Below, one piece after another: positions 1 through 64,000 of a stretch of DNA of 64,000 nucleotides (positions within the stretch are counted from its first letter, which is position 1; the number at the start of each line of letters is the position of its first letter). Location of the stretch: NCBI GenBank assembly GCA_020631485.1, contig JAHDHC010000002.1:1-64000 (forward strand), in the 5' to 3' direction. The notes under the pieces are model-generated. The model ran no database searches. It had not been told where the DNA came from and saw only the letters and a program-made list of their open reading frames with translations. Made by a program: the position numbers and the translations under genes. Origin of the DNA: Candidatus Altimarinota bacterium. GTDB lineage: Bacteria; Patescibacteriota; Gracilibacteria; BD1-5; UBA6164.

Positions 1-2550
1 AAGCGTCTCTCATGAATAACTCGGACTACTCTCCGTTGTCTTTAATATCTCCCAAGAAGCTTGTCCCAAAAGAGGAGTGAAAGTTGGGTCATCTTCTCAG
101 CCCGTATCATCAGCAGGATTTGTAGAATCACTATCATCATCAACAGTTCATCAATTTGGATCTACTCACTCAGCATTTGCAGTATTGGTTACTCCTCACA
201 TATCGATATCTGACTGTGTGATAGGGTAATTTAGTGTACATCTCGCTACCTCTGTTGGAAGTAAGCCTTCGGCTGCACTTATCGGAAAATTACAACTTGC
301 AGTTATATCTCATCAAAGAACCGAATCAGTTATTACGACATCTGAAAGCTGTACATTTCCGATATTTTGAGCTTGAATAGTATAGCTAATAATATCTCAT
401 GGACTTGCTGGAGATCAAACAGCAGATGCATCCGCTGACTTTGAAACACGAATATCTGGAGATATTGCTTGAATATTTACTCTATAATCTTCTATCTCTC
501 AGTATGAGTATAGATCCTCATCTGTAGCTCATTCTCTTGCAGCCAGTCTAAAACGGACATAGCTATCTCAAATCGTTGCTCAAGCAGGAACTACAATATC
601 TACATCTGTAAATCACGCAACAGCAGGAATATCGTCAGCAACTTGCTCTCAAGCATCAAAATCTCCATTTGCATTCCAATCAACCCACGCACTAACGAAT
701 CATTGCCCTATAGGAGTATTAGCCTTTACAGGTACTGTAGTTCAAGCAGGAAACACTTGATCTTGGAGATAGTATCATCAGAGAAATATACCATCATCAT
801 CCACTCCTCCTGTATCAAGATTCTCTGCATTTGCATCAACTGATGGTTGACCGTTGGGATCAATATCTACATAATTTCAAAATCTATACGAAATACTTCT
901 CACAGCTCAGGCTCCATTACTTCCTGTGAGTGTTCCATATGAGTCTGGAAGATCTCCATAATCAACTGTAGAACTCACGTCGAAAGGATCAGCACCTGCG
1001 GCACAACTCATACCGTCATTGTTTCCATTTGACTCACTTGCAGTTATAAAAAGTGATGTCCCAGTTGTCGTATCGACTTGAAATATATTTCACGAACTAT
1101 TATTAAATACATATAGGTTTACACCATCTGTTACCCATGCTGCTCCAAAGCCTCATGATTCTCAAGTAATAGGCCCAGAAAGATTGATATTCGTCACTGT
1201 TCATGTAGTTCTATCTATTCTCGACATAATCGTTCATCCACTTCTCATACCGTAAAAAGCATCTTCCCCCGGCACATATGCAATATCAGCAGCACCATGT
1301 GATTGTGAAAGATTCAAGCTTGTTCTCGTATTTGAAATAGTATCATAAATCCATATATTTGTGCTCGTTGATCTATTGTAATAGAGTTTTCAAGTTGCAT
1401 CAAAATCTCAGGCAAATGGGTTATCTTCTGTGTGAGAAAATACTGTTGAGAATACTCCTGTGTTTATATCAAATGATTTTATAGTTTGATCATCTGATGC
1501 ATATCCATAGATGAGACCATCGAGTGGATTATATCATGCTGCATTAAAGTTTCATACATCCTCACTTATCGGAAGGTATCCAGCTGGACTTGTTGTTACA
1601 TCGAGAACATTGAGCTGCCCATACAAGGTTTGATAAAATCAGAGCTCACACGTGGTCTTGGCTAGGATATTTACTCATACTGAAGCTGTGTCACATGTAG
1701 CTACTGGAAGATCATTATCACATATTGTATATGTGAAACTATCTGTTCCTACGAAGCCATTTGGAGGAGTATAGTTAAAAAATCCATTCCCCGCATCAGA
1801 TACTATTCCTCCAGCTGGTGTAACAGAATCAAATCATGTCAAAATACTAAAATCTTGCACATTGTCATTATGGATCCAACTAATAGTTCCTGTTCCTGAT
1901 CACTCTATCATCGTAAAAGAATCATCTACTGCAATAGGGTCGAGATCTGTATCACTCTCATTTGAAGTGAATCATGCAGAATTACAAAATGTCTCACTCA
2001 ATTCTATATCTGCAACTTCATTGGGATCAAGAGTTGATAGCTCAACTCCATTTTTCGTTGCCGTTTGTGGACCATCTGTCTTTCCTGTAGTTAGATCAAA
2101 ATTCGTTTGTATGTTTCCGTTAAATCATGGAATTGTTGTAGTATTTGTAAGTGTATGGGTATAGAGGCCATTTTCATTATTTCCGGTTGGTGATTGATGA
2201 ATAACAGTTGAGAGAGTAAAATTGTTTGGTGAATTTGTGATATTGAAATTTACATTTTCAAGGACAAGCGTCACATCTCCAGCCTCAACTGTAGTAGCTG
2301 TAGTTCATGTTTGTACTCAGCTAGTGTTAAATACTCAGAGATTTCAATTTCATCCTCCAAAATAAAAGCTCCACGAGGCGTTTTGTATTTCAACTGCACA
2401 GTCAGATGAATCAGCATATGTAATAGACTTTGAGATATCGAAACTTGCTGGTTTGTTTCAATAAAAATCAACGCTGAAATTGTAAGGTAAAAAAAGCTGA
2501 AAAACAAGACAGCATAAAGTTGTTTTTGCAAGAATTTTTTGCATTTTCAT
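1..2550 (-). CDS. Giant secreted multidomain surface protein (GEVED, beta-propeller, conserved-repeat domains), C-terminus cut off by the window
   Basis: Frame is open for 850 codons from ATG at 2550 to the window edge, with in-frame TGA read as Gly. A hydrophobic leader (MKMQKILAKTTLCCLVFQLF) marks a secreted protein. Around residues 205-290 there is a cadherin/Ig-like unit ending in YTPPNGFVGTDSFTY. Residues about 300-490 look like a DUF6923-type beta-propeller (LYGYASDDQTIKSFD, then IYDTISN and IFQVDTTTG blades). Residues about 530-685 form a GEVED domain (SAWVDWNANGDFDAGEQ ... SYGEIEDYRV). Residues about 690-785 match the DUF7507 conserved repeat (ISYTIQAQNIGNVQLSD ... VTNTANAEGVDPNGG). 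These families are adhesive or structural surface modules; an attachment role is inference. The C-terminal anchor is outside the window. Confidence 0.9.
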
Positions 2551-2808
2551 AATACATAAATTAAAAAAACATATAGTTTTATTGTACTAGAAAAGAAAAA
2601 TGCCTACAAGAATTAATTGTAGACATTTAAAAAATATATTTCATAATATATGTATTTATAAATTTTTTTTCTTTTTTTATATAAGTAAATATAAACGTAA
2701 AAAGTCTAGTTCTTTTTAGATGATTTATCTGTATTTTTTATATTTCATTGCTGGTATATGCTATTATATATCTAAGCATGTGCTTATAATGTATAATCAT
2801 TTAAAAAG
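2551..2808. other. AT-rich divergent intergenic region
   Basis: This 258-bp gap separates the divergently transcribed surface-protein and symporter genes and should hold both promoters. No RNA gene or longer ORF is visible in it. Confidence 0.4.
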
Positions 2809-4032
2809 ATGCTCAAAAAGACTGTTAGCAGACTCGAGATACAAGTATTGGTTTCGCTACTTTGTGCTGTTCTCGTGTGACTCTATTTTCCTGGAGTTTA
2901 TCCATATGTGTGATGGATGTGAGAAATGTTTATGAAACTCCTCAAGGTATTTTTAGGTCCATTACTATTTCTCTCAATTTTTACTGCTGTTATAGGTCTT
3001 TGAGATTTAGGAAAACTCTGAAAAATATGAGTCAGAACTATAAGTTATTATATGCTGACTACTACCCTTGCTATCACGCTGGGGCTTTTGTTTATGAATA
3101 TTTTTCAACCTGGTATCTGACTCGAGTTTAAAGAGTTTCAAGAATATAGCACTGATACACTTCAAAATCTCACTCTTTCTAGTTTTATATTGAGCCTGAT
3201 ACCGAGCAATTTTTTCCAAGCATTTATCGATCTCAATGCGATGCAAATAGTCACAACAAGTATCATGCTTGCTATATTTGTGCTTGTTTCTGCAAAGTCG
3301 AGTAAGAAAGTAAAAGAACTCAAGTCACTCGTTGACACACTCAATAATGCCATACTTGCATTTGTGGGCTTTGTTGTGAAGCTAACTCCATATGGAGTAT
3401 TTGGGATCGTCACAAAAGTAGTAGCAGAAAACGGAATAGAAAGCATCATAAACCTCGGTCCATTTGTATGTATCATACTCCTTGCTTTGTTTGTGCATGG
3501 GATTGTCACACTTCCACTTCTGTGATATATTTTAGGTCATTTCAATCCTTTCAAATATTTCAAGCAAGTTCGTAGAGCTGTATTACTTGGTTTCTCTACT
3601 TCATCAAGTAGTGCCACTATGCCTGTTTCTATGAGAGTAGCATTTGAAAGAGCAAAGCTCAATAAAGAAGTGGTTGATTTTACCTTCCCAATATGAGCAA
3701 CTGTCAATATGGATGGTACTGCTATCTACCAAGCATGAGTTGCTATATTTGTAGCCCAAGTTCTCGGGATAGACCTCAGTATAGTCCAACAACTCACGAT
3801 AATTGTGATCATCATTATGGCATCTATATGAGCTGCCTGAATACCTGGAGCTGGTATTTTGATCTTGGCTGTAGTATTTGTTTCTATAGGACTTCCTGTA
3901 GAAGCAATAGGAATAATTCTCGCAGTGGATAGATTTCTCGATATGTTTCGTACCTGAGTCAATGTATGGGGAGATTTGATCGCAGCAAAAGTTGTAGACA
4001 AATACTATAAATCAGTATTGAAAAAAGAATAA
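2809..4032 (+). CDS. Dicarboxylate/amino acid:cation symporter (DAACS, GltP/DctA type)
   Basis: A 407-aa multi-spanning membrane transporter that couples uptake of acidic amino acids or C4-dicarboxylates to H+ or Na+. Family hallmarks are present: the serine-rich reentrant motif (GFSTSSSSATMPVS), the following TVNMDGTAIYQAG segment and GIPGAGI in HP2. The ATG at 2809 gives the N-terminal helix (LEIQVLVSLLCAVLVGLYFPG) that a later ATG at 2932 would lose, and an in-frame TAA lies just upstream. TGA encodes conserved glycines in NMDGTAIYQAG and AAGIPGAG. Substrate cannot be fixed from sequence. Amino-acid scavenging fits the poor biosynthetic capacity expected of Patescibacteria. Confidence 0.93.
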
Positions 4033-4041
4033 AAAGCAAAC

Positions 4042-4078
4042 AAAAAAACTACAGAATCTATGCTGTAGTTTTTTTTGT
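4042..4078. terminator. Bidirectional intrinsic terminator
   Basis: Stem AACTACAG/CTGTAGTT with an A-run on one side and a T-run on the other. It lies between the converging symporter and I78-protein genes and can serve both strands. Confidence 0.8.
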
Positions 4079-4095
4079 GTACTGAAATAGGCTTG

Positions 4096-4722
4096 TTATT
4101 GCTCTATACTATAATCAACTACTATCCCATTTTCAATTGTTGCGGTGATTCTTCAAATAACATAATCCATTGTCACAGCATACATTTCTCCGTCTCTTTC
4201 TCCTATTCTAAATCGTACATCGTTTTCTTCTGCAAGAGCTTGGGCTTCAGACTCTGTGAGTCAAAAGTAGTCTACTGATTCTGATCAAGGTATAAAATAA
4301 TCGTACTGTATCATTTTCACAGCATTGTGTAAAATGGCAGTATTTCTTTTCATGTCTCTATTTTCTCAAATATATGCTTGAACTTCTTCAAAAAAAGTAT
4401 TTTGTATATATTCTTGCCCTACATCGCTGAGAGTGTAGCCATTTGGTTTATCTACAAGATATCATCTTGTATCAAGATACTCAATAACAATTGCATATAT
4501 TCTCTTCTTATCGTCTGGAGTGAGATCACTTGGCTCATCACAGGCCCCATCATATGCTTTTGGGATACTCCATGTACTTGTATCACTGATCTCTCATGGA
4601 AAAGAAGTGTGTGTAGTCCCTGAAATACTACAAATAGGATCAATTTCTTGATATATAAAAGAAGCGTTTGAAACTGAAATCATCACTACAAAACAAAGTA
4701 AGGTCGTAAATATTTTTTTCAT
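4096..4722 (-). CDS. Secreted protein with C-terminal peptidase-inhibitor I78 domain
   Basis: 208 aa with an N-terminal signal peptide (MKKIFTTLLCFVVMISVSNA). The last ~60 residues match the I78 protease-inhibitor family: GLTESEAQALAEEND, then FRIGERDGE, then AVTMDYVIGRITATIENG, ending VVDYSIE. I78 proteins are small elastase/subtilisin-type serine protease inhibitors, usually exported. The ~130 residues before the domain (with YDGACDEPSDLTPDDKK) are not recognised. The next gene on this strand, an SLH esterase, is also exported. A role in protecting surface proteins from environmental or prey proteases is inference. Confidence 0.8.
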
Positions 4723-4808
4723 TTTTTTATAATTAGGATACTGCTCTAGTTACTATAACTATTTTTTTAAAATATGGTGACGAAAATATCATTTTTCACA
4801 AACACGCT

Positions 4809-6128
4809 TTATTTTGGCATATCTATAAACTCATAGATTGCTTCTGCTCCATCTTTTGGCCAACTATGTGGCACATTTCCATATGTGGAATATTCTCGAC
4901 AAAATCCAACAGCATTTCAGGCACTACAGTCGTCCCACAATTCACAATTAAGGGTTCAGATATTTATTTGCTGTGAATTATCACTACATTGATTTTTTTC
5001 TTTTCTGATTTTTGTAGCAGCTAAACCATCTCTGTAGGGTACGAGTCTATCAGCAGAATTATGCAATATAAGACTCACAACTGGTCAGTTACATTCAGTA
5101 TCGTATCATGGAGCAGCTACTGAGGTCATAGTCTGTATCACATCCCCTCTCACACATGCAAGTTTGTTTGAGAAATATCCTCAGAGTGAGTGTCAGACTA
5201 TATGTATTTGAGATCTATCTATACAAAGATTTTCTGAGATGTCTCTGATCATTGCATCAAAAAAATTAATATTTTCAGCTTCGTGCCAAGTGTATGGTCA
5301 TCCTCCTAGCCCTTGTGGGTAAGCTGCAACTATATCATAGGTCTCGTTTCCATGCCAGCTTCCTCATCTCAGTCACATATAGTCACGTACCATTTCACTA
5401 CTATTTGTTCGTCCATGAAGTCATATAACAAGTGGATATCCCCTTGTAGTCGTATAATTTTCTGGAAGATCCAGAAGATAGCTACGATTTTTTTCGTTTA
5501 CCACAAGTGTATTTTTATATGCAAGTCCGTTTTCTGCACTACATCATATACTTTTATAATCTCGTTGCTTTCCTTCAAAAATACTTTTTGATCTCACTAT
5601 AATATCTGCGATCTGTCCTCGTTTCCCTAAAGTATCACGAGTATAGGCATTTTGTGGAATAATCATATTTGCATCAGCATATCCAATAAAGTCTTCATAC
5701 CACAGTTCTGACTGTCTTTCGACATCGAGTCAAAAGACTAGAGTTGAAAATGCAAGTGCTTCAATAATAGACACAGAACCATTTGGTTTGAAGTTTCCAT
5801 CCACATATCATGAGCTTATTCCATTTTCAGCAGCATAACAGACATATGGAGCATACCAACTATCAAGATATACATCAGGAAAACAAGCTCTATCTCATAC
5901 TTCTGGTATTTCTACTTTTGCAGCATTGAGGAGAATTGCGAGTATCTCAGCTCTTGTAACATTGTCATCTGGTCCAAATCTTCCATCACCGTATCATGCT
6001 ACCAGTCATGCTTCTTGTAATTCTACAATTGAATCCTTATACCAAGAAAACTGAATATCACTAAATGCATAAGTTACTTTAGGAAAAACCATACAACACA
6101 CAGATACCAAAAAAATAATTTTTCTCAT
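4809..6128 (-). CDS. SLH-domain-anchored esterase/depolymerase (LpqC/feruloyl esterase-like alpha/beta hydrolase)
   Basis: 439 aa. A signal peptide is followed by two S-layer-homology repeats (about residues 22-113: VELQEAGLVAGYGDGRFGPD, then AAENGISSGYVDGNFKPNG). After a linker comes an alpha/beta-hydrolase related to LpqC/PHB-depolymerase and feruloyl esterases: PLVIGLHGRTNSSE (oxyanion region), nucleophile elbow VGHSLGGYFS near residue 312, acid SADRLVPY and histidine YGNVPHSWP. The catalytic Ser, Asp and His are all present. Likely role: a cell-surface esterase held by SLH repeats, acting on ester-linked polymers or lipids outside the cell; the substrate is unknown. The fusion makes a surface location more certain than for free esterases. 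Confidence 0.9.
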
Positions 6129-6209
6129 ATTGTCTTGTTAATAAATTGTTGTAACTATAACACACTCACATAAAGAAGTATGTAAGAAAGGTGAAAAAAT
6201 AACATATTT

Positions 6210-7661
6210 TTATAAATCCAAGTATTGGTCTATTCTGATCGACCAAACAAATTCATCAACATGAGAAACAAGAATCATCCCTCACTTAAAAGAATCAAGG
6301 GCCTGAGCGATAACGGGAATATGACGGAAATTAATATGATTCGTTGGTTCATCGAGTATCAATATTCATGGACGAAGTAAAACAAGCCTGCAAAATGCCA
6401 CAAGTCACTTTTGTCATTCTGATAGGTTTCAGATCTCTGTTTTCATAATATCTCCTGTGATCAAAAATCCTGCAGCTTTTGAGCGAAGATCTTGTTCACT
6501 CATTCATGTATCTGTCTCTCTCAGACAATCATACACTGTTTGTGAGAAATCAAGGTTTGAGAAATCCTGCCTATAATATCATATTCTTACCCCTTGAGTC
6601 AGTTCCACTCACTCTTCTGAACCATTTACGATTTTCTCTAAAAGTGTCGATTTTCCAATACCATTTGGCCCAGCTAATTGTAAGTGATCATCTTTTCTCA
6701 GCTCTACTTCGACTTCTTTTACAGTAACTTCATCATCTTGCATGACATGAACAGAATTGATTTTTAGGAGGACTCAACCTATATCTTCTTGAAGAGGTAT
6801 TTCAAAATCTCTTATTGTTTTATCTTCACGTCTATTATCTACCATATCATCCTCCATCTCTGCTGCTGCTTCTTTCATCTTTTTTGCAACAGCTCTGAGC
6901 TTCCCTCACTTATGGGCAAAGACATTAGCCTGGTCTTTTTTAGCTTGCGCTTCTTTTTTGAGCCTTGCATTTGCCATATTGTCCTTTTCTATCTTTCTTT
7001 TTATTTGCTCGACTACATCATGATAATTCCCAACATATTGCTCTACTTTTTTGGTATGGATATCAAGATACAACACTCCATCTGTAAAACTATTGAGAAA
7101 CTCAGCATCATGTGAAATCACAAGAACGGTTTTTTTGTAGTTTTGTAAAAAAGTCGTGAGATGATAAATCCCTTCTGTATCGAGATTATTCGTAGGCTCA
7201 TCAAGCAAGAGTATATCAGGCTTTTGGATCAAGGCTGCTGCAAGAAGAAGTCTTGCTTGCTGTCATCATGAAAAAGTACCGATTAGTTTCTCGAGTGGAG
7301 CTTTGAGGTTTACAACATCGAGCACTTCAGATATTTCTCTCTCAATATTATGTTTTGTATCATCATTATGATACTTACGGAAAAATTCTCAAACACTCAG
7401 TGTTTTATCCTCTGCGAGAACAACTTGATATCATGTTGCAACGCTGAGGGATTGGTCAATGTGTATAAGACCTGTTTTTTGCTCGAGGGTTTTATTGATA
7501 AGCTTAAAAATTGTAGATTTTCCAGCTCAATTTTGTCACATAATCGTTATTTTTGCTCCTTTTCGTACATTGAAACTTACTTCTTCTAGAATAGGTTTTC
7601 GAAAATCATAGTGAAAATCTACTTCTTTAAAACTTATAACTGTTTCGTTTGAACTTGCCAT
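6210..7661 (-). CDS. ABC-F family ATP-binding protein (ribosome-associated translation factor type)
   Basis: 483 aa with two tandem ATPase domains and no membrane segments. Domain 1: Walker A GQNGAGKST, signature FSGGQQARLLLA, Walker B DILLLDEPTNNLD and switch His VISHDAEFL. A basic linker follows (KRKIEKDNMANARLKKEAQ, the P-site tRNA-interaction arm of ABC-F proteins). Domain 2: GPNGIGKST, LSEGQKGLVAF, LILDEPTNH. ABC-F proteins bind the ribosome E site and modulate translation or antibiotic resistance; which subclass this is cannot be told. Several invariant glycines of both P-loops are encoded by TGA, direct support for code 25. Start ATG at 7661 gives MASSNETVISFKEV. Confidence 0.93.
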
Positions 7662-7700
7662 TATTTTAGTCCTTAATCTATAATATTTGCTGCATTATAT

Positions 7701-7728
7701 AAAAAGCCTTATAAAAGGCTATTTTTTT
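7701..7728. terminator. Bidirectional intrinsic terminator
   Basis: AGCCTT/AAGGCT stem flanked by five A and seven T. It sits between the CHC2-protein stop and the ABC-F start, so it probably ends the CHC2 transcript on the minus strand. Confidence 0.65.
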
Positions 7729-7731
7729 GTT

Positions 7732-8598
7732 CTATTTTAGCTCATCTATACCTTTTCAAAAGTACGTGCGATAAAAATTCTCGTATTCTTCTCATTTCTC
7801 TTGTCCTTCACAGAAATGTATAAAATCCTCTATTTGTTGTTCATGAGTGAGTTGGGATATGAGTGATTGTTGACGTGTTAATAACTCTTCAAAAAACTTG
7901 CATTTCAGATAGAGTCGGAAAAGATCTGAATTTTGGCTTTTGAGATACTGAAATAGATGTATCTTATCTGCATTTTGATATGACATTGGTCATTTTTTTC
8001 AAAGATCTAAGAGCTCATGTATATACTCTGTTCGTCTATCATGATCTTTTTCGTTCCAAATACGTTTTACGTATCGAGAATAAAGTCTTGCATGATCTTG
8101 TTTTTCTTCTTCAAGCACTGTTTGCAGAGCAGCACGTACTTCGTCTATCTTAGAAGCAATATCAATTCTATAATTTTCATACTCTAATCAGTCTATGGGA
8201 AACCACTTCCTTACTTGTCCAATAGCTTCAAGTGGAGACAAACCTTTAATCTTTTTTATGAGATCAATACATGTTCAACTCGCACCACATCCATAACAGA
8301 AAAATTTCTTTGAAGAATCAAATATGTGAAATGATGGAGTATTTTCCGCATGAAAAGGACAACATAGCTTATAACCTTTTGCTGTTTTAAATTTTTTTGG
8401 ATCGTCTCGTCGTAAGTGCTTGGGAACACCGGGTGAAGAATTATCCTCTCTTTTATGAAAAAATGATGGGAGACCTAAAAATCATATGAGCTTTCATATG
8501 TCTATATTTTTTAATAACCTATCATAAGAAGAAGGGCGTAATGCCCTTCTATAGATATACTCTTTTCCCGCATCATCATATCGAATTTTTATATTCAT
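7732..8598 (-). CDS. CHC2 zinc-finger protein (primase N-terminal-type domain without Toprim)
   Basis: 288 aa. A CHC2 zinc-binding domain like the N-terminus of DnaG spans about residues 80-125: CCPFHAENTPSFHIF, then KKFFCYGCGASG, supplying Cys, His and two Cys ligands in the family order. No Toprim/catalytic core (EGxxD, DxD) follows; the remaining ~170 residues are charged, helical and unlike DnaG. It could be a DNA-binding accessory of replication or a primase remnant, but it is not a complete primase. The short distance to a structured upstream leader suggests regulated expression. An inverted repeat (AGAAGGGC/GCCCTTCT, about 8533-8553) lies inside the first codons; a later start cannot be excluded. 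Confidence 0.7.
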
Positions 8599-8612
8599 GA
8601 AGCAAAAAAAGT

Positions 8613-8706
8613 AAAAAATTAGTGGCAGACTCAGAAAAAGCGTAGCACTTGATAGATTCACAGAAATATTTTATACAGAGTCTGCCATTAAAATACCTGT
8701 GAATCT
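8613..8706 (-). promoter_or_regulatory. Candidate pseudoknotted 5' leader / attenuator of the CHC2 gene
   Basis: Two perfect 10-bp inverted repeats interleave: TGGCAGACTC (8623-8632) with GAGTCTGCCA (8678-8687), and AGATTCACAG (8654-8663) with CTGTGAATCT (8697-8706). On the minus strand the order is S1-5', S2-5', S1-3', S2-3', an H-type pseudoknot with loops of about 9, 14 and 21 nt. A T-run follows S2 and the CHC2 start codon lies about 25 nt beyond. This looks like a structured leader or terminator-type switch; no ligand or class is recognised. Confidence 0.5.
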
Positions 8707-8790
8707 CACTTATAATTACAACTACAAGCGGCTACACATACTATACATGACTATACATTTTTTGCAAGTAATTGAGATTCAGTATATGGA

Positions 8791-9309
8791 TTAGAGACTA
8801 TCTTGATATTCTTTGAGCTCTTTCCACTTTCATTTATGGGCAAAAGTTGCTTGTTTTGGCCATGACTTAGGGTTGGCAAGGGCAAATTTTTTTCATGCTT
8901 TTTGCAAGATAAGCTTGAGCTCTTTGGGAGAAGCATTTTTGAGATTTCCAAAAGTCTTTATATCATTTTCGTAAAGTATTTCATGGATTTTCGGACCGAT
9001 TCATTCTATTATCTCGAGGTTATCTCTTCCTCATTTTTGTGGAATAAATCCCCATCTATCGATCTCGTCCTCCGTTCACTCACGAGTTTCTCCTCCAAAA
9101 AAATAGGATCAGAGGTAAAATCAAAAAGCAAACATTCATATGAGCAATGCAAGCTCTATGAACTTTTCTCTAAAATGAAGTACTTTATAGGCTCATTCTT
9201 CTAAGAGTCGTACATCATAGACTTCAAGACTGATGTATGACCAAGTAATGATAAACCATATAACTGCAGCTATAACTGATACGGCAAAGACAAGTGATCT
9301 ATTTTGCAT
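8791..9309 (-). CDS. Membrane protein with C-terminal helix-hairpin-helix (HHH_5-like) domain
   Basis: 172 aa from ATG at 9309; a GTG at 9426 would add another hydrophobic segment and cannot be excluded. Two transmembrane helices are visible (FAVSVIAAVIWFIITWSYI and LALLIGMFAFGFYLG). The C-terminal half is a helix-hairpin-helix domain: LEIIEGIGPKIHEILYEN, then IKTFGNLKNASPKELKLIL, ending WPKQATFAHKGKWKELKE. This tail is typical of small HHH proteins whose role is unclear, found alone or fused to ribosomal or NADH dehydrogenase proteins. Membrane anchoring of a nucleic-acid-binding fold suggests DNA contact at the inner membrane face; that is inference. Confidence 0.7.
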
Positions 9310-9472
9310 AACTATAATCTTAGAGATAAACAAGAGTATAATACCAATTTGGATAATATAATCAAAATGTATTTTTCTAATTGTACCACAAAAAGAGGCT
9401 TGATCAAAAAACAAATTGATATTCACAATAAAAAATATAATATAGGAGTATTATATTTTTTAATATACATTC

Positions 9473-10282
9473 ATGCATCTAAAAAGAATTATATGTCTCT
9501 GATTATTTCTCTTTCCTGTTTTATGAATGCTTGCTATTCTCTATAACTATCATTCTCCTGCAGAGAGTGTGATCATAAACAAAGATGGGACTGTAAAAGT
9601 AATATCCACAGTAGATTCAAAAAATGGGGTATCAAAAAAACTCTTAGACAATTTCAGAACAGACGATCCTACAAAAAATGCTGATAACTCAAAAAGCAAC
9701 AATAACAATACAGTATGGATCACAAGAAAAGTCAATAACATAGCTTCCACATATTCCCTTCGTGAAGACTTCTGATGATGTGATGTCTCTAAAAATGTAT
9801 CTGATGCAGTCAACGCAGGTATTGTGGCTCCACTTGCAGAGATAAGTAGAATCGATTTCCTACAAATACTCCTTGACACTCATTGTATAGAATACAATGG
9901 TATAGATACCTCCGATCTTGAATTCTCTGATATAGGAAAAAGCAATGTCCAAAGAAGAGAAATCATAAAAAAAGCAATTGATATGAATATTACCCAATGA
10001 TATGATCTTGGTGGAACTACTGTTTTCAGACCTAATAGAAAGATATCAAAAATTGAAGCTCTTGCTATGCTTATGAAACTCTCCTGACTTGAGCTCAAAG
10101 AAGCTCCTGAAAAAAATAACTTTGTTGATGTAGAAAATAACTGGAAAGAAAATATAGCAGATACAGCCTATCGTCTAGGTCTCACACCAGTTGACAGGTC
10201 AAAGAAAATGTTTTTTCCAGATTATATCATGAAGAGATGAGACAGCTATGATATCATCTGAAAAATCGCAAAATATTATTAG
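9473..10282 (+). CDS. Secreted SLH-like repeat protein
   Basis: 269 aa. The N-terminus is a signal or anchor segment (KRIICLGLFLFPVLGMLAIL). About residues 100-265 hold degenerate S-layer-homology repeats (KISKIEALAMLMKLSGL, then NNFVDVENNWKENIADTAYRL, then MFFPDYIMKRGDSYDII). SLH repeats tie proteins to the cell envelope, and here they make up nearly the whole mature protein. A low-complexity Asn/Ser stretch (about 80-90) separates leader from repeats. It is transcribed divergently from the HHH membrane protein and ends in a strong terminator. No enzymatic domain is visible. Confidence 0.8.
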
Positions 10283-10320
10283 ATCAAAAAATCTCCAAAT
10301 TTGGAGATTTTTTGATCTAA
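10280..10320. terminator. Strong bidirectional terminator
   Basis: A near-perfect inverted repeat with arms built on AGATCAAAAAATCTCC and its complement, with a short AAATTT loop. It lies between the convergent SLH-protein and PspC-protein genes. Confidence 0.85.
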
Positions 10321-10330
10321 GAGACTGAGT

Positions 10331-11434
10331 CTATCTATCAGTTATGTGCAGATAATACTCTCAATCTTGCTGTTCATATTTTTCGAGTATAGGAGCTATT
10401 CTCTTGTAGCTCTCTATATTTGAAATTCAAGCTATTATAATATAACTGAGACTTATTCCCCATGCGAGAAAAAGTATAAAAAAGACTCAAAAACCAATCA
10501 TTTTTTTTCTCAGCAAGAGATAAAATCAGCTCAGTAAAACAAGTAAAAAAGGGATAAACAAAAAGATAAATAGAGCAAATATGATAGCTTGAAAATACTC
10601 TATTTGCATGAACTCCTGAAAAAGCTCTCTTGTTACCTTATCCATCTCAAGTGTAATTCCCCCATTTAGGATACTGATGGTAAGAGCAGAAAGAACAAAT
10701 ATAATAAGAGAACTTATAAGTATCAAAACACTGCTTATAAAAACCCTGAGAATAGGTAATATCTTCATAAAGACCTGAAATAATAATTCAAGAACAATGA
10801 GAGGAAAAGAGATAAGTTTCTTAAGAGTGCTATTTGTTATTTTTTTTTTCGTTTTTTCTTCAAAAAACTTTTCTATAGACGAGAGATTTGCTGGTTTTCA
10901 CTTCATGGAGAGTTTTTGTGATGCAGTTTTTGCTGTAGGTACAATAAGCCACAAGATGATATATATAAGTATTCATATACCATTAGCAAATATCAAAATT
11001 ACAAATATCACTCTTGTGATAACAGGATCAATCCCAAAATAATTGGCTATACCACAAGCTACTCATCAGATGATTTTTTCATCTCCGTTTCTAAATAGTT
11101 GTTTTGGAGCTTTTCACTCGTCTTTTTCATCAGCTGACATATTTTGTGGTCCGTGCCTTTCTCAGTCTGTATCTGTCAGTTCCTCAATAGTTCACATTTC
11201 TTTTATGATATGAGTTACATCTCACAGTGTAATCACATTTTGAAGATCTTTTTTTTGAGAAATAAATTTATGAGAAATAGAATCTTCTATATCTTGGGTT
11301 ATTTCTCATGAAACATCCTCTGATGAGAAATGATCTTTGATATCATCCAAATAGTTTTGGAGCTTTGTGAATGCATCCTCTTCTACAGAGAATACGCTTC
11401 ATCAAATAGTTATATTCATTACTTTTTTCATCAT
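10331..11434 (-). CDS. PspC-domain membrane protein
   Basis: 367 aa. The N-terminal ~85 residues (ITIGGSVFSVEEDAFTKLQ, DDIKDHFSSEDVSGEI, DIEDSISHKF) match the domain that precedes PspC in many PadR-linked proteins. A PspC domain follows (EKIIGGVACGIANYFGID, then ILIFANGIGILIYIIGWLIVP), then a basic linker and four or more further helices. PspC proteins sense envelope stress or modulate gene expression from the membrane. Its start (ATG ATG at 11429-11434) lies inside the end of the upstream padR-like gene on the same strand, so the two are translationally coupled. Likely role: membrane partner of the PadR regulator. Confidence 0.85.
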
Positions 11435-11769
11435 TTTTTGGTTAAAAAATTAATAGCCTTATTGAGATCTTTCCATGTTTCATGAAGAGCGACTAAAGTC
11501 TGCTCTCATTTTTCCGTCAGATTATAATACTTCCTTGGTGGTCAGCTCTTTGACTCTTTCCGTTCATAATCCAAGAGTCATTCTCGTTTAAATCTACTCA
11601 ACAATGGATAAAGGGTCCCTTCTACCATGATGATGTCAGCATTTTTCAAATTCTCCAGGATATTCAGGGCATATGAGTCAGTCTTTTCGATACTCAACAA
11701 AACTGTATATGCCAATACTCCCTTTCGTATCTGTAATTGCTTTGCAATTATGTCATTATCTTCTTTCAT
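11419..11769 (-). CDS. PadR family transcriptional regulator
   Basis: 116 aa winged-helix protein. PadR signatures: RKGVLAYTVLLSIEKTDSY, then ALNILENLKNADIIMVEGTLY, PLLSRFKREG, then KYYNLTEKGEQTL (wing). PadR proteins are small dimeric repressors. The gene overlaps the start of the PspC gene by 16 nt, the classic PadR-PspC pairing; autoregulation of the pair is the usual arrangement but no operator was identified here. Confidence 0.88.
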
Positions 11770-11913
11770 GTTTTTTACAAGCTACTATGTATTGCAAGGT
11801 AGCATAATTTTATTTTTTCTAATGTCAAAATATTTTTGGAAAATATTGTACATTTCTTTGCTTTTTTTGGCATTGATGCTATAGTAAGAACATAAAATAA
11901 TTAACATATACAT

Positions 11914-13074
11914 ATGAAAAAAATTATATGAATCATTGCTCTTGGAGTGATCTGATTTTTTATACTCCTCTCTTCTCCTGTGAGTTCATATGAGCTAAAT
12001 GAGACAGATTATGATCTCATAGAACAGATCGATACGAGGGTTATAGACTTGATTGACTCTAGAAAAAATCTCTCTGCTGAGAGAGTAGTAGAGCTTTTTG
12101 AAAATTTTCTCAATACTCGTGAAACAAATGAGAGATTTCAAGTAATTGTCGAAACAGTTATAGATGATATCAAGTATGAGTATTATCTCTGAGAATACGC
12201 AGAAGATCAGATAACTGAAGATGATTGTTATGACGATGAATACTTTGATACAGAAGAACAAACCTGTGTATTAAAAGAAGCGAGTGAAGAAGACTACTGG
12301 GATGATACAGATTATCTCGATGATTATGAACATAGTCATAGAAACGAAGAAGCTTTTGAAGAGGAAGAAGAAATTCTTGCAAAATATGAAATAGTAAAAA
12401 ACGAGATTCTTCTCCTCGATGGAAAACACACTGAAGAAACTGCTCAAGTCTGGAACTTGTTTACAAAGATCATTCCTCTCGCTTATAGATGAGATTTTAA
12501 AAACTTTTCAAGCTATGATAATACTGACTCTGATACTGCCTGATATGTCGCACAAAACGAAGACAATAATAAGCAATGGGACCTCACTATCAATCTCTCT
12601 CACTTTGTCTGAGAAGACGGCAAACTCCTTACTGTAGAATCAACTGAGACACTGATTCATGAGTTTGCTCATGTTCTCACACTCAGTAAATCACAAATGC
12701 GCTATGCTCCACTTAGTGCTGGCGATGCATTTCTCGAAAAGGCAAAAAAAGAATGTGTAAACTACTTTGTTGGCGAATGATGTTTAAACAGTGATAGTTA
12801 TTTTAACAGATTTATACAACAATTCTGGAGGGAAAACTTTGCTGCATCTCAAGACGATGAAGAAGATGATTTTTATACTGGGAATGAATCAGACTTTGTC
12901 ACTGAATATGCTTCAACAAACCCAGGAGAAGATATAGCAGAAAGCTTTACCTATTTTGTCTTACAATGAAAACCTGAAGATCAAACTGAAGCGAGTCAAA
13001 AACTTCTCTTTTTCTACAAATACCCAGAACTCGTGAAGCTCAGAGATTTTATTAGAATGAGAATAGAAAAATAA
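11914..13074 (+). CDS. Secreted zincin-type metallopeptidase-like protein
   Basis: 386 aa. Signal segment (MKKIIGIIALGVIGFFILL) followed by a helical, very acidic region (residues ~95-150, DDEYFDTEEQ... EEEEEIL). A zincin motif occurs near residue 249: ETLIHEFAHVLTLS (HExxH). A second conserved-looking site, NPGEDIAESFTYFV near residue 338, can supply the third ligand and resembles the downstream Glu helix of anthrax lethal-factor-like and similar peptidases. Exported protease acting on envelope or host protein is likely; the substrate is unknown. The next gene starts one base after its stop. Confidence 0.8.
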
Positions 13075-13075
13075 A

Positions 13076-13501
13076 ATGTATACTCCAAAAACCAAAGTAA
13101 GTGATGCAAATGTAGAGAAATATCTACAAGTCCTCGAAGATGAAACAAAAAGAGATGAAGCATTTCTTCTCCTTGATTTATTCACCAAAATCACAGGAGA
13201 AGAAGCTAAACTCTGGTGAGATTCGATCGTAGGTTTTTGAATATATGCTTATGAAACAAAATCATGCAAGTGAGAATGGATGAGAACGGGGTTTGCAGCT
13301 CGAAAAGCTGGATTTTCGATATATATCATGCCCTGATATGACATGGGAATGGAAGGACTCTTACAAGATCTTGGAAAACACAAGATGTGAAAATCATGTC
13401 TGACTATAAAAAGACTAACAGACATAGACATAAGAATTCTAGAAAAAATCATAAAAAAATGATTTGAAATCATGGAGCAAAAATATCCACGATCTATATA
13501 A
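13076..13501 (+). CDS. DUF1801-domain protein
   Basis: 141 aa cytosolic protein. Family hallmarks: AKLWGDSIVGFGIYAYE, then MRTGFAARKAGFSIYIM, and the C-terminal LGKHKMGKSCLTIKRLTDID. The DUF1801 (YdhG-like) fold is widespread and of uncertain biochemical role. It starts just after the metallopeptidase stop and is probably cotranscribed with it. TGA supplies the conserved glycines of WGDSIVGFG. Confidence 0.85.
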
Positions 13502-13566
13502 AAAATTAAATTTTGCGAAAGCTAAATTCACATTAATATATAAGTATTATATATTAATGTTTTTTT

Positions 13567-15774
13567 ATGCATATTGTTACAAAAATCTTTATATCTTTTC
13601 TGTGCGTTCTTTTGATATTACAAAACAACTATCTGAGTGCGAATAATACAAGCACATCCAATGATATTGAGACTTATGGAAACAGGCTCGGGAGTATATC
13701 TGATGGGGCAGAATATAAAGAAAAAATTGACCGTATATTTACCAAGTACGAAAATAAAAAAGAAACTATAGAGCTTATTTATCTACGTCTACAGGCTATA
13801 ACTGAGCAATCAAATATACAAACAAATGCCGCAAAGACTCTTCTCAATTATATCATCGCAAAAGTAAACATGCTTGTAGTTCAAAACGATATGGATCTAG
13901 AAGCTCTCACATATCTGTCTTTCACTCAAGATACACAATCCGTATCAGCTATCACGTCAGAAGAAAAAGAAGAGATAATAGGAGAAATACTCCAACTTCA
14001 AGCGATGATGTATGAGAGCTCATCTGAGCTCGTAGAGCCAATGATGGATATGATAAAAAAACAAGCTCAATACACCCAAACTTGAAATCTCTGACTTGAA
14101 GCAAATATAGATTTAGAATATATAGGAAAAATAGAGAGTGATCTCCAAATCGATGATTTTAGTCTCAAGACAAACTTTCTCGATTCTCAAATGAGTTGAA
14201 TCATAAGACTCTTCATGGACACGGAAGGTCCAGTCTGAGAAAATAGTATAGATTTTTCTTCCTTTGTTGATATCGTCCAGAAAGATGGATGAGTATACTT
14301 ACAAGTTAAAGATTTAGAAATAGGTGATGCATGAAACTCAGTAGTGCAAAATCCCTTAGAGGAATGATTGAAAATCATAGCGGACCAAGAACAGTTTGTA
14401 AGAGTAGTAAAGCAACATCCTGAAGAGATACTCAGGATATATGAAGCACTAGAAAGCTCTCTTGATCTTGAAAATTATAAAGATGTAACACGTAAAGCTA
14501 TGCTCATACCATATGCAAAAACATGAGATAAAGTATTGCTTGCTCCTTCTATAGAAGCCTGTCATCTTCTCAAAAAAGCAAAAAATCTTTTCGATCCACT
14601 CAATTGAGATACATGTTCGGACTCACAGTATAAAAAAATGCTTCAAGACTTTCAAAAAGAAGATATAGAAATATATATGATTCTCTGAGACATGTCAGAG
14701 TTTTGAGTAAATATACAAACAAATGATCTTCAGTTTGAAAGCAAGATGAATTATAAAAATGGAGAACTCCTCGATCTCAGTCTCTCAAATATCTCATGAG
14801 AACAACAATTGACACTCAGTTACACAAAAGGCTCTCAGCTTATCTTAGATATTGATGCTGGAGACTACTGGTCACTTAACTGGGATGCAGAGCTCTCAAT
14901 GAACAATGCACTGAGATCGTATACCTTAGATACTCAATTTGCTTGAGAGAGAAATAATCTCACTCTCAGATCAGAACTCAAAGACAAAAAAATTATATGA
15001 GACTTCATGTGGGATATTCGTAGTTATGATTTTGCCACTAATTCACAAAAACTCTCAAATCGTATAAGAGGAAATTTCTCATGAACGCTCGATACAAATA
15101 ATAATATCGTAAAACTTGATGGAAATATGACAGGAGAAGATGCACTTCAAGGCACCGATCCTTTAGATGTGAATTTCCAATACCTTCCTTGAACAATAGA
15201 GGCTGAGCTCAACTATGATGACCAAAATGAGCTTAAAAATATCGATTTTATATACACTTGGGATGAAGAAAACTGAAATTTTGAGAGTGCAAATATAGAT
15301 ATAGAAGCTCTATCTCGTGAAAAAAGTTTTGACTATACGACCTATGAAACAGTATATAGCTGAGCCCTCAAAGATGATTTTCGCTCTTCTATATCCCTAA
15401 AAAATGGAATAATACAAGGTAAAACAGGCTTCTTTGACTATGGAGAAAGCGTATTGAGCATAGAACATGACTGAAAATATGACAGTACGAGTTTCAACTC
15501 ACAAAACAGCTTTGAAACAAGAGAATGATGATTTTCGTGAGACGGAGAGAAAATCACAGGAACCTTTGATATAAACTATACACACAAATATCTCAGTGAT
15601 ACTATGAATCTGATATTTGAAGTATTTAGTGGAGAAAAATCAATCATCGATATCAACCTCAAAACCAATACAAAAAGAACGGATGAAGTACCAGAAATAC
15701 AAGCTCCTGATAGCTACATAGATATAGAAGAGATCCAATACAACAATGCTGCAGAGAGTGAATATACTGGATAA
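13567..15774 (+). CDS. Large secreted protein of unknown function
   Basis: 735 aa. Signal peptide (MHIVTKIFISFLCVLLILQN), a helical N-terminal part (to about residue 170) and then a long beta-rich region of alternating short strands with repeated forms such as LDLSLSNISGEQQLTLSY and SLNWDAELSMNNALRSY. No family is recognised; the beta-rich part looks like a lipoprotein/outer-sheath-type or adhesin-like fold. Codon usage fits the host (many TGA glycines in the second half, none in the first 170 codons). It has its own strong terminator and is probably a monocistronic surface or secreted protein. Confidence 0.8.
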
Positions 15775-15787
15775 AAATATACTATAA

Positions 15788-15827
15788 AAAAAGAGAGTGA
15801 TACATCATGTATCACTCTCTTTTTTTG
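15788..15827. terminator. Strong bidirectional terminator
   Basis: Stem AGAGAGTGATACAT/ATGTATCACTCTCT with flanking A5 and T7 runs, between convergent genes. Confidence 0.88.
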
Positions 15828-15828
15828 T

Positions 15829-16320
15829 CTAAAGATCGGAGAAGTCATCTGGAAAATCATCAAGTCACTGTCCTGTTCTATATCATCAACTAGATGAAGA
15901 TCCAACACTTCCTCAATATGATCAAGTTTCTCCTGAAGTGGAAAATATTCTATTTCCTATTTCTTCTATCTTTTCAAAAATACGTTTAGGCTGAGCATAT
16001 CTCTCTACTTCGAGCCCGAGCAATCTTCAGAGTATTGGAAAGAGAAATATAGACAATACTGTTACAATCATACCTATAACAGCATATCTAATCGTGTTAA
16101 TAGCTGGCTTGATTTTTTCGTCTTTTCCTCATGAAAGTATCAGTAAGAGTCCTCACCAAAGGACAAAAACAATTGATAAAACTCAAGCTGCCAAAACAAA
16201 AAGTGATATAAGGAGAAGAAAAAAGTCTCAAAAAGTGAGGTTTTGAGAAAATATTCATCATATACCTTCTACTTGGGAGTTTGCAAATCAGCTTTGATAA
16301 TTTGTAGTTCCGTATTCCAT
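15829..16320 (-). CDS. Small two-TM membrane protein (VirB2/TrbC-pilin-like arrangement)
   Basis: 163 aa with two hydrophobic helices (FFLLLISLFVLAAGVLSIVFV and RYAVIGMIVTVLSIFLFPILG) joined by a short polar turn with GGLLLILSGGKDEKIK. That layout, GG...SGGxxEK...NTIRYAVIG, is common in Patescibacteria small membrane proteins annotated as pilin or TrbC/VirB2-like. The C-terminal ~45 residues are Gly/Ser-rich and end in an acidic FPDDFSDL. A pilin or secretion-channel role is possible but no other type IV secretion gene is near. Confidence 0.65.
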
Positions 16321-16375
16321 ATTTATATATTACAATTAATGACTAAATAATATATCAAAAGACTATTTTGTAAAC

Positions 16376-16403
16376 TAAAAAGCTCTCAAATGAGAGCTTT
16401 TTA
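16376..16403. terminator. Intrinsic terminator of the KH/bS16 transcript
   Basis: Stem AAAGCTCTC/GAGAGCTTT with T5 on the + side and A-run on the other, directly after the KH-protein stop on the minus strand. Confidence 0.75.
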
Positions 16404-16411
16404 GCGATTTG

Positions 16412-16657
16412 TTATCCTTCTACCTTAAGATTTACTTTTTGACCTTGCTTAAGTCATACTAGTCTCAGTACACTTCTCAGTGCTGAAACGGTATTTCATC
16501 ATTTTCCTATTACAAGTCACATATCTTCTTTAGAAACAGTAACGGTAAGCAAGATTCCTAGCTCATCTTCCGTTCTATCAATCTTTATTTCACTAGGCTC
16601 AGATACTATATTTTCTAGTATATATTGCAAAAAATCTACTTCTTTATTCATGTCCAT
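16412..16657 (-). CDS. khpA: KH-domain RNA-binding protein (KhpA type)
   Basis: 81 aa, a single KH domain. KhpA hallmarks: DFLQYILENIVSEPSEIKI, then VSKEDMGLVIGKGGNTVSAL (GxxG loop), then LRSVLRLVGLKQGQKVNLKV. KhpA pairs with KhpB/Jag to bind RNA in many bacteria. Its position next to rpsP is the common rpsP-khpA order. Two in-frame ATGs (16657 and 16651) are possible starts; the longer is given. The GxxG glycines are encoded by consecutive TGA codons. Confidence 0.88.
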
Positions 16658-16705
16658 AAACTTAAAAAAATAAATCCTCCTTTTTTGCAAAAAAGAGGCT
16701 TGGAA

Positions 16706-16945
16706 CTACACTGAAATGTTATTTTTTTCCATCAGCTTCAACATCCTTGGTGTTAACTGAACTCATTGTCATATATATTTTTTCACTTCTTCTACATCTC
16801 TAATCTTAAATTCTTTTGAGATTGGGTTATAAAATCATAGCACTTTCTTATAACCGTGCTTTGAAGCTTTTGTATGCTCTGTGAGAACGACTCTAAAAAA
16901 TGGCATATTTTTCTTTCCAGCTCTTGATAATCTTATCTTTAACAT
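16706..16945 (-). CDS. rpsP: 30S ribosomal protein bS16
   Basis: 79 aa. MLKIRLSRAGKKNMPFFRVV and the EEVKKYIGQGVQLTPRMLKLM tail are diagnostic for bS16. It binds 16S rRNA early in 30S assembly. Upstream of khpA on the same strand. The C-terminal extension is short, as usual for the family. Confidence 0.93.
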
Positions 16946-16977
16946 ATTATTCTATAAACATTATTATATATATTGTA

Positions 16978-17031
16978 AATTGAGAGTTAGAAACTAATAA
17001 TAATGTTTATTAGTTCTATAACTTTCAATTT
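16978..17031. terminator. Long hairpin between bS16 gene and tRNA-Leu
   Basis: Imperfect extended stem with core AACTAATAA/TTATTAGTT and outer AATTGA/TCAATT arms. It probably separates the tRNA transcript from rpsP, but lacks a clear T-run on the minus strand. Confidence 0.45.
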
Positions 17032-17044
17032 ATGCTTAGTGTTT

Positions 17045-17130
17045 TGGTGCCCAGACCGGGAATTGAACCCGGACTCCCGAGGGAACAAGATTTTAAGTCT
17101 TGCGTGTCTACCAATTCCACCATCTGGGCA
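17045..17130 (-). tRNA. tRNA-Leu (anticodon UAA)
   Basis: A class II tRNA with a long variable arm. The 5' TGCCCAGATGG pairs with CTGGGCA at the 3' end. Anticodon loop CTTAAAA gives UAA. T-loop GGTTCAATTCC is present. The 3' CCA is encoded (17045-17047). Confidence 0.95.
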
Positions 17131-17143
17131 AATATCTTTTCTT

Positions 17144-17178
17144 TTCTCTCCCCTTGTCAGGGGAGATTGAGAGGGGTT
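17144..17178. repeat. GC-rich palindromic repeat, intergenic copy
   Basis: Core CTCCCC-ttgtca-GGGGAG (17148-17165) plus the tail GATTGAGAGGGG that runs into the bL28 stop codon. Its complement (CCCCTCTCAATCTCCCC) resembles the palindrome inserted in queA (CCCCCTCAATCCCCC at 36728-36742), so they appear to be one dispersed family. It may also act as the bL28 3' hairpin. Confidence 0.6.
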
Positions 17179-17377
17179 ATACTATGATTCCTTTTTTTCT
17201 CAGTGTTCTGAGTCAAGCTGCAGAAACTCTGATTCTATATACAAGTCCTGATTCTGGATCTTTTATATTTTTGTAAAAAAGATTCGGACGAAACTTTCTT
17301 TTTGTTGATCTCATAGAGTGACTTCTCCTGTTTCAAACAGCAGTCTTTTTCCCTGTTATTTCACAAATTCTAGACAT
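17177..17377 (-). CDS. rpmB: 50S ribosomal protein bL28
   Basis: 66 aa. MSRICEITGKKTAVGNRRSH, then STKRKFRPNLFYKNI and VSAAGLRTLRKKG match bL28. The conserved glycine of GNRRSHS and of AAGLRTL are encoded by TGA. Lies 19 bp after uS10, same strand. Confidence 0.93.
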
Positions 17378-17396
17378 ATTTCAAATATTAGTATTA

Positions 17397-17717
17397 TTAG
17401 GCTTTTATTTCTACTCATACTCCGTTTGGAATATTGAGCCCTTGAAGCATTTCAAGTGTTTTTGAAGTAGGTTCTTCTATATCAATTACTCTTTTATGTC
17501 TTCTTATTTCAAATTGTTCTCTTGCATCTTTATTTACAAAAGTAGATCTATTGAGTGTAATCTTTTCTATCTTCGTAGGAAGAGGAATTGGTCATACAAC
17601 AATTGCTCAAGAGTCTTTTGCAGTGAGTACTATATTTTTTACAGCGCTATCAAGAAGTCTATGATCAAATGCTTTTACGCTTATTCTTATTTTCCCAGAA
17701 CCTGTTTTTCCAGCCAT
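17397..17717 (-). CDS. rpsJ: 30S ribosomal protein uS10
   Basis: 106 aa. [20 protein letters not shown], then [19 protein letters not shown] and [18 protein letters not shown] identify uS10. tuf-rpsJ order is the classic end of the str operon. The C-terminus ([16 protein letters not shown]) is normal. Confidence 0.95.
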
Positions 17718-17803
17718 ATAATTTTAAATAACTATTTAAGAGAGTATTTATTTACTCATCATTCCCTACGAGATTTCGCTCATAGAGAATATGAATACAT
17801 AAA

Positions 17804-18994
17804 TTATTTTACGATTTTTGAAACAACACCTGAACCTACAGTTCTTCCTCATTCTCTGATCGCAAATCTCAAACCTTCAGTCATCGCGATAGGTACTTGA
17901 AGTTTTACTGTCATAGCAATGTTATCACCAGGCATAACCATTTCTACTCCTGCAGGAAGTTCAATATCACCAGTTACATCAGTTGTTCTGAAGTAAAATT
18001 GTGGTTTATATCCTTTAAAGAAAGGAGTATGTCTTCCTCATTCTTCTTTATTAAGAACATATACTTCTGCTTCAAAGTCAGTATGTGGAGTAATTGATCC
18101 TGGCTTAGCAAGAACTTGTCCTCTTTCTACATCTTCTCTTTGAGTACCTCTGAGGAGGATTCAAGCATTATCTCAAGCTTGCCCTTGGTCAAGAAGTTTG
18201 TGGAACATTTCTACTCCTGTAACAGTTGTTTTTGTTGTATCTCTGATACCTACTACTTCAACTTCTTCATTAACTTTTATAATTCCCGTTTCAATCTTAC
18301 CTGTAACTACAGTACCTCTTCCTTTAATTGAGAAAACGTCTTCAATAGGCATAAGGAAGTCTTTATCAGTTGGTCTTTCTGGAACTGGTACAAACTCTTC
18401 AAGTTTTTCAAAAAGTTCAACAATAGTTTTTGCTCCGTATTCTTTGTCCATATCAGTTGGATTTTCGAGAGCAACGAGTCCTGAACCTTTCACGATTGGA
18501 GTATCATCTCCAGGAAAATCGTATTTAGAGAGAAGATCTCTGATTTCCATTTCTACAAGTTCTAGCATTTCTTCGTCGTCAACCATATCACATTTGTTCA
18601 TGTATACAACAATATATGGAACACCTACTTGTCTTGAAAGAAGGATATGTTCTCTTGTTTGAGCCATTGGCCCATCAGTAGCAGCAACGATAAGAATCGC
18701 AGCATCCATTTGTGCAGCACCGGTAATCATGTTTTTAACATAATCAGCATGCCCTGGACAATCAACGTGAGCGTAGTGTCTGTTCGCTGTTTCGTATTCA
18801 ACGTGTGAAGTATTAATAGTAATACCTCTTTCTCTTTCTTCAGGTGCGTTGTCGATCGAAGCAAAATCTCTTACTTCTCAACCTCACATAGCTGTAAGTA
18901 CAGCAGAAATACCTGCTGTTGTAGTTGTTTTACCATGATCTACGTGACCAATGGTACCAATATTCATGTGCGCTTTAGATCTATCAAAAGACAT
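17804..18994 (-). CDS. tuf: Elongation factor Tu
   Basis: 396 aa GTPase delivering aminoacyl-tRNA to the ribosome. G1 [11 protein letters not shown]2 [14 protein letters not shown]3 [13 protein letters not shown]4 NKCDMVDD; domain [15 protein letters not shown] and domain [20 protein letters not shown]. Few TGA codons are used compared with neighbouring genes, but several glycines (GGGEVRD, GDNAGILLRG, EEGGRH) are TGA. Start ATG 18994 gives [14 protein letters not shown]. Confidence 0.98.
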
Positions 18995-19068
18995 AATAAA
19001 TAATAATAAATATAAATAAAATACGTGTATTTGGTATATTAATAACTAATAACTAAAAATCAAATTGA

Positions 19069-19158
19069 TTATCTAGACTTAGTTTTTCTCACTTTCTTCT
19101 CTATTAAATTGAGTGCTCTTCTTAATTTTCTATGAGCATGTCATGTTAATCTCGCCAT
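19069..19158 (-). CDS. Tiny basic ORF upstream of tuf
   Basis: 29 codons (MARLTGHAHRKLRRALNLIE..., ending KKVRKTKSR), 2 nt after the 69-aa basic ORF and 74 nt before tuf, all on the same strand. Very basic and helical, so a ribosome-associated peptide is plausible, but no ribosomal protein family is recognised. The small size makes a chance ORF possible; the 2-nt spacing and base composition argue for a real gene. Confidence 0.45.
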
Positions 19159-19160
19159 AA

Positions 19161-19370
19161 TTAAATTTTGTTAACGTTAATAGAATATTTTTTAAACTTC
19201 GCAAGGACTATAGCTGTAGCATTTTTTAGCCATTTAGTTTCTCATTCTACTTTTATTCTTTCTTGAAGTTTTTTGTAGTGAGTAATAGCTTTTCCAACTT
19301 TTGATCAACTTTTTGGTCATTTTTTATTTACTGCATAGTTGAGTCTTCTTGGTCTTTTGTTTGCAGGCAT
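19161..19370 (-). CDS. Small basic protein, possibly ribosome-associated
   Basis: 69 aa, pI clearly basic (MPANKRPRRLNYAVNKKGPK, then GSKVGKAITHYKKLQERIK, ending AKFKKYSIN). Not recognised as a known ribosomal protein. It lies in the translation-gene cluster just upstream of a 29-codon basic ORF and tuf, same strand, with 2-nt spacing, as in ribosomal operons. Uses TGA for glycine like its neighbours. Confidence 0.6.
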
Positions 19371-19490
19371 ATTCCTAAGTTTAAAATTCTAATAACATAT
19401 TGTAAACGTCTCATATCTCGCATACGTTTGATAGTGAGATTTAAATCCTTAATTCGATTCGCAAGGCTCATCGCAAATTAAGAAATTTAA

Positions 19491-19567
19491 TGGTGGAGAA
19501 TAGGAGAGTCGAACTCCTGACCTCTCGCGTGCAAGGCGAGCGCTCTAGCCAACTGAGCTAATTCCCC
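19491..19567 (-). tRNA. tRNA-Ala (anticodon UGC)
   Basis: GGGGAAT acceptor arm, D-stem AGCTCAGTTGG, anticodon stem-loop GCCTTGCACGC giving UGC, T-loop GTTCGACTC. CCA is encoded (19491-19493). Confidence 0.96.
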
Positions 19568-19736
19568 ATGATTTTTAAAATTTCATACTTTTTCTCTCTT
19601 TCGCTTCAGTTAGACTGATTATAAAAAGTGGTAAAAAGGTATGAATTTGGCTCATAATTTTGACCCCATCTTTCAAACATCAATTGCTATGTAATTTCGA
19701 TGTGAATTTCTTTTCGGTTCGCTGGGGGAAATTTAA

Positions 19737-19813
19737 TGGCGGGAATGACGAGATTCGAACTCGCGACCTCCCGCGTGACAGGCGGGCGCTCTAACCAACT
19801 GAGCTACATCCCC
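19737..19813 (-). tRNA. tRNA-Asp (anticodon GUC)
   Basis: GGGGATG acceptor, anticodon loop CCTGTCACG giving GUC, T-loop GTTCGAATC, discriminator G as expected for tRNA-Asp. CCA is encoded (19737-19739). Confidence 0.96.
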
Positions 19814-19907
19814 ATTTTAAGCTATTTCTAGTGCCGAAGTACTTTGAAAAGCGTGTGAATTATATGAGCTTTTGTAGCAATTGCAAATCTTTTTTAGGAC
19901 TTTTTTA

Positions 19908-22292
19908 CTAGGAGAGAAATGGAACCAATAAGTCTTCTGAGTTGATCTTTACAAGTCAAGATTCTAAGACCGTCTCAAGGTCAGATGTTTTTATTTTTCA
20001 CATGTAAAGTTTTTTAAGATCTCATCAATTATCGAGAAAACTTTCAAGATCCATATACCCATTAAGATACACAACATCTTTATAAAAGATACCATCACTC
20101 GTAAATTTTGGCATTCCACGCTTGAGTCTCAAGATATAGTTAAAAATCTTCTCATAATCGTTATCATAGTACTCCTTCATCTTCTCAAGAAGTTTCTTGT
20201 AACTATGATTCATAGCGTAGTTTATGAAATAGTATCTTTCAAAGATTCCATAATATTTAGGATCTTTGAGACTGAGAAATTTGTTTTGATTGTAGATAGC
20301 TATTCCTTCATCTGTTTCAATATAACGTGCTGTTCCCCTTGAAAAAATTTCAAGAAACTGTTTTTTCCCATTAAGCTTTCGAAGATAATGTCACTCTATC
20401 TCATGTGCGATAATTGATCTTAGTTCTTTTTTTCATACCTGAGCTCATTTTCTCATCATGAGTTTATTTCCTTTCATCGCAAAGCGAGATCCTCACGATC
20501 TTTCAGAAAGTCATAGATGGATACTATATATATGATTGAATTTTTTTACAAAGTCACGTATCTCAGATGTTTTCATAGGCTTTTCTGTATCGAGATCAGA
20601 TTTTGCTTTTATAATCTGGAGTGCATGATCATAATTTTCTGACACTATCTCTCAAAATATCTTTTTTGAATACAAGGTCATTTCTTTTGACTCTCCGTTA
20701 CAAAATGCCTCAAGGAATCCTATCTTATTGAGAACTTCTTCTTTTTTTTCGACATACAGTCAAGCAAGTGGGATTTCGGGTATATCTAGAGAGGCGAGAT
20801 CATTTTTCATCTGAGCAAAATCATGATCCGGATAGTTGTATTCGAGCTCAGGAATATGTTTTCCATCTGATTCTATAAAAAGCTGCTTTTGCTCATCGAC
20901 ATTTTTTGGTATGAGGTATTTCAGGAGAAGAAGCTTCTTGTCAATTGCAAAAATTGCCTTATCAAGTTTTTGTAGTTCATCTTTATAATTTTTTATGATA
21001 CTACTATTTATGACCTTGAGATTGCTCAGTGAGTCAAAATCTGTAGGAAGCTCTCCTTTTTTGTATTTAAAAGGATCTACGAGAAATCCTCTCAGTGATT
21101 TTGACCCAATTATAAGCTTGGTTCAGAGTTCTTTTTTGATGAGGAATCTCATATTTTTTGTCTGCTCGAGAAGTGTCACCTTAAATCTCACGCCTTCTTG
21201 AACATTGAGGAATCAGAGAGTATCACGGACAAAGGCTTCGTCTATATAATTATTTTCGTCTCAAGGTTTTATATCTGCGATATACTTATAGTTTTTTTCT
21301 TTTCTCTCAAGTCCGACATACTCACGAAGTCACAAGATATTTTTTCAGGTGATATTTTTTACACGCTCTTCTAGATCTCAGCTAAAGAGGTCTCTCCCAA
21401 GTCGCACTCATTTTTCTACAGAATTCACCTCAATCCCCTCTACTTTTTTGAGTCGAGTATGAAGTGGTGCATTATTGACAACCTGCACCTCAAGCCCTGG
21501 ACGTATATTCATCTCGAGAAGTAATGGTCCATCATTTTCATCGAGCACTATATCACAGCCAAGATATTGCACTCCAGTGACATACTGTACTTTTACTGCA
21601 AGCTCGAGAATCTTTTCCCAATCTGGGAGTTTTGTACCACGAACATTTCCGATTCCTGGAATAGATTTTATCTGTTTTGAGTTTTGTACTGTATAGGTAA
21701 GTCTCCCATTTCCGATATCTATCCCCGCAGCACAAGCTCCTGAGTGGAGATTGGCTTTTCCTCCTGATTTCTCTGTTGGTATACGGATCATAGCCATGAC
21801 AGGAACACAGTTGAACAAAATGATACGCAAATCAGGTAATCCATACTTTCATAAGAGTGCGATATCACTATTGATAATAATCTTTTTTTCAATCATTGCT
21901 TTGTCCCTATTTCCAGAAAGCGAGAAAAAACCATCTAAAACATTTGAAAGATGTATAATGAGTCTTTTCGGACTAAAAGTATCTCAGGTATTTGTGGTGA
22001 AGATACCATTATGATCTACACTATCAATTACCAGAATTCACTTACCTCAGAAACCGTTGTTTGGCTTTATCACAAAAGGAGGCTCTAGGCTTGCAACCAT
22101 TTCTTCAGTGAGTTCTTCATGTTTTTTGAGTATCTTTAAAGTTTGAGGAACATTGACTCCTTGTTTTTTTAAAAACTCTTTTGTTTTGAGTTTCGAATCA
22201 GCGAGCTCACGAGCAACTTTTCCATTGTATGTTTTTATATACTTGAGACTACGTGCGTTGATTCAGAGTATTCCATATGTTTTAAAAAACAT
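19908..22292 (-). CDS. ATP-grasp amidoligase fused to DUF1704/MATCAP-like metallopeptidase
   Basis: 794 aa with two domains. Residues ~1-310 are an ATP-grasp of the alpha-L-glutamate ligase-like type: FVIKPNNGFGGKGILVI (ATP loop), DLRIILFNCVPVMAMIRIPT, GGKANLHSGACAAGIDI, then GCDIVLDENDGPLLLEMNI (metal-binding acids). Residues ~490-760 match DUF1704 (QEGLA-motif, related to eukaryotic tubulin carboxypeptidases): RSIIAHEIEGHYLRKLNG carries the HExxxH zinc site near residue 628, followed by FSRGTARYIETDEGIAIY. The pairing would put a ligase that adds amino acids to a peptide or polymer and a carboxypeptidase that removes them in one chain. In other bacteria these families are separate neighbouring genes. 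It lies 5 bp downstream of ftsX. The target is unknown. Confidence 0.88.
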
Positions 22293-22297
22293 GTATT

Positions 22298-23296
22298 CTA
22301 GTTATTTTTTAAGTATTTTTTTGATGAGAGAAATCAACTAAAGAGTCATAAAAATGAAAATACAAGAAGCTCAATCAACAAGATATTGTTGAAGTTTTGA
22401 TTAAATATATAAGCAGTAAAGGCACTCGTATCTTGCCCTATCACAAATGAAGCGTTATCTGTTATGACAAAAAATGCAAGTATACTCAGGATGAATGCAA
22501 ACAAAACGTACATAAGTCCCTGGAGAGAAAATGGTCCGTATATAAAGATATTTGAACCTCACACAAGTTTCGTAATATATATCTCATTTCTGTAATAATA
22601 GACAAAATTCCCAATAACAGAATAAACTATTACTCAAATTGAAAGCAAAAATATAGCAATAATAAAATACAGTCCATATTTGAGGGTATTGAGGACGAAA
22701 ATCACTTGATTGATTCTCTCATACTGATTTCTATACGAATATACATTTTCTTGTACTTTTTCATTTTCATTTACCTCGAGTCAAAAATCAAGTATTTTCC
22801 CGTCGTCCACTCATCATGTTCCGGTCAAAGTAAGACGTTCCATCTCTTGTTCTGATCCTAAAAGAAGGTTCGAACGACTAGAAATAACATCATTGAGTTT
22901 CTCATACTCATCCAGATTTACTCACTCTATTGTAATAGTAGGAGGGAGTGGATTATCTCTTTCGAGTATCTTCACCAGTTCTGGATCACGCTGTTTAAGA
23001 TCTTGGAGTACTTCTTCCTTACTATTATAGTTTGCAATTATAGTCGGAGAGACGTCTTGAAGAGCCTTAAGGAAATCAAGTGTTTGTCCTGAGTTTTCCT
23101 TGAGATCATCATTGAGATATAGAGAAATAGTGAGCTTTGAGTTTACCTCACTTATGAGATTGATACTCACATTGTGAAGTATGACGAGTATGTTTATAAA
23201 AAAGATAAGTATCCCCAAAACTAAAACCGAAGAAACACTCAAGAATTTATTCCTGAGTATATTTTTGATCGAATATTTAAAAATTCTTTCTATCAC
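22298..23296 (-). CDS. ftsX: Cell-division protein FtsX (permease-like)
   Basis: 332 aa with the FtsX topology: one N-terminal helix (FLSVSSVLVLGILIFFINIL), a large extracytoplasmic loop (NSKLTISLYLNDDLKENSG, LKQRDPELVKILERDNPLP) and three C-terminal helices. GTG start at 23296 gives MIERIFKYSIKNILRNKF; no ATG lies nearby in frame. FtsEX couples ATP hydrolysis in the cytosol to peptidoglycan hydrolase activation. FtsE is not adjacent: the next gene upstream is divergent, so FtsE must be elsewhere. Confidence 0.85.
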
Positions 23297-23429
23297 GTGT
23301 TACTGGTTTTTAAAAAACAGTGGAATTGTATGGTATTTTTTATCATTTGCAAGTTCGATAGTCAGATATTTGAGTTATATTTTTTTATATGATAAAATAC
23401 AAATATAAATATTTTTTTACTACGTATTG

Positions 23430-25703
23430 ATGGTACACGAAGCACAAAATAGTCCAGTAGAGACAAATAATTCTCCTCAATTTTGGGAAATTGATTTCTC
23501 TCGATCACTGCATATGAATGCAGAGGAATTAAGAAATGAATGATTTTTTGATCACAAACTCAAAAAAATGGCTGAATTTCTTGAAACAAATGATAACTCT
23601 TGAATACATCCAAGTATAGAAAAAAATTGGCTCATCAAATATTATTCTAGGATTGAGAGAAATGACGAAAAACTAGCACTCTTAAAAAACCATAGTAAGA
23701 AAAAGGCTTGAGTACACGAAAAAACTCAAGATGCATTGAAAGATGGACAACCAACTCTAGGACAAATCAAAAACTTACTTAATAAATCAGAAATCACCTG
23801 AGATGATCTAAGGCTTCTTGGTACCCATTTTCATGAAAAAATAAGTGCCTTTCTTGAAAATACACAAAAAAATAATCCTGATCAACACAAAGTCTACATG
23901 TCTGATATAGGGGCTCTCAGATCAAAAATAAAAGATTGAGAAAGCATTCCTCCTGATCTGGAGGCATTATTTAAATATGTAGAAAAAACTTCTATTGAAG
24001 GAATCGCAAAGTGATCACTTGATCTCAAATGAAAAACACTACAAGAACAAATTGATATTTATAGCGAAACGGGAGATCAAAATACAAAAAGTAGAATATT
24101 AACTTATATATATTCAGAAAATGTTGAGAAAAAAGGATATTCTATCAAGTTTGAATGAGATGAGTTCTGCTTTAAGGATTCGTCTGGTAAAATAGTAAAA
24201 AATGAGGAATTAACACTTATAACAGAATGTTTTTCAACAGCAGAAATGAAAACATTTATGGAATGGCATAGTAGTGACGAAGGTGAAATGTATAGAAATC
24301 TAAAAATCCCTTGAATATGAGACCTCAAAACTATAACAGCGATGAGTACAGAAGAATCGACAAAATTTTTATCTGAATTCACAAAAACGACAGGAGCAAA
24401 AATTGCAATTCCACTATTAATCTGATGATTCTTATTCTTTTGACCTTGAAAATGATTTAAGTGAATTATAGGAAGACTCCTTACTCTTGGATTATGAGCG
24501 ACACTACTCACAAGTGCAAAAGAAATGTGAGCTGGAGATTGATTAAATAGAATAAAAGGTTGAATAAATGAAGGAATAAGCAATTTCTTATCAGAAGAAT
24601 TTTGAATTACCTGAAAACCCCTAGAGTGGAGGTGAGAAAAAATATATGAAAAAACTCATGCAGATCTCTTAGAATTAAACAAATCAAAATGAGAGAAAAA
24701 AATTCCAGAAAATGAGCTCAGTGAATTGTTCACTATATCATTTCAAACAAAGGTTTTCAGAGAAATGAATAAGTCTCATTTGCAAGCATTTAGAGATGGA
24801 AAACATTCGATTGCAAATATATACTGATACCCTCTTGAAAAATCTAATTGAGAACTCTATACAAAAGAAGAAGTTCAACAATTTATCAAACTCTTAATAG
24901 AAAATGATAAAGATTCTGGAGCAAGAAGTTGATGAGCACTTTTAACAACATACAATTTTAGATGAGAAGCTGAAGAAGTAGAGCTTGAAGGAAATAGTGC
25001 TGATCCAGAAGAATTGAAACTTGAGGCAGGTACTGCAGCCTCAGAAGGAATAACACTTAAGGCAAGTACTGCAACCCCAGAAGGAGTGAAACTTGAGGCA
25101 AGCACTGCTGATCCAGAAAGAGTGAAACTTGAGGCAGGTAGTGCTGGTCCAGAAAGAGTGAAACTTGAAGCAAATAGGGTAGATGCAAAGCCAATCAGTG
25201 ACTCTCATAAATCAAAGAAAAAATGAGAAACAAGAATACCAGAAACATGAGATTCTTGAGAGAATACGAATAAGAAAAATAGTAGTTTGTTTTCAAAAAA
25301 AGATGAAACTAGTTGAAATGTCGCAGAAAAGAAGCAAAAAGAAAATAACGAAAATCCTAATCCACCTGAAGTTGTACTTCCTGAAATTACTGAAGAAGGT
25401 ATAGAAAATGACTATATCAATACAAGTACATCAGAATGAGTTGAAAACAACACATTGAAACCAGATGTTCAAAAAGAAAGAGACGAAATTAGTACTGAAT
25501 TAAAAAAATTTAGTTTCCTTGAACCTCTCATCAAAAAAAGCTCGATAGTAGCAACACTTGAACAAATAAAAAGTGAAAGTAACAAAAAGTTCTTTTTAGA
25601 ACAATTAGAAATAAAAGCACAAGAACTATCGAGAGATAAAAATCATGAAAGACAAGAAGTGTGAATTTATATAATTGGAGCATTAAATGCACTACAATCT
25701 TAA
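23430..25703 (+). CDS. Large unrecognised protein with Gly-rich hydrophobic domain and 12-residue repeats (block protein 1)
   Basis: 757 aa, no signal peptide at the start (MVHEAQNSPVETNNSPQFWE). A charged helical N-terminal half is followed by a glycine-rich hydrophobic segment at residues ~318-367 (IAIPLLIGGFLFFGPGKGFK, then RLLTLGLGATLLTSA). Five to six imperfect 12-residue repeats (VKLEAGTAxPEG type) occupy about residues 517-583. The C-terminal part is Lys/Glu-rich and coiled-coil-like. No family recognised. It begins a set of three genes spaced 8 and 12 bp apart. Many glycines are TGA. Confidence 0.8.
24978..25179 (+). repeat. Tandem 36-bp repeats encoding 12-residue units
   Basis: About 5.5 in-frame copies with consensus [VIL]-K-L-E-A-[GS]-T-A-x-P-E-[GR] inside block protein 1. 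Adjacent copies differ by a few bases, so the array has diverged and is probably slip-generated. Confidence 0.85.
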
Positions 25704-25711
25704 AAAGTAAT

Positions 25712-28700
25712 ATGGAAGGAAATTGAGAAATACTCCAAAGAGTGGAAAATAACACGGATAGTATTCTACCTCTTTTAAGTGAGAACGATAGTATTAGTGA
25801 ATCATATAAAGAATATTTGAATCTTTTGCATACAGTAGGAAAAAGAAATCCTTCAATAGAGGATGCTGAGACAATTATCAATATTGATAGGCAACTTATG
25901 TTTCAGCTCCATAGTATGACTACTGATGGGATAGGTTTTTCTGAAGCATGAGAAGTAAGTGCTATGATTCAAGAAAATATTGATGGACTTTCTGAAATTA
26001 TTAAAAAATATGAACAAGCACAAGAACAAGTAAAAGAAAAATCAATAGAACAAAGAAAAGAAGTTTGAAATCCAGGTGTTTTCAGTTGAAAAAAATGATC
26101 TAAAGAAGGAGAGAATCAAAATTCATCTAATCTTCAATCAAATCCAACTCCTAATACTGAAGTCTTATCAAACCGTGAAACTGAAAAAATAGACAAACTT
26201 GCTGCAGAAACTATTGATCTTGCACATAAAAAAATAAAGACATGAAATGATACTTTTGTGTGATTTGATGATAAATGAAATGGTTGAAGATGAAGTTATC
26301 TAGTAGAACAATTATGGAGAAAATGAGTTTGAGATAATATAATGCCAAACATAAATGTTGAGGACGTATTAAATGACATTAACATGGAAACAATGATCAA
26401 CGGATCAAAAACCTCACTCATAAATATGATAGAAGAACTACAAATGAATTCTAAACTTGATACTGATGCAATGCAGATAGAGTGAGGAAGATTTGTAATT
26501 AATACAGAATTCAACTCAGTTGAAGAAAAACAAGAGCATATAAGTACTCTTCTTCAAGAAATCAATAATGCTCTTAAAAGCCATACTACTAATAATTGGG
26601 AAGAATTTCTCCTCGATGGTAAAGTTACCATATCTCCAAGTGACTTTAATATAGAAACTGACGGATGGTTAAACGAACTTTTTTGATTAGAAGAAAAGTT
26701 AACAAAAGAAATAGATTTCGATTTCCTGAACTTCTCTTCTTTGTTTTTAAAACACATTTTATGAATTGATACAGAAAAAAAAGTGGCTGGAGATTGGTCT
26801 CCTGAAGATATTGCTTATGTCCTAAATTGACCAATACTAATTTTTCGGTTTTTTGTTATTCATAGAATCCCATATGTTTGAAGAATTCGTCCTTTTAAAA
26901 GAGGAAGATACAAAACCGAAGAAGAAAATAAAACCCTGAAAAAAGAAAATGCAGAATTATCGGATGCTGCAAGAGATTCTCTTGAGTCAAGTAAGAATGA
27001 TATTTTAGCAAGATTAGATAATAACCTAACTATTTTTCAGTCTCCAGAATATAAATCAAGACTTAATTCTGATAAAAACATCAAATCACTCAAGGATCTT
27101 AAAAGCAAAATCGAATCGCAAGATGTGACTACATTAGACGATCTTGAAAATTGGGAAACTGAACTTGAAAAACTCACAACTAAAATAAAATGAAAACTTG
27201 GTTGGAGAAAAAATCCTGAGATGGTACAGGCTAAAGCAGCTGCTGAAGTAGAAATAAATAACGGTAGAATAGAAGTTGATATTGCTGGGGAGAGAGTAAA
27301 GCTTCCAGCAACATACAAAGATATAATGGAGGAATTAAAAACTGCCTACAACGAACTAGAAAGCCTAAAATCAACAACTGTTGATCCTGCTGATATATGA
27401 GATCATACAAGAGCAATATTGGAAAAACAAAATGCAATTATTGAAATTTCTAAAAAAATCGGCATCCCTATAAGTGATTGAGATCAACATCATGTTAAAA
27501 AATTATTGCAAAATATGTGAGAAGCACTAAATAATGGGACTCTTCCCCTTCTACACGATCACCCAACCATTGCAGATACAACAAATCCAAATGATCTTGG
27601 AATATTTGATTTTGACGATACCTGGTCAACAGAACTATCAACTACTTGAGTAGATCCTCTTGATTCTAGTACAGCAACTGATGATAGTTCGTCAATGAGC
27701 TGAACTGATACTCTAACTGGTATCGACACTAGCATCGATAATTCGGTAAGCTCTACTAATGAAACTACACCATCATGAATTCCAGTAGCTGACGATGTTA
27801 TTGATTGATCCGCTGATCTATCCGAAGCTGAAAGATATCATGACTTATATGATAGGGCAGCTTCAACAGCACGTTTAAATGGTTTAAATTCAATAGATGA
27901 AATATATTCAAACAGATGAGAAAGACTCATAAGTTGAGATGATATAGATCTAGATACGTTAGAAACAAGCCTAGAAGATAAAATTGGTACTGAAATTTTA
28001 GATTCTGCAACCATAAACAACTATACAAATAAACTTGATACAGCATTAGAAAATTGAGTTTTAGAAATCAAAAATTGAGTATATGAACTTGTTGACTGAA
28101 AAACATTAGATGATTTTGACAAGCACCCAACTCTTCAATCATATATTTGAAAAGCTATTGCTAGTCCAGAATCTGTAAGAAAAGCAAATAGGATTAGTGA
28201 ACAAAGAAAAAATAATCCAATTATTGCAGTTGATACTGATATAGATTTGGACGCAACATTGGAAATAGAAACTTATGTACCTGACAGTGCTTCCAATACT
28301 TCATCAAATCCAACTGATAATTCTTCAACTAGTATAGATTATTGAACTATTGAAAATCCAATAAATGATACGTTTAATACCAATAACCCTGAACTAAATA
28401 CGACACCTAAAATAAGCCCTGAAGTAAAAGAAGAAGCAAATACAGTAATAGAAAGATTACAAAAACAGTTAAGTTATTCTGGAAAAACTCTTGACATTTC
28501 ATGATTACTTAAGAATATAGATGATTTGCTAGAAGCTTGAAATATCGATGATTTTAGTGATAAACTATTGAGTAAATATGGTCAAGGTGAAACAAATATT
28601 CTATCTAAAACAGAAATGAAGAAGCTAGAAACTAGGAATCAAGTTATTGAGTATTTTAATGAAAGGTGAGTTCATGCAAATACAAGACAAAAATTCTTTG

Positions 28701-28801
28701 ATATGATCGCTTGAGAATCAAGTATGGAAGATATAGAGAGAGAATTTAGAGATAGAAAATGGTTAGCTGAGATGGATAAAAACCTAATAAAAGCTTTATA
28801 A
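25712..28801 (+). CDS. Very large unrecognised acidic protein with one membrane segment and coiled coil (block protein 2)
   Basis: 1029 aa, no signal peptide. The first ~370 residues are acidic and helical. One hydrophobic segment (GPILIFRFFVIHRIPYV, around residue 375) is followed by a basic stretch (GRIRPFKRGRYK) and a coiled coil (EEENKTLKKENAELSDAARD). The C-terminal half is Ser/Thr/Asp-rich (DPLDSSTATDDSSSM) with more helical segments to the end. No enzymatic motif was seen. It starts 8 bp after block protein 1 and ends 12 bp before block protein 3, so the three are one operon. Function unknown. Confidence 0.8.
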
Positions 28802-28813
28802 TAATTTTCTTTT

Positions 28814-30955
28814 ATGGATCATGAAAAATCAATGATTGAAACTCCTGTAGAAGAATCTGAAGAGAATAAAGAGTCTGAGATTACAACGACCGTTCCCTGA
28901 TTTGAGAAATTATGACTTTTATGAGTACTACAATCACAGTTTGAAAGCACCCCTCAACAAATAGATTTACAACAACGACTTTCGGATATCATTATTAACA
29001 GATTCGATTGAAAATTACTCTGATTTTCTCTTGAATGAAATTTTTTAATCTGTCATACAAATTGAGAAAAAGGAGCAGAAAAATGGTACATCAATCTTAA
29101 AAAGATAGACCTAGAAGCAATAGAATACCTGAGTGCAGAAGAAATATTTCAAGAAAAAGAAAGAAAAAATCATCAAGTCCATAATGATTTAGAGAAACTT
29201 GATACAGTATTAAATGCTATGGATAGTGTTTTTCATAACAATGAGAAAGAACTTTTTGATTATTTATGAGATGATGATACATATTCAAATAATACACCTA
29301 AAGAAGAGTCCAAATCTAATTTATTTTGAGAAAGTCTTGAATGAAAAAATCTGTTAGAACTTCAATCAATAGCTGACAGTATATTAAATTGACTATGATG
29401 ATTAAAAAATACTATATCAGAAAATCCAAAGTACCAAGATGACTATGTTTGATCACATAAACGATATCTTGAATTTCTTATGTGAATCTGAGATACCTAT
29501 GAGTGATGAGCGAAATATCTCAAAAAAACACCAAAGCAAATAGAAGATTTAGTTGATAATATTTTATCATCTATGTCTATTTCATATTGTCTAGACTACC
29601 TCGTAAATATTCATGAAAAGATAGACTCAAACAATTACCAATCTATATCAGTTGAAAGGTCATACGAACAAATTGCAAGAAAACTACATCTTGAGATTTT
29701 TAAAAAAATGATAAACGATGCAGATGTATCTGATCAAGATTTCCTGAAATTCTCTAAAATAATTACTGGAAGAAATTTTGAAGAAAAATCGGTTCGGAAT
29801 CCAATGTCAAACTCAGAACATGTTGTATACACTATGTCAAATATTGATGACAACCTTAAAGATCCAGAATTAGCAAACAACATATTGCTATATATGATGT
29901 ATAGAGAAAATGGCATAATCTCAAAACTACAACAGGAATCTAGTTTCAAAATTGAAGATAAAAAACTATGAGAAAAGAAGCCAGTAGATATTGCCTCAGG
30001 ACTCGTTTCTAGTATTAATAATAGAAAAATCAGTCTTCCAAATTGAAATTTAGTAGATGGTAATAACTTTGTGAAGGGTATCTTTTGAATTAATATAAAA
30101 GAAATCGAATGAGTTGAATACAAAGATCTTTCTCTAGAGAATAAAATAATTATTTCAACTATGTTTCGCTTAGAGAAAAAAATACGAGTAAAAAACACGA
30201 GATGAGCAAGAACTGGTTATGTTCAAAAAAAACTTGATATACAAGGTTTAGATACTGCCCTTAAAGAAGTCGCTCAAGAATCATACGAACTCATTGGTGA
30301 TTCTTTTAAGGATAGCATGTCTGGTTGATGGTGAAACTTTAATGGTGATCCAGCTTTAAGTTTGGAATGATTATCAGATATTCAAAAAGAATCACTCAAA
30401 CTTTTTAATGACATAAATGGAATAGGAGCGTTTGATTTATCAGATAAATCATGGAAAAAAATGAAAACTTGAGCAAAAATCTGAGCCGTAATTTGACTTG
30501 CACTTCTCGTTTGATGACCGATGGCAGCAGCCTATTCTTCAAGTCTTATCATTCAGTGAGCGACAATAGGTGCCACAGCATCTGTAATATCTATTTGATG
30601 ACTCTGAAAATGATATGATACTAAAAATGAAGCTATAGTTGATATATGATCAGACATTATAGTATGATCAGCAACTTGAGCAATTTGATGAGTAGTAGCC
30701 TGATGACTATGAATATCGTGACAAAGGTTTTTTGCCACAAAATTGCATATAGATGGAAATAAATCATATCTGATATGAAAATGATTATGAGAACAATGAG
30801 CTGCTTACCTTTCGAAATGATGAGTTACAAATGCGTGAATTTTTGCTTGAGATCTTGCTGTGCTATGATTATGGGCGGAGTGACATAGATCGAATTGGTC
30901 AGAAAACAAATTTCACTGAGATTCTATATATTCTTCTCCAGATAAAAAAAAGTAA
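28814..30955 (+). CDS. Large unrecognised protein with C-terminal Gly-zipper-like membrane domain (block protein 3)
   Basis: 713 aa. A charged N-terminal two-thirds (DHEKSMIETPVEESEENKE, then helical) is followed at residues ~549-640 by a strongly hydrophobic, glycine-zipper-like segment dense in TGA codons (GAKIGAVIGLALLVGGPMAA, then GATIGATASVISIGGLGKG, then SATGAIGGVVAGGLGISG), and a basic tail ending SPDKKK. Such Gly-x3-Gly runs are seen in membrane-inserting or pore-forming domains. No signal peptide and no family recognised. Third gene of the block-protein operon; an IS element begins 36 bp after its stop. Confidence 0.8.
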
Positions 30956-30990
30956 ACATCCTGCTTCTATTTTTTATCATTTCACATAAC

Positions 30991-31712
30991 TTGTTACAAT
31001 TGCAGCAATTAGGGTTACATAAAATGGTAAGATAATTCAGTATGAATTACTTACTAAAAAATGTATATGCCTAATTGTTTTAGTATGACAGTATTGAAAT
31101 GAGAATTACTTCAAGACATAATAGATAAGAAGAGAAAAAAGATCCTGTACGTAAAAGATATCCCAGGAAGAGAGTTACAAGTAGATGTAAGTTTTCCATG
31201 GTGATATCAGAGAAAGTTATGTATCTACACAGCGATAGATGACGCTAGTAGGTTTGTAATATCAGAGATATACACAAATCACAATGAATTCACTACTTTG
31301 GATTTTATGAAGAAAATATTGAGCGAGAGTAAATACAGAGTGAGAGCTATCAGAACAGATCAGTGAAGAGAATTTAGTAAACTGATAACTAGGTATCTAG
31401 AGAAACGAAGTATTGAACATAATAAGAATCCTCCTTATACTCCTCAACACAATGGAAAGGTGGAAAGATATCATAGAACTATGAAAGAGAACTGCTGTGT
31501 GTATTGGAACTTCAATGCTGACATATCTGAACTACGATATTCCTTAAAACTATGGACTGATTATTACAATTCACAAAAAAGACACTATTGATTATGAATG
31601 AAATGAGTAACTCCTGAAGAAAAGTTAAAAAACTTTAAAGAAATAAATCCCTTACTTGTGCCATTAATCTAAGAAAATAAAATGTAACCTTGACTCTGCA
31701 ATAGTACAATAA
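30991..31712. mobile_element. Short IS element bounded by imperfect inverted repeats
   Basis: Left end (about 30993-31019) and right end (about 31683-31710) are imperfect inverted repeats sharing TGTAACC, CTGCAAT and GTA blocks in the same order. Only one ORF lies between them, an rve-type transposase lacking its N-terminal part. A target duplication could not be made out. The ~0.72 kb length is shorter than typical IS481/IS3-like elements, so it is probably internally deleted. Confidence 0.7.
31061..31672 (+). pseudogene. IS481/IS3-like transposase, N-terminally truncated
   Basis: 203 codons covering the integrase core (rve): first acid in RELQVDVSFPGGYQRKLCIY, second in IRTDQGREFSK, third in PQHNGKVERYHRTMKENC, followed by TPEEKLKNF. 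The DDE triad is intact, but the N-terminal helix-turn-helix of full-length relatives (usually about 300 aa) is missing; an in-frame TAA sits just before the first ATG. Probably non-autonomous. TGA is used as Gly, so the element is adapted to this code. Confidence 0.8.
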
Positions 31713-31741
31713 TTGACAATTTATGTAAAATAATTTATAAT
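31713..31741 (+). promoter_or_regulatory. Consensus sigma-70 promoter
   Basis: TTGACA (31713-31718), 17-bp spacer, TATAAT (31736-31741): perfect consensus. It lies 77 bp upstream of the first TGA-free island gene, adjacent to the IS right end. Confidence 0.8.
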
Positions 31742-31818
31742 ACAATTACCGTTGTTCGAGAAATTTACTTTTTTAATTAACTTTCCCGAATACACGGGAA
31801 AAAAATGGAGATACAGAT

Positions 31819-32241
31819 ATGTTGTTTTTTAAAGCACTTATTGTCGTAATTGCTATGTGGGGCGGAAATACTTGGGGGCTATATCCCCCGGGTACAGAAC
31901 AACTCGCAAATATTTTTTACGCAGTTGTAGCTGCTGTTATGGCAGCTGCCGCATTCAGTACCAATTGGAAAGATTTAAAAACCTGGAATTACTGGATTGC
32001 TGGTTTTGTAGCAATATTCATGCTACTTACTGCTATGCCAGCAAATATTGTGGTAATGGCAGCACAATACTTTGGAGTATTTTTTGCATTGTTCGTTTTT
32101 AAATGGGCATTCGTAAAAAATCCCATTGTTGCTGTTCCATTCGCAATTGCAACTATTCTCGTTTTAGCATTTGGCATTGTGCCTGTGTTAGATGGGATTC
32201 CTGTACCAAGTGATTTTTCAACTTGGATGAGAGGCTCATAA
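31819..32241 (+). CDS. Four-TM membrane protein, TGA-free (foreign-looking)
   Basis: 140 aa, four hydrophobic helices (LIVVIAMWGGNTWG, FYAVVAAVMAAAAF, YWIAGFVAIFMLLTAM, VPFAIATILVLAFGIVPVL). It contains no TGA codon; all glycines use GGN, unlike neighbouring genes. A Shine-Dalgarno GGAG lies 8 nt before the ATG and a hairpin (TTCCCG/CGGGAA) lies just upstream. No family recognised. The consensus promoter, RBS and GC-rich terminator all point to acquisition from a standard-code bacterium or phage; a misassembled fragment is the alternative. Confidence 0.8.
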   Translation: MLFFKALIVVIAMWGGNTWGLYPPGTEQLANIFYAVVAAVMAAAAFSTNWKDLKTWNYWIAGFVAIFMLLTAMPANIVVMAAQYFGVFFALFVFKWAFVKNPIVAVPFAIATILVLAFGIVPVLDGIPVPSDFSTWMRGS

Positions 32242-32263
32242 AGCTCTCATATCTGTTAAAAGA

Positions 32264-32290
32264 AAATTCCCGGCTTTGCCGGGAATTTTT
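32264..32290 (+). terminator. GC-rich intrinsic terminator
   Basis: AATTCCCGGC-tttGCCGGGAATT followed by T5. More GC-rich than host terminators in this window. Confidence 0.88.
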
Positions 32291-32326
32291 GATATATAAT
32301 TTTTTTCAAGAGAAATAAAGCAACGA

Positions 32327-32360
32327 AAAAGGGGGGATTTTCATCCCCACCTTTATCTTT
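32327..32360 (-). terminator. Intrinsic terminator of the minus-strand island gene
   Basis: On the minus strand GTGGGGAT-gaaa-ATCCCCCC followed by T5, just after the gene's stop at 32383. Confidence 0.75.
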
Positions 32361-32382
32361 TTCCTTTTTCCTTCCTTGGATT

Positions 32383-32835
32383 TTACGATCCACCTCCATC
32401 TAAGTTAAGGATCTGACTCTTATCCAAGAGTCCAAATCGTTTGTAGGCAAGCCAGGCTGTTCGTCGAAGCTCAACACCAGTTAATATCATAAAACCTATA
32501 AGGAACAAAAGTTGTTCAATATAGAATATAAGATCGTTTATATCGTAGGTAAGTCCAATGTGTACCCAAACGCATATCAGAACAATAGAATAGCCAAACG
32601 AGACCATATCTCCCACTGTATCTGATGTTGCTATTTGGGGGTCATTGTAGCTGTTAGCACGATCTGCCGTTTTTATGATTATCATGAAATACAAAAATGA
32701 AAAAACTAAGCAAATTACACCGACTATCAAATAGGTAGTCAAACCTGCTCCCAGGCTTGAAAATAAAGCCATATTTAATCCAACTACGACAACCGATAGG
32801 TATACACCTATGTGCCCAAAAATTAACTTTAACAT
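32383..32835 (-). CDS. Multi-TM membrane protein, TGA-free (foreign-looking)
   Basis: 150 aa from ATG at 32835, chosen because GGGAG lies 6 nt upstream of it; an upstream start (32967) has no RBS. Four hydrophobic helices (IGVYLSVVVVGLNMALFSSL, TTYLIVGVICLVFSFLYFMI, MVSFGYSIVLICVWVHIGL, LLFLIGFMILTGVELR) and a polar C-terminus ending DGGGS. No TGA codon. Convergent with the other island gene and facing it across terminators. No family recognised. Confidence 0.8.
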   Translation of the reverse strand: MLKLIFGHIGVYLSVVVVGLNMALFSSLGAGLTTYLIVGVICLVFSFLYFMIIIKTADRANSYNDPQIATSDTVGDMVSFGYSIVLICVWVHIGLTYDINDLIFYIEQLLFLIGFMILTGVELRRTAWLAYKRFGLLDKSQILNLDGGGS

Positions 32836-32866
32836 TTCGGTCTCCCGAGTCCAAAAAAGTAAATAT

Positions 32867-32895
32867 ATTATAATATATAAATGTATATAAGTCAA
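32867..32895 (-). promoter_or_regulatory. Near-consensus promoter of the minus-strand island gene
   Basis: On the minus strand TTGACT, 17-bp spacer, TATAAT. Together with the RBS it gives a conventional transcription-translation start. Confidence 0.75.
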
Positions 32896-32983
32896 TTTGT
32901 AATCCGATTTTTCATTGTAGATATGTTGTAATAGTATCATATTCGTGATAAAATTATAATAATACACATAATAATATAGTTAT

Positions 32984-34786
32984 ATGCAAGTAGAGCAACT
33001 CAGTCATATGTTTGAAGAAAATGAAATTCAAACAGTACATGAACGCGCAGAAGCGGAATGATGGAAAGAAAAAATGGATAAAATTGAACTTCATCCAGAA
33101 TTTAGACTCACACAACTTCAAGAGAGAATAGATAAAACTACTCAAGACTTAGATACGAGAATATCAAGCTTCAAAGACTTTGTTATTTCTCATCCCCTTG
33201 ACGATTCTGGAGAAATAGTAGAAGTTCCAACAAGCTTTAGTCCTCAAGAGGAATTATTAAAAAAACAAGAAGAATATACAAGTAATTTTAGACAAGAGCT
33301 AAAGAAATCATGAAGATTTTGAATTTGAGGGTTGAAAGTTATTGCTTTTGATTATATACAAAACATGAGAAAAGTGGAAGACAATCCTGATGCGACATGG
33401 CAAGAACGAGCAAAGTGATGGCTTGCATGAGTTCTTTGAAGTATAGGAATGGGAATAATTGGATGAGACTTGTATAAAAAATTTAAAGCAGGTTTTGATT
33501 GATTGAAACTATGAAATAATGATAAAAAATTTGTAGAAAAACCTGAGGCTGATTTAGATAAAGTTGATGAACATAAAAATACCAAATTTAAATTCACCTC
33601 TTCTATCTTTATAAACTTTTTCAAGAATTCAAATGAACTAAGGGTTGCAAATTTACTATGAGAAGATACAGGTGATATTGAAAAAATTACTAACATGTAT
33701 CAATCAATAGTCCATAATCAGTCATTCACCGAACTTACTTTTCAAGAATTGTTAGAAATTAAAGAGAATTGATATAATGAATCGAACGAGATTGTAGCAT
33801 CTCTTCATGAAAAAACTGGATATCCAATACAAAGTATACTTGCCACTATTCGCTTACTTACCGAATGACGCGCATATACTGTTATAGAGGATGTATTTTC
33901 AAAAAAGGACAGTTTAAAAGATACTTATATGTGATTAAAAATTGACGAACTTTTTTTAGCAATGAATGATGAAATCGCTCTACTAAATGACTTATGAAGC
34001 TTTGATATTCTTTCTAGCATCGATCTTCGTAATCCATCTAATATCGACCCGGAAACAGAATCAATGCTTCAAGAAAAAGGTCTAAGTGTACCCATACTCG
34101 CAAGTGCATTTTTGAATGAATGATATATATTTTCGATCAATCCATATGAGCAAATCTTATGATCAATAAAAAATCCAAATACAGAAGAACAAAAAAGAGT
34201 AGAAAATATCTCAAATTTTTGAATGATTATTCAAGAAAGTATGTTTGGAGAAAACAGTATATTTGAAATCTATAAAGTCTCTGATAACGAAAATGATTGA
34301 GATAGCATTTTCGATAAGCTTAATGAATTAACTTTCGAAAAGAGAATTTCTGAGATATTCAGCGGAAACAATGCGTTAAATCTCTGAGAAGTAGTTAAAT
34401 TAAGAATTCTCACATGAGGTGAAACAGAATTTTGATTGTTAAACATAGGGCAACAAACTGCTTTATATCTCACAATTGCAGAGTTTATTCAAGAAAGAGA
34501 ATGAATGGATGCGGCTTGACAGTATTTAACTGCATTATGAGAACGTTCACTGATAAAAGGTGATGATAAAATTCCTGAAGGAGTAAAAGCATTCATATGA
34601 GATTCGCTGAAAACAATGTGAATAGCTGCAGCTGAGGCATGAAAAGAAATACTGGCTTGAATTATTGGTATGTGAAAACAAAACCTTGCTGCTGGAGCAT
34701 GATTTGCAGCATTAACACTTCTTGCACCATGGTTTGCTCAAAGAAAATCACTTGCTTGAATGACAAGGGATCACTTTTCAAGATAA
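32984..34786 (+). CDS. Large unrecognised protein with Gly-rich hydrophobic segments (block protein 4)
   Basis: 600 aa, no signal peptide (MQVEQLSHMFEENEIQTVHE). Charged helical N-terminus, a Gly-rich hydrophobic segment at ~144-163 (AKGGLAGVLGSIGMGIIGGD), a long acidic helical middle, and a C-terminal hydrophobic stretch (LAGIIGMGKQNLAAGAGFAA, then LLAPGFAQRK) at ~545-585. Same style as block proteins 1-3: intracellular start, acidic helices, TGA-rich hydrophobic domain. No family recognised. Convergent with block protein 5. Confidence 0.8.
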
Positions 34787-34806
34787 TTTTAATTTTTACA
34801 ATTCAT

Positions 34807-34848
34807 AAAAAAAGGACAAGATAATTAATTGTCTTGTCCTTTTTTATT
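34807..34848. terminator. Strong bidirectional terminator
   Basis: Stem AAGGACAAGA.AATT/AATTGTCTTGTCCTT with A-run and T-run, between convergent block proteins 4 and 5. Confidence 0.88.
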
Positions 34849-34856
34849 AAAAATAC

Positions 34857-36431
34857 TTATTCTGAATCTTCAGTTTCAGTGGATTCTCACTCAGAATTAC
34901 TCTCTTCATCAGTTGCCTGTTTTTTATCTATACTATTTAATTTTTCGAGGAATCATTTATTACTATCTGCAAAATCTCAATTTTTTTCGAATTCAAAAAA
35001 GCCTTTATCCTGTTGTTTTAAGTTTTCATGAATTGTAAGAACACTAGTATCCTCAGCTCATTGTTTTGATTCGCCGGTTAGTATATTTTCCCAAAAATCT
35101 TTTTTACTGTAATCAATATCATGCGAATCCATTGATTTGAAAAATTGCTTGAGATCCGTTCATGATACTTGAGAAAAATCTGTCCCACTTATTTTAAATC
35201 ACTCTCACTCTTACGTAGATATCTTTACGAGATTGAAAAGTGCTCTTTGTTTTTTCAGATTTGATTCGGAAACAGCTTCTTGAAACTCTGGTCAAAACAA
35301 TGTAGCAAGGAATGCAAGAGGTCATCATTCTTGAAAGAGTTTTGCAAATAGTGCTCAGAGTCATCATTGATTTGAAAGGTTAATGATCGTTTCCGAAAGC
35401 TTTTCACCGGATTCTTTAATTCCTTCCATTAAACCTTTTGCTTTTTCGGGATCAATTCATTTTCATTCAAATATCTTATTTATCTCAGCAACTTTTTTCT
35501 CTAATGCTGTATCTCTGTCATATGATGTATCACCTGATAACTTTAAAAGTTCAGCAATATGTTCTGTTTTGTTTTCTTCTGTTAGTTCAGTATTTATGTT
35601 ATCTCAGATATAGTCAATTACTGTTGTTCTCGAAAAATCTATATCTTCTGTATCTTTTAATACTGAAAGATTCTTACTAAGCCTCACGGTATCTTCTGAT
35701 ATTTCTCAAATTTTTGTTTTCATTTGATCAAACGTTCATTCTCACAATGAAGAATCCATTATTTTTTTCATGTTTGATTCATAATCTTCAAAAGCTTTTA
35801 CAATTCATACCCCTTCTATATTTTCAGTCAGATTTTCTTTCGCTTCTAACATTTCTTGCGAAAACTTAGTTCCAATCTCAGAACTATCAATCAAATCCAT
35901 TGATACAGTACTAATAACTGACTGAATATTGGTGATTTCAAAAAGTGAGGCAACTTCTCTCGACATATACATTTGTAAAGCAACTGGATCCGCTCATTCA
36001 GGCAGTATATGAGACACATCCATAGATCAAAAGCCATTTAATATACTTTCCATTTGCTCATTATTCATAAATTCTGCAACTTGAGCAATGTCAGCATCCT
36101 CTGGAATGTTATTATCGTCTCTCTGAAGTTCTCTAGCTAACAAAAGCCATTCTGTTTTTGTTGGATCAGTTATATGCTCTTGGATCTCTTCACGAATATC
36201 ATCAAATAACTGTCTTTTTATGAGATCATCTTCTCATTTATCAGCATCGAAAGTAGATTCATCTACTGATTTCATAAGCGATGGAATCATTCCTTTTCAA
36301 TAATCCATCTCTTCATTATTTCTCAAATCTTTGATAATACGTTTATAATACTCAAGTGGTTTTCATGTTTCTACTTGATCTTTCTGAATATCAACGTTTC
36401 CTCCTGGCCCTTCTCCTCATCCTACTACCAT
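34857..36431 (-). pseudogene. Large unrecognised protein interrupted by one in-frame stop (block protein 5)
   Basis: The frame from ATG at 36431 runs 406 codons to TAA at 35211-35213, then continues without any stop for 117 more codons to TAA at 34857. The second part has no plausible start or RBS and keeps the acidic, host-like composition with TGA glycines, so this looks like one 524-codon gene with a nonsense mutation or a sequencing error (ACG-TAA-GAG). The first part has a Gly-rich hydrophobic segment (QGGLGALFAKLFQEGGPLAF) at ~355-380. No family recognised. If the stop is real, the product lacks its C-terminus. Confidence 0.7.
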
Positions 36432-36509
36432 ATTTTTATATTTATTTTTATATAATAATAGTCTATCATTTGATTTTATATTTCGCAAAATATGAATATA
36501 TTGTTGTAC

Positions 36510-37655
36510 ATGAAACTCACAGATTTTGACTACCATCTTCCCCAAGAGCTTATAGCTCAGACACCAGTAGAACCTCGAGATAGCTCGAGGCTTTTGATCG
36601 TAGAAAAAAACACTACAGCGCTCGAAGATAAAAGATTTTATAACATCGCAGATATACTGGGTGAAAACGATGTACTGGTAGTAAATAATACGCGTGTGAT
36701 CAATGCCAGATTGAGAGGATGGATTAAACCCCCTCAATCCCCCTTATCAAGCAACAATTCCTCTCCTGATAAGGGGAGCTTAGGAGGGGTTGAAGTAGAG
36801 ATCTTTCTCCACAAACAAATCTCAGATACTACTTGGGACTGTCTAGTATATCCTGGAAAGAAACTGAAACCCGGGACAAAAGTGTATTTTATAGATCCTC
36901 AATCACTGTCAGGAAATGTCTCTAGGGAGAGTTCAGGATCACAATACTCCCCTCTCCTCGAGGAGAGGGGGCTAGGGGGTGAGGTAAAATCCATCTCTGA
37001 AAAGTGACGCATCGTAGAGTTTAATATCTGAGGACTTGATTTTCTCAAAATCATAGAAGAGATTGGACATACTCCTTTGCCTCCATATATAAAAGAAAGA
37101 CTCGATGATTGAGAAAGATATCAAACAGTATATAATCAGGTAGAGTGAAGTAGTGCAGCACCAACAGCCTGATTGCATTTCACAAGTGAATTGATAGAAA
37201 AACTCAAAAAAAAAGGCGTAAAGATAGAAGAAGTCCTCTTGCATGTAGGGCTAGGAACCTTTGCAAATGTCGAAACTGATGATATAGAAGATCATCACAT
37301 GCACAAGGAGTATATAGAACTCAAGGAAGATACAGCCAAGCGACTCAACAGTTACAAACAGTCAGGCAAGAGGATCATCGCAGTTGGAACTACCTCCATC
37401 AGAGTTCTTGAGACTATGAGTGATGAGAGCTGACAGCTACATCCTGGGACTACAGAAACTGATATTTTTATATATCCTTGATACACATGGAAATTCGTAG
37501 ACTCACTTATCACCAATTTCCACCTCCCAAAATCTACTCTTATGATGCTTGTTTCAAGTCTGGCTGGGAAAGAAACGATCGAGGCTGCCTACAAACACGC
37601 AATACGAGAACAATACAGATTCTTCTCTTTTTGAGATGCGATGTGGATCAAGTAA
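36510..37655 (+). CDS. queA: S-adenosylmethionine:tRNA ribosyltransferase-isomerase QueA
   Basis: 381 aa enzyme making epoxyqueuosine in t[23 protein letters not shown], the SAAPTAGLHFT signature (Gly = TGA), HVGLGTF and TTSIRVLE are diagnostic. The ATG at 36510 matches the family start; an in-frame ATG at 36492 is likely too early. Two family-atypical insertions come from GC-rich palindromic repeats (36726-36791 and 36946-36983), making it longer than the usual ~345 aa. Confidence 0.95.
36726..36791. repeat. In-frame palindromic repeat insertion in queA, copy 1
   Basis: Arms AACCCCCTCAATCCCCCTTA... and ...TAAGGGGAGCTTAGGAGGGGTT around a short loop. Encodes an extra [20 protein letters not shown] segment absent from typical QueA. 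Confidence 0.75.
36946..36983. repeat. In-frame palindromic repeat insertion in queA, copy 2
   Basis: Perfect 22-bp palindrome of CCCCTCTCCTC and GAGGAGAGGGG (36949-36970), followed by GCTAGGGGGTGAG. Adds [12 protein letters not shown] to the protein. Confidence 0.8.
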
Positions 37656-37718
37656 ATATTTGTAGAATAAACAAAAGTACGTATACTTATCATTAAATAG
37701 ATGTAAAAAAATCATATT

Positions 37719-37847
37719 ATGTCAGAGCAAAAAACGTATACGAGAGAGGAAGCAGAAGAGTTTCTAGAAAAAAGACTTTTAGAGCATGCCAAAAAGCTAA
37801 GAAAAGAATTGAAAGAATTAAAAGAAAAAGAATTATATCGTGCTTAA
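37719..37847 (+). CDS. Small charged protein, candidate antitoxin
   Basis: 42 aa, highly charged helix (TREEAEEFLEKRLLEHAKKL, then RKELKELKEKELYRA). Its stop overlaps the GTG start of the next gene by 8 nt. Size, charge and overlap are typical of an antitoxin upstream of a RelE/ParE-type toxin; no antitoxin family is recognised. Confidence 0.5.
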   Translation: MSEQKTYTREEAEEFLEKRLLEHAKKLRKELKELKEKELYRA

Positions 37848-38175
37848 TATTCATTATCAAAAGAAATCTATATTAAAAATAGATAGTTTTATAGAATCAT
37901 ATAAAAAAGTTTTTATAGAACTTTTTCAAGGTTCATGACTTATCGCTGAAGAAGAAATCATAAGAAACTATATAGATATATCTCGTATATTGCGTAAAAA
38001 TATTTTCGACCATATTGAAAATATTGCCTCTCAAAAAAATATTCTAGGAAGATCAGTCACTGCAGACCAAAAGTTTTTTTTTCAATACAAGATAAACAAT
38101 TTTAGAGTATTTGTGTATTATCATGAGAATTGAGAGTTTAGATATATCGATGATATTGAAATTTTTAGAAAATAG
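37840..38175 (+). CDS. Candidate RelE/ParE-like toxin
   Basis: 111 aa from GTG at 37840 (8-nt overlap with the preceding small ORF). C-terminal FRVFVYYHENGEFRYIDDIE followed by IFRK has the strand-Arg-strand look of RelE/ParE-fold toxins, and the N-terminus is basic and helical. No alignable catalytic residues beyond this, so the call is structural guesswork supported by gene order. Ends 3 bp before trmD. Confidence 0.45.
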
Positions 38176-38178
38176 ATA

Positions 38179-38841
38179 ATGAAAATACATATAATCACGA
38201 TATTTCCTGATGCTTTTACAAGCTTTCGAGAAACAAGCATGATGGCAAAAGCTATAGAACAGTGACTTGTAAATATCTCACTTCATAAGCTCAGTGACTT
38301 TTCAGACAAGAAGTTCTGACATGTGGATGATAAGGCTTATGGAATGCACGGTCAAGTACTCTCACCTGACCCTCTTGGGAAGGCTATAGAACATGTTTTT
38401 TCAAGATGCTGAAAAACTATTCCAGTAATATATATGTCTCCAGCAGGTGAGCTTCTGACACAAGAAAAAGTCGAACAGTATCATGCAAATTTTGCAACAA
38501 AAGATACGGAAATATGTATAATATGTGGACACTATGAAGGAATTGACCAACGTATCATTGATCTCTACGTAGGTCATGAAATCAGTATATGAGAATATGT
38601 CCTCACGAGTTGAGAGATTGCAGCTCAAGTTTTTATAGATGCATATATTAGGCATATTCCTGGAGTACTTGGAAATGCTCAGTCTCTCGAAGAGGATAGT
38701 TATTCAAAAAAATTTGATAGACAAAAAGAACACCCTGTGTATACTCGTCCACGTAACTATAAAAATAAAAAAGTCCCAGATGTTCTTGTAAGTGGGAACC
38801 ACCAGCAAATAGAACAGTGGAAAAAAAGAAATTTACGCTAA
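38179..38841 (+). CDS. trmD: tRNA (guanine-N1)-methyltransferase TrmD
   Basis: 220 aa SPOUT methyltransferase modifying G37. IHIITIFPDAFTSFRETSMM, the SAM-knot CGHYEGIDQRIIDLYVGHE, and SIGEYVLTSGEIAAQVFIDA (TGA glycines) plus VPDVLVSGNHQQIEQWKK are diagnostic. rimM is not adjacent. Confidence 0.95.
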
Positions 38842-38844
38842 GAT

Positions 38845-39351
38845 ATGCAAGAAAATCTCCAGTACATACCTGATACTCAGTGACAATTCTCAGAGAGATT
38901 CACAGAAATGATTACCTTTGAGTCTTTTTTTATGTTTTGAGTGATATATGTCTTTATCATATGGCTCACTATGATATTTTGGGTGACTATGGATGTCTCA
39001 AATAGAAGTTCAAATTTCTTTTTACAGCTCATGTCTATACTCCTGGTAACGATACTCTGACCTCTTGGTTTTCTCCTCTATCTCATAGTTCGACCTAGCA
39101 ATATCGTCAACAAACAGTTTCTTTCAGAAATCGAACACAATCTTTCAATACTCTGACATATTGTAGAAAAATCTCGCAAAGGATTGTATTTTTGCCCAAA
39201 GTGTAGCGCACAAATATCGCAAACTGCAAAATCCTGCCCAAAATGTAAAGAAAATCTCGAGCAAAAATGTAAAAAATGTGGAAATGTTGTCCTACAAATG
39301 TGGAAAAATTGTCCTTTTTGTAGCCAAAAACTTCCAAAACAAAAAAAATAA
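38845..39351 (+). CDS. Membrane protein with C-terminal double zinc ribbon
   Basis: 168 aa. Two hydrophobic helices (FEMVIYVFIIWLTMIFWVTM-like region and LQLMSILLVTILGPLGFLLY) then a double zinc ribbon with paired CxxC: YFCPKCSAQ, KSCPKCKEN, QKCKKCGNV, KNCPFCSQK. Likely DZR-type zinc ribbon at the cytosolic face; partner unknown. Between trmD and recO-like, same strand. Confidence 0.8.
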
Positions 39352-39356
39352 GTTCG

Positions 39357-39911
39357 ATGTCATATTTTAAATCAAAAGCTATAATTCTCAAAAAAATAAA
39401 ATATGGAGAAAAAGAATCTATCTACTCCATTTTTTCGTATGATTTTTGAAGGATTGACGTGATCAAAAAAAAGTCTTCAAAAGAAAAACCTATAGATGTA
39501 TGATACGATATCAGCTTTGAGCTACATTCAAGTACTAATCTAAAAATTTCTCGTATATCAAACATCAAGATCCTTCAAGAGTTTAACCCTAGTGGGAAAG
39601 ATTTTGACTCTATACATGACTACCTCTCACTTCTGAGTCATATTTTAAAAAAGACAGAAAAAAACGCACCTATATATGAGATATATGTCCTTCTCCATGC
39701 TCTTTTGAAGACAAATATCTCAACTGAAAAGATTCTCCTATCTAAGCTCAAGCTCTGGCAGATTTTATGAGAACTCCGAACTGATAGCTCAGATGAGACA
39801 CTTTCTAAGGTCTTGGGGTATATAGGCACTCATTCTTCAAAAGACTGTCTCAGACTCACTGGGCTCTCAAGTGAACACTGCAAAAAACTAGAAGATCTCA
39901 TGTCAGACTAA
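39357..39911 (+). CDS. RecO-like DNA repair protein (short form)
   Basis: 184 aa. N-terminal OB-fold: MSYFKSKAIILKKIKYGEKE, then YSIFSYDFGRIDVIKKK. The typical RecO zinc finger region is not evident and the protein is shorter than the usual ~240 aa. RecO works with RecR/RecF in loading RecA. Its stop overlaps the stop of the convergent membrane gene (the shared bases are CTAA). Confidence 0.7.
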
Positions 39912-41053
39912 AGAGCTTCTTGATCTTTTTGTTTTTTTTCTACTTGTATCTTTTTCTTTTCTCAGAGAAAGCCATAAAGCGTCCATATACATACTTCATA
40001 CAAGCCATAAAAAATCAAAAAATTTATGATAAAAATAAGCCTCATGTAAAAAAGATAATTTGCCTGGACTCAGGCTGCTTGGGAAACCTGAATCTGAGAA
40101 TATTTTGCATCAAGTGCAAGAAACTCAGGATCGAGTAGAACTTCATCATAGTTTTGAAATTGTGTGATTCCATATGTTTGAAATGATTCATTTTTTGGAA
40201 TAAGCTCATAGGATCTCATCTGAAAATACCTTCAAAGTTCAGCATGACTTGTTTCATAATGGTTTTCAAGATATCGAGTAGGTTGAGTAGCAATAGCGTA
40301 GATGATCACACATCATACGATGAAAAAAATACTTTTTCAGCTCGTTAGGAGAAAAGATATTTGAAATATCTTTTTGTGATCTGTATGTTTTCATTCTCAA
40401 ATAATTGGGTATATAAAAATACACCTATAGTAGATATAGAAAAAACTGAGTAAAGCTACGAAAGCCATCGTCAGTAAAAACAGAGAAGGAAAATTGAGTC
40501 AAGGATCTCATTCAAGAACTTGTAAGACATTTTTTGCTCCTCAGTATAGGAAAAATAAAATCCCCCCAAGTACAAGATACAAGACAAAAGGCAGACTGAG
40601 AAATCAAATAATCCTTAAAAAGGCTCGTATATATATCCAAAGCCCTTTTATACTCATTGTTTTTTTGAGGGACTGACGCTCATCTGCCCTATAAGACTCT
40701 ATAACTCTATACAAAAGTACAGACTTGAAGTGATATACTCCGATTGCAAATATGAGTCATATAATTGTAATAATTGCCTCAATCATAAAAAAAACAGGTG
40801 AGCTTGCAAATGCCGTATATAGTGAGTATGCGTGAGGTGTTCCGAGATTAAAACTCAAAAATATTTCACTCCAATTAATAGGATCAATAAAACCAAGAAT
40901 AACAAGAGGTATAAGAAATGGAAAAAATGAAACAACAGCGAGGAAAAAGCAAAATACTACAATTATTATTTTTGATGCAGTCCAGTGAAAAAAATTCTTA
41001 AAAACTATAAAAATATTTGAAAATACTCGTCTGAGAAGTTTGATGAAATGCAT
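39908..41053 (-). CDS. Multi-spanning membrane protein, unknown function
   Basis: 381 aa with about six hydrophobic helices (IIVVFCFFLAVVSFFPFLIP, ASSPVFFMIEAIITIIGLIF, FLSLPFVLYLGGILFFLYWG, FLLTMAFVALLSFFYI and others) and a soluble region (residues ~260-330: NHYETSHAELGRYFQMRSYE, ITQFQNYDEVLLDPEF) before the last helices. Charged C-terminus. Family not recognised. Runs convergently into recO with overlapping stops. Confidence 0.75.
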
Positions 41054-41165
41054 AAATCCTAAAAAAGATTATATAATAGAGAAGATATTATATAAAGCCA
41101 AATTACAATTGCAAATATTTAAAAAAAGCTTAAGATTTGACTTATATTTTATATAATTTTTCCCA

Positions 41166-42620
41166 TTGAAAAAACATGAGATAACATTCTCAGTTATAAA
41201 AATTCCTCTTGATTTTCTCACCATTCTCACGAGTTTTTTTATCGCCAAGACTCTCAGGGAAATAACAGATCTCATTCCAGGAGTTCATTTGCCTGTACAG
41301 ACGATTAGTAACGAATCGCTTTTAGTCTTTGCTCTTTTTTGATGAATACTCTGAGTTATAGTATTTGCGATCCATGGGCTCTACTCTATTAAGATATCGC
41401 ACTCAAAGATCAAAGAGCTCCTCGATGTCCTGTGGTATAGTATCTATTTTTTCATGTTCTTCTCACTGTTTGTATACCTCTCAAATGGTATACTCTACTC
41501 TGAGGAGATCCCAAGACTTATAATCTTGTTTAGCACAATTATTGCGAGTATTGGGATCATATGTCAGCGACTTTTGCTGAACTATATTCAGTCTATTTTG
41601 ATCTCTCGTGAAGTTATTAAAAAGCGCAACATCCTGCTTGTTACCAATAAAAAAACTGAGAAAAATAAGAAGATAATTCAAGATATCCAAAAAGCAAAAA
41701 TCTACCATATCATAGGATATATAAATACGCATGAAGTCGATGAAAAAAATCTCAAATACAGAGGATCTGTAGACTGATTTCTCAAACTTCTCGAACAAAG
41801 AGAGATAGATGAAATTCTCGTCATTGACAGTGATTTTTCTAAAGAAGAACTGTACGAAATATGGGACGAATCACGAATATATGGAGTAAGATACAGATAT
41901 GTTACAAATTATTTTGATATGAGTGCACCAAGCACAACACTCAGCCTCATAAGTTCTATCCCAACAATAGAGATAAAAAATACGAATCTCGAAAATTGGG
42001 GGCGAGTATGGAAGCGTATATTTGATATTTTGTTTTCCTTATTTTTTCTCGTTTTGCTCTTCCCTTTTCTTGTTTTTATAGCGATTCTTATAAAAATCGA
42101 AGATCCAAGTGCTCCTGTTATATTCAAAAATAAAAGAGTAGGTTTTAAAGGAAGACATTTTTTTCTCTATAAGTTTCGCTATCTCAAAAAAGAGTTTTGT
42201 ACCAATGAGTGAGACACGCATGCACTCAAAATAGAAGAAGAACTTATCCAAAAACAATCACAAAGAGATTGACCTCTTTATAAGATACAAAATGATCCAC
42301 GTAAAACAAAAATAGGAACATTTATAGAACGATACTCTATAGATGAACTCCCTCAGCTTTACAATGTGATTTTAGGAAATATGAGTCTCGTTTGACCACG
42401 ACCTCATCAGCCACGTGAAGTAGAAAAATACAAACTCTATCAAAAACGTGTCCTCACTGTAAAACCATGAATTACCGGGATGTGACAGATAAACGGGAGA
42501 GACAAAAATACTTTTGATAAAGAGGTGAAACTCGATATATTTTACATAGAAAACTGGAGTTTTGTGCTTGATCTCAAAATCATTATCAAGACCTTTCCTA
42601 TATTATTTCAAAGAAAATAA
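41166..42620 (+). CDS. Polyprenyl-phosphate sugar phosphotransferase (WbaP/exopolysaccharide type)
   Basis: 484 aa. N-terminal hydrophobic region, then a catalytic domain: [20 protein letters not shown] (membrane helix), [54 protein letters not shown] and GITGMGQINGRD, the signatures of initiating sugar transferases that load the first sugar onto undecaprenyl phosphate. A TTG at 41166 keeps the N-terminal membrane region; the next ATG (41454) would remove it. It starts surface-polysaccharide synthesis. TGA supplies Gly in LVGPRP and MGQINGR. Confidence 0.85.
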
Positions 42621-42622
42621 CC

Positions 42623-44158
42623 ATGATACAAAGACTAATTTTACTTTTTTCTCTCTTCTTTTTCGTGCTCAACTGGGCACAAGCAGTAGAAACACCTACA
42701 GAGATTGAGGATACAAGTGTACAAGAACAACTTCAAAACCTCCTGATAGAGTATCCAGAACAGATTTATAAAGATGATGTACTAAATCTCAGTGTCGAAA
42801 ATCTCAAAAATGATCTTGGGCTCTTTTATCCTGATGAAACATTTCGTTTTGAGTGGAATATACGTGGTGCAAACTCGAGAGAATGAGAGGAAATAGAACT
42901 CAAGTTTGAAGAAGCTGGGGAAAAATATATCGTTCTCAATATCTTTCGTGAAAGTGGGGAGCTCTTAAAGAGTCAAGAGCTCGAAGTACTCGTCTATAGT
43001 ACGAGTGTTCCTCTTATCATCCAAGAAAGTTTCCGTACGCAACAGATCGATATTTTCGAGAGAAACGCAGAAGTACAATGAATCTATTTTTACACTTCTG
43101 GAATAGAAAAAGAAAAGATTGAAGAGATAAATATACTTTCAGTCATAGAAAACTACAGAAGGATTAACGGAGAAAAATCTGACTACCTCACTATCTGGGG
43201 AGATAGAGAGTTTTCTGCGAGTATCATCTCCAAGCTTGGAAGCGAGCTTTCTGCAAATGGTTCAAACATGAAGTTTAAAGTATTTGTCATATCTCCCTTT
43301 AATCTTCAGCTTCTCGAAAACTATCTCAAAAACTTTATCGTTGAAAAACCATGGCTAGAAAAGATCGTTCTCACAAATGAAGAAGGAAAGTTTCAAACGC
43401 ACAAAGCTCCTCTCTCAATAGAACTTCTCCAAAAAAATCTACAAGAAAATGGTTTTGAATATACAGATATAAACATAGAAGAATCATGAATAAATGCCTT
43501 CTTTTTTATCTCAAAGTTTATCAATAATCTTTCAAATAATTCCTATACCAGTGAGTGAATCTATCTCATCATACTCATCCCCTTTTTATTTACGCTTCTT
43601 GTTATACTCAAACATCTCATATGACTTTCACCTATTTGAGTCCTCGTTCCTATTGGATTTACTCTTATGATTTTCAAGATAGGACTGCTTGCAAGCTTTC
43701 TATTTATGCTCATATTTATACTCCTCAATGTCGTGCTTGCAAGGATAGTAAATACACAAACACTCCTCTATACTCCTAAAATAAGCTTTCTACTCATCAT
43801 AAATATAGTCTTTGCGATACTAGTCACAAACCTTCTCAGCGAATACGGGATTGCAGACTTAAGTCTTTGAAATAGCCTCTTTATCATTATCTACATCATC
43901 ATACTTGAGAAACTGATAAATGTGATCCTCTCAAAAGAGTTCAATGAATACAGACAAGCTCTGATGAACTCACTCTTTATCTGACTTATCTGATACCTCA
44001 TATTTTCATCTGAAACAATTACCAGTTTCATCCTCAGTTATCCTGAAACTATACTTATTCTCATCCCCATAAACTTTTTTATCTGAAAATTTAGTGGACT
44101 CAGAGTAACAGAGTACTTTCGTTTCAGAGAAGTAATTCGCAGTGTAGAAGAAGAGTAA
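42623..44158 (+). CDS. 7TM membrane protein (7TM_transglut/UUP1-like)
   Basis: 511 aa. Signal segment (RLILLFSLFFFVLNWAQA), extracytoplasmic beta-rich domain (to ~300), then seven helices with YLIILIPFLFTLLVILKHLIG, GVLVPIGFTLMIFKIGLLA and a C-terminal FIGKFSGLRVTEYFRFRE that matches the 7TM_transglut family. In other bacteria this family is a neighbour of the alpha-L-glutamate ligase-like ATP-grasp, here found at 19.9-22.3 kb. It begins 2 bp after the sugar transferase stop. The usual inactive transglutaminase domain in front is not clear. Confidence 0.75.
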
Positions 44159-44171
44159 CTAAACTAATCAA

Positions 44172-44756
44172 TTAATCGTTGAATCTTTCATATGCTTCTC
44201 TGTATCATTTCTGTAACTCTTGTTGATCTTGGGCTGTTAAGTCATTAAAGGTTAAGTCATCACTGAATCATGAAAAACGAGTTGTTGCAATATTTCAATC
44301 TATAAAACTTTTTACATATTGTAGGCCATCTTCGTCTTCCAAAAAACTTTTATATTGTAAAAATAATTCTTTTGCCCCATATTTATTTCCGAGATGTCTT
44401 TGTTGAGCTAGCGATAGGTCTGAGAAATATAAATAACTAGTATCAGTAGAATCTATACCAATCTGTCATGTATAACCAGGTGTCTCTCCATAGAGAAAGT
44501 GTAGTATTTTTTCTTGATCATCTTCAGCCATGTAACGTTCATACATCAGATCCAATGCCTCTTCAATGCTATTAGGTTCATCTAAAGCTGTTAATAAATC
44601 TTCAGGAGTTCATTCAGTATCCGCGTTTTCACTTTCACGTATCGTGTTTAAAAAATCACTATTTGATTCAAAATCCTCTCCAGTAAGCTCATTTTTATTA
44701 TTTTTTGGTTGTTCAATAAGATCTAAATTAGTTCATTCTAGTCCCATAATTTGCAT
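44172..44756 (-). CDS. Acidic protein of unknown function
   Basis: 194 aa, acidic, helical, no signal peptide (MQIMGLEGTNLDLIEQPKN, then TPEDLLTALDEPNSIEEALDL, MAEDDQEKILHFL). No family recognised; codon use fits the host. Confidence 0.7.
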
Positions 44757-44874
44757 GGTTATATTTTAATTTACAAGAGTAATGATAACATAAATCTAAA
44801 TTATAGGTCAAATTTTTCATGTTCTTGTACTTTCCATCATCAAATAGCAAATGAAATAATTTAAACAGTCTAAA

Positions 44875-45972
44875 CTAAATCTTCTTGTAAAAATAGCAAA
44901 GCTCTCAACCATTGTAGAGCTTTCTTTTTTTGAACTGAGCTTTACTGAGGGTCTCAAAATCTGGATAGGAAGTAATGATTCCCCCAGAATATTTTCCAAA
45001 TGCAAAAAATTTTGCAAGTGAGAAATGTATATCGTCGATATCATCCTGTTCCAGTCTGAGACCATATGGAGGATTGGAAACGATATGTCAGACTTTATAC
45101 TTTTTAAACACATCTTTATAATCAGCATGGAGAAACTCTATAGTATCATCAACTCCTGCATTTCGAGCATTTTCAGCTGCTATATCTAGATTTTCTTCCT
45201 CAATATCTGACGCATAGATAAAGTATTTTTTCTCATATTCTCAAGCTTTCGCCGATGCGAGTGCTTCTCTATAATACTTTGGTGAATAAAAATCAAAATC
45301 CATAAAAGCAAAACTACGGAATTTTCCAGGTGCGATATTACGAGCAATAAGTGCAGCTTCTATAGCGATAGTTCATGATCAACAAAATGGATCATAAAAA
45401 TTTTCTGAATATTTCCAGTGAGAAAGCGCTACAATTGCAGCTGCGAGATTTTCCTTGAGTGGTGCTTCGACACTCTGACTTTTATAGCCCCTTTTAAAGA
45501 GTCAAGCACCCGAAGTGTTGAGAAGAACTTTGAGTCTATCGTTTTGCAGAAGAATCTGTATCTCTAAAGTTCCTTGGTTTTCTGACTCAAAGAAGTCTCT
45601 GGATTGTTCTATTTTTTTAATAATCGATTTCTTTGCTAAAGACTGGAGACTTGGTTCAGATGATAATTGGGACTTGAGAGATTTAGCTTTGAGGTGCAAT
45701 ACAAATCCATCGCTTACATATTTTTCCCAATTAATAGTAGCTATAGCATCAAAATAGCTGTCAAAATCAGATATATTTTCTTCTGATAATAATTCGAGAT
45801 ATACTCTGTTTCAGAATCTACTCCAGAGGTTCATGCAAGCTATAGCAGATTCATCTCCTCTAAAATATATAGCTTTATCCAGGACTTCTGTGATCTCATA
45901 GCCTAGTTTTTGTACTTCTTTTTTTACTAGTGCCTCAAGCCCAAGCTCACAGGTTAATACGTAGTTATACAT
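44875..45972 (-). CDS. Class I SAM-dependent RNA methyltransferase (THUMP, RlmL/TrmN-like)
   Basis: 365 aa. N-terminal THUMP-like region ([20 protein letters not shown]) and a methyltransferase domain with [19 protein letters not shown] (SAM loop), [20 protein letters not shown] and the catalytic [14 protein letters not shown]. The end ([20 protein letters not shown], then NGGELCYFY) is the RlmL-family C-terminus. Modifies rRNA or tRNA; exact target cannot be told. The start overlaps the previous gene's stop by 8 nt. Confidence 0.85.
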
Positions 45973-46483
45973 GATCTTGCAAAGGCTTATCGTCTAAATA
46001 GGTTGTTTTTAAAAATTGCTCATAAAAATCATCTCCCTGTTCTTTTGCTCCATCTAAACAGACCTTGAGATAGGTTTCTTGCGCTTTGCAACCATGGTTA
46101 TATTTTCCATTATTTTTGTTTGCGGAAAAGAAAAAACATTCTCATATATTTTCGTGTGATACAAAATCGAAACAAGAACTTGAAATGATGTCGTATTCTT
46201 GTTCACGAATTTTTATCTCTTCAAATTCTTCGTCTGAAACCTGAAAAATAACTCCATTTACGAGATTAGAATCTCTCACACTTCTTTTAATATCTAGTGC
46301 ACAAAATCAGATTCATTTTATATCAGGAAATGTTGCCGTAAATCATTCGGGGCACCAGATACTAAAATCTCGTATGAATCAACGGACATATGCCGGAGTG
46401 ACTTCTGATACTCCAGGAGCTGAAGCTTTTATGGATGAAAGACTCATAAGTGATCCAAATCAAAATATCTGTTTCATGCTCAT
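45965..46483 (-). CDS. Gamma-glutamylcyclotransferase-like (GGCT-fold) protein
   Basis: 172 aa. QIFGFGSLMSLSSIKASAPG, then YVRGFIRDFSIWC, GFTATFPDIKGIG and NGVIFQVSDEEFEEIKIREQ resemble GGCT-like proteins, including the glycine loop and a conserved Glu/Arg-Glu region. Two ATGs at 46483 and 46477 are possible; the first is used. Overlaps the downstream methyltransferase start, so cotranscribed. Confidence 0.75.
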
Positions 46484-46556
46484 ATATTAGAAATAACTTG
46501 CGTATTATACAGAAAAAAACATAATGTATAGGAATTATCAATATAATTTATTTACT

Positions 46557-46838
46557 ATGTCACATTGGGTATGAGTCTTTCAGATGAAAGCAACAGAAGG
46601 AAACGGACAAAAAATAGCAGATATCCTCAAGCAAGTCTCAGCGCTTGATATGCCTGGAAATATCAAGTATAACATGGCGATTGATGGTGATACTATCTGT
46701 GGTTATGAAGAGTGGGAATCAAAAGAAGCACATGCTGCTTCTATGCAAATCCCTGAGGTAATGGAACTTATTTCTCAAGCCTTCCCCTTTATTGATGGAA
46801 AACCTAAAATGCTCTTTGAGGGAGAAAACATAAATTAG
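46557..46838 (+). CDS. ABM-domain small protein (antibiotic biosynthesis monooxygenase-like)
   Basis: 93 aa. SHWVGVFQMKATEGNGQKIA, then CGYEEWESKEAHAASMQIPE and a helical FPFIDGKPK end form the ferredoxin-like dimeric ABM fold. These small proteins are used in quinone or polyketide oxidation and elsewhere; the role here is unknown. Start at 46557 includes the first strand; the ATG at 46584 would lose it. Confidence 0.8.
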
Positions 46839-46861
46839 TATTTTAATTTTTAAGATTATTT

Positions 46862-47272
46862 ATGGAATATATTGCTGTATTACTTGTCGCAGTTGTATGA
46901 ATGTGAGCTGCAATGCTCTGGTTTGGACCTTTGTTTTGAGATCTGTGGATGAAGATTCATGGCTGGGAAAATATGTCAAAGAAAGAACTCAAAAAACAAC
47001 AAAAATGAATGGAAAAATACATGGCTCTAGAGGCTATAAATACATTTATCATGGTATGAGTACTCGCTTTTATCCTTGGGATCACGACTGCATATTCTCC
47101 ATATCTTGTAGCTTTTCTTCTCTGGATTGGTTTTCTCTACCCTATCGTTGTAAGTGCAGTGATTTGGGGAGCAGATAATAAAAAGTGGTATTGTCATAAA
47201 ATCGCAGTCCTCGCTGGTTTTAACCTCGTATTTATAATGCTCGCAGCATTTCTCCTCACCTTCTGGAAATAA
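46862..47272 (+). CDS. DUF1761 membrane protein
   Basis: 136 aa, four helices (VLLVAVVGMGAAMLWFGPLF, INTFIMVGVLAFILGITTAY, VAFLLWIGFLYPIVVSAVIW, AVLAGFNLVFIMLAAFLLT). The MLWFGPLFG motif followed by a basic loop is characteristic of DUF1761. Function unknown. 23 bp after the ABM gene. Confidence 0.8.
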
Positions 47273-47283
47273 GATGATTTTTC

Positions 47284-47320
47284 AAAAGCCAGTCCCAAAT
47301 ATGGGACTGGCTTTTTTTAG
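47284..47320. terminator. Strong intrinsic terminator
   Basis: AAAAGCCAGTCCC-aaatat-GGGACTGGCTTTTTT, bidirectional, between convergent DUF1761 and EamA genes. Confidence 0.9.
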
Positions 47321-47360
47321 ATCTTTTATAAATAAATTCAGAGGTTTATTTATAAACAGT

Positions 47361-48281
47361 CTATGTTTTATTCTCTTCTCTGATTATCATAAAAAAACTG
47401 GTCATGAGTAATAGCCCAAATATCAACTGGGTTGTAGAGAGAATATTACCATTAAAATACCAATCAAAAAATACTCAACTGAGTGGGTATGCGAGCTCAA
47501 AAATCCCAGCACTTGATGCATGGACCTTTCTAAGGCCATAGTAATAGAGAAAAAGCCCTACAGCTCCACTCGTAAAAACTATAATAAAAAAGAGTTTCCA
47601 CTGTAGCGCTCAAAAATCTCCAAGACTCAATATATCCCCAAAAATCAGAAGTGCTCAGAAGGCCAGAATTGCTGTTGTAACAAAACGCAAAGCACTCGAA
47701 ATACGAAATCAGAGTTCTGTTACAAGACTCTTGCCAAATACTGTTGATGAACCATAGGCAAATGCAGCTAAGAGAGCAAAAAATGCTGGACTTGAGAAAA
47801 AATTCACAGTCAAAAAATCTCTCCCCATTGACTCAAATGCAATCATGTATCCAGATACAATAGCAATTGCAGCCCACATATAAAAACGCCTACTAAGAGA
47901 CTCTCTCAGAATAATAGCTGCAAGCCCAAGGGCAAAAACAGGCTGGAGTTTTTGTAAGATAATTACGGTTGAGAGAGTCGTCTCACCTGCAAAGGCAGCG
48001 AAGTAAGCCTTGGTGATCATGAGTGTTCATATGAGTCCTCCAAAAAAAGACACCCATAGTAAACTAAAGACTGCTTTGCGACTCATGTTTTTTATCTTTT
48101 GCCATCCCCATATGAGAAAGGGACTCAAAAGAATAGCCCCGAGCAAGTGCTCGATAAATACAATATTTAAAGCGGGAAACTCGGACAAGTTTGGACGGAT
48201 CAGAGTCCCATCTAAACTCCAAGCAGTTGCTGCAGTGATGATGGCTATAGCTCAGATGAGGAAACTTGTATTTTGTTGCAT
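47361..48281 (-). CDS. EamA/DMT-family transporter 1
   Basis: 306 aa, ten predicted helices in two EamA repeats (LIGAIAIITAATAGSLDGTL ... VIILQKLQPVFALGLAAIIL, then SPAFFALLAAFAYGSSTVFG, YYFGLRKVHASSAGIFELAY). Drug/metabolite exporters or amino-acid exporters; substrate unknown. Confidence 0.85.
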
Positions 48282-48354
48282 ATCTTTTTATTATCATTTG
48301 GATAAACCAAGTGTATGCAAAAAAAGAATAGGTCAATAAATTATCAGCTCAGCG

Positions 48355-48726
48355 TTATCTCATACTTGCTGTACGAAGCATCGTAAGTTGCGTATATTTA
48401 CGAATCTTTTTCGATTGAGCTCTATTTTTTGCTCGTATTCTATACTTGTCAGCACGTACTTTTTTGAGTTCTTCTTTCGAGAAATGATTCTGTGTTTCAA
48501 GTACATTTGTCTGACTCAGTGTTTTCTCACTTGGATTTGTAGTAGTAGTTTGGGTGAGTCATATAAATCCAGTCACAACAAATACCAAAACTAAAACTGG
48601 CAAGACAAGCTTAAATGACTGGAGTCATGAAATATTCTTTTTTAGTTGAAGAAAATAGAGTTTCGTAAGTATTTTTAAATTCGTTTTTTGAGATATTTTT
48701 TCTTCTTTGAGTGTAAATGGAGTCAT
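48355..48726 (-). CDS. Single-TM protein, putative anti-sigma factor
   Basis: 123 aa: a ~48-residue basic cytosolic N-terminus, one helix (LVLPVLVLVFVVTGFIGLTQ) and a basic external tail (SEKTLSQTNVLETQNHFSKE). It starts 8 bp after the ECF sigma gene, the usual place for an anti-sigma factor. No ZAS/anti-sigma motif is visible, so the role rests on topology and position. Confidence 0.6.
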
Positions 48727-48734
48727 AACATATA

Positions 48735-49241
48735 TTAATCAGATAAAGGTTTCAGTATTTGGCTGAGTTTTTCTATTCATCGACTGAGGATCTTTCGAAT
48801 ATTTGCTTCGCTTTTCCCTGTCAGATGAGAGATCTCTTTTGTCGAAAATTCATCCAAATATTTCATCACTAGCATTTCTCTTTGTTTTTCTGGAATCTTT
48901 CTCATCGCATTATATACTTCTTGCATATGAGCTTGATTATCAATTTGTTTGTGTATTTCATTTTCATATTTTATATACTCCGCATGACTTAATTCCAGAT
49001 CGTCATCAACATGTATTTCGATTTTTGCTCTTCGATAATAATCATACAGAGTATTTCTCGCTATGGTAAATATCCGAGTAGAAAACTGATATTGATGATC
49101 AAAATTTTCAAACTTCTCAAATCCTTTTAAAAATGTTTCACTCGAGAGATCTTCTGCGAGATTTCTATCTTGGGCAAGATTATAAAAGAAGTAAGAAAAT
49201 ATTTTGTGTTTGTATTGGTGATAATAATCTGTATATTTCAT
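48735..49241 (-). CDS. ECF-type RNA polymerase sigma factor
   Basis: 168 aa. Region 2: YHQYKHKIFSYFFYNLAQDR, then AEDLSSETFLKGFEKFENFD, TRIFTIARNTLYDYYRRAK. Region 4: MRKIPEKQREMLVMKYLDEF, then STKEISHLTGKSEANIRKIL. Directs transcription of envelope-stress or similar regulons. Follows the secreted coiled-coil gene by 2 nt. Confidence 0.9.
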
Positions 49242-49243
49242 TG

Positions 49244-49687
49244 CTATTTTTTTATCTGTATTCTGGTATACTTCTTTTGTTTCAAGGTATTTGTTCGAGA
49301 TGTAGCTTTGGACTTATATGCATCAGTTTCTACTTTTTGAAGCCTTTCTAGGAGCCTTGAAGATCTCTTTCCCATCTCATCTTGTATCTTGAGTTCGAGA
49401 TAATCAAGTATTGCTAAAATGTTTTTTGATTTCGTATCTGAGTTATTTTGGTATCTCATTTTGAAAGTCTCAATTTTTTTCGAGATATTTTCTAGTATGT
49501 GTGCTTCTTTTTTTGCTTTATTTGATACTTTTAAAGCTATTGCATCGAGTTTTTTTATAAATCTTTCTCATGATTTCATTTCAAGGATTTGCGCCTGAGT
49601 TGTTTGGAGAGAAGCATACGTTCCCTGAGAGAAACTGAATCCTCAGATAAAAACAAGGAGGAGTATGAGGCTTTGTAAGTATTTCAT
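49244..49687 (-). CDS. Secreted coiled-coil protein in the sigma operon
   Basis: 147 aa. Signal peptide (MKYLQSLILLLVFIGGFSFS) and a long basic coiled coil (KKLDAIALKVSNKAKKEAHI, then LDYLELKIQDEMGKRSSRLL). It could be a sensor or ligand for the sigma/anti-sigma pair, like CnrX/CpxP-type helical proteins; no family recognised. Confidence 0.65.
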
Positions 49688-49710
49688 AGCTCTGTTTTTT
49701 AGGAAAATAA

Positions 49711-50898
49711 TTATCTATCATCCTCCTCAAAATCTACATACTGCTCTTCCATTTCATAGAAAAAGTCTGTGTCTAGATTCTCAGAGTTCTCAGGAAATTC
49801 AAATATTTCTTCTGAAGTATCAAATAAATATTCATCATCCAGCTCAGGAAAACCATATTCTTCATAGTAGTCATCGATTTGATTGTATGTAGTATCAAGT
49901 ATATCAAAGAACTGTGTTTCATTCGTCTCACGACGCAATTCCTCGAGTGCCTGAGTCACTAATTTCTTTAGATCTTGATCATCAATATATTGTATTTCTT
50001 CTCTCAAGAGTTCAAGGATCATAGATTTTTCATTTTCAAAATCAAAATCGTCTCAAAAAAAGTCTTCTCCACTAATAATCTCAATCCCCTCTCATTCATA
50101 GTAAGACTCTAAGTCTGGATCCATATAAAATTCATCCATCAGATTAAAAAACATATCTTCATCATCTTCATCTTTTAGGGAATCATAAAGAATATCAATT
50201 TTTTTCTGAATATTTTCATCTTTTATAAATTTCTTTTCTTCCAATAATCATTCAAGTATATCACTTCTGAGCATATCAAAATCGATTTCCATAACATCTC
50301 ACCAGTCTTCATCGTCATCATAACCATAGTAACTATCTATTTCACTATATAATGCATCTAGTTGATCAAAAAATAGATCCTCGTCTTGTATGTCGTTATA
50401 CTGTTCTACAAAATCTTGTACTTTTACTTGTATATCGTCATCATCGATGAATTCTGCTTCTTCAAGAAGTGCATCAAAGATTTGATTTTTTTCATCTGAA
50501 AAATCATATTCATAGGCATCTTCCCATGCTTCATCGTTTTCTCAATAATAATCATCAAGTTCTTTATAGATAGCATCAATGAGTTCAAAGAACTCTCCTC
50601 CATCAGTAATCTGATTGAGCTTATCATACTCTTCTCTGAGACTTTTTTGCAAATCTGTATCTACAACATAAGAGATTTCTTCTTCGAGTGACTCAAGAAT
50701 GTCGTCACGAGAGATATCTTCGAGTTCTTTTTTGATATCTTGCAGTTCTTCTTGAGAAAAGTCATGAGAGAGTTTGAGTTGTTCTAAAATAGTATTTTTA
50801 AATTGCTCATCATTCATCGCATAAGCTCAAAGTACAGTTGTTAGTGTGAGTCCTAGTACACAAGATGCTATAAGGAGTTTCTTTATGTAGTGTTTCAT
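49711..50898 (-). CDS. Secreted acidic repeat protein
   Basis: 395 aa. Signal peptide (MKHYIKKLLIASCVLGLTLT). Four internal repeats of about 70-80 residues, each with [IM]LE(x)LLEE, DD.D.Q.K, then FF.LlDa.Y.E.D.YY, for example DILESLEEEISYVVDTDLQK and FFELIDAIYKELDDYY, or MILELLREEIQYIDDQDLKK and FFDILDTTYNQIDDYY. Extremely acidic; could bind cations. First gene of the sigma operon (24 bp upstream of the coiled-coil gene). Function unknown. Confidence 0.75.
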
Positions 50899-51043
50899 AA
50901 TCAAATATAAGTTTTTAAAATATTACGTAGTCTACAAAAGCTTTATACGTACTTTTTAAAAAACTGTGACACTTTTTTTAAAAATTATCTATTTTGTAGT
51001 TTTCATAAAATAGCATACAATAATGGTCTCTTAATATTTACAC

Positions 51044-51922
51044 ATGACTGAAGCACTCATTTATGCTATACTCGCACTCTTTATTTTTGGGACATATGAT
51101 TATCTCGTTGTAAAACCTGCGAGAAGAATTCCTGTAATTCCTCTCGCTTTATACCTTTCACTTGGTCAATTTTTGATATTTTTTGTCTTATTTCTCTTAT
51201 TTTGAACACATATTTCACTTTGATGAGAACTTATATATCCAATTTTTGCAGGTATATTTGGAGTAACAGGAATCATATTTTTTTCTAAAAGTGTACAGAC
51301 ATGACTTGCTGGGATTAGTTCGAGTATCGCAAATGCATACCCCCTTATTACTATTTTTGTATGAGCCCTTATTTTTAAGGAACAGATTGTAAATATGCAG
51401 TATGTATTTTTTATTTCTATTATTCTCTGAATCTTTTTTCTATCTTTTCAATTATCAGAAATCAAGTCTCTCAAACTCTCACAGTGTAAGTCATCACTTG
51501 GATTTGCATTTTGAGCAATGCTTGCCTGGGCAGGCTTCACAGTCTTATTTAGTGTTTCAACCGAGTACTATTGAGCTATAAATACCGTTTTAATTGCAGA
51601 ATTTGGAAATATACTTGCTCTAAGTTTACTTTTAATTATCACGAAACAATCAGTGATTAAGCATCTTCAAGTCATTGACAAGAAAATTGTCTTAGATGTT
51701 GGAAAAGTTCTTATATGTTCTCTTTTTTGAGTGTATTTTTTTGCTAAAGCATTTGAGACTGGAGGTACTATCAGTGTTGTTTCAGCAATTACAGCGAGTT
51801 CTCCTATTATGACCACACTCTTAGCTAGGATCTTTTTAAAAGAAAAACTCAATGTCATCCAATATTGAGCGATGCTTTTACTCATTGCTTGAGTTTCTGG
51901 GCTGAGTTATGTTTCTTTATAA
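51044..51922 (+). CDS. EamA/DMT-family transporter 2
   Basis: 292 aa, ten helices (LIYAILALFIFGTYDYLVVK, PLALYLSLGQFLIFFVLFLL, ANAYPLITIFVGALIFKEQI, and IMTTLLARIFLKEKLNVIQY). Related to but not a close copy of transporter 1. Followed directly by the zur promoter region. Confidence 0.85.
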
Positions 51923-51929
51923 TAAGATC

Positions 51930-51988
51930 TTGACTCAATAAGAAATAATATATAATAGTTTTAGATTAATTGATACAATATCTCAATT
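51930..51988 (+). promoter_or_regulatory. zur promoter with 21-bp palindromic operator
   Basis: TTGACT (51930-51935), 15-bp spacer, TATAAT (51951-51956). The operator at 51968-51988 has arms AATTGATAC and a right half ending TCTCAATT; it ends one base before the zur ATG, a roadblock position. 18 of 21 bases match the operator at 56267-56287. Confidence 0.7.
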
Positions 51989-52384
51989 ATGAGGATACAA
52001 GATATTTTACGCAGAGAGAAAAAAAGTGTTACACCTGAGCGTGTGAAGCTTTTTGAGCTGATGGAATGATTTCATATATTTTCAGCACAAGATATAGAAA
52101 ATCTCTGTCCAAGTATATGAAGAGCGAGTATATACCGTACTATAAAACTTTTTTGTGAGATCTGAGTACTCCGTAGAGTCAGTCTAGAGTTCTGAGTAGA
52201 GCAATATGAGCTCAATTCAGAAAAAAACCACCATGAACACATGAAGTGTGAGAGCTGTGGAAAAGTCTTGTCTTTTGAGTCAGATTTTATATGTAAACTT
52301 TTAACACAAGTTGCAAAAAATCATAACTTTTCTCTTAAGCAACACTCGATAAATCTCCACGGGAATTGCGAGAATTGTTCTTAA
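51989..52384 (+). CDS. zur: Fur-family regulator, zinc-responsive (Zur-like)
   Basis: 131 aa winged helix plus dimerisation domain. SVTPERVKLFELMEGFHIFS, SIGRASIYRTIKLFCEIGVL (DNA helix) and structural zinc motifs MKCESCGKVLSF and GNCENCS (two CxxC). Position before znuACB and a palindromic operator support a zinc role over iron. The gene controls itself and the Znu system, most likely. Confidence 0.85.
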
Positions 52385-52408
52385 TTACTACTTTAATAAT
52401 ACACTATT

Positions 52409-53482
52409 ATGAAAAAAATTATTATATATATTTGCCTCTGTTTTGGGCTCATCGCTTGTGGACAAGAGCTCGCACCAAGCGAAAATCTCGGTCAAAATAA
52501 TTCACAAGCAGTAAGTGAGACTGTAAGACAAGAAAAGATACAAGTTACAACTTCTATTGTACCACTCTCCTCACTTGTAAATACTATTGGCTGAGACTAT
52601 ATAGAGCTCAACAACATAGTTCCTGCTGGAGTATCTCCTCACGGATTTGATATGTCAGCAAAACAAATGGCACGTGTTCAAGATTCTGAAATAGTATTTC
52701 TCACATGACTTGAACACATAGATGGTTTTTTAGAAAAAGCAGCCGCAGGTTCAAAACAGATTCATCTCGCTGATGGGATAGAACTTCTTGAGGCCTCTCA
52801 TGATGAACATAGTGATGAGCACGACAGTCATGATGTATCACATAACGAAGAGCACGATGATACACACGAGGATGAACATCATGATGAATGACATGATGAT
52901 GATGCACATGAATCTGAAGAAAAAGAAAGTCATGGTGAGCACAAAGATGAGGATTCACATGATGCGCATGATACTGATCCACATGTATGGCTCGGGAAAG
53001 AAAATATCATATCAATCGCTCAGAAAATACGTGATGAACTTTCAGCAATATCACCGGAACAAAGCACTTATTTTTCTGAAAATACTATAAAATTTAGCGC
53101 TGATCTAGAGATGCTCTACAGTGATTTTGCAACTCAAACCGAAGGAAAAAATCCTCAAAAATTCATTGTTTTCCACGATGCCTATAACTATCTTATGCAG
53201 TCTGTAGGTATGGATCTTGATCTCAAAATCCCATTTTCTGAAAATGTTATGCATGAAACAGGAACAGCACATATGGCAGAACTCATAGAAGCTGTAAAAA
53301 CACAAGACATCCAGTATGTATTTAAAGAACCTCAATTCCAAGAATGATCGCTCCAGAAGTTTGTAGATGAATACAGTCTGACTCTCGGAACCCTCGATCC
53401 TCTAGGGACTGATCCAACAGCTAAAGGATATCTTGAAAACATACAATCAAACCTAGATTCTCTTGCAAAAGTCTATGAATAA
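52409..53482 (+). CDS. znuA: Zinc ABC transporter substrate-binding lipoprotein
   Basis: 357 aa. Lipobox at LGLIACG, binding domain with metal ligands AGVSPHGFD, DTDPHVWLGKE, KFIVFHDAYNYL and a C-terminal FKEPQFQE. A long His/Asp/Glu-rich insert (residues ~130-190, HDEHSDEHDSHD type) is typical of ZnuA and collects zinc. Cotranscribed with zur and znuC (8-nt overlap with znuC). Confidence 0.93.
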
Positions 53483-54197
53483 AGTCCTCGAACTCAAAGA
53501 TATATCTCTCACATATAGAGCAAAGAAAAACCCGTTACTCTGACATGTGAGTTTTTCTTTACATACATGACAAGTGCTTTCTATCATAGGAAAAAATGGG
53601 ACAGGTAAATCTTCCCTTCTCAAAATCATAGCAGGAATTGAAACTGGATATTCGGGAAATCTTTGCTTATATACTGATAAAATTTCGTATGTTCCCCAGA
53701 AACTCAGTCTTGAAAAGAGCTTCCCAATAACCGTGCAAGAGTTTTTTCGTATTTTTAATGATGTTATAGATACAAAACATCTTCAAAAAATAGTATCACT
53801 TTTAAAAATCAAGCACTTGCTTTCGCAAAACATACATACCCTTTCAGGCTGAGAATTTCAGAAGGTTCTTATCACAAACGCTCTTATTTGAAGTCCTGAA
53901 TTATTATTACTCGATGAACCAACAAGTGGAATAGATATTGTCGGAGAAGAGCTTTTTTATGAAGTGATACACGAGATACAAAAGATATTTCCTGATCTTT
54001 CGATTATTCTTGTTTCTCATAACATACATCTTGTATACAAACACTCAACGCATGTTATATGCCTTCACGAGAACAATTTTTGCTGTCATGGAACTCCTGC
54101 AGAAGTATCAACTCACCCAGAAGTTACAAAGATATTTTGAAAACACTTTCAAGTCTATGAGCATGACCCACATACAAAGCATCATCATATTCACTAA
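53475..54197 (+). CDS. znuC: Zinc ABC transporter ATP-binding protein
   Basis: 240 aa. Walker A IIGKNGTGKSSLLKIIAGIE, Q-loop YVPQKLSL, signature TLSGGEFQKVLI, Walker B ELLLLDEPTSGID and ILVSHNIHLV. The C-terminus ends in a His-rich tail (HTKHHHIH), unusual for the ATPase and perhaps zinc-sensing. Confidence 0.92.
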
Positions 54198-54208
54198 ATT
54201 GTAAATAC

Positions 54209-55015
54209 ATGTTTGAAATACTTAGCTACACATTTTTTCAAAAAGCACTTATAGCAGGAATACTCGTATCATGTATCGGAGGAAGTCTCTGAACACTCGT
54301 CGTACTCCGTCGTGAACCAAATATCACCCATGCTATCTCAAATATACTTTTTTTATGAATTGTTATTTCATTGTTTTTTTCTGGGAATTATTATGTTTAT
54401 GGATCGGTATTTGCGTTTTTATGAGTTGTTTTTCTCGTGTTTCTTGAAAAATATTCTCAGACTTCTCGAGAATCAAGCAAAGAAATACTTGGACAAATCT
54501 GACTCGCAGCTGGAATATTTTTTGTAGGGATTCTCTGAAACGTCCAACTCGATGTATTTAATTTTCTTTTCGGAAATATACTATTTGTAAGTATCTATGA
54601 TATCATCTTGCTCTGAGCTATCTTCATCGTGTGATGTATCTGAGCTGTATGTTTTTGAAGAAAAATACTCCGCGTCACACTCTCTGCTGAGATAGCAAAA
54701 AGCCAAGGAATTCGAGTCCCAGTATATGAGTTTTGATATCTGCTTTATCTTGCTTTTTTCATCGCATTTTCTATAAAGATTTTCTGAGTTATGCTCTTAT
54801 GAGCCTTTCTCGTGCTTCCTGCAAACATCGCAAAAGCCTATGCTCGCAGTATCTTGTGAGTATTTATTCTTGCAACTTGTATATCGATAGTATCAGTTGT
54901 CATTTGACTCTTTAGTTCGTACTTCTTTGATACTTCTGCTTGAGCTACAATTGTCATGATTCTTGCTCTATTTTTTATGTCTAGCCTACTGTATAAAAAA
55001 AGAAGTGAATCATAG
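54209..55015 (+). CDS. znuB: Zinc ABC transporter permease
   Basis: 268 aa, about eight helices. Family features: FFQKALIAGILVSCIGGSLG, HAISNILFLGIVISLFFSGN, and ALFLVLPANIAKAYARSIL-like region. Uses many TGA glycines. Ends the zur operon. Confidence 0.92.
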
Positions 55016-55034
55016 GAATCACTTCTTTTCTTAT
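54994..55034. terminator. Terminator of the zur-znu operon
   Basis: AAAAGAAGTGA/TCACTTCTTTT stem around the znuB stop, between convergent znuB and the COG0523 gene. Confidence 0.75.
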
Positions 55035-55036
55035 TC

Positions 55037-56242
55037 TTAGATCCACGCTGGGAAAGGATCTGAGAAACTTGCCCAGCTATCTGGATTTTGTAACTCTTCA
55101 TCTGTCACAAGTGCAGCATCAAGCATGCCTTTGATCTGATCCTTGTCCATATCTACTCCGATAATCACAAGCTCGTTTCTCTTGTCTCAAAATGCCTTTG
55201 TTCAAAACTCTTTTTCATATTCTCTATTTTGCTCTGGGCTAAAATGTATCCTTTCTGCCTCTGTAAAGCTTGACATCCATCTTCCATATCCATCAAGACG
55301 AACACTTCCTCATGCTTGACTCCAGTTCCCGGCATGCGTATTTCTCGATGCGAGCCAAATGATTCCTTTTGATCTAATGACTCATGGCCATTCTTGTGAA
55401 CAGGCTTGAGCAAATCTCTCTGGATGAAAAGGTTTTTCTATCTTGTATACAAAAGACGCTACTCCATACTCTTCATTTTCTGGAGTATGCGTTGTGTGTC
55501 ATCCTGACTCTAGTTCTTTGACCCAAAGTGGACTCCTCGATGCTCTATCGAAATCAAAACGTCATGTTTTAACTATTTCTCCTATATCTACTTTTGATTC
55601 TTGGGTTTCTATGATCTTGGCATCAGCCTGAAGTCCACGAATAATCCCCAATATATACTTTTTTTCTGCTGCTGTTACTAAATCGATCTTGTTAAGAATT
55701 ATGACGTCAGCAAACTCTATCTGCTCAACCATGAGATTCACAAGAGGTCTTTCATCCTCTTCACTTACTCACATCTTGAGATCAGCAAGAGTCTGATCAC
55801 TTCAAAAGTGTTTCATAAAGTTTCAAGCATCAACGACCGTAGTCATAGTATCTATATATGAAAAATCTCCGAGATTTATCCCACTCACTTCATCAACATA
55901 CGAAAAAGTCTGAGCAACAGGAACAGGTTCAGATATCCCTGAGCTTTCTATAATAATCGCGTCATACTTCCCCTGTTCACAAAGACGCTGTACTTCAACT
56001 AAGAGATCATCACGGAGTGTACAACAAATACACCCATTATCCATCTCAACAAGCTTCTCTTCTGTGTGAGAAAGACTGATTTCGTTTTTTACAAGATTGG
56101 CATCTATATTTATCTCTCACATATCGTTGACTATTACCGCAACTTTTAGATCTCGTCTTTGGTTCAATATGCTGTTAAGCAGAGTTGTCTTCCCAGCTCA
56201 GAGAAATCCTGACAATACTGTAACAGGAATTTTTTTGTTCAT
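55037..56242 (-). CDS. COG0523 GTPase, zinc metallochaperone (ZigA/YciC-like)
   Basis: 401 aa. Walker A SGFLGAGKTTLLNSIL, metal motif MDNGCICCTLRDD (CxCC), G3 ESSGISEPVPV and G4 NKIDLVTAA; CobW_C domain with GIIWLASRNTHAGNWSQ. This subgroup supplies zinc to targets under limitation. The palindrome 25 bp upstream matches the zur operator. Confidence 0.93.
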
Positions 56243-56469
56243 GGCTTTGATTTTATAAAAAATATTAATTGATACAAAGTATCAATTATAAGGACATACC
56301 ATATTGATTTTCTTGTCTGGGTCAATATTTTTTCGAGAGAAAAAAGAGTTAAATCCTATAGTCGATGTAGATTTTGTATAAAAGGACGAGAGACATTTGA
56401 TGATTCATGTGGAATATTTTGAAGCTAGAGATGTTTTATGCCCTCAAAAAATATATAAAAATTACTTCT
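56243..56469. other. Intergenic region upstream of the COG0523 gene
   Basis: Holds the Zur-type operator and its promoter. A short + strand frame (KRVKSYSRCRFCIKG... with a lone CxxC) has no start codon; I do not call it a gene. Confidence 0.4.
56267..56287 (-). promoter_or_regulatory. Zur-type operator of the COG0523 gene
   Basis: Perfect 9-bp arms AATTGATAC and GTATCAATT around a 3-bp centre, 25 bp upstream of the start codon, near-identical to the zur operator. Confidence 0.75.
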
Positions 56470-57756
56470 CTATTTTTCTAGATCTTGAGATTGAATACGT
56501 CTCGTAAACATATCCCAATTACTCTCGAAGTTTTTCGTGAAAGCTTTGAGTTGGGAATTATCCACTCACAGCTCCACAATAGTATTTTTGGGATCAAAAG
56601 TGAATCAGTCTAAAACCTCAGGAATGATCTGTCTCACAAATAATCGAGTAAGTTTGTCGAGTCTCCAAAGCATATCTCTTTTACCTTTATCATGAAAATC
56701 TTTCTCTAGATATGAGTCATAGACTTTTACTACTCACTGCTCATGTGTATTTCATAAGTATAAAAAAATGTCTTCGTGTCTTGATATATATCACATTTGC
56801 AGGAGTAAATCAGCATATCTATACATCATAAGCTCAAGAGATGCTCTATCATCTCAAGCCTGTAATATGATTTTCTTGATTATGATTACAAGATATTTTT
56901 CCATTCACCCTAATGCATGACTATTTTCATAAGCTATATTATCATGGCGAACTTTTATAGCATTGAGCTTTCCTCGCACTAACATGCTTATAACTCTGTA
57001 CAGTTTTTGATTTGTAAAAATAACTCTTCCCGATTCATCTGTATATTGTTTTACTCAAAACAAATTACTCGGCTCCTGAACGATCTCTGATATCCCAGTT
57101 CTCAGAGCACTTTCAGATTTCTGAGTATAATATATCTTAGATCTTGAAACAAGGAGCTGATTCATAGCAATATCAACATTTTTACACTGTTCAATCAAGG
57201 AATTCTCCCCGATGTCAGGCAACTGGGTTATTCCCTCAGCATCACACATATAATAATTTCTGAGCTGATCTATGTTTTCGTCAGGTCAGGTAAAGATGTC
57301 TATATCTGTATCTTTATCAGCATCATGAGCTGCAAGTCACAGATATTCTCGCAACAGCTTTCGAGCAGTTCCTCATCTAAATATTACTCATTCTTTTGGT
57401 CTTTCAACAGAACTATTTTTCCAGAATTCTTCATCAATTGTCACAACATTTACATGTTCATTTTTGAGTGATTCTGATATTTGAGAAGTTCAGAAAGCAA
57501 CTAAAAATGATGACACATCAGAAAACGATTGTATTTCTCATCATCTCACAGCTGAGAAGAGTTTCTGACGAAAAGACATATATTCTTTTTCAAGTTCTCA
57601 CGAGTCAGATAGTCATGAATCTCTTATAAGTCCACGTATTTCTGTACTCACAGATCGTATATAAGAAGAGATAGGAGTATCCAAATCTAGACTTGCCAGG
57701 ACTCATTTCACACCAACTACAAATTCTTTTGCTCTTTCTTGTTGGGATAAAGTCAT
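56470..57756 (-). CDS. Nucleotidyltransferase-like protein
   Basis: 428 aa. A Pol-beta-type nucleotidyltransferase core: VIFRGGTARKLLREYLG, then KDTDIDIFTG (GG...DxD). The rest is helical (SISEIVQEPSNLFGVKQYTD). The substrate is not identifiable; similar proteins occur as abortive-infection or RNA-modifying NTases. Not adjacent to an obvious partner. Confidence 0.7.
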
Positions 57757-58007
57757 GTTTTTAAAATACTTTTTTTTAATATCTATTAATTACTGTATTA
57801 TATTTAAAGAATAAGGTTTGTAAATATGCGTATGGTAAAAAAGCCTTCTGATTCCCGAAACAAAAATTATCCTTTTTTAAGCGAAGTTTTCTTTTTATAC
57901 ATGTAATATCTAGTGAACCTTGTTAAAACTGAGATTGAATGAAAAAGTTATACTTAGAAGTAAATAAATATCCACGGGTATATACCAATGGATATTTATT
58001 TAAGATT
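57757..58007. other. Intergenic with terminator-like hairpin
   Basis: Contains TAAATAAATATCCA (57961-57974) paired with its complement (57989-58002), after the small lipoprotein gene, and a 32-bp stretch at 57911 resembling one at 61220. A 26-codon + strand ORF at 57824 is not considered coding. Confidence 0.45.
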
Positions 58008-58160
58008 TTATTCTGCAATAAGATTTTCAATTAAATCTATTTCACTTTGTTCTAGCGACTGACTCTCAATTCAGTCGTTCGTAGCATCATCTTGCAGATT
58101 AGCACTTCAACACGAAGTAAGAAATAATCAGAGTATGAGACTCAATATTACTTTTTTCAT
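58008..58160 (-). CDS. Small lipoprotein
   Basis: 50 aa. Lipobox LGLFLTSCGSAN in a signal peptide (MKKVILSLILGLFL), acidic tail (DDATNDGIESQSLEQSEID). Downstream of and likely cotranscribed with the YHYH gene (38 bp). Confidence 0.7.
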
Positions 58161-58198
58161 TAAAAGATATTATAGAAATATTATTATCTCGGAGGTCT

Positions 58199-59338
58199 TT
58201 ACCCTTGTCATGAGTCTCCTCATTGTCTTGGGGGTCTATCTCATTGTTCTCATTGTCATCCTTGTCCTCATTGAGTTCTTCATCCTCCACTTCATCTTTC
58301 TTCAGTATATTCACCCATCAGACATCTCGGAACATATGGGTATTCGTCTGTTACGAGATAGATATATTCTCCATCAAGCATCATACCATTACATTGATCA
58401 AGGTCACCATAACTATCATCTTGTTCCCAATCTTGAGCAAATGAACCTGTTTTTTCACTCATAAATACAATATCTTCATTTCTATCGTGAACACAATTTA
58501 CACCTTCCCTTTCATCATCTCATAAAACATAACTTGTAGTATATTGACCACTTTTTGAATAATACATCATATGACCATCAGCAGCAAAACCCACATGAAC
58601 AAGGTCTTGCTCTCAATTATCCATATCTACAATTCATTCTGGTATACCATGATAATGATACTCTCACCATGGCTGTACATGAGCGTTATTTGAATCAAGT
58701 CATAATGGTATGCCATCAATAAAGTTATTGAGATTTACAGCTTCAATATTGTAAGTAATACCATTATCACATACAGCACGCTCTGCTGTGCCAGGCTGAA
58801 ACTTAACACCATTTACTCATACTCCTGGAACCATAGCTGGGGTAGGAGTACCAGTATATACTGGATCGGTAGTAAAGCTCCAAGATTGATCTTGAGCAGT
58901 TATTGCGTTTGGATTTCCCTCATTAGGAAAGTCTCAAGTTTCATGATTTGGAAGTGCATTTGAAGTAATGCTACGAGTATCACCATCGACTACCACTGTT
59001 ACTTGCGTTCCATTTACATCATCATCAATAGTATATGATCAAAAATATGTACCATCACTCCCATGATAATGAACATCATCATGACTATGTCAGTGAAGCT
59101 CATCATAGAGATATCAGAGTATAAAGGTTATACGTTCGTTATCATTATATCTTTGCTTATATCTATCAATAGTACTCAGTAGTACATCTCGATAAGACTC
59201 TCATTTAGAATCTATGATATCCTCAAACTTTTCGACCACTACATCCATTCGATTTACTAAATCAGTAGATGGAGTATATGCATATGCTCCAAATAGAGTC
59301 ATAAAAAATAAGCTTATTCACACGATTAATCTTCTCAT
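58199..59338 (-). CDS. Secreted YHYH-domain protein with TGA-encoded Gly-rich tail
   Basis: 379 aa. Signal peptide (RRLIVGISLFFMTLFGAYA), YHYH domain (NNAHVQPGGEYHYHGIPE, HVGFAADGHMMYYSKS, GDLDQCNGMMLDGEYIYLVT) and a C-terminal Gly/Arg/Gln-rich tail (GSGGGRTQGGQGGQGEQGDR) in which most glycines are TGA. YHYH proteins are exported and often occur with similar low-complexity ends; function unknown. Confidence 0.85.
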
Positions 59339-59619
59339 AAAAAAAATTTTAAAAAATAACGAAATAACAGATATTTCTGATATTACAATTCACACTATAC
59401 TTCTAGGGCGTAAGAAGTGATTAAGAAGCAATAAGAAAACATCTAATAGTTTAGGGTAACAGATTTGACGCTCAAAGCAATACAATAAGTTATTTTCAAG
59501 CAATTCATCTCTATAAAGGCACTTCTGTAAAAATATTCTCACACTAAAAAAGTAGATCAGAAGTAATCTACTTTTTGTTTTTTGAAATGGTGGATTTTAT
59601 AGAGAAGATTTTGAACTCT
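59339..59619. other. Intergenic region
   Basis: 281 bp between divergent-in-spacing minus genes. It contains the terminator at 59547-59577; no further gene or RNA was seen. Confidence 0.5.
59547..59577. terminator. Intrinsic terminator
   Basis: AAAAAGTAGAT/ATCTACTTTTT, flanked by A/T runs, after the unknown 418-aa gene on the minus strand. Confidence 0.8.
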
Positions 59620-60876
59620 TTATAATTTTATTTCAGCATTATTCTTAATATGTCTGCCATTTTGAATCTTTCAAACTGCTTTCAATCTCATATATTCAGG
59701 TAATATATATGAGACATTGTTTGGTATATCAATCTCCATATTATGATTACTTCTGAGTTCTTCTCAATAAGGATCAGATACTGGTAAAACATCCTCTACA
59801 TTTCATTTAGCAAATTCTGGGACATCTCTCCATCCTTCACCTTCAGTTAAAATATAGTATGTTCATTTTATATTTTTTATATCATCTTCAGATACATCTC
59901 ACCAAAAAACTTTCTTTCAAGCAACATTGAAAATATTAATGTTTTTATACAATCTATCTTTATAGCTAGTAATAATCTGTCATTGATTTGGAAATTGATC
60001 TCATTCATATGATTCCACGTCCTCATCATGTTTGAAATAGAAATGATCACTAGGAAGTAATTGCACTATTTTAGGCTCAATACTTTCTCATTCCTGTATA
60101 CTGATAAGGGCAATATCCACTTTATAACGAGTATGTTCAATACTATAAATATTAGGAAAACTCTCTTTTATTTGGTCAGATACAAATGTTAGAAAATGAT
60201 TACTATTTCATTTAGAAATCTCTTCTGAAAAATTATTAAGTCATTCAAGGAAGGAACGCAAATTATCACATGAAAAGTCTTTTGCTTGCGCCATCAACAG
60301 CAAAATTAATTGGATTACTTCATCTTCTTCTGTTGTTTCATCTAGTGCTACTATCGATACGACACTTGATAGTAAATTCTTCATATCATTATGAAAATCT
60401 AAATAAAATGATTGCTCTTTTTCTCGTTGTTGCGCATCGTCTGTTTTATTAATCCATTTTCCTATTAATTCATATCGAAAAAATGATTCTATTAATACAA
60501 TATCAGCTGTTCTCACATGCTCATTTTCAAAAAAATATTTTCCTGCAACTCAAATAATTGAGTCTCAATATTGACGAGGTAAATGATGTGTATTAAATAT
60601 TTCTTGTCATATTTCACTTATATCCTCTAGAAATCTCTTTAGTTCTTCTATATTAAATAACTTATCTGACTCCCAATCAAACTTATCTCAATAAACCTCT
60701 TTTAGAATAGCTGCAATTCCCCCTTTATTTTTAATAAGTCAATCTAGAAATTCATCATCTGGTCTTTTATTTTTTAAATTTGAAAGAAACATGAAATCAA
60801 GACCTACCATAAACTCTTTAATATTTTTTGGAGCATTTGTAGATAATGAGTAATTCTCCAGGTTGTTTAAAGTCAT
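59620..60876 (-). CDS. Unrecognised cytosolic protein
   Basis: 418 aa, helical, acidic, no signal or membrane segment (MTLNNLENYSLSTNAPKNIK, then VGLDFMFLSNLKNKRPDDE). No family recognised; TGA glycines throughout, so native. Confidence 0.7.
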
Positions 60877-60995
60877 ATATTTATATAATATTTAAAAATT
60901 TAACTTTAATATAATAAATACATAAAATTATATGTCAATAATTTATATTTATTTAGAAACACAAAAAACTCAAGAGTTAATCTTAAGTTTTGTTT

Positions 60996-61163
60996 CTATA
61001 TCTGTATTGGTGGGTCATCCGGGGCTCACTTTTCACTACAGTCTGCTCCACAGTCAGTAGTTCCAAGTCCATCGGTGATTGCTCTTATTCATCGCAATCA
61101 GTTTTTTCCTAGCGCTACGCGCAGATAAAAAACCGAGCCTCACTTTCTCACCCCTCAATACAT
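60996..61163 (-). CDS. GC-rich micro-ORF with CxxxC, uncertain
   Basis: 55 codons (MYGGVRKGGSVFYLRVALGK, then RAITDGLGTTDCGADCSEKG, ending DDPPIQI). The stretch is markedly more GC-rich than its surroundings yet remains open only if TGA is Gly (six TGA). Could be a real small protein, a structured RNA or a decayed fragment; no family recognised. Confidence 0.35.
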
Positions 61164-61183
61164 CTTTTGAAAACAAAAAAACT

Positions 61184-61211
61184 ATTCTTTCGAATAGTCA
61201 TTTTATTTTCA
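61184..61211. terminator. Hairpin with AT flanks
   Basis: ACTATTC-tttc-GAATAGT between A7 and TTTTATTTT, plausible terminator downstream of the NlpC/P60-like gene. Confidence 0.55.
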
Positions 61212-61277
61212 ATGGTGGAACTTAGTCGATCTTGTTAGAACTGAAATTGAAAGATCTGAGGGATATATTACTACTGT

Positions 61278-61700
61278 TTAATGATTCTTATAAAATCTTT
61301 TTGCTCCAATAAATACTTTATATTTATCATCTTCTTCAAACTCACCTAAGTTCCAAATTGCTGGTTTCCCTATATCGAAAGAATTATGTATTATTTTATT
61401 ATCTCAAATGTAGATTCCTACATGTGCTCACCAAGTTTCATCAGTTTTATTGAAAAACAATATATCTAACGGTTGAAAAGATTCTACAGTATGTGAGTAT
61501 TCCTCATCCTCCCAAAGTTCTTTTGATCTATAATCTGGAACAATATAGCCATTATATCTAAGAAATTGATATGCATATACTTGGCAGTTTGCTCCATGCT
61601 CTTTTATCTTATGTTCTTCCCCATTTGGTATTACTTTACCATTATATAGGATATCCATTATCCATTCTGGAACTAGAATACTACTATCAAAGTCAGTCAT
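61278..61700 (-). CDS. NlpC/P60-like hydrolase
   Basis: 140 aa. Catalytic-type Cys in GANCQVYAYQFLRYNGY, His in ETGAHVGIYIGDNKIIHNS, with the LDILFF strand between, matching the NlpC/P60 (papain-like) fold. No signal peptide; acts on peptidoglycan peptide or another amide. 30 bp after the folD-like gene, likely same transcript. Confidence 0.7.
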
Positions 61701-61730
61701 AGTTGAAACTTTAGAGATATATCACAATAA

Positions 61731-62657
61731 TTATACCTCCAATTCAGAAAAAACAATATTTTCAGACAGGAGCATATCTATATCAGATTCTGATACTTCT
61801 TTAACTTTTCATATCATATACAACATCTCTAATGGTCATATTCCTCATGGTACAGGAGTAATAAAACCATATTTTTGTACAAGTAAATCTGTCATCGGGA
61901 TACTTCACCTTATTCCAAGCTTTCATCTTATTAGTCAACAATCAATCACCGAAACATGTTCTTTTATACTTAAAGGTAATTGAATAGGATGAGATGAAGT
62001 ACTTATTATCAATTCTGCTTGATTAACTGCTCTATTTAGCTCTTCCGGTGTATGTGTAATTTTATCAATTCACGCTATAGATTGACTATAGCTATTAGCA
62101 CATCTCTTTTTAAGTCCATCATATACTCATTTTCATATAAATCATTCTGATCATATAATTACACAATTGCTAATTCAGTATGATTGGAATATATATGTAG
62201 CTAATCATAAAATTGCAGACTGAGTACATCAATACCTTTCAATATCTCATCTTAAGTTATCAATATCTTGTGACACATCTATTCAATCTACTGCATCTAC
62301 TACTCTCTGATCTTTTATGGGTAGCTGTACAATAATCTTAGCTCATGATTCTTTTAATTCATTTAGTAAATCTAATCACTGATTAATTCATCTGTTTGTA
62401 TTTGGTAAGTGCTGAAAAAAAGTCTTCAATCATGAATTTAAACAAAATTTAATTTTCTCCTTAAACGATATAAATGCCCTTGCATCATTTCAAAAATTGA
62501 GCAATCATATATCGGATGAGCTCGCTTCTGCATTCAAAGAGTCCAAAAGTCATAGTCTTATACCACTTACAAGTAAGTCAGTATCTTTATCTACTTGATA
62601 CGGAGTAAATTCTTCCAAAACTCTGGCTGCAGTTTTTCTACCATTAAAGACTTTCAT
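61731..62657 (-). CDS. folD: FolD-like methylene-THF dehydrogenase/cyclohydrolase
   Basis: 308 aa. VQLPIKDQRVVDAVDGIDVS (QLPIxxQ), CTQSAILGLATYIFQSYGIS, VIIGSEGFIGKGVYDGLKKR (NADP loop), and FITPVPGGIGPLEMLYMIGK. The catalytic Lys region reads FISFKEKIKF (Tyr replaced by Phe in the YxxxK motif). Carries out 5,10-methylene-THF oxidation and cyclohydrolysis; the second copy next door suggests divergence. Confidence 0.85.
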
Positions 62658-62660
62658 GTC

Positions 62661-64000
62661 TTAATCTTTTAAATTAAAATTACTTAGTTTATTATTAATT
62701 ATCAACCTTCTTTCACGTGCTCAATTAACATATTCACTATCTTTAATTCATGAAAGATTCATTTCTAAAGGTTCTAGAGCAGAATTTGCAGCAGCAATAG
62801 CTAGATTCACTCATACTACTGCATCTGAAAGAACATTTTTATTTCATACCTTATAACATTCTGATGCTAATTCTAATACTTCTAGACATACCTCTGCAAT
62901 CTGTAATGGAACTTCACAACACTTCTTTAAGGCTTCTTGTATTGCAACTGTTCTTTCTTCAGTACCACGTGGTAATCTCAATGCAGTAAGGTATTCGTTA
63001 AAGCATGTTGAATCTAAAACATATAAATCTTTCAATCTATCAATCATTCAATTAATAGCATTATCATATGAATGTTCAAGTCATTTTGTAAGCGAAAAGA
63101 CCATAGAAATCATACTCACTCCATGAATAGCAGACATTGCTGATATTGATCATCCTCATGGCATTCCAGCTCATTTAGAAAGACTAATTAAATCGTTAAC
63201 TTGAATATCAAACGGATCATTTTTTTCTTTTTGTAAAGTTATTCATCTTATAAGATTTTTGAAAATTAACGATGTCGTCACAGGACCTACACCTCATGGT
63301 ACAGGTGTGACATATCCAGCTACTTCAGAAACTTCATCATAATCAGTATCTCATGAAAGCTTTCATTCACTATTTACATTCATTCATGCATCTATAATAA
63401 TAGTATTTTCATTAACCATCTCCTTCTTTATAAGTCAGGCTCTTCATACTGCAGTTATTATTACATCACACTGTACACATTCTGCCTGTAAATTTCTAGT
63501 TTTACTATTACATACGGTAACTGTTGCTCACATATTACTTAACATACTAGATAGTGGTCATCATACTGTTTTTCAATGTCATACAATTGCAATTTTTAAT
63601 CATCTGATAGTTTCTGTAAGTTCATTTAATATATCTACACAAGCTTGAGGAGTAGCTGGAAGTATTCCATCATCCCTGCCTGTTAATATCTTTCATAAAT
63701 TGTGTTCTCCTAAACCATCAACATCTTTTTCTGCTCAGACTTTTGATAATAATCTATCATAATTCATTCACTCAGGAAGAGGACTTTCTAAGATAATACC
63801 ATGTACAGTTGGGTTATTATTTCTTGCTACTATAATTTCTTCTAACTCTTCTTCTGTAACATCATCTGGAAAGATATCAAGAGTAACTTCGATACCTAGT
63901 AATTCTCATACTTTTTTCTTTGTATTAGCATATACACGAGAAGATTCATCCGATCATGCAAGTATGACGTTAAGATGAGGATGTATTCATTCTTCTTTTA
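62661..64000 (-). CDS. FolD-FchA fusion (dehydrogenase/cyclohydrolase plus cyclodeaminase), N-terminus cut off
   Basis: At least 446 codons; the start lies beyond the window. The N-terminal part is FolD (TVHGIILESPLPEGMNYDRL, GLGEHNLGKILTGRDDG, AGYVTPVPGGVGPVTTSLIF). From about 63235 it becomes a cyclodeaminase/FTCD_C domain (LISLSKGAGMPGGGSISAM, then GLEHSYDNAINGMIDRLKDL). Channels one-carbon units from formimino-THF through methenyl-THF. Its stop lies 3 bp before the folD-like gene. Confidence 0.88.

Follow-up and report, generated by a model that had tools for sequence, protein, structure and literature searches.

A ligase-peptidase fusion in a Patescibacterial genome may record the replacement of one tag-removing protease by another

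The fused gene and its genetic code

The window, i.e., the whole 64,000-nucleotide stretch of DNA analysed here (Candidatus Altimarinota bacterium, contig JAHDHC010000002.1), carries a single minus-strand gene in which three predicted domains are joined. Features of the gene and its putative partners are as follows, with residue numbers referring to the fused protein.

19908..22292, minus strand: fused gene (ATP-grasp ligase, degenerate retropepsin and MATCAP peptidase), 794 aa, code 25
21423..22280, minus strand: predicted ATP-grasp ligase domain of the RloC/TIGR02291/PF14397 type, residues ~5-290; conserved residues intact; Foldseek matches to RimK
21057..21365, minus strand: predicted degenerate retropepsin-like domain of the RloA/RimB type, residues ~310-412; D-T-G replaced by K-P-G; best Foldseek match RloA (9g58)
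19953..20960, minus strand: predicted MATCAP/DUF1704/QEGLA metallocarboxypeptidase domain, residues ~445-780; best Foldseek match human MATCAP
20388..20405, minus strand: HEIEGH metal-binding motif, residues 630-635; candidate third ligand E662 in DEG
22298..23296, minus strand: ftsX, immediately upstream of the fused gene (5-bp gap); adjacency also seen in 14 same-family genomes
41166..42620, plus strand: polyprenyl glycosylphosphotransferase (EPS_sugtrans), directly upstream of rloB
42623..44158, plus strand: RloB homologue (7TM_transglut, PF14402), 511 aa; co-occurring membrane partner, unlinked here

The fused open reading frame contains 23 TGA codons, read as glycine, and no TAA or TAG codons (code 25). 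Code 11 breaks the frame and leaves only fragments, so the finding of a fused chain depends on this recoding. The recoding is supported by standard-code genomes of the same class, which encode single-chain homologues of 768 to 840 aa with zero stops, and by TGA readthrough in the fused gene of same-family genomes (9 to 57 TGA codons). The stop-free standard-code chains likewise rule out a missed start or two separate genes, which the earlier note had named as a way in which its reading could fail. Profile searches matched both the ligase and the DUF1704 peptidase that the note had placed in one 794-aa chain, and the fusion is confirmed as real. One related locus (L115; G106:C4:26775-29079) has the fused gene as two overlapping frames of 578 and 299 aa that divide inside the MATCAP domain, as a result of either a frameshift or an assembly error. 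A PADLOC search gave no match.

By its sequence, the chain consists of three domains rather than two. A full-length model was obtained with a pLDDT of 88 and a pTM of 0.53; given the latter value, the arrangement of the domains in this model is uncertain. The best solved structures matching the model in Foldseek were human MATCAP and RimK, and a PDB sequence search with the fused protein also returned human MATCAP (KIAA0895-like) and RimK.

Ligase and metallocarboxypeptidase domains

The N-terminal domain matched the Pfam family ATPgrasp_ST (PF14397) above the cut-off (E value 5.5e-59, 200 bits, residues 14-285) and the NCBIfam model TIGR02291 below its trusted cut-off of 314.2 (E value 1.8e-77, 260.5 bits, residues 4-288). 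The ATP-grasp nucleotide- and metal-binding residues K76, D247, E260, and N262 were invariant in 24 fused homologues. The domain would attach amino acids to a target, probably as a run of glutamates, although the added residue could also be a different amino acid.

The C-terminal domain matched MATCAP/DUF1704 (PF08014; E value 5.6e-27, residues 472-775; 95.1 bits versus a cut-off of 27) and, below the trusted cut-off, the QEGLA model TIGR02421 (E value 1.1e-33, residues 445-775). Its metallopeptidase residues H630, E631, H635, and E662 were invariant in the same 24 homologues. Neither enzyme domain has thus lost its catalytic residues, the other way in which the earlier note said that its reading could fail. 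In the wider sample, the HExxxH motif and the EG glutamate (E-E/D/Q-G motif) were intact in 71 of 71 assessable fused chains, including 13 whose motifs escaped a narrow regular expression and were read by eye. Judged by these predicted catalytic residues, the MATCAP domain is an intact metallocarboxypeptidase. The window genome contains one match to MATCAP and one to RimK-like ATP-grasp proteins, both in the fused gene. A literature search for DUF1704 or QEGLA together with ATP-grasp found nothing useful.

A degenerate retropepsin between the two enzymes

No Pfam family was assigned to residues ~310-412, and nowhere in the window protein did PF05618 (Zn_protease; RimB/RloA) give an E value as low as 0.1. 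Relatives with two domains, from the wider phylum, do exceed the PF05618 cut-off in this region, which in them contains Asp-Thr-Gly-Ala; the catalytic stretch reads AKIDTGA in these relatives versus ADIKPGDE in the window. A middle-domain profile built solely from fused proteins without D[TS]G aligned with Gammaproteobacterial RloA (hhalign probability 97.1, E value 1.4e-10) and with the two-domain proteins (probability 99.9, E value 2.5e-30), with the catalytic position in register in both cases. When modelled alone with AlphaFold2, the middle domain gave a pLDDT of 86.8 and a pTM of 0.78, and the best PDB match of this model was Pseudomonas RloA (9g58), followed by Ddi1 retroviral-protease-like domains. 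A PDB sequence search with the retropepsin domain of another locus, L030, returned weak matches (best E value, 0.0029). From its sequence and predicted fold, the middle domain is thus a degenerate relative of RloA/RimB and not an active member of the family.

Distribution of the fusion and loss of the aspartic active site

In Gammaproteobacteria, rloA, rloB, and rloC are neighbours, and the middle-domain profile detects RloA there. In many Patescibacteria, rloB is followed by a ligase-retropepsin fusion. A separate MATCAP gene overlaps or adjoins the ligase-retropepsin gene at six loci (L075, L076, L086, L087, L116, and L218), and in a tree of MATCAP domains, L075, L087, and L116 have fused proteins among their nearest rows, with long branches that make this placement uncertain. 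The claim that ligase and peptidase are separate neighbouring genes in other bacteria was borne out in other Patescibacteria. At the Gammaproteobacterial loci examined, the ligase stands beside rloA and rloB, and the 3 to 9 kb covered there contained no MATCAP gene. The triple chain was found in Gracilibacteria, where the earlier note had suggested looking for it, and also in Peregrinibacteria and Peribacteria, as well as in a small number of records whose titles name Dojkabacteria, Magasanikbacteria, and Parcubacteria. With 73 non-redundant MATCAP-fused chains, extending beyond SR1/Gracilibacteria, the fusion is less unusual than had been supposed.

Other arrangements were seen as well. Ligase-plus-MATCAP chains of 772 to 864 aa beside rloB, with a middle part unmatched by the retropepsin profile, occur at L241, L243, L244, and L251 and at the order-level loci L238-L248, L253, and L254. 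A different triple fusion of 921 aa (L044:2908-5673, minus strand) combines the ligase and a retropepsin with an intact DTGA with a second ATP-grasp domain, and an 854-aa chain at L054:3119-5683 (plus strand) looks like the same type. At L037:5060-6073 (plus strand) and similar loci (f26 type), the gene after the ligase-retropepsin fusion encodes an ATP-grasp protein resembling cyanophycin synthetase, and MATCAP lies a few kilobases away on the other strand in this group.

The state of the aspartic active site was surveyed in 177 non-redundant relatives. D[T/S]G was present in all 87 ligase-retropepsin chains without a linked MATCAP. Among the 73 MATCAP-fused chains, a D[TS]G string occurred in the linker of three, and in two of these (L094 and L232) it fell at the active-site column; a third fused case, L100, was left out because it nearly duplicates L098. 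At the loci with an adjacent separate MATCAP gene, the motif was DTG in three and NTG in three (L076, L086, and L218), the latter being the same change as in the inactive RloA control D48N (PMC12239564). In 15 of the 73 fused proteins (order-level relatives), the middle domain was beyond profile recognition while ligase and MATCAP persisted; in 23 of the other 58, the catalytic Asp was left without the full D[TS]G. The basic residues K46, R114, and R137 of RloA were placed by motif spacing, and by this inferred placement an Arg aligned to R137 was present in 71/87 unfused versus 0/58 fused chains.

Loss of D[TS]G was strongly associated with fusion when counted without phylogenetic correction (Fisher's exact test, 2.3e-42). 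Fusion required at least two changes on the ligase tree, and D[TS]G was lost at least six times, in each case on a MATCAP-associated branch. These branches account for 46% of the tree length, and the probability that six losses would fall there by chance is about 0.01. An independent-pairs test, for which there were too few pairs, was not significant. The association between decay and fusion is therefore strong in numbers, but phylogenetically thin, as few independent events appear to lie behind it. Searches for PF05618 elsewhere in the genome were negative in the window genome and in all 33 fused genomes tested, and positive in 10 of 11 unfused genomes, although PF05618 is insensitive and a diverged eraser could escape it.

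RloB, FtsX, and the genomic neighbourhood

Across 59 relatives, the enzyme and RloB were both present in 33 and both absent in 24, with a single genome for each in which only one was found (Fisher's exact test, 2.8e-14). RloB alone was found in G288, which is 87% complete, and the enzyme alone was found in G327, although RloB is picked up there by a custom profile. The RloB homologues matched NF052267 below the cut-off. At most Patescibacterial loci, rloB lies directly upstream of the ligase gene. In the window, it is 20 kb from the fused gene on the opposite strand, so the two do not form one operon. In the window's family, rloB is paired not with the ligase gene but with an exopolysaccharide-type polyprenyl glycosylphosphotransferase, which was seen at 12 loci (L259-L265, L268, L272, L273, L277, and L281).

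The fused gene itself follows ftsX in this family, with gaps of 2 to 101 bp in 14 genomes and the window. The adjacency from which the earlier note drew its hint of a role at the cell envelope or division site is thus real and conserved. However, 34 of 35 family genomes encode FtsX, whether they have the fused gene or lack it, which rules it out as the main and specific partner. Because RloB tracks the gene and FtsX is present regardless, the putative link to the envelope rests on RloB.

Several further genes were observed in these neighbourhoods. A penicillin-binding protein of the PBP1A family is encoded beside rloB and the ligase-retropepsin gene at L034:1547-4375 (minus strand), and genes of the same size recur in L042, L043, L046, and L047. 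In the window, four large plus-strand open reading frames (756, 1046, 713, and 600 aa; positions 23433-34786) follow one another behind the divergent promoter region of ftsX, and none of the four had a Pfam match.

Comparison with known systems

All three domains have counterparts in known systems. In Pseudomonas aeruginosa, RloA cleaves polyglutamate, and rloB and rloC belong to the same pathway; rloB and rloC mutations rescue the rloA-triple mutant. The inactive RloA controls were D48N and D48A, and K46, R114, and R137 contact polyglutamate (PMC12239564). The window genome shares with this Rlo system an RloC-type ATP-grasp ligase, an RloA-type retropepsin fold, and RloB, a seven-transmembrane protein with an inactive transglutaminase domain (PMC12239564). 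In P. aeruginosa, the proteins are encoded by separate genes and RloA is secreted and active, whereas in the window the ligase, the apparently dead retropepsin, and MATCAP form one chain and rloB is unlinked.

An ATP-grasp ligase is likewise paired with a retropepsin in the case of RimK, a glutamate ligase, and RimB, which cleaves polyglutamate; the RimBK hybrid carries both in a single protein. RimB takes glutamates off RpsF and stimulates polyglutamate synthesis by RimK, and the hybrid is active (PMC11957791). In RimBK, the RimB part is N terminal and proteolytically active; in the window protein, the retropepsin is C terminal to the ligase, appears decayed, and is followed by MATCAP, and the ligase is of the TIGR02291 type, not RimK. 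With the eukaryotic MATCAP/TMCP enzymes (KIAA0895L and KIAA0895), the window protein shares the HExxxH metallocarboxypeptidase fold and the EG glutamate; TMCP1 and TMCP2 shorten polyglutamate chains and leave the branch-point glutamate (PMC10499314). The eukaryotic enzymes act on tubulin tails and have no ligase fusion, unlike the MATCAP domain described here.

In the tubulin code, C-terminal residues are written by ATP-grasp-fold TTL/TTLL enzymes and erased by MATCAP and CCP metallocarboxypeptidases. These are separate proteins acting on tubulin, whereas the window encodes one chain; the likeness is an analogy that does not imply a tubulin-like substrate.

A proposed exchange of erasers

Taken together, the literature on RimB/RimK, RloA/RloB/RloC, and the TMCPs makes one reading of these data the best supported. 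We consider the chances somewhat better than even that, in an Rlo-type glutamate-adding system, a MATCAP domain has replaced the aspartic protease that cleaved polyglutamate, within the same chain. The fused protein would then be a bifunctional writer and eraser of a tag in an Rlo-type envelope system. Its RloC-like, RimK-related N-terminal domain would spend ATP to add amino acids, likeliest as a chain of glutamates, to a cytosolic acceptor that works together with the membrane protein RloB. In other Patescibacteria, the retropepsin C terminal to the ligase keeps its catalytic Asp, along with basic residues that have been linked to the cleavage of polyglutamate. MATCAP would first have been encoded by an overlapping or adjacent gene and later fused behind the retropepsin. 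After fusion, the aspartic site would have decayed and MATCAP taken over the shortening of the chain from its C terminus, with the decayed retropepsin retained as a structural or regulatory module. The earlier idea that one protein both writes and erases a tag is supported by these data, but its two-domain layout was incomplete, as the decayed RloA/RimB-type retropepsin between ligase and MATCAP suggests the replacement of one eraser by another.

Some observations speak against such an exchange, among them the thin phylogenetic basis of the association and the catalytic Asp that is still present in 23 of 58 fused proteins. As three of the adjacent-gene loci keep DTG, decay need not accompany an intact MATCAP gene next door. 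The retropepsin is also retained in some unfused genomes that encode MATCAP elsewhere, so that MATCAP may serve a different purpose. MATCAP-family enzymes remove tyrosine or other C-terminal residues, not glutamate alone (PMC10499314), and the two domains could work in sequence rather than in opposition, with MATCAP trimming a leader or a C-terminal residue off the acceptor and the ligase extending the exposed end. The intact motifs of ligase and MATCAP fit either order. We nevertheless regard this sequential scheme as unlikely, since MATCAP appears alongside the decay of an eraser that cleaves polyglutamate, suggesting that the two share a role, and unfused systems do without MATCAP.

It is less likely still that the decayed retropepsin is the regulatory core, kept to activate the ligase allosterically or to mediate its dimerization, and that MATCAP, as a general peptidase, was fused for the sake of co-regulation rather than to erase what the ligase makes. 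RimB does stimulate the ATPase activity and polyglutamate synthesis of RimK (PMC11957791), and the retropepsin fold is kept with good model confidence despite the lost active site. In the 15 order-level proteins, however, the middle region has diverged past profile recognition while ligase and MATCAP persist, and thus neither its sequence nor a regulatory role seems tightly held. The least likely of the readings we weighed is ordinary decay by descent, in which one old fusion arose in a lineage that could already do without its retropepsin, and the link between lost D[TS]G and MATCAP has no functional meaning. The small number of fusion changes on the ligase tree (just two) and the nonsignificant independent-pairs test fit such a history. 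Against it stand the six active-site changes confined to MATCAP-associated branches, the three unfused adjacent-gene loci that decayed separately, and the two fused proteins that retain D[TS]G, which indicate that in places decay came after fusion.

Returning to the exchange of erasers, its fullest form is one that we hold more tentatively, at somewhat less than even confidence. The chain may both write and erase a poly-amino-acid tag by itself, with a dead aspartic protease sitting between the ligase it once opposed and an unrelated metallocarboxypeptidase that took over. It would then be a one-molecule bacterial counterpart of the TTL/TTLL-MATCAP cycle and give MATCAP its first prokaryotic role.

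If this is correct, the family would provide a natural record of one eraser displacing another within a single polypeptide, with the intermediates still alive in different lineages: an adjacent gene, a fusion with a partly intact site, and a fusion with a dead one. One recombinant protein, taken from a relative that uses the standard code, would be enough to ask directly what RloC adds and to what. The MATCAP/DUF1704 family, whose eukaryotic members detyrosinate and deglutamylate tubulin, would gain a bacterial function, and RloB-linked glutamylation of an envelope acceptor would be placed in the minimal Patescibacteria.
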